NCBI GenBank assembly: GCA_022564515.1 | Contig: JADFLH010000012.1 | Span: 1 to 34,465 of the forward strand | DNA: 34,465 bases | Direction: 5' to 3' | Source of the DNA: Nitrososphaerota archaeon | GTDB lineage: Archaea > Thermoproteota > Nitrososphaeria > Nitrososphaerales > Nitrosopumilaceae | Shown here: in pieces, positions 1 to 34,465 of the stretch | Layout: each line of letters begins with the position of its first letter | How positions within the stretch are numbered: the stretch's first letter is position 1 | Notes under the pieces: generated by a model | Databases searched by the model: none | What the model was told of the DNA's origin: nothing | The model's input: the letters and a program-made list of their open reading frames with translations, nothing else | Program-made: the position numbers and the translations under genes

Positions 1-44
1 TTACCTTACCAAGGTAACGCTCTACCAGGCTGAGCTATCGAAGC
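1..44 (-). tRNA. tRNA-Thr (GGT), 3' part cut by window edge
   Basis: Read on the minus strand, the gene starts at 44 with a 7-nt acceptor strand (GCTTCGA), then TA, a D stem GCTC/GAGC and an anticodon stem TTACC/GGTAA around loop TTGGTAA. The anticodon is therefore GGT, which reads Thr codons. The variable loop, T arm and 3' acceptor strand lie beyond position 1. No intron is seen in the visible part. Confidence 0.9.
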
Positions 45-139
45 ACGATAATTCGGTTGTGGAAAATCCTTATAATTCTTGATTAATTTCTGAAAAAAAC
101 TCAACTGTTAAATTTCCAACGTCTTTTAGCTACGGTCGG

Positions 140-261
140 GGAGGAGTAGTCAAGCCTGGCCAAAGAAAACTAATTTGTTTTTGGACACGCGGGACTTAAG
201 ATCATAATAATGGGTGATCCCGTCTCTTAGGGGTTCGTGGGTTCAAATCCCACCTCCTCCA
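140..261 (+). tRNA. tRNA-Leu (TAA) with two introns
   Basis: Acceptor strands GGAGGAG (140-146) and CTCCTCC (254-260) pair fully, and the T arm is GTGGG-TTCAAAT-CCCAC. Two insertions must be removed to obtain a normal tRNA. Intron 1 is 166-186 (21 nt), between tRNA positions 23 and 24: central helix CCAA (160-163)/TTGG (181-184) with 3-nt bulges AGA (164-166) and ACA (185-187). Intron 2 is 201-216 (16 nt), at the canonical 37/38 site: helix CTTA (195-198)/TGGG (211-214) with bulges AGA and TGA. Both are bulge-helix-bulge motifs cut after the second bulge base. The mature RNA is 85 nt, with D stem GTC/GAC, anticodon loop CTTAAGA and a long variable arm as expected for Leu. A TATA-like GTTAAATTT lies near 107-115. 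Confidence 0.93.
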
Positions 262-266
262 TCTGT

Positions 267-653
267 CTATTTTGGATGTTTTATTCCTCTTGCGTTCAAA
301 ACTTCGTAAACATCAGGCAATGAAAATACAAAACCGACATGGACACAATCTTTCTCTTCACAGAGTTGACAGAAAAACTCTCCCCTTTGTATAGCAACCT
401 CTGCAATTCTGTTTTTGATATTATCTTTGAGAATTACTCTATCGCCATCGACTGAAATCTTTTCAAGCTTTGGAGCATATCTCGCAAAGGTTTTGTCCTT
501 TTGCATCATCTCCTCTAGCATGTATGTGATGTATCCTGAAAAGCTGTTGACGCCTTTCATCACAAGTTCGTTCTTGTTCTTTTGGTATACATCGTGGAAT
601 TTGTCGTAAACAGTTTCTGAAACTGTGATTGATTTGAAACCTTCTTTCGGCAA
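267..653 (-). CDS. Small RHH-like protein with Cys/His cluster
   Basis: A 128-residue protein of unknown function. The N-terminal part (SITVSETVYDKFHDVY, about residues 8-23) has the strand-then-helix pattern of ribbon-helix-helix or AbrB-like DNA-binding proteins. Near the C-terminus, CQLCEEKDCVH supplies three Cys and one His that could hold zinc or a metal cluster. The start is TTG at 653, preceded on the minus strand by a GAGG ribosome-binding stretch; no better ATG is in place. It diverges from the winged-helix gene at 774 across 120 bp of promoter DNA. A role as a small metal-responsive regulator is inference only. Confidence 0.7.
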   Translation of the reverse strand: MPKEGFKSITVSETVYDKFHDVYQKNKNELVMKGVNSFSGYITYMLEEMMQKDKTFARYAPKLEKISVDGDRVILKDNIKNRIAEVAIQRGEFFCQLCEEKDCVHVGFVFSLPDVYEVLNARGIKHPK

Positions 654-670
654 GTTACTTTCCTCTTACC

Positions 671-698
671 GTACTTTGCAGTACCTCAACTATATAAT
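671..698 (-). promoter_or_regulatory. Promoter and small inverted repeat of the 267-653 gene
   Basis: On the minus strand a TATA-like element (plus-strand TATATAAT, 691-698) lies about 40 nt upstream of the TTG start, giving a predicted short 5' UTR. Between it and the gene, GTACT-TTGC-AGTAC (671-684) is a perfect 5-bp inverted repeat, a possible operator. Confidence 0.4.
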
Positions 699-743
699 GA
701 TTGTTGTTCATCGTTAGAACACAAATAGTAATTGTGAATTAGA

Positions 744-766
744 CTTTATACAATACAATAATTGTA
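744..766 (+). promoter_or_regulatory. TATA box overlapped by inverted repeat (operator candidate)
   Basis: CTTTATAC (744-751) lies about 27 nt before the ATG at 774, so the mRNA should be leaderless. The perfect inverted repeat TACAAT (749-754)/ATTGTA (761-766) with a 6-nt spacer overlaps the TATA box and the gap to the start site. This is where an autorepressor would bind. Confidence 0.5.
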
Positions 767-773
767 GAGCATT

Positions 774-1676
774 ATGGCTAGAGGATATCAAACTGAGGAA
801 ATAAAACAAAAATTACTAGATGTTCTTAATGATGCAAAAATAGGATTGTCCGGTGTTGCGATTGCTGAAAAACTCGATGTAAACAGAATTACAATTACAA
901 AATATCTTAACATTTTTGCAGCGGAAGGTCTGATAAGGCAAAAAAGTATAGGGAATGTAAATCTCTGGTTTCTTGAGGAAGGAACCGAACAATTTCAATT
1001 TCCAGATGACTATTTCAGAGTTAAAACAAAATTCATAGAATTTTTGACAGATAGATCAGAAAAACAAGTTTACAATTTGATAAGAAATTGCCTTCATTCT
1101 GAGGCTAACACTCAAAAAATTATGACAGAAATCATTTTTCCGGCAACAGATTCAATTCAAAAACTGTACAAGGATGGCAAAATTGGCAACTCTGAAGAAA
1201 AACTTCTTAGTAAAATAATTTCAAATTCAATTCAGATACTGAATCTAATATCTATTGAGGAAAACCCAAAAAAGAATGTAATTGTTCTGGCAGCCGATTC
1301 TAAAAGTACTCTATATTCTGAAGCTATATCTACGGCATTTCATTCTGATGGGTGGAAGGTTTCATCTTTAGGTGATATGTCTTCAGCAATTGATGTTTTG
1401 TTTGATTTAGATTTGCAAAAACTTCTTGGTAAGGTTTGGAAGCAAAAAACCGGAATTATGATAATTGTAATATTTTCTGACACTGAGGAAGGTTTGAATT
1501 TCTTCTCAGAAGCAGTAAATTCTGTTAAGGAACACTTTGAAAAAAAACTCTTTCTTGCGTTATGTGGCAAAGTAGGAAAAAAAACAGTAATTAAGGCTGA
1601 CTTGATTTCAGAAAAACCTGAGGATGTCATTCAATGGTCACAGACAACTTTTGAAAGTTTAGAATCTAAAAATTAG
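774..1676 (+). CDS. Winged-helix regulator with B12-binding-like C-terminal fold
   Basis: A 300-residue protein with a clear N-terminal winged helix (residues about 8-70: GLSGVAIAEKLDVNRITITK is the recognition region, followed by a wing ending NLWFL). The middle is helical. From about residue 167 (NVIVLAADSKSTLYSEAIS, then GWKVSSLG) the chain alternates strands and helices as cobalamin-binding Rossmann-type domains do. I see no DxHxxG cobalamin-ligand motif, so any ligand could be different. The ATG start fits a leaderless transcript from the TATA box at 744. The stop codon directly touches the tRNA-Ile gene on the other strand. Small-molecule-responsive transcriptional regulation is inferred from the architecture. 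Confidence 0.75.
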   Translation: MARGYQTEEIKQKLLDVLNDAKIGLSGVAIAEKLDVNRITITKYLNIFAAEGLIRQKSIGNVNLWFLEEGTEQFQFPDDYFRVKTKFIEFLTDRSEKQVYNLIRNCLHSEANTQKIMTEIIFPATDSIQKLYKDGKIGNSEEKLLSKIISNSIQILNLISIEENPKKNVIVLAADSKSTLYSEAISTAFHSDGWKVSSLGDMSSAIDVLFDLDLQKLLGKVWKQKTGIMIIVIFSDTEEGLNFFSEAVNSVKEHFEKKLFLALCGKVGKKTVIKADLISEKPEDVIQWSQTTFESLESKN

Positions 1677-1764
1677 TGGGCCGAATGAGATTCGAACTCA
1701 TGACCTTTCGATGTCTGAATATGTTTATCAGTCGAACGCTCCAGCCAAGCTGAGCTACCGGCCC
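1677..1764 (-). tRNA. tRNA-Ile (GAT) with 13-nt intron
   Basis: The minus-strand acceptor GGGCCGG (from 1764) pairs with TCGGCCC, discriminator A at 1677. The anticodon stem TTCGA/TCGAA encloses loop CTGATAA, anticodon GAT. An intron of 13 nt (plus 1713-1725) sits at 37/38: loop bases CTGA pair with intron TCAG, leaving 3-nt bulges TAA and ACA, which is a bulge-helix-bulge. The mature length is 75 nt. The 3' end abuts the stop codon of the convergent regulator gene with no spacer. Confidence 0.93.
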
Positions 1765-1796
1765 TCAAAAAATTTCTTTTAAGCAGTCATTTAAGT

Positions 1797-2351
1797 TTAA
1801 TTTTTCTTCCACTTAATGGAACAACCAATTGAGGGATCAAAATCCTTTTCAATTTTTTCACCCGCAAGCAGTTTTTCGATGTTGACAATCATAGTTTTTT
1901 CAGTTGCAGTATCTTCAGGGTTCATTGCGTTGTCTATTCTACCGTGGAAAAGTAGTTTCCTTTCTTTATCAAAAAGGAATGGATCTGGTGTGCAAATTGC
2001 ACCATATTTTTTTGCAATTTCCTGAGAGTCATCAACAAGATAATCAAACTTGATTCCTTTCTCCATTGCCACTTTTTTCATATTTTCAAAACTATCATCA
2101 GGATAGTTTGTGGGATCATTGCTGTTTATCCCAACAAGAGCAACTCTGTCTTTGAATTTTTCATGAATTTCTTTTATTGCCTCTACTTTTGCTTTTACAT
2201 AAGGACAATGATTGCAGATGAAAATAACTAGCAAAGCATCAAAGTCCTTGTATGTGTTTAATGAGTGCTTTTTGTCATCAATTCCAATTAAATCAAAATC
2301 GGGTGCTTGATCGCCTGCTTTTAGTTTAATTTGAGATTCTAGCAAAACCAT
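1797..2351 (-). CDS. Thioredoxin-fold redoxin (AhpC/TSA-like)
   Basis: The protein has the order of a peroxiredoxin-like thioredoxin fold: KAGDQAPDFDLIGID near the N-terminus, a strand leading to the redox motif CNHCPYV (about residue 50), a GINSNDP strand, and a TPDPFLFD segment where the cis-proline loop normally lies. CxxC with an internal His (CNHC) indicates a dithiol oxidoreductase or peroxiredoxin-like reductase; its partner is unknown. I take ATG at 2351 (184 residues); an in-frame GTG at 2357 is the alternative. There is no signal peptide, so it is probably cytoplasmic. Confidence 0.85.
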   Translation of the reverse strand: MVLLESQIKLKAGDQAPDFDLIGIDDKKHSLNTYKDFDALLVIFICNHCPYVKAKVEAIKEIHEKFKDRVALVGINSNDPTNYPDDSFENMKKVAMEKGIKFDYLVDDSQEIAKKYGAICTPDPFLFDKERKLLFHGRIDNAMNPEDTATEKTMIVNIEKLLAGEKIEKDFDPSIGCSIKWKKN

Positions 2352-2428
2352 AAACACAAGTCACAAAAAAGCAAATAAAATCTTTGTCAAGACAACAATT
2401 AAAATCAACACGGAATTTATCGATCCGT

Positions 2429-2502
2429 GGGCTGATAGTTTAGACTGGTAGAATACCCGCCTTGCACGCGGGGGGTCAGGGGTTCAAATCCCCTTCAGTC
2501 CA
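2429..2502 (+). tRNA. tRNA-Ala (TGC)
   Basis: Acceptor strands GGGCTGA and TCAGTCC pair with a G3:U70 wobble, the classic alanine identity element. Anticodon stem CCCGC/GCGGG, loop CTTGCAC, anticodon TGC. T arm AGGGG-TTCAAAT-CCCCT. Length 74 nt, no intron, unlike the Leu, Ile and Trp tRNAs of this window. A TATA-like TTAAAATC lies about 25 nt upstream. Confidence 0.96.
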
Positions 2503-2554
2503 TTAAACATTTTTTTAAATTGGTTCTATTTTGAACTTCAAAAGGCAAGATGGA

Positions 2555-2563
2555 TTTAAATAT
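2555..2563 (+). promoter_or_regulatory. Strong TATA box for the 35-residue membrane microprotein
   Basis: TTTAAATAT is centred about 27 nt before the ATG at 2586, with a purine-rich upstream region in the BRE position. The transcript would start at or just before the ATG. GGGTGA at 2573-2578 could also act as a ribosome-binding site. Confidence 0.5.
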
Positions 2564-2585
2564 GATAACTTTGGGTGAAAAAAAC

Positions 2586-2693
2586 ATGGCAACAGCAGCA
2601 GACGGATGGCCTGTATGGATTCCTCTCATTGTAGGTTTAGCTCCAGGACTAGTATACTGGATCATAATCACTGGTATGAAAAGACGAAGATAA
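2586..2693 (+). CDS. 35-residue single-helix membrane microprotein
   Basis: The reading frame starts MATAADGWPVWIPL, continues through a hydrophobic stretch (IPLIVGLAPGLVYWIIIT, residues 12-29) and ends in a basic tail MKRRR before TAA. The positive-inside rule puts the C-terminus in the cytoplasm. It is too short for most gene finders, but it has a strong TATA box, a good ATG and sits alone between tRNA-Ala and the secreted-protein gene. I do not recognise the family. Small helical subunits of membrane oxidase or oxygenase complexes have this shape, but nothing here ties it to one. Confidence 0.65.
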   Translation: MATAADGWPVWIPLIVGLAPGLVYWIIITGMKRRR

Positions 2694-2740
2694 ATTTACT
2701 TAAAAACAACTTTTCCCTACTCTCTCATAATAGATTCTAT

Positions 2741-2761
2741 TAGGTTAAACCTTGTAACCTA
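2741..2761 (+). repeat. Inverted repeat TAGGTTA/TAACCTA
   Basis: TAGGTTA (2741-2747) and TAACCTA (2755-2761) form a perfect 7-bp inverted repeat with a 7-nt spacer, just upstream of a TATA-like GATATATC (2777-2784) that would serve the 2820 gene. The position suits an activator or repressor site. TAGGTT half-sites recur at 6201 and 26825. Confidence 0.45.
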
Positions 2762-2819
2762 CATTGTTGACTTTATGATATATCGCACAAAATTAATCAT
2801 GTGGAACAATTTCCAGTAT

Positions 2820-3902
2820 ATGAAAAAGATCATACTTGCAGCATCTATCGTGTTTCTTTTATTCCCATTCAGTTTTGGTTTTTCTCAATCGTATGATAAA
2901 CCGCCAACCTTGGGAATTATTCTTACAAGTTTTAGCCCTTATCACTTCAAAGATGAAAACGGTTATACAGTTATTATCGGTGAGGTTGAAAACACGAAAA
3001 ATTTTCCAGTAACGGCTGTAAAAATTCTGGCATTATTTTATGATGAATCTAGTAAACAACCTCTTGAGGCTCAAATAGGCACTACTATCGTTGATGTTAT
3101 TCCGCCATTAGGAAAGGCACCCTATATGATAAAGTCACGCAATCCAGATGCTTCAATTACAAACGTCTCAGTGAAACTTCAAGGTTTTAATTCTGCACCC
3201 CCAAAAAATGAAGAACTTGGAATAGAATCTGAAATTTCTGAATTTGGTGAGCAAATCAAAATTGCAGGCAGTCTAACTAATAATGCTTCTAAAGAAGCAT
3301 CCCAAACAAAAATCCTTCTTTTGTTTTATGATGCTTTTCAACCACCTAGAATAATTTGGATCTCAATAATAGAACTGGAAGAAGCCATAGAGAGTGATTC
3401 TAGTGTAGATTTTGAATTTAATGAAAAATTTGATCCGCGTTCATTAGGTTACAAGATTTTTGCAGAATCAGATAACTCATATTCAAACATACATAATGTT
3501 GAGATTACACGACCTGATGTACTTACAAAACTTGTAACAATCAGCGATGTTTCAATAAATGATGATGAAGGAAACAAACTATTGGATATTTCTAAAGGTT
3601 CTACCATAAACATACAAAGCCAAATTTGGTTGCAGTATGCAACTGATCAAGAAACTTTTGAACAACCCTATGTTTACTATGTACAAATTAAAAAATCAGT
3701 TGAGATGGATGGTAAAAAACTAACATTTGTGGAATTCGTTGGAACTTACGAAGGAACTTTTCAAGCGGCAAGTACACAATTTCCAACAATTCCATGGACT
3801 ACATCCGAACCGGGATTTTATTATATCGAAACATTCGTATGGGATCCTAACACCATCCCATTAGCATCACTAGGCCCAATTATGCCATTCGTGATTATTT
3901 AG
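2820..3902 (+). CDS. Secreted or lipid-surface protein, beta-rich
   Basis: The chain begins MKKIILAASIVFLLFPF and continues to a polar SQSYDKPP, a clear Sec signal peptide. I choose ATG 2820 (360 residues) because it gives a clean signal peptide and lies after the predicted transcription start; in-frame ATGs at 2775 and 2799 exist. The mature part is beta-rich, with a region (GEVENTKNFPVTAVKILALFYD, split over about residues 55-77) like the FxLYD-type immunoglobulin-like domains of cell-surface proteins. A second similar segment follows (GSLTNNASKEASQTKILLLF, about residues 155-175). No enzyme motif is seen; an extracellular structural or binding role is inference. Confidence 0.75.
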   Translation: MKKIILAASIVFLLFPFSFGFSQSYDKPPTLGIILTSFSPYHFKDENGYTVIIGEVENTKNFPVTAVKILALFYDESSKQPLEAQIGTTIVDVIPPLGKAPYMIKSRNPDASITNVSVKLQGFNSAPPKNEELGIESEISEFGEQIKIAGSLTNNASKEASQTKILLLFYDAFQPPRIIWISIIELEEAIESDSSVDFEFNEKFDPRSLGYKIFAESDNSYSNIHNVEITRPDVLTKLVTISDVSINDDEGNKLLDISKGSTINIQSQIWLQYATDQETFEQPYVYYVQIKKSVEMDGKKLTFVEFVGTYEGTFQAASTQFPTIPWTTSEPGFYYIETFVWDPNTIPLASLGPIMPFVII

Positions 3903-3936
3903 AAAATTTATTTTCAAAGAATGCAAAAACGAAATA

Positions 3937-4413
3937 ATGACAAAATTTGATCTAATTGCAACAGGTGGCACATTTGACATTATTCATAAAGGACACATAG
4001 AATTACTCAAAAAGGCATTTGAGATCTCATCAAATGTTATCATTGGATTAACGAGTGATGAATTAGCAGAAAAAAAAGGGAAAAAAATTACAAATGATTA
4101 CTCAACCCGACTTTCATCTTTAATTTCAGTAATTGAACAAAAATTTCCCAGCTCTTCTTTTAGAATAAGTAAGCTTGAAAATGATTTTGGTCCTGCAGTT
4201 TTGGAGGAAGGCGTTCAAGCAATGATTGTGAGTGAAGAAACAAGTTTTCAAGGCGAAATTCTCAACAAACTTCGAGCTGAAAAAAATCTCCCTAGTATCA
4301 AAATAGTTGTTGTTCCTATGGTTCTAGCTGAGGACGGAAAAATTATTTCAACAACTAGAATCAGAAATTCAGAAATAGATTACGAAGGAAACTTGCTTTC
4401 AATTGACAAGTAG
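3937..4413 (+). CDS. coaD: Pantetheine-phosphate adenylyltransferase, archaeal type
   Basis: PPAT joins ATP and 4'-phosphopantetheine to make dephospho-CoA, the penultimate step of CoA synthesis. The nucleotidyltransferase signature TGGTFDIIHKGH (residues 9-20) has the HxGH motif that binds ATP phosphates, and ISTTRIR (about 137-143) is the second ATP-contacting motif. At 158 residues the length suits the archaeal PPAT family (COG1019). AAATTTATTT at 3904-3913 gives a TATA box about 27 nt before the ATG, so it likely has its own leaderless transcript although only 34 nt separate it from the upstream gene. Confidence 0.92.
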   Translation: MTKFDLIATGGTFDIIHKGHIELLKKAFEISSNVIIGLTSDELAEKKGKKITNDYSTRLSSLISVIEQKFPSSSFRISKLENDFGPAVLEEGVQAMIVSEETSFQGEILNKLRAEKNLPSIKIVVVPMVLAEDGKIISTTRIRNSEIDYEGNLLSIDK

Positions 4414-4465
4414 CTATTCTATGTTTGAGTAAGTGAACTAAAACAAATTATCGCCATTTGTTTGT

Positions 4466-4795
4466 ATGCCCATAATTAGCCACATGATGAATCAAATAAA
4501 CAATGATGTTATTAATCTCCAAAAAGGATTACATCCTGAAAATCTTTCATATTGGTATGCAAAAATAATCAAAGAAACAAAAGAGATGGCCCCTCCTTGG
4601 CTCCAAAACAAAATTAAGGCAAAACAAGATCCAATCCTTCGTATGAAATTTAATCTTGATATTTCAAAACGTGCAGTTAGATACTTTATGATAGTAGTAG
4701 AACAAAATTTAGATCAAATGCCATATTCAACAAAGTTGTATTTTCTTAAAGTGCAAGAAATAATGGAAACAGAAGTGGACAAGTCCTTAGTGTAA
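4466..4795 (+). CDS. Helical protein of unknown function
   Basis: A 109-residue, mostly helical, soluble protein without Cys clusters or membrane segments. Features are the stretches LHPENLSYWYAKIIKETKEM (about residues 22-41) and DISKRAVRYFMIVVEQNLDQ (about 74-93). I do not recognise the family. ATG codons at 4484 and 4487 are alternative starts; 4466 has a weak TATA-like stretch about 27 nt upstream. It converges with the 4798-5079 gene with only 2 nt between them. Confidence 0.65.
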   Translation: MPIISHMMNQINNDVINLQKGLHPENLSYWYAKIIKETKEMAPPWLQNKIKAKQDPILRMKFNLDISKRAVRYFMIVVEQNLDQMPYSTKLYFLKVQEIMETEVDKSLV

Positions 4796-4797
4796 AT

Positions 4798-5079
4798 TTA
4801 TTCTTTGATAATTTCAACGTCTTCTTCAAATATAGCAATTCCAACAATCTTGTGTTTTTTTTCGAACACAGACTGAAGAAAATCAGTAAAAACTTCTACA
4901 AAATGATTATCCCTGAGAATTACACTGTGAGCAGACTTGTCTTTAAGTGATACAATAACTTCATTTTCAACAACATTCAAAATTTCGGTGATAAATATCT
5001 CATTGCTGTCTTTGAGGTAAATTAAACTCGCAAGTTTTTGTGCTTCGTATTTATCTCTACAAGAAATTCTAACTTTCAT
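4798..5079 (-). CDS. Small protein translationally coupled to TrpRS
   Basis: A 93-residue protein beginning MKVRISCRDKYEAQKLASLI, with alternating strands and helices. The ATG overlaps the stop codon of trpS (ATGA, 5076-5079), so the two are co-transcribed and probably translationally coupled. Family unknown; no catalytic or metal motif is seen. The context only suggests a housekeeping role linked to tRNA charging. Confidence 0.65.
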   Translation of the reverse strand: MKVRISCRDKYEAQKLASLIYLKDSNEIFITEILNVVENEVIVSLKDKSAHSVILRDNHFVEVFTDFLQSVFEKKHKIVGIAIFEEDVEIIKE

Positions 5080-6188
5080 GAATCTTTGAATAGAAATTTG
5101 TCAATTTGCTCTCGTGCTTTTTCACGTTTTTTTTGATGATCTTTGAGAAAATCATTAATTTTTTCAATCAAAATTGCTTTTAGCTCACCAGTTATCATTT
5201 TTCCAGATTTGTAATCATCATAAATTTTCTTTAATGCCATATCATCAGGTTCAAAGAATATTTTCAGATATTGATAAGATACATCAATGTCAGGATTTCC
5301 GCCCAATTTTCTGTGTTGAGCTACATCTGGCTGACCGCCTGAAAATGCATACTTGTTGATTTTCTTTTTTACCACTTCAGGAGTATCTGTGGTGTAAATT
5401 GTAGTATTTTCTTCAGACGCTGACATTTTTCCTCCAGGACCTTCCAAGCTAGGCATCATAATATTATGAATTAAGGCTGGCTTTGGTTTTCCAATTCTTG
5501 GCGCAACATCTCTTGTTAATCTAAAATGAGGATCTTGATCCACACCAAGAGGAATTAGAACCGGTTTTTCTTCAATAAAGCACGGAGCTGACTGGAGTGA
5601 TGTATAGAAAATCATTCCAATGTTGGTATCATTTGTAAAACCAAAGACAGCCTTAATATTTGAAAAATTGATTTTTTTTGCAACTTCTGCAGCAATTGGA
5701 TATAACATCTGAATGTTCTCAGTATCAATTATTATTTTCGTGTTTTTAGACTTGAATCCTAATGCAATGAAATCAAGCGCGTTTTCAAATGCGAATTTTT
5801 TTGTCTCTTCAAGTTTCAAGTTTTGTTTTGAAAAGAATTTTTCATCATCTGTTAATTGAAAATACATATTCACATCAAATTTGTCTTGGAGCCATTTTGC
5901 AAAGACCCATGGAATTAGGTGACCAATATGAGTATGGCCAGACGGCCCACGGCCTGTGTATAAGAAAAATTTGTTTCCTTTTTCATACTCGTCTAAAATT
6001 TTATTCATATCTCTATGGGAGAAGAAAATTTGTCTTCTTAACATGAAATGATCGTCTCCAGCAATTTTCTTAATTCTTTCTGAAAGCTGATCTGAAATTT
6101 TTTGTGTTCCAAATCGTTTAATCAGTTTATCATAATCAATTTCACCTTGCACATGCCAAGGTGTTACAATAAAATCATCAGACACCAT
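5076..6188 (-). CDS. trpS: Tryptophanyl-tRNA synthetase
   Basis: Class I synthetase that charges tRNA-Trp. GRGPSGHTHIGHLIP at about residues 81-95 is the HIGH ATP-binding motif, and KMSAS at about 253-257 is the KMSKS loop. The N-terminal extension (IVTPWHVQGEIDYDKLIKRFG) is typical of archaeal and eukaryotic TrpRS. Length 370 is normal. It shares its promoter with the divergent pheS gene; TTTAAA at 6211-6216 lies about 26 nt from this start, so the mRNA is probably leaderless. It is followed by an overlapping small gene. Its substrate tRNA-Trp is encoded at 13912-14063. Confidence 0.95.
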   Translation of the reverse strand: MVSDDFIVTPWHVQGEIDYDKLIKRFGTQKISDQLSERIKKIAGDDHFMLRRQIFFSHRDMNKILDEYEKGNKFFLYTGRGPSGHTHIGHLIPWVFAKWLQDKFDVNMYFQLTDDEKFFSKQNLKLEETKKFAFENALDFIALGFKSKNTKIIIDTENIQMLYPIAAEVAKKINFSNIKAVFGFTNDTNIGMIFYTSLQSAPCFIEEKPVLIPLGVDQDPHFRLTRDVAPRIGKPKPALIHNIMMPSLEGPGGKMSASEENTTIYTTDTPEVVKKKINKYAFSGGQPDVAQHRKLGGNPDIDVSYQYLKIFFEPDDMALKKIYDDYKSGKMITGELKAILIEKINDFLKDHQKKREKAREQIDKFLFKDS

Positions 6189-6210
6189 TCATGATTGACT
6201 TAGGTTAAGG

Positions 6211-6218
6211 TTTAAAAA
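6211..6218. promoter_or_regulatory. Shared bidirectional TATA element (trpS / pheS)
   Basis: The 52-bp gap between trpS and pheS holds a single obvious TATA element, TTTAAAAA. Its TTTAAA core is palindromic and lies about 27 nt from the pheS ATG (6241) and about 26 nt from the trpS ATG (6188), the right distance for leaderless transcripts in both directions. TAGGTTAAGG precedes it. Confidence 0.55.
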
Positions 6219-6240
6219 GTCTTTTTCGAAATCACAACAG

Positions 6241-7650
6241 ATGTCGAAAGTTTTTCATGAAATTGAAAAAAAAATTATCCTACTCTTAGATGAAAACCCA
6301 AAACTGACACCAAAAAAAATTGGAACATCAACTGGATTAACTCCTGATCAAATTAGACGAGGAATCGAATGGCTAAAGTTTAAGAAATTGGTGATTGTCG
6401 AAGAATCACAGCAGGTCTATCTTAGACTTGGAAAGAATGGGTTAGGTGCTAATTCTAAAGGTTTACCTGAACGGCAATTGATGGATTTACTCAAAGAAAA
6501 ACCTAGAAAATTAAACGAACTAAAACAAGAACTGAAATCAATCTTCAGTCCTGCCATGGGAATAGCAAGAAAAAATAATTGGATAGAAACCGACGGAGAA
6601 AATATTTCACTAAAAAATCCCCCATCAGATATTTTAGAAGAAAAAATTATTTCCAAAATCGGTAAAAATAAGATTCTAGTTAGTGAAATTGAGGATAAAA
6701 AAACCCTTGAATTTCTCAAAAAAAGACCAAATTTTATCATAGAGGAGATTGAAAAATCTCAAATAATTTCATTATCTGAAAAAGGAAAATCAATTTCTGA
6801 AACCGTGAAAATCTCTGAAGATGTTGTAGTAAAAGCTATAGATGTTGAAGCGGATGTTCCAAAAACTTTTGTTGCAAAAACTCATCCTCTAAAAGACATA
6901 ATTAATGAAATCAGAGAAATTTTTGTTACATTAGGTTTTACTGAAATTCTAGGAAAACTAGCTCAGCCTTGCTTCTGGAATTTTGATGCTTTGTTTACTC
7001 CTCAAGATCACCCTGCAAGAGAATTACAAGATACATTTTATCTTGATGGAGTAAACTCAAAAAAAATCGCTACACCTAAACAAATTCAACAAGTAGCTAA
7101 AGTACACAAGAATAGCTGGCGATACTTATGGAGTATAAATAAAGCAAGACAGATGGTTTTAAGAACACATACTACTTGTGATACAATAAAATTCCTAGCT
7201 GATCACAAACCTGATGAAGCAAGAGTCTTTTCACTAGGTAGAGTTTTTAGAAATGAAAAAGTAAGTTACAAACATCTAGTTGAATTTAATCAAGTTGAAG
7301 GAATTGTTGTTGGAAAAAATACAACTTTGAGAGACCTGATGGGGATTCAAAGGGAGTTTTTCCACAGGATGGGTCTAAACAAAATAAAATTTTGGCCTAC
7401 ATATTTCCCTTACACTGAACCTTCCTTGCAATCAATGGTATACAATGAAAGATTAGATAAGTGGGTAGAATTATTTGGAATGGGAATTTTTAGACCTGAG
7501 GTTACAAAACCTCTTGGAATTACAAAACCTGTCCTTGCATGGGGCGGAGGAATAGAACGAATTGCAATGTTAAAATATGGACTAGATGATGTTCGTGAAT
7601 TTTACAGTAATAACTTGAAATGGTTAAGGAGTGTAACAAAATGCCAGTAA
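6241..7650 (+). CDS. pheS: Phenylalanyl-tRNA synthetase alpha subunit
   Basis: Catalytic subunit of the heterotetrameric class II PheRS. Residues 1 to about 200 hold winged-helix modules (KLTPKKIGTSTGLTPDQIRR) that in archaeal and eukaryotic PheRS contact tRNA. The class II core follows: FWNFDALFTPQDHPARELQD, motif 2 around RVFSLGRVFRNE (about residue 327) and motif 3 LAWGGGIERIAML (about residue 431). Length 469 suits archaeal PheS. The 3' end overlaps pheT by 10 nt, so the subunits are made from one mRNA. Confidence 0.95.
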   Translation: MSKVFHEIEKKIILLLDENPKLTPKKIGTSTGLTPDQIRRGIEWLKFKKLVIVEESQQVYLRLGKNGLGANSKGLPERQLMDLLKEKPRKLNELKQELKSIFSPAMGIARKNNWIETDGENISLKNPPSDILEEKIISKIGKNKILVSEIEDKKTLEFLKKRPNFIIEEIEKSQIISLSEKGKSISETVKISEDVVVKAIDVEADVPKTFVAKTHPLKDIINEIREIFVTLGFTEILGKLAQPCFWNFDALFTPQDHPARELQDTFYLDGVNSKKIATPKQIQQVAKVHKNSWRYLWSINKARQMVLRTHTTCDTIKFLADHKPDEARVFSLGRVFRNEKVSYKHLVEFNQVEGIVVGKNTTLRDLMGIQREFFHRMGLNKIKFWPTYFPYTEPSLQSMVYNERLDKWVELFGMGIFRPEVTKPLGITKPVLAWGGGIERIAMLKYGLDDVREFYSNNLKWLRSVTKCQ

Positions 7651-9278
7651 TTGCACTTGAACTTCCAAGATTGCAAAAGCTAGTTGGAATAACTAATCGA
7701 AAAAAAATTGTTGAAATGCTTCCGTTTCTTGGCTTGGATATAGAATCTCAAGAAAATGATGTTGTTCGTGTAGAATACAGCCCTAATCGTCCTGATTTCT
7801 CGACAGATTTTGGAATTACCTTGAGTTTGCTAGGAATACTAGGGAAAAAAAAAGGAATACCAAAACTAAAAATCAAAAAAGTAAGTGATTATCAAATCAC
7901 AGTTGATTCATCTGTAAGTAAGGTGAGACCGTTTGTAACAGGAATTGTTGCACGATATGGAAAAATTGATGAAAAAGTTTTACAACAAGTCATTATAATG
8001 CAAGAAGATCTTCATTTTGGAATAGGCAGACGTCGCAAAAAATCTTCTATTGGCATTCATGATTTGGACACAATTTCTTTTCCATTTACTTATACAACAA
8101 CTTCAAGAAACCACAAATTTATCCCACTTCATTCATCCGAAGAAAACTCCATTTCTGAAATTCTACAAAATACTGAAGTTGGACAAGAATATGGACACAT
8201 TTTAGGAAACTCAACTAAAGTTCCAATCATAATTGATTCCATGGGAAAAACTGTTTCATTTCCACCAATTATTAATTCATCAATGACTACAGTAACAACA
8301 AAAACAAAAAATCTATTTGTTGAGGTTACAGGGACTGATAAAAATGGTGTTGAAGACATGTTAGCTGTTGTAGCTACAATACTTCAAAGTGCAGGATTTG
8401 AGCTTTGTACTGTAAAGATTTCAGGTGCAAAAAATTCAACCCCACAATTCAAAAAAAGACAAATCATTCTTAGCCAAAATTTAGTAAACACAATGTTGGG
8501 TTTGAGTCTTTCACCAAGAAAAATTGTTAGCGCCTTAAAAAAATCCAGACTTGATGCAACTACAAAAAATAAAAATATTATCTGTACAGTTCCAAGATAT
8601 CGATTTGATATATTTGGCCCAATGGATCTCGTTGAAGAAGTTGTCTTGGGTTATGGAATTGAAAATCTAGAATCAACTTCATCCCCCTCTCAAACACTAG
8701 GACAAAAAAACCATGATAACAATATCTTAAACGACCTTAGTCAAACAATGGTTGGTCTTGGCTACATGGAAGCTCTTAATTCAAGTCTGACAGGTAAACG
8801 AATACTTTACGATCTAACTAATCGTGATTCCTCAAACATAATATATGTAAAGAATTCTAAGAGTCAAGAACACACCATTCTTCGTGACTCGATTCTACCT
8901 GAATTAGTAAATAATCTTTCAAACAACATTCACGAACTTTATCCACAAAAACTATTTGAAATTGGAACTGTTTTTTTAAAAGGAAATCCAATTAAAGAAG
9001 AATTTCATTTAGCTTGTGTTAGTGCACATAACTATGCCAATTTTTCAGAAATAAAATCAATTTTACAATCCACATTAAAAACAGGATTTAATATAGAATG
9101 TAAAACAAAAACCTCATCCTATCCAACTTTTGCTGAAGGAAGTACAGCTGAAATAGTTGTTAATGGAAAATCATATGGATTTATCGGTAAGATTGATTCC
9201 AGCGTTAAAGAGAATTTTAAGATTAGAGTTCCAATCGTTGGCTTCGAAGTAAAACTATCTGGATTAATATTTGACTAG
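7641..9278 (+). CDS. pheT: Phenylalanyl-tRNA synthetase beta subunit
   Basis: Beta subunit of PheRS, with the short archaeal/eukaryotic layout: N-terminal domain with VEYSPNRPDF, a B3/4 editing-type domain (about 80-230), a B5 domain (about 270-345, ending VPRYRFDIFGPMDLVEEV) and a catalytic-like core (KNSKSQEHTILRDSILPEL). I choose ATG 7641 (MPVIALELPRL, 545 residues), 10 nt inside the end of pheS; an ATG at 7620 would add seven unlikely residues. The last codons contain ATTAATATTT, which may be the TATA box of the structured RNA downstream. Confidence 0.95.
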   Translation: MPVIALELPRLQKLVGITNRKKIVEMLPFLGLDIESQENDVVRVEYSPNRPDFSTDFGITLSLLGILGKKKGIPKLKIKKVSDYQITVDSSVSKVRPFVTGIVARYGKIDEKVLQQVIIMQEDLHFGIGRRRKKSSIGIHDLDTISFPFTYTTTSRNHKFIPLHSSEENSISEILQNTEVGQEYGHILGNSTKVPIIIDSMGKTVSFPPIINSSMTTVTTKTKNLFVEVTGTDKNGVEDMLAVVATILQSAGFELCTVKISGAKNSTPQFKKRQIILSQNLVNTMLGLSLSPRKIVSALKKSRLDATTKNKNIICTVPRYRFDIFGPMDLVEEVVLGYGIENLESTSSPSQTLGQKNHDNNILNDLSQTMVGLGYMEALNSSLTGKRILYDLTNRDSSNIIYVKNSKSQEHTILRDSILPELVNNLSNNIHELYPQKLFEIGTVFLKGNPIKEEFHLACVSAHNYANFSEIKSILQSTLKTGFNIECKTKTSSYPTFAEGSTAEIVVNGKSYGFIGKIDSSVKENFKIRVPIVGFEVKLSGLIFD

Positions 9279-9291
9279 GTGCACTTCATAA

Positions 9292-9460
9292 TGCCCTTGA
9301 GCAAGCACATAGACGGATTAGAATGATGTCGATCGTAATGATTCCAATGATTTCTAATTCACCCAGATGTGCTACATTGGGCAGCCCCGGTTAAAGATCT
9401 CAGGGAGGAGAATGGCTATCCCCAATGATCCTGTGCGAGTCAGAACCGGGGAACAATTCA
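9292..9460 (+). ncRNA. Two-hairpin H/ACA-like guide RNA candidate
   Basis: Hairpin 1: lower stem AGCACAT (9304-9310)/ATGTGCT (9367-9373), an internal loop (AGAC/ACCCAG), a 9-bp upper stem GGATTAGAA (9315-9323)/TTCTAATTC (9352-9360) with one G·U, and an apical region with TGATG and ATGAT as in kink-turns; ACA (9374-9376) follows directly. An extra TGCCC (9292-9296)/GGGCA (9379-9383) closes it. Hairpin 2: CCCCGGTT (9385-9392)/AACCGGGG (9444-9451), with CAGG/CCTG inside, followed by AACA. The ATTAATATTT at 9263-9272 is a TATA box at the right distance, and ATTTTTC follows the RNA. I found no RNase P, SRP or 5S rRNA signatures. The H/ACA assignment is inference; that this is a structured RNA is well supported. 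Confidence 0.6.
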
Positions 9461-9517
9461 TTTTTCAAAATAAATCTGATAAGGATTAAAAATACTAGCT
9501 CACAATTGCAGATAACA

Positions 9518-9924
9518 ATGGTAAATTACTGGCTGGCAAAACAGGAGCCAAAAAGTTATAATTTTGCTACATTGAAAAAAGAAGTGAAAACCGTTTGGGA
9601 TGGAGTTCATAACAATTTAGCACTAAAACACATCAGTAATATGAAAAAAGGTGATTTGATTTTACCATTCAGGAGATGAAAAACAAGCAGTTGGAATAAT
9701 GGAAGTTATTTCAAAATCATATTTAAATCCAAAAGAAAAAAAATGAAAGATTTCTTGTAGTTGATGTCAAGCACAAAAAAGAACTAGCAAATCCTGTTAC
9801 TTTGGCTGAAATGAAAAAACAAAAGAAATTCAAAAGTTGGGAATTATTGAGTGTGTCTAGATTATCCGTAATGCCTGTTCCAAAAGAAATTTGGAACTCT
9901 ATCATGAAGATGTCTGGAAAATAA
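9518..9924 (+). pseudogene. EVE-domain protein gene, broken by two frameshifts
   Basis: Three reading-frame pieces together give a complete EVE (PUA-like) protein. Piece 1 from ATG 9518: NYWLAKQEPKSYNF, TVWDGVHNNLA, MKKGDLI. Piece 2 from about 9663: YHSGDEKQAVGIMEVI. Piece 3 from about 9744: ERFLVVDVKHKKELANPVTL, ending RLSVMPVPKEIW and TAA at 9922. The first break lies in a TTTT run (9660-9663), the second in an A8 run (9736-9743). EVE proteins bind modified nucleobases. The coding signal is intact apart from the shifts, so this may be a recent pseudogene or homopolymer errors in an intact gene. Confidence 0.85.
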
Positions 9925-9972
9925 GCTTAGAATAATCGCTTTATTGATATATCCCATAGTATTATTAGAACT

Positions 9973-10212
9973 ATGGCAACTGCTTACATCCTAATAAATT
10001 GCGAACTAGGATCCGAAGAAGCAATCATACAACAGCTTAAAGATCTTGAAGGTGTCAAAGAGGTTCACGGAACTTTTGGAGCATATGACATTTTAGCAAA
10101 AATCGAATCTGATACCGTTGAAAAACTTAGAGAAACGATTACGTGGAAGATAAGAAAGATCGAAAAGATTCGATCAACATTAACTTTAATGGGAATTGAA
10201 GGCCAAACATAA
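9973..10212 (+). CDS. Stand-alone Lrp/AsnC ligand-binding (RAM) domain
   Basis: A 79-residue protein covering the alpha-beta sandwich of Lrp/AsnC regulators without the helix-turn-helix: ATAYILINCELGSEEAIIQQ, then GVKEVHGTFGAYDILAKIES and IRKIEKIRSTLTLMGIEG. Such domains form dimers and octamers and bind amino acids or modulate full-length Lrp proteins. TTTATTGATA (from about 9941) is a TATA box about 27 nt before the ATG. The gene 18 nt downstream has no promoter of its own that I can see and is probably co-transcribed. Confidence 0.9.
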   Translation: MATAYILINCELGSEEAIIQQLKDLEGVKEVHGTFGAYDILAKIESDTVEKLRETITWKIRKIEKIRSTLTLMGIEGQT

Positions 10213-10230
10213 TCCCCTCTTTTTCTAGCA

Positions 10231-10797
10231 ATGTTACTTCATTTCATTTTTGTAATTAAAGAAAAAGATCTGGATAAAAGAAAAACCGAATACGAGTATG
10301 TAAAACAAATGGCTCAGTTCTATAAATCTTGGATAAAACAACACTTTTCAAAAGATTTTGAAATAAAAACCGATGAAATGATTACCTCTCCCAGAAGTAT
10401 TTTTCAAAGACTAGATACGCACACACTTTTTACGGATCATCAAGCACGTGGAAAAGACATCTATCATTTTTACTTATGCCACTTCAGACCAATTTGGACT
10501 GATTGTCCCTGTGAGGGATATCATGCTGAAAATTTTAGTATGGTTTGGTGGCAAGAACCTAAAAATAAGGATGATATTTTATTTTTAGCAGAAAATAACT
10601 GTACTATTGTTTCACATGAACTGGCACATGAAATACTTCGACAAATAAAACATAAAAATTTCATTGAAGATGTACATGACGTGTGGACTCAACACATCCA
10701 TAATAATTTACCATTCGAGCAGTATGGAAAAAATTTTAAAAAGACTAGTGAAGAACCAATGTTTTTAGCACTTGACATATCAAGTTTTCAGTTATAG
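10231..10797 (+). CDS. Putative zincin with HExxH motif
   Basis: A 188-residue soluble protein with SHELAHEILRQ (about residues 129-139), the HExxH zinc-binding motif of metallopeptidases with the catalytic Glu. Downstream Asp/His residues in DVHDVWTQH (about 147-155) could give the third ligand. A Cys pair lies in WTDCPCEGYH. There is no signal peptide or membrane segment, and no known peptidase family is obvious. It follows the RAM-domain gene after 18 nt, which suggests an operon. Peptidase activity is inferred from the motif alone. Confidence 0.7.
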   Translation: MLLHFIFVIKEKDLDKRKTEYEYVKQMAQFYKSWIKQHFSKDFEIKTDEMITSPRSIFQRLDTHTLFTDHQARGKDIYHFYLCHFRPIWTDCPCEGYHAENFSMVWWQEPKNKDDILFLAENNCTIVSHELAHEILRQIKHKNFIEDVHDVWTQHIHNNLPFEQYGKNFKKTSEEPMFLALDISSFQL

Positions 10798-10836
10798 TAA
10801 AATCAATGAGTGAGCTGTTTTAGAAATGAATAAAGA

Positions 10837-11469
10837 TTAACACTTTATAACTGAATAGATGTTATTCTCAAAATTTGCAGTTTTAAAATCTAATTTGTTT
10901 TCAGCATCTTTCTTTCTTGATTTGCTAAGTTTTTCAAGTTGTACTAATGCATCTCCTTTAAAACCAACAGAGGAACTGTAAATCGCGTCCGTTAACTGAG
11001 CTCCATGATCCCCTTTCTTTATATCATCTACAATTGAATAGAATTTTGTAGTTTCCTTTTGTGTTACAGGGTTGCCCGTTGCTTTGTTAAAGGCAACTGC
11101 TATGTACATGCCATTACTTTTAACCGCAACAGGTATCTTGTGGTTTTTTCCAGAAATGCCTGGAATTATTTCATTAATTAAAACCTCACATTTATGGTAC
11201 ATACTAGAAACATAAGCATAGAAACGATATTGTGCAAATCTTCCTGCTTTATCTACTTCACAATCCACAAAGATACTATGCAAAAAATTGAGGGCTTGAA
11301 CGTTCATACTTTGTAACCGATCGTCAATTCGTCCTCTTTCATGTAAATCGGACTTGCACTCTTTTGCGACTAGCTCAAGAATAAAGTCCGGCAAATTATA
11401 GTTCTTAAGTGCAGCAACGAAAGAGCCTGCTTGCGACATTCCAAATTTGGGAAAACCTTTGTTAGTCAT
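10837..11469 (-). CDS. Protein of unknown function, 210 residues
   Basis: A soluble protein beginning MTNKGFPKFGMSQAGSFVAA. The first two thirds are mostly helical; a beta segment around NGMYIAVAFNKATGNPVTQKE (about residues 122-142) is followed by charged helices rich in Lys. The single Cys residues do not form a motif. I do not recognise a family. It converges with the HExxH gene and diverges from aconitase across about 150 bp in which I see only AT-rich promoter-like sequence. No sign of frameshift; the ATG is clear. Confidence 0.65.
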   Translation of the reverse strand: MTNKGFPKFGMSQAGSFVAALKNYNLPDFILELVAKECKSDLHERGRIDDRLQSMNVQALNFLHSIFVDCEVDKAGRFAQYRFYAYVSSMYHKCEVLINEIIPGISGKNHKIPVAVKSNGMYIAVAFNKATGNPVTQKETTKFYSIVDDIKKGDHGAQLTDAIYSSSVGFKGDALVQLEKLSKSRKKDAENKLDFKTANFENNIYSVIKC

Positions 11470-11620
11470 TTTTAGTTAACACATCCACAAATTGAGATTT
11501 TATAATTCCCCCTAAACAACGGTTTAATTGATGGTTTTTCGCTTATAATTGTTAAGAAAAATTGTACGTTTTAAAAATGAAATTAGAAAAATTAATTTCA
11601 AATATCAGATATAAACAGCT

Positions 11621-13891
11621 ATGGAAATAGAAACTATAGCTAAAACGGTATCAAAGGTATACAAAAAATCTGTAGATAATGTCAAAAAATACAGAAAGAT
11701 AGTAAACAGGCCTCTTACTCTTGCAGAAAAAATTCTTGTAGGTCACCTAGTTGAAATTGAAAACAAAAATCTTGATAATGATCAAAACTATGTTTTTCTT
11801 AGCCCAGACAGGATTGCATTACAAGATGTTACAGGTCAAATGTCCATTCTTCAATTCATTCAAGCTGGCCAAAAACAAACAGCTATTCCTACTACTATCC
11901 ATTGTGATCATCTGATTCGGGCAAAAGTAGAAGGAGAAATTGACACGAAGGTTTCTTTAAATGAAAATAGTGAAGTTTTCAAATTTTTAGAGTCAGCATC
12001 TAGCAAATATGGAATTGGTTTTTGGAAACCAGGAGCTGGTATTATTCACCAAGTGGTTTTGGAAAATTACGCATTTCCCGGCGGACTAATGATTGGAACT
12101 GATTCTCACACCCCAAATGCAGGTGGTCTTGGAATGATTGCAATTGGCGTTGGTGGTATTGAGGCAACAGAAACAATGGCTGGAATGCCTTGGGAAATAC
12201 TGTATCCAAAACGTATTGGTGTTCATCTTACTGGGGAACTAAATGGTTGGACTGCTCCAAAAGATATTATATTACGCGTAGCAGGCGAGCTAACAGTATC
12301 TGGAGGAACCAATTCAATAATAGAATACTTTGGTACTGGAGCAAAAACGATTAGCTGTACTGGAAAAGCTACCATCACAAATATGGGTGCTGAAGTTGGA
12401 GCAACCTGTTCAATATTTCCTTATGATGAAAGGATGGAAATTTATCTTAGGCACACTAATCGTGAAGAAATTGCAAAACTTGCGAACAAGTACAAAGATT
12501 TACTCGTACCTGATCCTGAAATAGAACAAAACCCTGAAAATTATTTTGATAAAGTAATTGAGATAAATCTTTCTTCCCTTGAACCACATATTGTTGGACC
12601 TCATACTCCAGATTTAGCTAGACCAATTTCACAACTATCATCTGATGTAAAAAACAATCACTATATAGATGACATTTCAGTGGCTTTGATAGGAAGTTGT
12701 ACAAATTCATCATATGAAGATATGTCCCGAGTTGCTGATCTTGCAGAACAAGCAAAAGCAAAAGGAATAAAGACAAAAATTCCATTGCTAGTCACGCCTG
12801 GCTCTGAACAAATTAGAGCAACAATTGAAAGAGATGGACAAATGCAATCATTAGAAGACATTGGCGCAACAGTTCTAGCAAACGCATGTGGTCCTTGTAT
12901 TGGACAATGGACTAGACCAGAGCTTAAAGAAGCTCAACCAAATACTATTGTGACATCATATAATAGAAATTTTCCAGGACGTAACGACGGTAGGAGAGAA
13001 ACAATGAACTTTATTGGAAGCCCTGAAATGGTTACTGCATTAGCTCTTGGTGGTAATTTATCCTTTAATCCTCTAATTCACACCTTAACTGCAGCTGATG
13101 GTTCTAAATTCAAATTAGATCCTCCAAAGAAATCACCAGATATTCCAGAAAAAGGGTTCAAAAGATCAGAAGAGGTTTTTGTTGCACCATCAAAAAATCC
13201 CGAAAGTGTTAAGGTTATTATTGATAAAAATAGTAACAGATTGCAACTCCTTAAACCATTTCCTGCTTGGGATGAAAAAGATTTTGAAGAGCTACCAATT
13301 TTGATTAAAACAAAAGGAAAGTGTACTACTGATCACATTTCTCCTGCTGGCGCATGGTTATCATACAGAGGCCATCTTGACAATCTTAGCGATAACTTGT
13401 TGCTTGGAGCTGTTAATGCATTTAATGATGAAGTTGGAAAAGGGAGAAACATTTTAACAAACAAAATTGAACCATGCCCGCAACTTGCAAGACAATACAA
13501 AGAAAAAGGAATTCGTTGGGTAATAATTGGCGATAATAACTACGGAGAAGGGAGTAGCAGGGAACACGCTGCTATGACTCCAAGATACTTAGGATGTGTG
13601 ACTGTGATCGTAAAGAGCATTGCTAGAATTCATGAAACAAATTTGAAAAAACAAGGAATACTTGCATTAACATTTGAAAATCCAAATGATTATGAAAAAA
13701 TCAAAGAAAGCGACAGAATTAGCATATTAGGATTAAAAGATCTCAAACCTGCGACATCTCTGAAATGTATAATACAACATAATGATGGAACAAAAGAGGA
13801 AGTTTCACTTCATCACTCTTATAACAAGTCTCAGATTGAGTGGTTCCGTGCTGGCTCTGCCCTTAACATTCTTCATTCAAAAGAAAATTAA
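11621..13891 (+). CDS. acn: Aconitate hydratase
   Basis: Interconverts citrate and isocitrate in the TCA cycle using a [4Fe-4S] cluster. Cluster ligands are visible at C360 (GSCTNSS) and C423/C426 (NACGPCIGQW). Substrate-binding signatures include GTDSHTPNAGG (about residues 160-170) and, in the C-terminal swivel domain, GEGSSREHAAMTPRYLG (about 642-658). Length 756 matches the mitochondrial-type aconitase family. Single gene with its own promoter region; tRNA-Trp lies downstream on the opposite strand. Confidence 0.96.
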   Translation: MEIETIAKTVSKVYKKSVDNVKKYRKIVNRPLTLAEKILVGHLVEIENKNLDNDQNYVFLSPDRIALQDVTGQMSILQFIQAGQKQTAIPTTIHCDHLIRAKVEGEIDTKVSLNENSEVFKFLESASSKYGIGFWKPGAGIIHQVVLENYAFPGGLMIGTDSHTPNAGGLGMIAIGVGGIEATETMAGMPWEILYPKRIGVHLTGELNGWTAPKDIILRVAGELTVSGGTNSIIEYFGTGAKTISCTGKATITNMGAEVGATCSIFPYDERMEIYLRHTNREEIAKLANKYKDLLVPDPEIEQNPENYFDKVIEINLSSLEPHIVGPHTPDLARPISQLSSDVKNNHYIDDISVALIGSCTNSSYEDMSRVADLAEQAKAKGIKTKIPLLVTPGSEQIRATIERDGQMQSLEDIGATVLANACGPCIGQWTRPELKEAQPNTIVTSYNRNFPGRNDGRRETMNFIGSPEMVTALALGGNLSFNPLIHTLTAADGSKFKLDPPKKSPDIPEKGFKRSEEVFVAPSKNPESVKVIIDKNSNRLQLLKPFPAWDEKDFEELPILIKTKGKCTTDHISPAGAWLSYRGHLDNLSDNLLLGAVNAFNDEVGKGRNILTNKIEPCPQLARQYKEKGIRWVIIGDNNYGEGSSREHAAMTPRYLGCVTVIVKSIARIHETNLKKQGILALTFENPNDYEKIKESDRISILGLKDLKPATSLKCIIQHNDGTKEEVSLHHSYNKSQIEWFRAGSALNILHSKEN

Positions 13892-13911
13892 ATCCATTCA
13901 AAACGAAAATG

Positions 13912-14063
13912 TGGGGCCGGCCGGAATCGAACCGACGACCTACGGGTCACTACAGCTCCAAACTCACATCATTTTTTCATCAGCAGCTTTGTTTAACCTC
14001 TGGAGCCCTTAGCGGTGATCTATACGTATACACTGTCGCCCTGCCAGGCTAGGCTACGACCCC
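13912..14063 (-). tRNA. tRNA-Trp (CCA) with two introns
   Basis: Acceptor GGGGTCG (from 14063) pairs with CGGCCCC; T arm GTCGG-TTCGATT-CCGGC. Intron 1 (plus 14009-14034, 26 nt) splits the anticodon stem between positions 28 and 29: helix GGCG/CGCT with bulges ACA and AAG is a good bulge-helix-bulge. Joining restores stem ACGGG/CCCGT around loop CTCCAGA, anticodon CCA. Intron 2 (plus 13948-13999, 52 nt) is at 37/38; its 5' site fits, but the 3' helix pairs only three of four bases, so that boundary is tentative. Intron 2 contains CTGATGA and ATGATG (box C-like) and a TTTGGAG tract complementary to the anticodon loop. The mature length is 74 nt. Confidence 0.88.
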
Positions 14064-14151
14064 ACAACAAATAAAAAAAATCGTAGAATTTTAAGTTATT
14101 TTTACCAAGATTTATTTGCAAATATAAGCATGAAAATTATAAAGTTTAGCC

Positions 14152-14685
14152 ATGGTTAAACCCGCGATCATTATAATAGGGGCAATTCCAGTAATTTTCG
14201 CAATACTTATTGCAATACCATTAATCACAAAATCGGAAATTCCTTTTTCTGCCGTTAATACAAACGATATAATTGAGTTAGAGTATACAAAATATCATCT
14301 CAAAAAAATCTCATTTGGTGTAACAGAGAGATTTGAAGCTCAAAAAAGTGAAATTTTGGTTATTCAAAACAACGGAGACATTAGATACACTGTAACAGAA
14401 GAAGGAATTATGACACCCGACAAATTTTCTAATCTTGATAAAGAAAAAATGAAAAAACTTACAGCACTAATTAAAGAGACAGGGTTTATGTCGATACCAA
14501 GTGAATCATTTCCAGTTCAAGATGGTGTAGAGGAATATCAAAAATCCTCACTCAAAGTAATCCTAAATAGAGAAGTAAAGCAAATTCACTGGTCTGAACA
14601 AAGTGTTACTGAAAAATTTGTACCACCAATAATAACCATTGTAGAATCTGAGCTTGACCAAATAATTGCACAATTAATAGAATAA
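14152..14685 (+). CDS. Membrane-anchored protein of unknown function
   Basis: A 177-residue protein with an uncleaved-looking N-terminal hydrophobic segment (AIIIIGAIPVIFAILIAIPL, residues 5-24) after MVKP, then a soluble, probably extracytoplasmic domain. The domain contains SEILVIQNNGDIRYTVTEEG and KMKKLTALIKETGFMSIPSE. AAATATAAG (about 14121-14129) is a TATA box about 27 nt before the ATG, indicating a leaderless transcript. I do not recognise the family, and there are no catalytic motifs or Cys residues. Confidence 0.7.
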   Translation: MVKPAIIIIGAIPVIFAILIAIPLITKSEIPFSAVNTNDIIELEYTKYHLKKISFGVTERFEAQKSEILVIQNNGDIRYTVTEEGIMTPDKFSNLDKEKMKKLTALIKETGFMSIPSESFPVQDGVEEYQKSSLKVILNREVKQIHWSEQSVTEKFVPPIITIVESELDQIIAQLIE

Positions 14686-14832
14686 GTAACATGGATTTGT
14701 CTACATTAATGTCATTAATGGCCCTTGCAGAACTTGCGGGGCTAGTTGGGCAACCGCGTAAATGAATTTTTAGAGTAATCGATCTCACAACGACAACATT
14801 TTGAGTAGGTATCTGTAGATTTTATGAAAAAT

Positions 14833-14976
14833 CTATGTTTTTCCTATCCTAAACATCTTTGTTCCACAGGTTGGACAGATGCCTTTTGTTGCGGGCCTAC
14901 CATTTTTCATGGTGATGGATTCTGGATCCTTCATTTCTCTTTTAGTTCTGCATTTGACACAATATCCTATTGTCAT
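14833..14976 (-). CDS. 47-residue zinc-ribbon protein (DUF5679-like)
   Basis: Minus-strand frame from ATG (14974-14976) to TAG (14833-14835). The protein begins MTIGYCVKCRTKREMKDPES and ends KGICPTCGTKMFRIGKT, two CxxC knuckles that make a complete zinc ribbon. The wording YCVKC...MKNGRPATKG...CPTCGTKMFRIG is what I know from the small DUF5679 family, often encoded in archaea. Function unknown; nucleic-acid binding is plausible for such ribbons. Confidence 0.8.
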   Translation of the reverse strand: MTIGYCVKCRTKREMKDPESITMKNGRPATKGICPTCGTKMFRIGKT

Positions 14977-15103
14977 CTTATCAATAATCAAAGGAGGTAT
15001 TATTAGCAAAATAGTGTAAAAATTATTTGCCCAAAAACGTTGAGATGACTAGCAAGATTTTAGGATAATAATCATCTTTTTCGAAATTTAATGAAGTTGC
15101 TTT

Positions 15104-15342
15104 TCAATCCATGTTCTCATTGCAGCGGGACAATCTCCCAAATCGATTTTTAAATTCTTCTAAAAGTTGGCTTTGCCTTTCTTTTGGATTATCTAAAAAC
15201 TCTCTCTTATACGCAACAGTTTTTTGTTTGCGAATATCGCCTTAAAAATTTGTATCAAGATATTTGGCGAACCTTTCTTGAAGATTATTGCTTTGGCCTA
15301 TGTAAATTACCTCGTTTTTTTCTTGGTTAGAAAGCTACTCAT
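15104..15342 (-). pseudogene. Decayed GIY-YIG nuclease-domain gene
   Basis: The minus strand has an ATG at 15342 with an AGGAGG ribosome-binding site upstream and MSSFLTKKKTR; a one-base shift at an A7 run (plus 15315-15321) leads into EVIYIGQSNNLQERFAKYLD, the GIY-YIG signature. An in-frame TAA (plus 15242-15244) interrupts, then GDIRKQKTVAYKREFLDNP and FKNRFGRLSRCNENMD end at TGA. The stop is most simply a GAA to TAA change. With a frameshift and a nonsense codon, this is a real remnant of a small single-domain GIY-YIG protein of about 78 residues. The rest of 14977-15467 shows no other gene. Confidence 0.75.
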
Positions 15343-15392
15343 CACACAACCCTCCTAACACAATTTACAAATAAATAGCGAAATAATATTAC

Positions 15393-15444
15393 GGGTTTTA
15401 CGGTGTTTAATGCGGATTTTTCAAAACCCCCTACAGAATAAATA
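15393..15444 (+). promoter_or_regulatory. pdxS promoter with upstream inverted repeat
   Basis: AATAAATA (15437-15444) lies about 27 nt before the GTG start of pdxS, giving a leaderless mRNA and supporting that start. Immediately upstream, GGGTTTT (15393-15399) and AAAACCC (15423-15429) form a perfect 7-bp inverted repeat with a 23-nt spacer, a candidate regulator site. Confidence 0.45.
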
Positions 15445-15467
15445 GCTATGAGACATGAGTTAGAATT

Positions 15468-16436
15468 GTGATTCCTCTTTCAGGCGATTTAAAAAATGCA
15501 AAGGGCATCATCAATGAAAATATTGAATCAAACTCCATTATTCATGGCACTTCAACTCTGAAACGTGGTTTTGCTCACATGCTAAAAAATGGAGTTGTAA
15601 TGGATGTTACTGCTGTTGAACAGGCTCAGATAGCTGAAGATGCAGGAGCTGTCTCTGTAATGGTTTTAGACAAACTCCCTTCAGATGTCAGAAAGGCAGG
15701 TGGTGTAGCACGAACTGCAAGTATAAGAGTCATTCAAGAAATTATGGACTCTGTCACAATCCCAGTAATGGCGAAGTGTAGAATTGGACATGTTTACGAA
15801 GCAAAAGTGCTTGCACAAACTGATGTTGACATGATTGATGAATCAGAAGTTCTTACACCAGCTGATGAAAATCATCATATTTGGAAATGGGATTTCACGA
15901 CCCCATTTGTTAATGGAGCCCGTTCCTTAGCAGAAGCATTACGTAGAATTGAAGAAGGAGCTGCAATGATCAGAACCAAAGGTGAACCAGGCACTGGAAA
16001 TGTAGCAGAAGCAGTTACACATATCAAAAAGGTAAATGATGAACTTAGAACTATCAAATCAATTTATGATTCTGGTGATAATCAGGATCTTGTGAAAATT
16101 GCAAGAGACTTTCATGTTTCTTATGAACTTGTTAAAGAAACAGCAAAACTTGGAAGATTGCCAGTTGTTAATTTTGCTGCTGGTGGTATTGCTACACCTG
16201 CCGATGCAGCTTATTTGATGTCTTTAGGCTGTGATGGAATTTTTGTTGGTTCTGGAATTTTCAATGCAGATGATGCAAAAGAAAGAGCAAAGGCTGTGGT
16301 TCTGGCAACTACATTCTGGGAAGAACCTGACAAAGTAAAAGAAGCTCAGAAGATGATTGATGAAAGGCAATCTATGTTGGGATTGGATGTTGATACATTA
16401 GAGCTAAGAATGCAGGAACGCGGAAGCACAGCATGA
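15468..16436 (+). CDS. pdxS: Pyridoxal 5'-phosphate synthase, PdxS subunit
   Basis: PdxS builds PLP from ribose 5-phosphate, glyceraldehyde 3-phosphate and ammonia supplied by PdxT. Family signatures are [16 protein letters not shown], the catalytic-lysine region [27 protein letters not shown] and [11 protein letters not shown], with the phosphate-binding [19 protein letters not shown] and [10 protein letters not shown]. The start is GTG; no upstream ATG is in frame, and the TATA box spacing fits. Length 322. The 3' end overlaps pdxT by 4 nt (ATGA), so both subunits come from one mRNA. Confidence 0.96.
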
Positions 16437-17056
16437 CAGAATTAAACATTGGAGTTTTATCCATTCAGGGAGATGTATCAGAGAATGTTAGTTCTACACA
16501 AGATGCTCTAAAGGAATTTGGTGAAAAGGGAACAGTATCCACAGTCAAAACTCCAGAACAAATTGCAAAGGTTGATGGTCTTATAATTCCTGGAGGTGAA
16601 AGCACAATGATTGGACAACTATCGTTGGTAAACGGTTCATTAAAAAAAATCAAGGAAAAAATTGAAGAGGGAATGCCCGTCTTAGGAATATGCGCTGGAT
16701 TGATTTTACTTTCAAAAGATGCAAAAGATAGAGTAATAGGAGAAATTGATCAACCATTATTGGATTTACTTGACGTGCAAGTTGAGAGAAATTCATTTGG
16801 AAGACAAAAAGATTCTTTTGAAACTGAGATTGCAATGGATTCAATTAACATACCAAAGTTTAATGGCATTTTCATACGTGCCCCATCAATCATCGAGGTC
16901 GGTGAAAAAGTTGAGATCATTTCAAAATTTAATGAAAAGATCGTTGCTGTAAAACAGGACAATATGTTGGGAACAGCATTTCATCCAGAACTTTCATCAG
17001 ATATTTCTATACACCGATACTTTGTTAACATGATAAAACAGGCAAAACGTGACTAG
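16433..17056 (+). CDS. pdxT: Pyridoxal 5'-phosphate synthase, glutaminase PdxT
   Basis: Class I glutaminase that passes ammonia to PdxS. Visible motifs: [12 protein letters not shown] at the N-terminus, oxyanion region [13 protein letters not shown] (about residues 51-63), nucleophile Cys in [11 protein letters not shown] (about 83-93) and the His-x-Glu of the triad in [10 protein letters not shown] (about 183-192). Length 207 is normal. The ATGA overlap with pdxS indicates translational coupling and equal production. Confidence 0.96.
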
Positions 17057-17130
17057 TTTTGTCTGATGTAACATGAAACTTATGATTTCTTAGTAATGCT
17101 TTTTAGTTAATTTGGAATTTTAGTCATAAA

Positions 17131-18033
17131 ATGAAGGAAAAAATATTTTTTGTAATTTTTGTGATGCTTGTTTTACTTTTAGGATTTCCAAGCTCAGTAG
17201 TTGATTTTGACGCCTATGCTCAGAAAGAAAAGGCAAGTGTAGAAGAATCAGAGGCATATAAAAAACAACAAAAAAATGCTAAGGAGAAAAGGGAAACAGC
17301 TAAAGAAAGAAAGGAGCAATTAGAAAAACAGGAAACTGAAAAACGTAAAAAATTAGCCAAGAAAAAAGAGGAACAAAAAGAAAAGTATAAAGCTGCTAAG
17401 AAAGAAGTTAAATCAAAATATGATGACTTACGGGAGGATTATAAGAAAAAATTCGATGACCTTAGAGACGAACTAAAAAATAAATTTAGACAATTACAAA
17501 CAACACAACTTGCAACACAGAAAACCACTGCATTGACTTCCTCTGAAATTACTGAGGATAATATCTTAGAATTTGAAGAGAAAAGAATGATGTTGCAAAA
17601 GTTGAAACAAAAATTTAGAGAGCAAATTTTGGAGATTAAAACACGAGCTCATATGGAAAAACAGGACTTGCAAAATTTTCTTGAAGAAGAAAATGAAAGA
17701 AAAATCAAAGTAAAAGCTAAACTACATGTACTTAAACTAAAATTCAAGGATAGAATAAAGGAACATCGAATATACGAATCTTCACCTTTAGAAGATAATG
17801 GTGTTGTGGGAAATCAGAAAGTTCTAATTTGTCATGTACCTCCCGGTAATCCAGAAAATGAACATTCCATAAGGATTTCTTATAACGCGGTTCACGCTCA
17901 CCTTGCTCATGGTGATAGACTTGATTCTTGTGATGAGACACCAGATCCTCCACCACCTGACGGAAAACAATTTACAATCGAAGTAACCGAATCTATTGGA
18001 ATTGGTGCAATAGCAACTGTTGTCAAAGAATAG
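17131..18033 (+). CDS. Secreted coiled-coil protein with CHVPPGNP module
   Basis: A signal peptide (IFFVIFVMLVLLLGFPSS, residues 5-22, ending near AYA) is followed by about 200 very charged residues rich in Lys/Glu that should form a long coiled coil. The C-terminal part carries VLICHVPPGNPENEHSIRIS and HAHLAHGDRLDSC. This Cys/His module recurs at the end of many secreted proteins and probably binds metal or is disulfide-linked. A proline-rich spacer (DPPPPDG) precedes the end. It overlaps the next secreted-protein gene, so the two are probably made together. Surface or matrix role is inference. Confidence 0.75.
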   Translation: MKEKIFFVIFVMLVLLLGFPSSVVDFDAYAQKEKASVEESEAYKKQQKNAKEKRETAKERKEQLEKQETEKRKKLAKKKEEQKEKYKAAKKEVKSKYDDLREDYKKKFDDLRDELKNKFRQLQTTQLATQKTTALTSSEITEDNILEFEEKRMMLQKLKQKFREQILEIKTRAHMEKQDLQNFLEEENERKIKVKAKLHVLKLKFKDRIKEHRIYESSPLEDNGVVGNQKVLICHVPPGNPENEHSIRISYNAVHAHLAHGDRLDSCDETPDPPPPDGKQFTIEVTESIGIGAIATVVKE

Positions 18034-18727
18034 AATGCCGTCTTTTGCTTCTTCGGCATTATTCACAGGCTTATTTTTTTTGATATTATTTGGATTTGCC
18101 CCAGTAGAAGCTGAATCAATAATGGTTGAAAACTATCAAGTGGGATATGAAATCGATGGAGGAACCGTCGTGTACATGGATATGGATACTGATTTTCTTG
18201 AATTAATAGTGGGAATTGATTCTTCAGATGATGGACTTTTGGAATTAACAATTCCTCGAGATCTTTTAGATTCAAAATTCGACATTGATGATGATATCTT
18301 TTTTGTCATTATTGATGGTTTTGAAACAGAGTACATAGAATTAGAAAATGAAGAACAGAGTAGGACTTTGTTAATTCCATTTTTTTGGGGTGATTCTCAA
18401 ATAGAAATTATTGGAACTGATGCATTAGGAATAGGTCTTGAAGAAATCGTTGGACCACTTGTAGAAATACCATCTTGGGTGAAAAACAATGCTGGATGGT
18501 GGTCCCAAGGATTAATTTCTAACCCTGACTTTGTGTCAGGAATTCAGTACTTGATCACTGAAGGAATAATGATTATTCCAGAAACTCAAACAGGTCAAGG
18601 TACCACTCAGGAGATTCCATCATGGATAAAAAATAATGCTGGTTGGTGGGCAGACGGATTAATTGACGACTCTGACTTTGTGTCAGGAATTCAATATCTC
18701 ATAACAAATGGTATAATGAAAGTATAA
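18020..18727 (+). CDS. Secreted protein with two KNNAGWW repeats
   Basis: The protein begins with a signal peptide (SSALFTGLFFLILFGFAPVEA), then an acidic beta-rich domain (about residues 35-145), then two 38-residue repeats each starting EIPSW and containing KNNAGWW and DFVSGIQYLI. Such repeats are frequent in exported proteins of ammonia-oxidising archaea. I choose TTG at 18020, since it adds the basic n-region SKNR the signal peptide needs; ATG at 18035 is the alternative. It overlaps the coiled-coil gene by 14 nt. The stop abuts the valS stop on the opposite strand with no spacer. Confidence 0.75.
   Translation: MSKNRMPSFASSALFTGLFFLILFGFAPVEAESIMVENYQVGYEIDGGTVVYMDMDTDFLELIVGIDSSDDGLLELTIPRDLLDSKFDIDDDIFFVIIDGFETEYIELENEEQSRTLLIPFFWGDSQIEIIGTDALGIGLEEIVGPLVEIPSWVKNNAGWWSQGLISNPDFVSGIQYLITEGIMIIPETQTGQGTTQEIPSWIKNNAGWWADGLIDDSDFVSGIQYLITNGIMKV
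18464..18724 (+). repeat. Two 114-nt coding repeats (38 residues each)
   Basis: Unit 1 is 18464-18577 and unit 2 is 18611-18724, separated by a short Gln/Thr/Gly linker (11 codons). Both encode EIPSW(V/I)KNNAGWW..GLI, DFVSGIQYLIT and GIM at matching positions. Unit 2 runs right to the stop codon. Confidence 0.9.
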
Positions 18728-21046
18728 TCAAGCTTTGAGATTGTGCATTGATTGCAAATCTCTCTTAAATTGCGACAAACTTTCTGGAATGGGAATAGAT
18801 ATCGAATCTTTTAGTGAAAGATTCAATTTTTTTTTCTCATTCCACACTTTGGAATTAAAATCTGTAATTTCTTTTGTAAATCTTGTCATGTCTTCTGGTG
18901 ATTCTAGTTCTACTTGGAGTTCTTTGTGAATCCTTTGTTTAGAATACAAAGTTTGCCAAAGATAATCAGTGATAAAGGGGGTTATAGGAGCTAATAATTT
19001 CAAAACCGTAGATAAGGCTTTATGAAGTGTAAAAATAGCCCCATTTTTCTCTTCTTCAGAAAATCCAATTCCATATGCCCGTGCTTTAACCATCTCAATA
19101 TAATGTGCTGCAAAAATATTCCAAGTAAATTCTCTAAGTGCGATGGCTGGGATGAAAAAGTTGTATTCCTTGTAACCTTTCTTGCATTCAGCTATGAGCT
19201 TATCAAGCACTGATAATATCCATTTGTCAGTATGCGTCAGAGTTGCTGAATCAATTACAGGAAAACTTGACAAAAATCTGGAAACGTTCCAAAGTTTACT
19301 AAGGAATTTTTTAGTTGATTCAATTTTTTGTTCGGAGCATCTAAAGTCATACCCATGGTTTATCTCACTTGCACTCCAAAACCTGAACGTATCTGCTCCA
19401 ATGTTTTTAATGAGTGGTAATGGATCAATGGCATTTCCTTCACTTTTACTCATCTTCATTCCTTTTTCATCTAATCCATAACCCATAATCCAAGCTTCAG
19501 ACCAGGGTTTTTTTCCAGTTAGTTGCTCACACCTAAAAAGAGTATAATACAACCAAGTTCGAACTATGTCTTTAGCTTGGGGTCTGATTGTTGCTGGGTA
19601 TGTTTTTTTGAAAAAATCATCATCTTTTGTGTATTTTGAAACGAAAAGAGGTGAAATGCTTGAATCCATCCACGTATCAAAAGTTCGTTCTTCACCTACA
19701 AATTCGGAGGAGCCACATTTTTTGCATTGTTTGAATGGAGCTTTTTCCTTCCATGGCTTGTAGTAATTTCCAGGTACCGGTACATGAGCTTCTGAACAAT
19801 CTTTACAATACCAAATAGGAATTTCAGTGCCATAAAATCTTCTCCTAGAAATCGGCCAATCAATAGTAATTGAATCAAGCCAGTTCATGAGAATTTGTTT
19901 GTGCATAGATGGATAAAACTCAATTTCAGATCCTAGCTTTTTCATTTTTTCAATTGAATCTAATTGTTTTAGGTAGTATTCTTCCATAGGAATTATTTCA
20001 ATTGGATTTTTACTTCTTTCTGAAATTGGTGTCCTATGTACAATCTCTTCGATTTTCTCAATAAATCCTCTCTTTTCCAAATCTTCAATGATCTTTACTC
20101 GTGCTTGTTTTGGTCTTAGACCTGCATATTCACCAGCAACTTCAGTCATTTTTCCATCTAGTCCAATTGCAATAACTTCATCAAGTTTTAATTCTCTGAA
20201 TAAAGTAACATCGTTATGGTCACCATAACTACAAATCATAACTGCGCCAGAACCAAATTCTTTTTGAACTGAATGATGTATTTTAATTTCTACTTCCTGA
20301 TTTGAAATGGGAACAATAATTTTTTTCCCAACCAATTCAGTGTATCTTTCATCTTCAGGATTTGTAATAATTGCTTTACATGCGCAAAGAAGTTCTGGTC
20401 TTGTACTAGCAATTATTATCGTTTTATCGGAATCTTTTATCTGAAATTTCATGTAAATGAGTTTTGCTGAAAGATCTTGGTAAATTATTTCGGCATCAGC
20501 AATAGTTGTGCCTGAAACCCAATCATAGTTATTAGGTCTGTTTGCAAGGTAAATCATTCCCTTATTCCATAATTCTATGAATGTAGCTTGCGTTAGGGCT
20601 CTGTATTCTTTTGAATCTGTCCTATAGTAATTAGCCCAATCAACACTGAGCCCAAGATTCCTCATAATCTGAATCATTTCAGCCTCTAAATCATCAAGTG
20701 CTTCATTACACAAATCAAGAAATTTTCCACGTTCTGTTTCACGCATTCGAATTCCATACTTTTTTTCTGTGTATAGCTCTACAGGTAATCCGTTTCTATC
20801 AATTCCAAGTGGAAAATAGACATTTTTCCCATCCATTCTGGCGGTTCTTGCAATCATATCAATTTGCGCATAATGAGCTGCTGCACCAATATGCCATGGA
20901 CGACCAGAGGGATAGGGGGGAGGTGTATCAATGATAAAGTTTTCATCTTTTGGAACAAAATCGTAAAGATGGGATTCTTCCCATTGCTTTAGGATCATTG
21001 ATTCTAATTCAGGATTCCATGCCTTCTCTTGAATTTTTGGCTCCAT
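18728..21046 (-). CDS. valS: Valyl-tRNA synthetase
   Basis: Class I synthetase charging tRNA-Val. PPYPSGRPWHIGAAAHYAQ (about residues 41-59) holds the HIGH-type motif in its archaeal ValRS form, and KMSKSEGNAIDP (about 530-541) is the KMSKS loop. NYDWVSGTTIADAEI matches the ValRS editing-domain entry, and two CxxC knuckles (CKDC, CKKC, about 417-442) form a zinc site. The C-terminal helical anticodon-binding part is present. Length 772 is on the short side for ValRS, as no C-terminal coiled-coil arm is seen. The PTPS-like gene lies 3 nt upstream, so they are probably co-transcribed. Confidence 0.94.
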   Translation of the reverse strand: MEPKIQEKAWNPELESMILKQWEESHLYDFVPKDENFIIDTPPPYPSGRPWHIGAAAHYAQIDMIARTARMDGKNVYFPLGIDRNGLPVELYTEKKYGIRMRETERGKFLDLCNEALDDLEAEMIQIMRNLGLSVDWANYYRTDSKEYRALTQATFIELWNKGMIYLANRPNNYDWVSGTTIADAEIIYQDLSAKLIYMKFQIKDSDKTIIIASTRPELLCACKAIITNPEDERYTELVGKKIIVPISNQEVEIKIHHSVQKEFGSGAVMICSYGDHNDVTLFRELKLDEVIAIGLDGKMTEVAGEYAGLRPKQARVKIIEDLEKRGFIEKIEEIVHRTPISERSKNPIEIIPMEEYYLKQLDSIEKMKKLGSEIEFYPSMHKQILMNWLDSITIDWPISRRRFYGTEIPIWYCKDCSEAHVPVPGNYYKPWKEKAPFKQCKKCGSSEFVGEERTFDTWMDSSISPLFVSKYTKDDDFFKKTYPATIRPQAKDIVRTWLYYTLFRCEQLTGKKPWSEAWIMGYGLDEKGMKMSKSEGNAIDPLPLIKNIGADTFRFWSASEINHGYDFRCSEQKIESTKKFLSKLWNVSRFLSSFPVIDSATLTHTDKWILSVLDKLIAECKKGYKEYNFFIPAIALREFTWNIFAAHYIEMVKARAYGIGFSEEEKNGAIFTLHKALSTVLKLLAPITPFITDYLWQTLYSKQRIHKELQVELESPEDMTRFTKEITDFNSKVWNEKKKLNLSLKDSISIPIPESLSQFKRDLQSMHNLKA

Positions 21047-21049
21047 TTC

Positions 21050-21868
21050 TTATTGTTTATCTAACTTTGCTATAATGTGAGCACCTTTGTTGAATCCTTC
21101 GTAAATGTAGACGCCAATCGCTTCTACATTAGGTGGCAATTTTGGTGCTAGAATTTTGATTAATTCTGTAGATAGATTTTCTACAGTGGCCTCTCCTTCA
21201 AGAAGATAAGTAGTATTTTTAGGAACTTTCAAATCAAACATTCCCTTTGGTCCTTCAAACCCAATTCTGAAATGAGAGTCATCTTCATCTTTCAGATATT
21301 TTCTATTTATGAAAAATTTGTGATCAAGAACTGTAATCACTTCTTTGATAATTTTTTTTGCGTCACCAAAGTCAATTACCATATCATTTTTCATCTGTCC
21401 AACTAATTCCACCATCACTGACGAAGTATGTCCATGTAAAATTGAACATTTTTCAACTAAAGGAAGAATATGGGCATAATCAAATGCAAATGAGGGATCT
21501 TCGATGAAAATTGAACCTGTTTGAGGACTTTTTTTATCATAAAATACAATGTCATCAAGTTCACTTATCTGCGCTGCAAATTTTGGGTGACCGATTGCCA
21601 TAATTTTTGTATCCGGAGAATGCTCTTTGATTTCTTTATACTTTTTAATGTCATCATCACTATCTATCACTTCAATCAACCCATTTTCTGTTTTAAAATC
21701 CACCATAACGATTTTTCCATTAATAGATAATTCATAATTGTATTCATAATTTTGTTCTAAAAAAGTAAGCATTTGTGCTATTGTTAACTCTGTTCTTGTT
21801 TTCATGAGGTTACCTTTTTTATCGATGTATCTAAAATCAGAATCTAATACAGTTGGACTTGAGGCCAT
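21050..21868 (-). CDS. 6-pyruvoyltetrahydropterin synthase-like, with extra N-terminal domain
   Basis: The C-terminal half is a PTPS/QueD fold: FAFDYAHILPLVEKCSILHG and HGHTS give the His ligands and catalytic-type Cys, VIDFGDAKKIIKEV and LDHKFF follow, and TVENLSTELI is the typical late helix with a Glu. PTPS enzymes act on dihydroneopterin triphosphate. The first ~110 residues are an additional domain (KIVMVDFKTENGLIEVIDSD, then DTKIMAIGHPKFAAQI) that I cannot name; it has an alpha/beta pattern. I choose ATG 21868 (272 residues); an in-frame TTG at 21877 is possible. It sits 3 nt before valS and near the pterin dehydratase gene, which supports a pterin role. Confidence 0.85.
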   Translation of the reverse strand: MASSPTVLDSDFRYIDKKGNLMKTRTELTIAQMLTFLEQNYEYNYELSINGKIVMVDFKTENGLIEVIDSDDDIKKYKEIKEHSPDTKIMAIGHPKFAAQISELDDIVFYDKKSPQTGSIFIEDPSFAFDYAHILPLVEKCSILHGHTSSVMVELVGQMKNDMVIDFGDAKKIIKEVITVLDHKFFINRKYLKDEDDSHFRIGFEGPKGMFDLKVPKNTTYLLEGEATVENLSTELIKILAPKLPPNVEAIGVYIYEGFNKGAHIIAKLDKQ

Positions 21869-21961
21869 TTGTGACAAGTCAACTGTATTCTGTATATAAA
21901 TTCTGTATTGAAAATTTCCTTAGGAAGCTATTACATGAAAAAAGAGTTCTTGAATGTAATA

Positions 21962-22246
21962 TTAAACGAGAGAGTTTAGTGTCTTTGCAAGATTAATGTC
22001 GTTTTGGGTTATACCTCCTGCGTCATGAGTCACTAGTTCAACTGATAGCTTATTGTAAACATTGAACCATTCTGGATGATGATTCATTTTCTCAATATGC
22101 ATTGCAGCTCTAGTCATAAAGCCAAATGCTTGGTTAAAATCATCAAACTGAAAATCTTTGTGGAGTTTTCCATTTACAACTGACCAACCTGGCAAGTTTT
22201 TGAGCTCATTTTCAATTATTTCAGATGATAACTTTTCAAGAGCCAT
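21962..22246 (-). CDS. Pterin-4a-carbinolamine dehydratase
   Basis: A 94-residue PCD/DCoH protein, normally dehydrating 4a-hydroxytetrahydropterin. The family signature is complete: [20 protein letters not shown] (about residues 51-70) and [11 protein letters not shown], with the His-His-Pro and Thr-His active-site residues. It lies 94 nt upstream of a PTPS-like gene on the same strand, so the two may act on the same pterin. Archaeal pterins serve other cofactors, and the physiological substrate here is not known from sequence. Confidence 0.92.
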
Positions 22247-22332
22247 GACTCATCATCGTTTTTATCAAATTAATAGTTAAAGATATGTCGTTAAGCGTAA
22301 CCACTTTGTATACCTTAATTTAGAACTCTTTA

Positions 22333-23088
22333 ATGCAAAAAGAAACTATGATGCTTTTAAATGAAATGAAATATGCTATCAAGGAATCCATATCTGATAA
22401 AAAAATTGGAGTTGGCTTTTCAGGAGGAGTAGATAGCTCACTAATATCAAAAATTTGTTTTGATCTTGGCTATGACATAACCTTACTTACGATCGGATTT
22501 CCTGACTCTCATGATATTGTTTTTGCCAAGGAAGTAAATATTCATCTAAATTATAATCACAAAATTTTTGAAATTGATACGAACACTTTTGATAATATTG
22601 CTTCAAAAATTAATAAAAAAATTAAGACTGATAATCTTTCTTGGAATGAAAATTGTATTGCTTTTTACTATGTAGCAAAGCTAGCAGATGGCCTTGACAT
22701 AAAGACTGTAGTAACTGCAAATGGTATAGATGAATTATTTTGTGGTTATAATGCTTACAGAGATGTCATAGATGAAGGTGAAGCTAAAGTTTTAGAATTG
22801 ATGAATTCAAAACTTGAAAACGAACTACAAATGATGAACGCAATAAATGATGTAACATCAGAATTTGGAGTACAAATAGTCCACCCTTTATTATCAAAAA
22901 AATTTATCGACTATACAAAAACCATTCCTATTTCAGAAAAAATCATTGGAAAAGATGATTTATTACGAAAACACATTATTAGAAAATTAGCTGCTGAAAT
23001 TAATGTGCCAAGAATTTCAACAAATAAAAGAAAAAAAGCTTTGCAGTATGGTTCATTCATTCATAAAGAATTGCTAAAATCTAGATGA
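22333..23088 (+). CDS. Asparagine-synthase-like ATP pyrophosphatase, no glutaminase domain
   Basis: A PP-loop protein: IGVGFSGGVDSSLISK (about residues 25-40) is the SGGxDS ATP-pyrophosphatase motif, and TANGIDELFCGYNAYRD (about 133-149) is the GxDElFxGY motif of the asparagine synthetase C-terminal domain. At 251 residues it lacks the N-terminal glutamine amidotransferase domain of AsnB. It probably adenylates a carboxylate and uses free ammonia or another nucleophile. It overlaps the convergent purB gene by 8 nt at the 3' end. Confidence 0.85.
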   Translation: MQKETMMLLNEMKYAIKESISDKKIGVGFSGGVDSSLISKICFDLGYDITLLTIGFPDSHDIVFAKEVNIHLNYNHKIFEIDTNTFDNIASKINKKIKTDNLSWNENCIAFYYVAKLADGLDIKTVVTANGIDELFCGYNAYRDVIDEGEAKVLELMNSKLENELQMMNAINDVTSEFGVQIVHPLLSKKFIDYTKTIPISEKIIGKDDLLRKHIIRKLAAEINVPRISTNKRKKALQYGSFIHKELLKSR

Positions 23089-24442
23089 ATCTTTTGGAAG
23101 TTTTTTGAACTGTTTTGTTTACATTATTAATTATTGTAAATGATACACCAAAATGATTTTCTGGTGTAAAAATTGATTTGATTTCTTTTTCAGATAACTT
23201 TGCAGAAATTTTTTTATCATTTCTTAAAGCGTCAAAAAATTGAATTTCTTTGTCTTTTGCCGCAAATGCAACTCTTTGAACGTCTCTATAAGCTGAAAAT
23301 CTAGAAATGCCTTTTTTGATTAATGCTTCTAAAACGAATTCTGCAAAAATTTGCCCTTTTGTAATATAGAGATTTTTTCTAATCCGCATCTCATCAACTT
23401 GTAGATTTTCAATTATTCGAATCATTGTTTCAATCATTTCATCAAGTAAAATAGAACACATTGGAATGATGAATCTTTCATTAGCTGAATTTGATAGATC
23501 CCTTTCATGCCATAGTGGGATATTTTCAAATGATGTTCCGACAAGACTGCGCAAGAGTTTTGATAAAGAGGAAACTCTTTCACTTTTGATTGGATTTCTT
23601 TTTACAGGTACTGCACTACTACCTATCTGGCCTTTCTTGAAATGTTCTGAAACTTCACCTATTTCTGTTCTTTGCAGGTTACGAATTTCAACAGCGATTT
23701 TTTCAAGAGTTGCACCTAAAAGTGCAAGTTGAAACACATATTCGGCATAACGCTCTCTTGGAATAATCTGAGTTGTAACCTTTGCAGGATAGAGCTTGAG
23801 TCTTTTGGCAACTCTTTTTTGAACTTCAATTGCTTTTGAACCCATCAAGGAACCTGTTCCAACCACTCCAAGGGTTTTGCAAAGTAGAACTCTTTTTTTT
23901 ATCTCTTCGATTCTTTCTAGATGTTCACTTAATTCAGAAGCCCAATTTGCAAACTTTAGTCCAAAAGAAATGATGCTTGTATGTTGACCATGAGTTCGAC
24001 CAACCGCTGGAATATTTTTGTATTTTACAGCCCTTTTTGATAAAAGTATCGCAAGTTTTGCAGTCTTTGGTTGTATTATAGCTAATACATCTTTCATTTG
24101 CATTGAATTACTTGTATCTACCAAGTCGTTACTTGTCAATCCATAATGAATCCATGGTTTAGCTTCTGCTTTACATTTTTCACTTAAAGCTTCAACTAAT
24201 GCAGCAGTATCATGATCACTTTTTGCCTCAAGTTGTTTGACTCTTTTCGCAGTAATTTTTCCAGGCTTTGCAGCTTTTAGAATGTTTTTTCCAGCTATTT
24301 TTGGAATCACCCCAATCTCACTTTGTGAGATTGCAACAGCTCCTTCAATTTCTAATTGTAAATCAATCTTATTTTGTTCTTTAAAAATTGAAATCATTTC
24401 TTTTGTGCCGTATCTTCCACTATCAATAGGTAAAATTGCCAA
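23081..24442 (-). CDS. purB: Adenylosuccinate lyase
   Basis: Acts twice in purine synthesis, releasing fumarate from SAICAR and from adenylosuccinate. The fumarase/aspartase signature is GSSAVPVKRNPIKSE (about residues 276-290); the general acid/base His region VGRTHGQHTSIISF (about 147-160) and IHYGLTSNDLVDTS are present. Length 453 is typical. The start is TTG: the N-terminus AILPIDSGRYGTKEM matches archaeal PurB, and a stop codon lies two codons upstream in the same frame, ruling out a longer protein. Confidence 0.95.
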   Translation of the reverse strand: MAILPIDSGRYGTKEMISIFKEQNKIDLQLEIEGAVAISQSEIGVIPKIAGKNILKAAKPGKITAKRVKQLEAKSDHDTAALVEALSEKCKAEAKPWIHYGLTSNDLVDTSNSMQMKDVLAIIQPKTAKLAILLSKRAVKYKNIPAVGRTHGQHTSIISFGLKFANWASELSEHLERIEEIKKRVLLCKTLGVVGTGSLMGSKAIEVQKRVAKRLKLYPAKVTTQIIPRERYAEYVFQLALLGATLEKIAVEIRNLQRTEIGEVSEHFKKGQIGSSAVPVKRNPIKSERVSSLSKLLRSLVGTSFENIPLWHERDLSNSANERFIIPMCSILLDEMIETMIRIIENLQVDEMRIRKNLYITKGQIFAEFVLEALIKKGISRFSAYRDVQRVAFAAKDKEIQFFDALRNDKKISAKLSEKEIKSIFTPENHFGVSFTIINNVNKTVQKTSKRFI

Positions 24443-24445
24443 TGA

Positions 24446-24517
24446 TTACTCTTTTTTTCTTACGAAAATAAATCTACTTCTTTGCCCGCATTTTGTGCAT
24501 ATAATGCGGTCATTGTT
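24446..24517 (-). CDS. Possible zinc-ribbon mini-ORF upstream of purB
   Basis: An open frame on the minus strand encodes NNDRIICTKCGQRSRFIFVR and ends with TAA two codons before the purB start, in the same frame. The CxxC knuckle and basic tail look protein-like, but a stop codon (TAG, 24518-24520) precedes it and there is no normal start codon. It may be a leader-type ORF, a fragment of a frame-broken gene, or chance. Confidence 0.25.
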   Translation of the reverse strand, partial: NNDRIICTKCGQRSRFIFVRKKE

Positions 24518-24566
24518 CTATCAGAGTAATTCTAATTATTAAAAACAATCATTTCCAAATCTGTCC

Positions 24567-24587
24567 TTAACAGTTCGTATCAAATGT
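24567..24587 (+). repeat. Dispersed repeat TTAACAGTTCG, copy 1
   Basis: TTAACAGTTCGTATCAAAT followed by GT. The 19-nt core recurs at 25383 (identical) and 25901 (one T to C change). It lies in non-coding DNA between purB and the structured RNA candidate. Confidence 0.75.
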
Positions 24588-24763
24588 ATGAAATGTTGTT
24601 TGATTAAATCATACTTTCTTTTTTATTCCTTGAAACCATATTCCAAGCATGTTCGATTTATGGGGAATATTGAATGGTCTTATGGCTCAAATTGCTAGTA
24701 TTTTTGGATCGTAATGAAAAATCGTGAAAAATACTATTATCATTTAAACACATAACAATATAT

Positions 24764-24844
24764 ACGGAAGCTGATGCAATAGCCAAAATTTTCATTCAAG
24801 GTTTATTGGCCGAAAATAGAAATTCTAACTTCGTTGGCTTCCGT
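24764..24844 (+). ncRNA. Small structured RNA candidate
   Basis: Perfect terminal stem ACGGAAGC (24764-24771)/GCTTCCGT (24837-24844). Inside are two arms: CAATA (24777-24781)/TATTG (24804-24808) or GCCAA/TTGGC, and a hairpin CGAA.../TTCG with TAGAA/TTCTA at its core. AGCCAA (24781-24786) could instead pair with TTGGCT (24834-24839), so two exclusive folds exist. CATTTAAAC (24741-24749) is a TATA box about 20-25 nt before the stem, which independently predicts transcription from its first base. TGATG follows the 5' stem. I recognise no family. The surrounding stretch 24449-24957 has no convincing protein gene. Confidence 0.5.
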
Positions 24845-24913
24845 TAAAATTTAGCGATTTGATCATGTGGTTAACATTTGGCGTTTTTGGTTTTTCGCAT
24901 AGTATTACATTTA

Positions 24914-24935
24914 GATAAATTGGATCAAATTTATC
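24914..24935 (+). promoter_or_regulatory. Inverted repeat over the promoter of the SHOCT gene
   Basis: GATAAATT (24914-24921) and AATTTATC (24928-24935) are a perfect 8-bp inverted repeat with a 6-nt spacer. The right arm coincides with the TATA position, about 27 nt before the ATG at 24958. It could be an operator or a TATA box with chance symmetry. Confidence 0.4.
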
Positions 24936-24957
24936 AAACACCCATCTAATTATCATC

Positions 24958-25284
24958 ATGGGATTGATTCCAAACTCAGTTTTTCAATTTGATAGTTTTA
25001 CCGGATTTGTCATGGGAGAAGAATTGATTTTAATAATAATCATGTTTGCCGTTACTATCATAGCACTTGTCTCGATAATTATATGGGATGGGAGGAAAAG
25101 GAAGAAATCGAATAGTATGAAACAAAAAATTCTAGGTGAGAAGAATGAAGAAAAAGAAAACATTTCAACTCTCGAAAAACAACAAAATGAAAATCCACTA
25201 GATGTTCTCAAAGAGCGTTTGGCCAAAGGAGAAATTACAAAAAAAGAATATGGTAAGCTAAAGAAGTACTTGGAAAAAACATAA
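24958..25284 (+). CDS. Membrane-anchored SHOCT-domain protein
   Basis: A 108-residue protein with one membrane helix (ELILIIIMFAVTIIALVSII, residues 22-41), a basic linker, and a C-terminal SHOCT domain (DVLKERLAKGEITKKEYGKL, about residues 82-101), a short helical module at the ends of many membrane proteins. The stop follows an A6 run (25274-25279). Removing one A extends the protein by 34 residues with a second membrane helix (IIVGTIAIFLGAGWNYGW) to TAA at 25384-25386. So the annotated C-terminus may be a frameshift artefact or a recent truncation. Confidence 0.8.
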   Translation: MGLIPNSVFQFDSFTGFVMGEELILIIIMFAVTIIALVSIIIWDGRKRKKSNSMKQKILGEKNEEKENISTLEKQQNENPLDVLKERLAKGEITKKEYGKLKKYLEKT

Positions 25285-25382
25285 GGGAATAATTATCACA
25301 ATAATTGTTGGAACTATTGCAATATTTTTAGGTGCAGGATGGAATTACGGATGGTTTAGTTGGAAATTGATTTTAGAATTTC

Positions 25383-25401
25383 ATTAACAGTTCGTATCAA
25401 A
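25383..25401 (+). repeat. Dispersed repeat TTAACAGTTCG, copy 2
   Basis: Same 19-nt core as copy 1 with no mismatch. It overlaps the TAA that would end the frame-extended SHOCT protein, 816 bp from copy 1. Confidence 0.75.
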
Positions 25402-25436
25402 TATAATTTTGAAAAAAGGAAAGAAATGGGTTTTCA

Positions 25437-25859
25437 TTAGGTTTTTGATTTCTGTTGTATCGCTGACATCATAAATCCCATTATATTTCTGTTCAGTGAA
25501 GCGAATGATTTTGTGTTCTCATTAAATACGTTGAAGGCTTGTTTTGTTGCCTCAGAAGCATCCATTACGACCTTATTTTGATCTTCATATGCTTTGATGG
25601 CCTGCTGAGTAACTTCACGAATAGCACTTAGGGTTGCTTCTGGTACATCAACGTTAAAACCTGCTTTGGTGGCATATTCTTGTTCTAAAGAGATGGCTGA
25701 ATTTATTACGCTTTTCCATGCATCAAGATAATCTTGCTGAAGTTTTGCTGCTGTTTTTTGATATGTTGGTGTTGATTTTTCAATTTCGGTGAAAAATTTA
25801 TCAACGTTTTTTTTACATACTGAAAAGATATCTTTTGGTTGTGGTGTTGGCTTGCTCAT
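25437..25859 (-). CDS. All-helical phasin-like protein
   Basis: A 140-residue, Cys-poor, entirely helical protein with no membrane segment. Regions such as KFFTEIEKSTPTYQKTAAKL, DAWKSVINSAISLEQEYA and DASEATKQAFNVFNENTKSF have the amphipathic Ala/Gln/Asn-rich pattern of phasins, which coat polyhydroxyalkanoate granules. Ammonia-oxidising archaea carry PHA synthase genes, so a granule role is reasonable, but no PHA gene is in this window and the call rests on composition and helix pattern. Confidence 0.6.
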   Translation of the reverse strand: MSKPTPQPKDIFSVCKKNVDKFFTEIEKSTPTYQKTAAKLQQDYLDAWKSVINSAISLEQEYATKAGFNVDVPEATLSAIREVTQQAIKAYEDQNKVVMDASEATKQAFNVFNENTKSFASLNRNIMGFMMSAIQQKSKT

Positions 25860-25900
25860 ATGTATAATATATGATTCATTTTAGATAAATGGATCCCCGC

Positions 25901-25920
25901 TTAACAGTTCGCATCAAATG
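25901..25920 (+). repeat. Dispersed repeat TTAACAGTTCG, copy 3
   Basis: TTAACAGTTCGCATCAAAT plus G, one change from copies 1 and 2. A degenerate echo, TTAAGCAGTTCATAC, follows at 25921-25935. It sits between two minus-strand genes. Confidence 0.75.
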
Positions 25921-25937
25921 TTAAGCAGTTCATACTT

Positions 25938-26030
25938 TTAATCATGTTCTATTGATATGTGATGGCTCAGTTCATCTGCATTTTCAAACTGCCCTCCACA
26001 AAAAACACAGCAACATGATGAATTAGTCAT
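25938..26030 (-). CDS. 30-residue C2H2 zinc-finger microprotein
   Basis: Minus-strand frame from ATG (26028-26030) to TAA (25938-25940). It begins MTNSSCCCVFCGGQFENADE and ends ELSHHISIEHD: one classical CxxC...HxxxxxH finger and nothing else. Two other proteins in this window (29668-29862 and 29932-30300) carry similar fingers. The next 120 bp up to 26151 show no gene. Confidence 0.6.
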   Translation of the reverse strand: MTNSSCCCVFCGGQFENADELSHHISIEHD

Positions 26031-26151
26031 GGGATCTATATGTTGGGAATGGTTTGCTTAAAGAAATGGGTTATTATGAAATGCTAATCACGTTTTATCA
26101 TTGATTGTCCTAACGTTCAGTTGAGAGAGATTAGGATAAGACTAAAAGGGT

Positions 26152-26490
26152 TTAGAGTCTACTTATAACATCTATAGTGTCTATTTGGTCTTTATGATCT
26201 GCCAAATAGTACAAAATTCTATCAGAGTCTATTTCTATCCATTCTGATTCTCCTTTGTACTTTACAACATCCACAAAATAAGAACCATTAATTCCGGTTA
26301 GACGTAATAATGCTTTTTCATCTTTAAATTTTATTGGCAGTTTGATTAAATTACTTCTAAACATACTCTGACCTTGAATGTTAATCTTGTAGTCTTCTCT
26401 GTTTATCGCAGCAATTCCAAAAAAGTGATTTGGGAACATATCTAAGCGTTTTATTTTTATTGACAGAGTTGTTTTCAGTTCATAATTCAT
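26152..26490 (-). CDS. Protein of unknown function, 112 residues
   Basis: A soluble protein starting MNYELKTTLSIKIKRLDMFP, beta-rich in the first two thirds (INIQGQSMFRSNLIKLPIKF) and ending in a helix (LADHKDQIDTIDVISRL). The sequence SYFVDVVKYKGESEWIEID suggests a beta hairpin. I do not recognise the family; there is no motif or membrane segment. The start codon is a clear ATG. Confidence 0.6.
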   Translation of the reverse strand: MNYELKTTLSIKIKRLDMFPNHFFGIAAINREDYKINIQGQSMFRSNLIKLPIKFKDEKALLRLTGINGSYFVDVVKYKGESEWIEIDSDRILYYLADHKDQIDTIDVISRL

Positions 26491-26522
26491 GAATTTTCTA
26501 AATTTTGTATGAACTTAAGGTT

Positions 26523-26767
26523 TCATGATAAAACCTGAATCCTTGAAACTATATCTCTTCTTGTCAACATCTGAGCATGATATTCACATACTCGCCAAAT
26601 AGCTCTACAAACTGGTCTTTTGCGTTTTCCATAAACAAAAAAGTATTCTATTATGACTGGTGTCCTTCATAGTCGCAGTTTTGCATTGCACACAAGACCA
26701 TTTAGAATATTGTTTTGTGTTTGCATAAAGGAGTGGGTTATAATAGAATCTAGACTTGGGTTTTCAT
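26523..26767 (-). pseudogene. Zinc-ribbon protein gene broken at two homopolymers
   Basis: Dropping one A from an A4 run (plus 26761-26764) and one T from a T6 run (plus 26637-26642) yields one 80-residue frame from ATG 26767 to TGA 26523. Its parts are MKPKSRFYYNPLLYANTKQ, SKWSCVQCKTATMKDTSHN, KRKRPVCRAIWRVCEYHAQM and ending RIQVLS. CxxC followed by two spaced Cys suggests a zinc ribbon. All three frame segments read as protein-like and join exactly at the runs. This fills most of the 368-bp gap between the neighbouring genes. Confidence 0.6.
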
Positions 26768-26824
26768 TATATACTTTAATGAAATTGGCATTGAATCAAT
26801 TGTGATTTCAAGTTAAGGATATAC

Positions 26825-26839
26825 TAGGTTTAAAACCTA
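26825..26839 (+). promoter_or_regulatory. Palindrome centred on a TATA box
   Basis: TAGGTTTAAAACCTA is a perfect palindrome (7-bp arms, one central base). Its centre, TTTAAAA, lies about 27 nt before the ATG at 26859, so the palindrome contains the TATA box of the BtuF-like gene. A protein bound to it would block TBP. Confidence 0.5.
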
Positions 26840-26858
26840 AAATTATCCATTCTTAGGC

Positions 26859-27782
26859 ATGGTCACGCAAAGAATTGTTTCATTTTTGCCAAGCGCAACT
26901 GAACTATTGTATGAGCTTGGTTGCCAGAATCATCTATTTGGAGTAACACATGAATGTCTTTATCCGGAAGATGCCAAATCAAAACCCCGTGTAATAAATA
27001 CTGTAATTGACGGTTCCAACATGTCAAGCCCCGAGATTGATAAAAAAACCTGCGAGTTGTTACAAGGTGGAAAGGACATCTTTGTTCTAGAAGAGGAAAA
27101 TCTCAAAAAAGCAAATCCTGATCTCATTATTTCGCAAAACACATGTGAGGTTTGCGCAGCACACACAAACCAAATACAACGAGCTGTTCAAATCTTAGAG
27201 AAAAAGCCACAGCTTCACTCAATTGATCCCCACAATCTTGTGGAAATCTTAGATAGTGTTTTAGATGTTGCAAAGCTAGTTGGAAAAGAAAAGAAAGGAG
27301 AAAAATTGCGAGAGTCTCTTAAAAAAAGAATCAAATTTGTAAAAAACAAAAGCTATAATGCAAAACCAAAGGTTTTAGCAATTGAATGGATTAAACCGTT
27401 TTTTACATCTGGTCATTGGGTACCCGAGATGATAGAGGTTGCTGGGGGTCAAAACAAGATCAGCAAAACTGGTGAGCACTCACGCAGATTAAGTTTTGAT
27501 GAGATAAAACAAGCAGATCCTGACATGATAGTTGTGATGCCATGTGGTTTTGATACAAAAAGAACAGTATCAGAATACAACAAATATCTAAACAATGATG
27601 AATCCTGGAATTCTTTGCGTGCTGTTAAAAACAAAAATGTCTATGCTGTAAATGCAAACTCGTACTTTAGCAAGCCAAGTATCAGGACAATTACAGGTCT
27701 CGAGATTTTATCAAAGATCATTCATCCAGAAATTTTTGACGATGTACTAGTACCAAAAGATTCTTTCACCAGATTGAATTAG
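26859..27782 (+). CDS. BtuF-like cobalamin/metal-chelate binding protein
   Basis: A 307-residue periplasmic-binding-protein fold of the BtuF/FhuD class (PF01497): RIVSFLPSATELLYELGC at the N-terminus, NPDLIISQNTCEVC, VLDVAKLVGKEKKGEKLRES as the connecting helix, then VLAIEWIKPFFTSGHWVPEM and ADPDMIVVMPCGFD. There is no signal peptide, and no transporter genes are adjacent, so it may act in the cytoplasm or be a corrinoid-binding protein of another kind. Expression from a palindromic promoter suggests regulation. Confidence 0.85.
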   Translation: MVTQRIVSFLPSATELLYELGCQNHLFGVTHECLYPEDAKSKPRVINTVIDGSNMSSPEIDKKTCELLQGGKDIFVLEEENLKKANPDLIISQNTCEVCAAHTNQIQRAVQILEKKPQLHSIDPHNLVEILDSVLDVAKLVGKEKKGEKLRESLKKRIKFVKNKSYNAKPKVLAIEWIKPFFTSGHWVPEMIEVAGGQNKISKTGEHSRRLSFDEIKQADPDMIVVMPCGFDTKRTVSEYNKYLNNDESWNSLRAVKNKNVYAVNANSYFSKPSIRTITGLEILSKIIHPEIFDDVLVPKDSFTRLN

Positions 27783-27794
27783 GATATTGAAGAG

Positions 27795-27998
27795 TTACTT
27801 TTCTTCAGCTTCCTCCAATTCTTTTGTTTCTGAGGTACTTCTGTTTGGTCGAATTGGAATAAATATTACCGTCACGAGTGGTGTTCCCGTTTTACAAAGA
27901 TAATGTATAGAGGTTTGCAAAATTTGTTCAATTGGTGTAGTTTTATTTTTTTGTGAGAATTCTTCAAAAAAATTGGATAAAACTATAATTTTTGGCAT
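27795..27998 (-). CDS. Small protein of unknown function
   Basis: A 67-residue frame with a proper ATG at 27998, starting MPKIIVLSNFFEEFSQKNKT and ending in an acidic tail. Middle segment GTPLVTVIFIPIRPN looks like a beta strand. It lies 8 nt from the next minus-strand gene, so it may be the last gene of a small operon. No family recognised; a chance ORF cannot be excluded. Confidence 0.45.
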   Translation of the reverse strand: MPKIIVLSNFFEEFSQKNKTTPIEQILQTSIHYLCKTGTPLVTVIFIPIRPNRSTSETKELEEAEEK

Positions 27999-28006
27999 GA
28001 ACTGAG

Positions 28007-28426
28007 CTAGCCAAATTTGTTGATCTGAGTTAGTGCTTCTTTGATCAGAGGTAGTTCATTTTGGAGGTTTTTTGGTTCATCAAAAAGTTCAAAGTATCGC
28101 TCTTGCATGTTCTTGACAATCTTTTCAATATCTATCTGGTAACAATTCAATGCTTTTTTTATAAGTGGCACCTGAAACTGAGACTGGTTGATTAGTTTTG
28201 GATCGTTTAGACCGGCGTTAATTAGCTTCATTAACAATTGAACCTGTTCCGAATTTTTTTTCCCTTCCTCCACTACCAATGAACGAAGTGTGATCGCAGT
28301 TTCTTTTAGTTGCGGATCGGTTCCTACATTCTCTACTCTGTTCTTGTAATGATTTAATGCACGAAGAACAATTTTGTGTCCTCCACCTCTTAGGTATATT
28401 CCCCCAAGCCAAGTCGTCCCTGACAT
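28007..28426 (-). CDS. Helical protein of unknown function, 139 residues
   Basis: It begins MSGTTWLGGIYLRGGGHKIV and is otherwise helical: ALNHYKNRVENVGTDPQLKE, then VEEGKKNSEQVQLLMKLINA, and a C-terminal helix pair. No Cys, no membrane segment. An ATG at 28436 is out of frame. Same strand as its neighbours on both sides; 42 nt separate it from the membrane protein gene upstream. Family not recognised. Confidence 0.65.
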   Translation of the reverse strand: MSGTTWLGGIYLRGGGHKIVLRALNHYKNRVENVGTDPQLKETAITLRSLVVEEGKKNSEQVQLLMKLINAGLNDPKLINQSQFQVPLIKKALNCYQIDIEKIVKNMQERYFELFDEPKNLQNELPLIKEALTQINKFG

Positions 28427-28468
28427 TCAGATTCATTACAATAGTCTACAATTTAAAATAAAGAATTG

Positions 28469-28948
28469 CTACTTGTTGAGTTGACATTCTATTTTTAATG
28501 ATCTTGTAGTAGTGTAATAAACAAAAACCAACAAGCCAATGGCTCCAATTCTTAATGGGATCTCAAAAGTGGTTAAAAAGGATGTGGCAATTCCTCCTAT
28601 GCTACCAAATGTTGAGATCACTGCAAAACCTATAGGGCCACAACTACATGCCCCAGCAGCTGCTCCAATAAATGAGCCAATTACACTCCCACTCATCTTT
28701 CTTTTAGAGGCACGCATCATTCTTATTCTAAAAACATTCATGGCGATAACTAGTCCGGATAATGCAGAGACTATTATGATTAATGAAAAGGCAAACTCAT
28801 TTCCTTGCGGAATGTGTCCTATCACATATGGTTCAAGAAAAATATATTCTGAAATTATAGAAAGAGGAATCAAAAGTCCAACAAATATTGCAACTGCTAA
28901 AATTACATATTGGTAATTTGAAAACACTAGTCTGATTGCTTGTGCCAT
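28469..28948 (-). CDS. Four-helix membrane protein paired with DsbA-like gene
   Basis: A 159-residue protein with membrane segments at about residues 14-34, 50-70, 86-112 and 132-148. The third contains GAAAGACSCGPIGFAVIS, with two Cys (CSC) inside a small-residue helix, and another Cys is near the C-terminus (IECQLNK). The gene starts immediately after the stop of the DsbA-like gene (no spacer), so they are one transcriptional unit. A DsbB-like role, reoxidising the thioredoxin through the CSC pair, is an inference from position and cysteines; it shows no DsbB or VKOR family signature. Confidence 0.75.
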   Translation of the reverse strand: MAQAIRLVFSNYQYVILAVAIFVGLLIPLSIISEYIFLEPYVIGHIPQGNEFAFSLIIIVSALSGLVIAMNVFRIRMMRASKRKMSGSVIGSFIGAAAGACSCGPIGFAVISTFGSIGGIATSFLTTFEIPLRIGAIGLLVFVYYTTTRSLKIECQLNK

Positions 28949-29626
28949 CTATATCATTGAATCAATTACACTTTTAAAAACAGAGTATGGTTGTGCGCCT
29001 GATATTTTTTGTTGCCCACCATCAGCATCTATTATGAAGAAGGTTGGCGTGCCTGTTGCCCCATTTTTTCTAGCCTCGCTTATATTGTATTGAACCCGTT
29101 TAGAGTATTTTCCAGAGTCTAAGCAGCTATTAAACAACTCCATATCAAAATCCATGCTAAAAGCAAATGCCTTTAATCTCTCAGAATTTGCCCATCCATT
29201 ATCAATATGTTCTTGTGAGTTGTATAACATATCATGAAATTCCCAATACCTGCCCTGATCCTCAGCACAGTATGTAGCCTGAGCTGCAATTGGTGAATCC
29301 CTTCCCAACAATGCCATGTCAACAAAGACTAGGTTTGCCTTTCCAGTGTCAATGTAGTCTTTAACCAAGGCAGGTTTTGTGGTATGAAACCATTGATAAC
29401 ATCGCTCACATTGATAATCGCCAAATTCTACTATTGTTATAGGTGCAGATGGATTTCCTAAAATGGGTGAGCCCATTGCTGTTGAAATTGTGCCATGGGT
29501 TCTTCCCATGTCTAGGTTAACTGTTTCTGATCCAAATTGTGTTGAAGCAAAGATAGCTATAGCACCAATGACTATGGCAACCGTAATTCCAGCTACAACG
29601 ATTCCTTTCGTACTCATCAGCATCAT
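28949..29626 (-). CDS. Membrane-anchored DsbA-like thiol-disulfide oxidoreductase
   Basis: An N-terminal membrane anchor or signal segment (GIVVAGITVAIVIGAIAIFA, about residues 8-27) precedes a thioredoxin fold of the DsbA/BdbD type. The redox site is GDYQCERCYQWF (CxxC near residue 73), the inserted helical domain holds YCAEDQGRYWEFHDMLY, and GATGTPTFFIID provides the cis-proline. It should introduce or shuffle disulfides outside the membrane. ATG at 29626 is the first of three near starts. The membrane protein gene follows directly. Confidence 0.88.
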   Translation of the reverse strand: MMLMSTKGIVVAGITVAIVIGAIAIFASTQFGSETVNLDMGRTHGTISTAMGSPILGNPSAPITIVEFGDYQCERCYQWFHTTKPALVKDYIDTGKANLVFVDMALLGRDSPIAAQATYCAEDQGRYWEFHDMLYNSQEHIDNGWANSERLKAFAFSMDFDMELFNSCLDSGKYSKRVQYNISEARKNGATGTPTFFIIDADGGQQKISGAQPYSVFKSVIDSMI

Positions 29627-29667
29627 GATTTTTCAATAATTTAAAAGGCTTATTCCAAATTGTTTGG

Positions 29668-29862
29668 CTAGAATTTTTTATTTTTCCTTCTAAACAAGTT
29701 CACAAGTTTTCCTATGGCCAGATCAAGTGGGCAAGATTCGCATGAAACAGATGATGAATGTTTTTCAAAATGTTTTTCAAATTTTTCTCGAGAACCAAAA
29801 ACAGAGTCACACTTTTCACAATAAATTTTATTCACGTTTTGCTTTTTGGTAAATTCTTCCAC
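29668..29862 (-). CDS. C2H2 zinc-finger protein with second Cys pair
   Basis: A 64-residue protein with GTG start: YCEKCDSVFGSREKFEKHFE is a C2H2 finger, followed by SCESC, a second CxxC pair, and a basic C-terminus (RRKNKKF). Small stand-alone finger proteins like this are frequent in ammonia-oxidising archaea and their targets are unknown. It lies 41 nt upstream of the DsbA-like gene on the same strand. Confidence 0.7.
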   Translation of the reverse strand: MEEFTKKQNVNKIYCEKCDSVFGSREKFEKHFEKHSSSVSCESCPLDLAIGKLVNLFRRKNKKF

Positions 29863-29931
29863 GAGATGTCTTTTACAACCTGTGCTTATAAGTCCTATTC
29901 CAAATTCAGTACCAAATAATTTGTTAAAAAT

Positions 29932-30300
29932 TCAGAGATAATGTATTTTCACATGATTATTGTGCTCAACTTCGTACTGAGTTACAAATCCACAGTGAGT
30001 GCAAGTAAACATTTTTGCTACTGGTTTTGGTTTCCTTTGTATTGATTTTCCAGTGATTGACTTTATCAAAATAATATCAGAGTTGGAAATTACTGCAAAG
30101 TTTCTTGTCTCCCCAATAGAATCTAAAAATTCCCTGATAGCAGTAATTACTGCTTTTTTATCAATTATTTCATGTTCTTCAACAGGAGATAATGTGAATT
30201 CATGTAGCTTTAGTGTAGGAATGGCTGCAACTTGATCTGAAACATAAACAAGTAACTCGTTTTTTATTGGTTCAACGTCGCGGCAATCAATAGTCACCAT
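29932..30300 (-). CDS. Protein with C-terminal C2H2 zinc finger
   Basis: A 122-residue protein: an alpha/beta domain of about 85 residues (NELLVYVSDQVAAIPTLKLH, then AVITAIREFLDSIGE and NFAVISNSDIILIKS), a Lys/Pro linker (RKPKPVAK), and a C-terminal finger MFTCTHCGFVTQYEVEHNNH. The domain ahead of the finger is not one I recognise. ATG start at 30300; 88 bp of divergent promoter separates it from the plus-strand gene at 30389. Confidence 0.7.
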   Translation of the reverse strand: MVTIDCRDVEPIKNELLVYVSDQVAAIPTLKLHEFTLSPVEEHEIIDKKAVITAIREFLDSIGETRNFAVISNSDIILIKSITGKSIQRKPKPVAKMFTCTHCGFVTQYEVEHNNHVKIHYL

Positions 30301-30388
30301 AATTTTTCATTGTAAAAACTCTATTTTAGTTTAACAAAGAGAGGATTTTATTAAAGAATTATTCAATTACACTAGTATAATTTAGGAT

Positions 30389-30772
30389 ATGGATTCAGAA
30401 ACATTTGGTATAGAGAAAGGATTTGGTCAGAAGGTAATCTCTTGGATTAATGAACAAGCCAAAAAAAACAAATCAAAATTTGAAGCTAGATTATATGATT
30501 ATGATATTACAACAAAAAATTTTGGAACATTTGAAATGTTTTCTTGGATTGGAGACATTCAAGTTATAAGAAATCTAGTTGTTAAGGCCAGCAAACGGTT
30601 TAAGGTAAAAATAATTGAAGGAGGCTACACACCAAAAGAAAGAACATTTACAATGAAAAAATCAGATTATGCCATAGTTAGAAAAGGTGACAAAGTTCTT
30701 GGGCATTTAGAATTTGAATCATCAAGATTTGGTTTTGAAAAATGGAAAATAAAAGATGAAGAGCGAAGATAA
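30389..30772 (+). CDS. Protein of unknown function, 127 residues
   Basis: A soluble, Lys-rich, Cys-free protein: MDSETFGIEKGFGQKVISWI at the start, KRFKVKIIEGGYTPKERTF in the middle and DKVLGHLEFESSRFGFEKW near the end. The alternating strand/helix pattern suggests a small alpha/beta fold. It overlaps the dehydrogenase gene by 17 nt, so the two are co-transcribed. No family recognised. Confidence 0.65.
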   Translation: MDSETFGIEKGFGQKVISWINEQAKKNKSKFEARLYDYDITTKNFGTFEMFSWIGDIQVIRNLVVKASKRFKVKIIEGGYTPKERTFTMKKSDYAIVRKGDKVLGHLEFESSRFGFEKWKIKDEERR

Positions 30773-31667
30773 AGTTGGACTAGTTGGAACGGGAATGCTA
30801 GGAAATGCAGTTGGATTGCATTTACTAAAAACAGGCTATGATTTGACGGCATACAATAGAACACGAGAAAAAACTTTGGGGCTAGAAAAAAACGGTGCAA
30901 GCATTGTAGATAGCCCAATGGATGTTGCAAGATCATCAGATTTGGTAATCACTTGTGTAAAAGATGCAAATGCTGTGAAAAGTGTTTCCTTTGAAAAAAA
31001 TGGAATTGTTGAAGGAAGACATGAGAATTTGGTTGTAGCAGATATGAGCACCATCAATCCAATAGAATCAAGAAAAATTGCAAACAAATTAAATGACTTC
31101 AATATAGTAATGCTAGACATTCCTGTAATGGGTGGCCCTAATGTTGCAATAAAAGGAGAATTGGTTCTAATGGTCTCTGGTGATGAAAATGCTTTCAACA
31201 AACACAAAAAAATTTTTGAGGTAATTGCAAGACAAGTTTTTTTCCTTGGCAAAAACGGAGTTGCTCATTCTGTTAAGCTGGCTTTGAATCTTCAAATAGT
31301 AATGTTAGCTCTTGCGATTTCTGAAGGAATAACTTTGGCCAGAGCTTCCTCTGTAGATCCCGAAGTTTTTTTGAAAATTCTAAATTCTACATACTTTAAA
31401 ACTGGCATGAGTGAAAACAAGGCCTACAAAATGATCAAAGATAAATTCGAACCAACGTTTACTTTAAAAAATATGAAAAAGGATCTTGGCACAATAAATG
31501 AAACTGCAAAATCACTTGGTTTGAACTTGCCAATGAGTTTCAAGGCTGAAGAACTGTACAGAACTGCAATCGAAGATGGATTTGGCGATCTTGATTATAC
31601 TGGAATTTTAGCTTACCTAAAGCAAGCAACAAAGACTGAAAATTTGCAAAATAGATTGGATGAATGA
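30756..31667 (+). CDS. NAD(P)-dependent beta-hydroxyacid dehydrogenase
   Basis: A 303-residue member of the 3-hydroxyisobutyrate dehydrogenase/tartronate semialdehyde reductase family. The Rossmann motif is VGLVGTGMLGNAVGLHLLKT (about residues 8-27), the substrate-binding signature LDIPVMGGPNVAIKGEL (about 124-140), and the catalytic Lys lies in GKNGVAHSVKLALN (about 165-178). A C-terminal KKDLGTINETAKSLGLNLPM helix is typical. Arg in YNRTREK after the second strand favours NADP. The substrate cannot be fixed from sequence. Confidence 0.9.
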   Translation: MKSEDKVGLVGTGMLGNAVGLHLLKTGYDLTAYNRTREKTLGLEKNGASIVDSPMDVARSSDLVITCVKDANAVKSVSFEKNGIVEGRHENLVVADMSTINPIESRKIANKLNDFNIVMLDIPVMGGPNVAIKGELVLMVSGDENAFNKHKKIFEVIARQVFFLGKNGVAHSVKLALNLQIVMLALAISEGITLARASSVDPEVFLKILNSTYFKTGMSENKAYKMIKDKFEPTFTLKNMKKDLGTINETAKSLGLNLPMSFKAEELYRTAIEDGFGDLDYTGILAYLKQATKTENLQNRLDE

Positions 31668-31730
31668 GTCCATTTAACCCTTTCTGTAGATATTGTTAAA
31701 AACGTCTTAATCCTTTAAAGGCTAGATTAA

Positions 31731-31883
31731 TTGTCTGAAGATACTACTATCAAAATAAAAGGTAAAGTCCTTAGTGATTTAAGAAAAGTTAAGGGACAAA
31801 TTCAATCAAAGAGTGATGAAAAAATAACATTTAATGAAACTATACAAGAATTAATCGCATATTACAAAAAACGTCATAGATAA
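31731..31883 (+). CDS. 50-residue RHH/antitoxin-like protein, TTG start
   Basis: The frame from TTG 31731 to TAA 31881 encodes MSEDTTIKIKGKVLSDLRKV and, after a linker, DEKITFNETIQELIAYYKKR. The strand-helix-helix order and the late 'FNETIQELIAYY' helix resemble VapB-like or ribbon-helix-helix DNA-binding proteins. A TATA-like CTTTAAAG lies at about 31713-31720, slightly close to the start. No toxin gene follows; the next gene is convergent. It marks the last clearly native-looking gene before the right-hand block. Confidence 0.6.
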   Translation: MSEDTTIKIKGKVLSDLRKVKGQIQSKSDEKITFNETIQELIAYYKKRHR

Positions 31884-31889
31884 AATCAG

Positions 31890-33758
31890 TCAGTTTATTT
31901 CACAACCTCGTTTTTCTAACATTTTTAATAATCGTTTTACGGTTCGTTTTGGAAACCCTACATTATGATATTCTATATTTTCGTTACCAGTTGGTGCGCC
32001 TTCTATAGTACGCCATCCTCCAATTTTAATAAATTCAACATAACGAATCAGTTGTTCTGTTTCCTTATCATAATAGGGATGATTTTCTAATTCTTTTTTT
32101 GTAAATAGCTTATGAATTATGTTGTTTAAAGGACTAAGAACATTTACAGGCTCAGGGTCTTTATGTAATGTATCAGCATTTTTCCAATCAATACCAGGAA
32201 TGGACATTCCATAAACTACTCTACAAATGCTACAAAAATAACCAAGATAATCTCTTGTTGATCTAAGATATAATTTCAAAATTGTTGGTTTTACCTTTTC
32301 GCCTTGTGAAGGAAAAACAGGATCTTGATTCTGTCCGCAATAAATACACTCTTTATGATTTTTTTTCCTAGTTTCATTTAACAATTCATAATCATTTTTA
32401 GGGATAAGGTAAACCCAAAATGCTCCGATTACTCTAAGTTGCTCAAGTCTAAAATTGCTCATGTAAGTACATTTCTTACAAATGTAGAATGCTGAAATAT
32501 CCTTATGAGTCGGATATGTTTTATCGATTTTTTCACCATTCTTATCTAAAACATTATAGGATTTTTTATAATACTCAATAGTCATATCTGTTAATTTTTG
32601 GTAAGCTTCAGAAAGAGTTTTCATCGCTTCCATATATACATCGGCATGTTTGCTTGCCATAACGTCTGGATCTTTATACACATTGTCAGAGTCGAATCTA
32701 ACGTATCTGGTCGACTGTTCAACAAAGAAAGCTAATTGGTCATAAGCAAGTTCTCTAATAAACAACTGACTAACATTATTGCCGACCATTGGAATCCAAA
32801 CAGTATTAGCTATGCTCTTGTGACTATATTTTCCGTACCATTTTCTAAAGAAATCTTGCGATTTAGCTATGCCTTTTTGTATTGCTTCAGAAGGCGCCCT
32901 AAAATCCCTTTCTGCTAACCACTTTAAACTATCATCAGTAATGTCTGTCGTCTCTTCTTCTATTTGACCTTTAATCGCGTCCAACATATGCACTCTGAAA
33001 TCCTTTGGGTTTCTGCTAAAATAAGATCCAAACGCTCCAAAAACCTCTGGTGGAACATCTGATCTTATTGCATAAATAGGATCTTCCGCAGAAGTAACAA
33101 AAACATCCAAAACATTCTTGTCCAAATCTGAAAATTCGGAGTCTTCTAAATTCGCCAAATACTCTTTAACATGGGGCCAACTTATTTTTGTCCAGTCTTC
33201 AATAATATTATTTGGATCAGAAAATATTTTTTCGATTTCCTCTAAGGAATAAAACTGTCCGTGAGCCATCTCTCGACTTCCTTTTTCTACCTGACGAGTT
33301 GTTTCAGCTACAGCAATAGTACCAAAATGAACTTTCCCAACATCATTCGAATCATCATTTAGAAAACCAATTATCTTCGGCACAGGATATTCATCCATCT
33401 TAACTTCTTCTTTTAGTTCTCTCATCATAGAAACAAAGATAGGGTCGGATGTTTCTTCTTTGTCTATGTGTCCCCCAACTCCACCACTCCATTTATCTTT
33501 AAGTCTCTGCTCTGTATAACCCGAGTCAACAGATCTTCTATAAAAAAACACTTGCTTTGTCACAGGATTCACAATCCAAACGTAAGGTATTATTTGCTTA
33601 AAATTAAAGTCTGTTTCAAGCTCGTCAGTTCTTTCCTTGTATTCATAATTTTTTAATATAGTGTCAAAAAAATCTCTTTCGTTTATAGGTAAAAAACCCT
33701 GGAAATGCTTATCATCAAATAATAAATCTCTTTTAACAACCAAAATCTCCTTCACCAT
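31890..33758 (-). CDS. NUDIX domain fused to a divergent ThyX-like domain
   Basis: Residues 1 to about 175 form a NUDIX hydrolase domain: GGVGGHIDKEE then MMRELKEEVKM (about 92-118) fit the Nudix box. The rest resembles flavin-dependent thymidylate synthase: YGKYSHKSIANTVWIP (about 307-322) corresponds to the ThyX GHxS region and FFVEQSTRYVRF (about 343-354) to its ExSxRY segment. The RHR part of the ThyX RHRxxS motif is absent. Three CxxC pairs (CKKC, CIYC, CSIC, about 424-510) suggest a zinc-binding insertion. Length 622. It overlaps the truncated kae1 by 26 nt. Activity is unknown; nucleotide-related by architecture. Confidence 0.75.
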   Translation of the reverse strand: MVKEILVVKRDLLFDDKHFQGFLPINERDFFDTILKNYEYKERTDELETDFNFKQIIPYVWIVNPVTKQVFFYRRSVDSGYTEQRLKDKWSGGVGGHIDKEETSDPIFVSMMRELKEEVKMDEYPVPKIIGFLNDDSNDVGKVHFGTIAVAETTRQVEKGSREMAHGQFYSLEEIEKIFSDPNNIIEDWTKISWPHVKEYLANLEDSEFSDLDKNVLDVFVTSAEDPIYAIRSDVPPEVFGAFGSYFSRNPKDFRVHMLDAIKGQIEEETTDITDDSLKWLAERDFRAPSEAIQKGIAKSQDFFRKWYGKYSHKSIANTVWIPMVGNNVSQLFIRELAYDQLAFFVEQSTRYVRFDSDNVYKDPDVMASKHADVYMEAMKTLSEAYQKLTDMTIEYYKKSYNVLDKNGEKIDKTYPTHKDISAFYICKKCTYMSNFRLEQLRVIGAFWVYLIPKNDYELLNETRKKNHKECIYCGQNQDPVFPSQGEKVKPTILKLYLRSTRDYLGYFCSICRVVYGMSIPGIDWKNADTLHKDPEPVNVLSPLNNIIHKLFTKKELENHPYYDKETEQLIRYVEFIKIGGWRTIEGAPTGNENIEYHNVGFPKRTVKRLLKMLEKRGCEIN

Positions 33759-34332
33759 AAGGTAATTCTATAAAATTTTTCGATTTTAAGCTTAGTTCAT
33801 AGATTTTTGGTCCGCCGGGAAAACCAAGGCCAATATACCTTGCAAAAGCATCCAAGAAATTGCCAACTCCCTGATCCAAAGTCTCTCCAAAAATCCTGTA
33901 TTTGCCTGATTCATAACCAATAACTTGGGTGTTTGCACCTGAAGCATACAATAAAACAGGATCTTTTGCTTTGCTCATTAGTTTTCCTATTTCCAGATGC
34001 GCAATGGCATGATTAACAGGAACAATAGGGATATTTAATTTTTGACTTAAAATACGTGCAGCAAAAGTCCCTATCCTCAAGCACTGCCCAATTCCGGGAC
34101 CTTGTGCAAAAGAGATTATATCAATATCTTCTAATTTTAATTTAGAATTTTTAAGTGCTTTTTTAATAATTTTATCACAAACATCAATATGATGCTGCGC
34201 AGCCTTAAATGGAATTATGCCTCCTTTTTTGGTCGTAAAACTATCTTTGACATTGGCTAAAATTTTTCCTTCTGAATTTACAATTCCAACTCCGAAAGTA
34301 TGGGCTGTGGATTCTATTCCTAAACATATCAT
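33733..34332 (-). CDS. Kae1/TsaD tRNA t6A protein, C-terminally truncated
   Basis: Kae1/TsaD transfers threonylcarbamoyl to A37 of ANN-decoding tRNAs. The N-terminal half is clear: MICLGIESTAHTFGVGIVNS, GGIIPFKAAQHHIDVCDK, FAQGPGIGQCLRIGTFAA and the metal-binding NHAIAHLEIG, then GETLDQGVGNFLDAFARYIG. The usual SGGxT is SGANTQ here. At LPY the family continues with about 120 residues (the rest of the ATPase core), but this frame reads GEGDFGC and stops, after 199 residues. The truncation coincides with the start of the NUDIX-ThyX gene. It cannot be a complete enzyme as read. Confidence 0.85.
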   Translation of the reverse strand: MICLGIESTAHTFGVGIVNSEGKILANVKDSFTTKKGGIIPFKAAQHHIDVCDKIIKKALKNSKLKLEDIDIISFAQGPGIGQCLRIGTFAARILSQKLNIPIVPVNHAIAHLEIGKLMSKAKDPVLLYASGANTQVIGYESGKYRIFGETLDQGVGNFLDAFARYIGLGFPGGPKIYELSLKSKNFIELPYGEGDFGC

Positions 34333-34377
34333 AATAAATAGAATATAAATAATGTTTAAAAGATTATCTTAAAGAAA

Positions 34378-34465
34378 TTATCTTCCTGGCATTTCTTGAG
34401 CTATAGTCTCTAAATCGCTTTGAGTTAAATTAATATCAATAACATCACAACCAGGCAAAAGTACA
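34378..34465 (-). CDS. 3' end of an unidentified gene
   Basis: The minus-strand frame enters from the right edge and ends with TAA at 34378-34380. The visible 28-residue tail includes PGCDVIDINLTQSDLE and ends TIAQEMPGR. It is on the same strand as kae1, 45 nt upstream of it, so it may belong to the same operon. Too short to identify. Confidence 0.5.
   Translation of the reverse strand, partial: VLLPGCDVIDINLTQSDLETIAQEMPGR

Follow-up and report, generated by a model that had tools for sequence, protein, structure and literature searches.

The closest described systems are two haloarchaeal box H/ACA hairpins of Haloferax and Haloarcula (HP1 and HP2 in the literature, also Hvo1 and Hvo2), described as homologues of stems II and III of Pf7/Pab40 (PMC2584109, PMC4652768), which have been assigned to the 23S rRNA pseudouridines Psi2621 (position 2586 in E. 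coli numbering) and Psi1956/1958 (1915/1917) (PMC2584109). In Pyrococcus abyssi, Pab91 guides the pseudouridine at U2685 in the region of the peptidyl-transferase centre (PTC) (PMC6138745). Published rules for archaeal H/ACA RNAs require 14–16 nt to the ACA box and put the GA stem at about 10 pairs, with a cut-off of −6 kcal/mol having been used for the duplexes (PMC4652768). The H/ACA-like sR207 of Pyrobaculum has been drawn with a 12/(13) fold, namely a 12-pair GA stem and 13 nt to the ANA, in which two closing pairs are disputed (PMC4652768). The literature searched contained neither a description of an H/ACA guide RNA in ammonia-oxidising archaea nor anything on the RNA presented here.

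The window analysed, a stretch of 34,465 nt from a 1.5-Mb archaeal genome of the ammonia-oxidiser type, carries on its forward strand an H/ACA-type RNA with two hairpins (HP1 and HP2) at positions 9290–9457 (168 nt, or ~165 nt in round figures), where the covariance model R1 gave a match of 183.9 bits (G000:C69:9290-9457). It follows pheT (7620–9278), the product of which contains Pfam PheRS beta domains, and precedes a reading frame for an EVE domain from about position 9519. A preliminary description of the locus, made from the sequence alone, had proposed two hairpins downstream of pheT, each followed by ACA and having internal loops of guide size, as well as a TATA box and a T-run, and all of these were located in the expected place. 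The TATA-like box TTAATAT (9264–9270) lies in the last codons of pheT, ~25 nt upstream of the RNA start, and is kept in most, not all, relatives. The T-run at 9461–9465 is a possible transcription end; a search for a stem-plus-T terminator found none. The RNA stands directly behind pheT in many genomes and has moved away from it in other relatives, being found behind other sequences in L006–L008, L012 and L018. Three side observations were made in the window. The promoter box and the end of the pheT protein share sequence (9264–9278) in many relatives. Within 9519–10059, the start of the EVE domain (Pfam PF01878) is followed by two switches of reading frame, which may be frameshifts, errors of assembly or the mark of a broken gene. 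Rfam also gave two tRNA matches that ARAGORN had missed, at 1677–1764 and 1–44 of the reverse strand, one of them cut by the window end.

Folded singly, the sequence has an only mildly unusual energy (z −1.9, with 8 of 200 shuffles equally good), which, taken alone, is weak evidence for a structured RNA. Of 61 genomes, 28 (counting the home genome) matched the RNA in a plain DNA search, and exact-pattern matches outside the home genome fell mostly in Nitrosopumilus, Nitrosarchaeum and their relatives. Covariance-model searches extended this range to 235 of the 300 class genomes, representing 50 of 69 genera, and, with a second, broader model, to 117 of the 398 genomes from the phylum, 43 of which are listed outside the class. 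Twenty of these 43 out-of-class sequences were read directly; 15 keep the ACGG, ACCCA and ACA of HP1 at the same spacing, and the remainder are mostly HP2-like without a clear HP1. In an alignment of 27 sequences made by sequence with MAFFT (A2), 93.4% of the cells are paired and 19 of 35 pairs show two-sided changes, amounting to 66 two-sided cells compared with 21.6 in shuffles. When the partner was slid by one to three columns, pairing fell to 31–52%, a comparison that favours the structure, as it was drawn from the same family, though hardly by such a margin. A wide alignment, which was fitted to the covariance model and hence leans towards its structure, gave two-sided changes in 29 of 35 pairs and 241 such cells compared with 73.8 in shuffles. 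The covariance search over related genomes suggested at the outset thus revealed strongly covarying stems, and it is this comparison, with its covariation far above the controls, and not the folding energy, that settles that the RNA is real. One genome (G224) contains two full-length copies, on contigs C70 and C75 of one bin, reflecting either duplication or a strain mixture.

HP1 is enclosed by an outer stem that the preliminary description had not mentioned, in which GCCC (9293–9296) pairs with GGGC (9379–9382). Its GCC/GGC core is present in nearly all rows and compensated variants occur as ACCUC/GAGGU (L019) and GCCUC/GAGGC (L023); the stem rests on the reading of alignment rows, an automatic 4-bp search being too permissive as evidence. 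In the lower stem (9304–9310 with 9367–9373), six of seven pairs show two-sided changes. It is followed by an internal loop made of the left guide GACGG (9312–9316), which is GACGG or AACGG phylum-wide, and the right guide ACCCAG (9361–9366), also conserved across the phylum. The upper stem (9317–9323 with 9352–9358) covaries and is parted from the right guide by a spacer of two or three mostly pyrimidine bases, which is UC (9359–9360) in the home family and mostly UY across the class. This UC can pair with G9315–G9316 in the free RNA or with G2588–A2589 of 23S rRNA, a putative double role, and the upper stem starts at 9317 (or 9315) and ends at 9358 (or 9360). The kink-turn recognised earlier in this apex is present, with a GA strand (9325–9326) that is invariant or nearly so in alignments A1 and A2 and an AAUGA strand (9346–9350) in which UGA is invariant; the apical mini-hairpin AUCG..UGAU (9332–9342) is absent in some genera, and in L021 and L024–L028 a kink-loop takes the place of the kink-turn. 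ACCCAG begins 13 nt before the ACA box (9374–9376). Of the 34 class sequences, 33 show this spacing from ACCCA to ANA, as do 15 of the 20 from other Thermoproteota; those that do not show it lack the motif. Closed at A9317–U9358, the hairpin has a GA stem of 10 pairs and 15 nt to the ACA; with the two G-Y pairs counted, it has 12 pairs and the distance between the ACA and the upper-stem base is 13 nt, as had been measured before. The latter geometry is the same 12/(13) arrangement as in the published fold of sR207, an RNA with a shorter lower stem, of 3 bp, and with targets given as L2597/L2596. HP1 is degenerate or lost, with HP2 kept together with its GUCAG and ACA, in L107, L108, L118, L124, L128 and L129 of the Nitrososphaeraceae-like family f8 and in L123 and L125 of the reduced genus g4.

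HP2 has a covarying lower stem (9385–9392 with 9444–9451), a left guide AAGA (9394–9397), lengthened to AAGAG in some sequences, and a right guide GUCAG (9439–9443) conserved in both the class and the phylum. Its upper stem (9399–9404 with 9430–9437) is short and bulged, with 76% of the cells paired in A2 and 76–79% overall, which is weaker than in the other stems and counts against a guide function; the GA stem comes to ~8 on the 5' side, with bulges on the 3' side. A second kink-turn, to which the preliminary description did not refer, is formed by a conserved GA strand (9405–9406) and an AAUGA strand (9424–9428) with invariant UGA. The apical loop GGCUA (9414–9418) is kept across most of the class, a conservation for which guide function does not account. 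GUCAG begins 14 nt before the ACA box (9453–9455), a spacing to the ANA found in all 32 sequences scored among the 34 of the class. In both hairpins the ACA is invariant in the 27 close sequences and replaced by AUA in a few distant ones; guide columns are likewise among the invariant positions of A1 and A2. A long unconserved spacer separates HP1 from HP2 in family f2 (L106, L112/L131 and L117/L130), resembling in this respect the haloarchaeal hairpins, which are reported to be split.

Both hairpins therefore share one layout: a lower stem, then an internal loop, an upper stem and a kink-turn or kink-loop, with an ACA directly 3' of the lower stem. HP1, if closed at A9317–U9358, agrees with the published rules for both ACA distance and GA stem (15 nt and 10 layers), and HP2 agrees with that for ACA distance. 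The home genome encodes Cbf5 (E 2e-112) and Nop10 (E 3e-22). Given two kink-turn hairpins, invariant ACA, fixed guide-to-ACA spacing and the presence of Cbf5 and Nop10, the guide RNA identity first suggested for this locus gained support, and the element is almost certainly an H/ACA RNA. Very probably it is a two-motif archaeal box H/ACA sRNA that guides 23S pseudouridines, for which independent transcription, RNP assembly and modification are what we infer from sequence. L7Ae, Cbf5, Nop10 and Gar1 would form an RNP with the RNA and direct pseudouridine formation in 23S rRNA. A match to another RNA family had been named as a result that would speak against this identity; an Rfam search of the RNA, even at permissive thresholds, returned no family, its two chance-level matches falling outside the RNA. 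RNase P RNA and SRP RNA were considered and rejected, as covariance models place them on contigs C77 and C33, without a match here. The element most likely represents an unlisted, Thermoproteota-wide family of H/ACA guides with an unusual first motif.

Targets were sought in the 23S and 16S rRNAs of relatives, the home assembly being without rRNA. The predicted 23S sites are given in E. coli numbering, anchored at two published equivalences, 1956/1958 = 1915/1917 and 2621 = 2586 (PMC2584109). When the guides of each genome were matched to its own 23S rRNA, HP2 had its best conserved site at CUGAC.UC.UCUU of helix 69, and 2 of 200 shuffled guide sets gave one as good. The guides GUCAG and AAGA match one rRNA site, whose halves flank an unpaired UN in the canonical manner; shuffled guides found any site with a gap of 2 in 0.7–1.9% of trials, a post hoc and uncorrected rate. 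GUCAG would pair with C1916–C1920 (CUGAC) and AAGA with U1923–U1926 (UCUU), leaving U1921–C1922 unpaired at the canonical 14 nt from the ACA, and U1921 is for this reason the predicted pseudouridine. The right match lengthens to GAGUCAG/CUGACUC in the home family, and its energy was calculated as −4.7 kcal/mol for the 5-bp core or −9.2 kcal/mol with 7 pairs, the left duplex giving about −0.3 kcal/mol. Both the core right duplex, weaker than the −6 kcal/mol cut-off, and the weak left duplex count against guiding by HP2. On balance, HP2 quite probably acts on helix 69 and may well modify U1921. The 7-bp right duplex would place U1923 as a possible alternative, but in that register the left guide does not fit and the ACA lies 16 nt away. 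U1921 and U1923 correspond to the yeast pseudouridines Psi2264 and Psi2266 of snR3 and snR84, in helix 69 on the strand GACUCUC, the difference being that these RNAs are eukaryotic. The 19 genomes compared show no difference in either predicted target region, bar an insertion right after the helix 69 match in two of them (both regions are intact in 17 of 19), and guide–target covariation is not usable because the target regions do not vary. The two 23S insertions, of ~740–755 nt after helix 69, occur in L135 (G042, family f7) and L143 (G053, family f2) after CUGACUCUC and adjoin the predicted HP2 pairing site. Their ends (AGATATGGTCC) are reminiscent of group I introns, and an Rfam search at both insertions listed no intron.

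For HP1, a target of the form CTGGGT-UN-GTCT had been predicted from a pocket of AGAC and ACCCAG. None of the rRNAs tested from relatives contains this form, and the conserved left guide turned out to be GACGG instead of AGAC alone, with its complement CCGUC lying 5 nt, not 2, after CUGGGU. CUGGGU itself occurs once in the 23S rRNA of four of five relatives, within the PTC, and not at all in the four 16S rRNAs read; in the PTC it is followed by UUAGA and then by CCGUC. The guides GACGG and ACCCAG thus match one 23S site, around U2585/U2586, whereas shuffled guides found any site with a gap of 1–8 in 0.4–1.0% of trials (post hoc and uncorrected). The duplex energies are −8.4 and −6.2 kcal/mol. 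ACCCAG would pair with C2579–U2584 (CUGGGU) and GACGG with C2590–C2594 (CCGUC), making U2586 (or U2585) the likely target. Several findings count against guiding by HP1: five target nucleotides (U2585, U2586, A2587, G2588 and A2589) stay unpaired instead of the usual 2, the right guide begins 13 nt from the ACA, the guide base opposite U2585 is mismatched in most lineages, and the PTC sequence, where tested, is unchanged in f8 and g4 despite their degenerate HP1. In families f18 (UCA) and f6 (UUA), an extra spacer A can pair with U2585, so that U2586–A2587 remain as the UN without a partner; U2585 then faces the guide base located 14 nt before the ACA, which would put U2586 at the modification position, a reading that is consistent, if unproved. 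We consider it probable that HP1 binds the PTC, and would give an even chance that it modifies U2586. A further match of HP1, to 23S CGACUGUUUA near 1900, was rejected, as it contains one internal mismatch and needs bases of the lower stem.

Compared with Hvo1 and Hvo2, the RNA likewise has two H/ACA hairpins addressed to the PTC and to helix 69. It differs in that HP2 covers C1916–U1926 and predicts U1921 (or U1923), not U1915/U1917, and in the five target nucleotides that HP1 leaves unpaired. The likeness consists of shared target regions taken from the papers and compared by description, and the RNA is not filed as a Pab40 orthologue. With Pab91 and Pab40 it shares the kink-turn and a distance of 14–15 nt to the ACA, whereas in the productive folds published for them the GA stem comprises 10 pairs and the UN lies between the guides, and the left guide of HP1 is shifted.

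The main rival to pseudouridine guiding by HP1 is a role as an rRNA-folding chaperone arm like yeast snR30, which would hold C2579–U2584 together with C2590–C2594, with HP2 guiding or holding helix 69 as the large subunit is assembled. Such a role would suit target halves 5 nt apart instead of 2, and a right guide that sits basally in the pocket, at 13 nt from the ACA; snR30 likewise pairs basally in its pocket and is dormant for modification (PMC12095548). Like snR30/U17, HP1 is a hairpin of the H/ACA type whose two paired rRNA segments are not parted by a simple UN, the difference being that snR30/U17 targets 18S rRNA with both hybrid helices near the lower stem, and no relation is implied (PMC12095548). 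We regard this role as unlikely, given that U2586, within the gap, is a known pseudouridine of Haloarcula assigned to an H/ACA hairpin (PMC2584109) and that the guides of f18 and f6 can also pair with U2585, leaving U2586 beside the guide at 14 nt from the ACA. It may be speculated, with similarly low confidence, that HP1 forms a split and displaced pocket. Here the hairpin would split GACGGUC, the complement of 2588–2594, with GACGG in its left strand and UY in its right; target binding would open the two G-Y pairs, and U2585–A2587 would bulge from a three-way junction while the same RNA molecule holds helix 69 through HP2. The RNA would then act as a non-canonical pseudouridine guide, or else as a chaperone that connects two functional regions of the 50S subunit during assembly.

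Very unlikely is the use by HP1 of the AGAC/ACCCAG pocket, or of a shifted UUCACC/GACG pocket, on another RNA. The 16S site GGUGAA-UA-CGUC offers 6 plus 4 contiguous Watson–Crick pairs in most relatives, and the T-arms of tRNAs contain look-alikes. The 16S site is disfavoured because the UUC before ACCC varies (UCC, UUU, UUA, UCA, GCC), its bases changing uncompensated in L021, L024, L027, L028 and other families, and the 16S rRNA, where read, does not follow; the tRNA match is rejected, as it would require the conserved upper stem to open, and CUGGGU-UN-GUCU was absent from the rRNAs tested. Highly improbable is a conserved RNA of another kind, whether regulatory or otherwise outside the H/ACA class, or an element of the pheT 3' UTR, with ACA and kink-turns arising by chance: the position behind pheT would fit, and L7Ae is described as binding kink-turns of other RNAs too (PMC5539422), yet the RNA also stands behind other sequences, kink-turn, internal loop and ACA follow in that order at constant spacing in both hairpins, and both internal loops match 23S sites.

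With the element read as an H/ACA guide, an RNA without a matching Rfam family would fill a gap in the guide RNAs of the very abundant ammonia-oxidising archaea. Phylum-wide, it would address the PTC and helix 69, both of which carry known archaeal pseudouridines, and this yields concrete predictions at U1921 and U2586. The constant non-standard geometry of HP1, together with its apparent loss in some lineages that keep HP2, would probe the limits of the H/ACA pairing rules.
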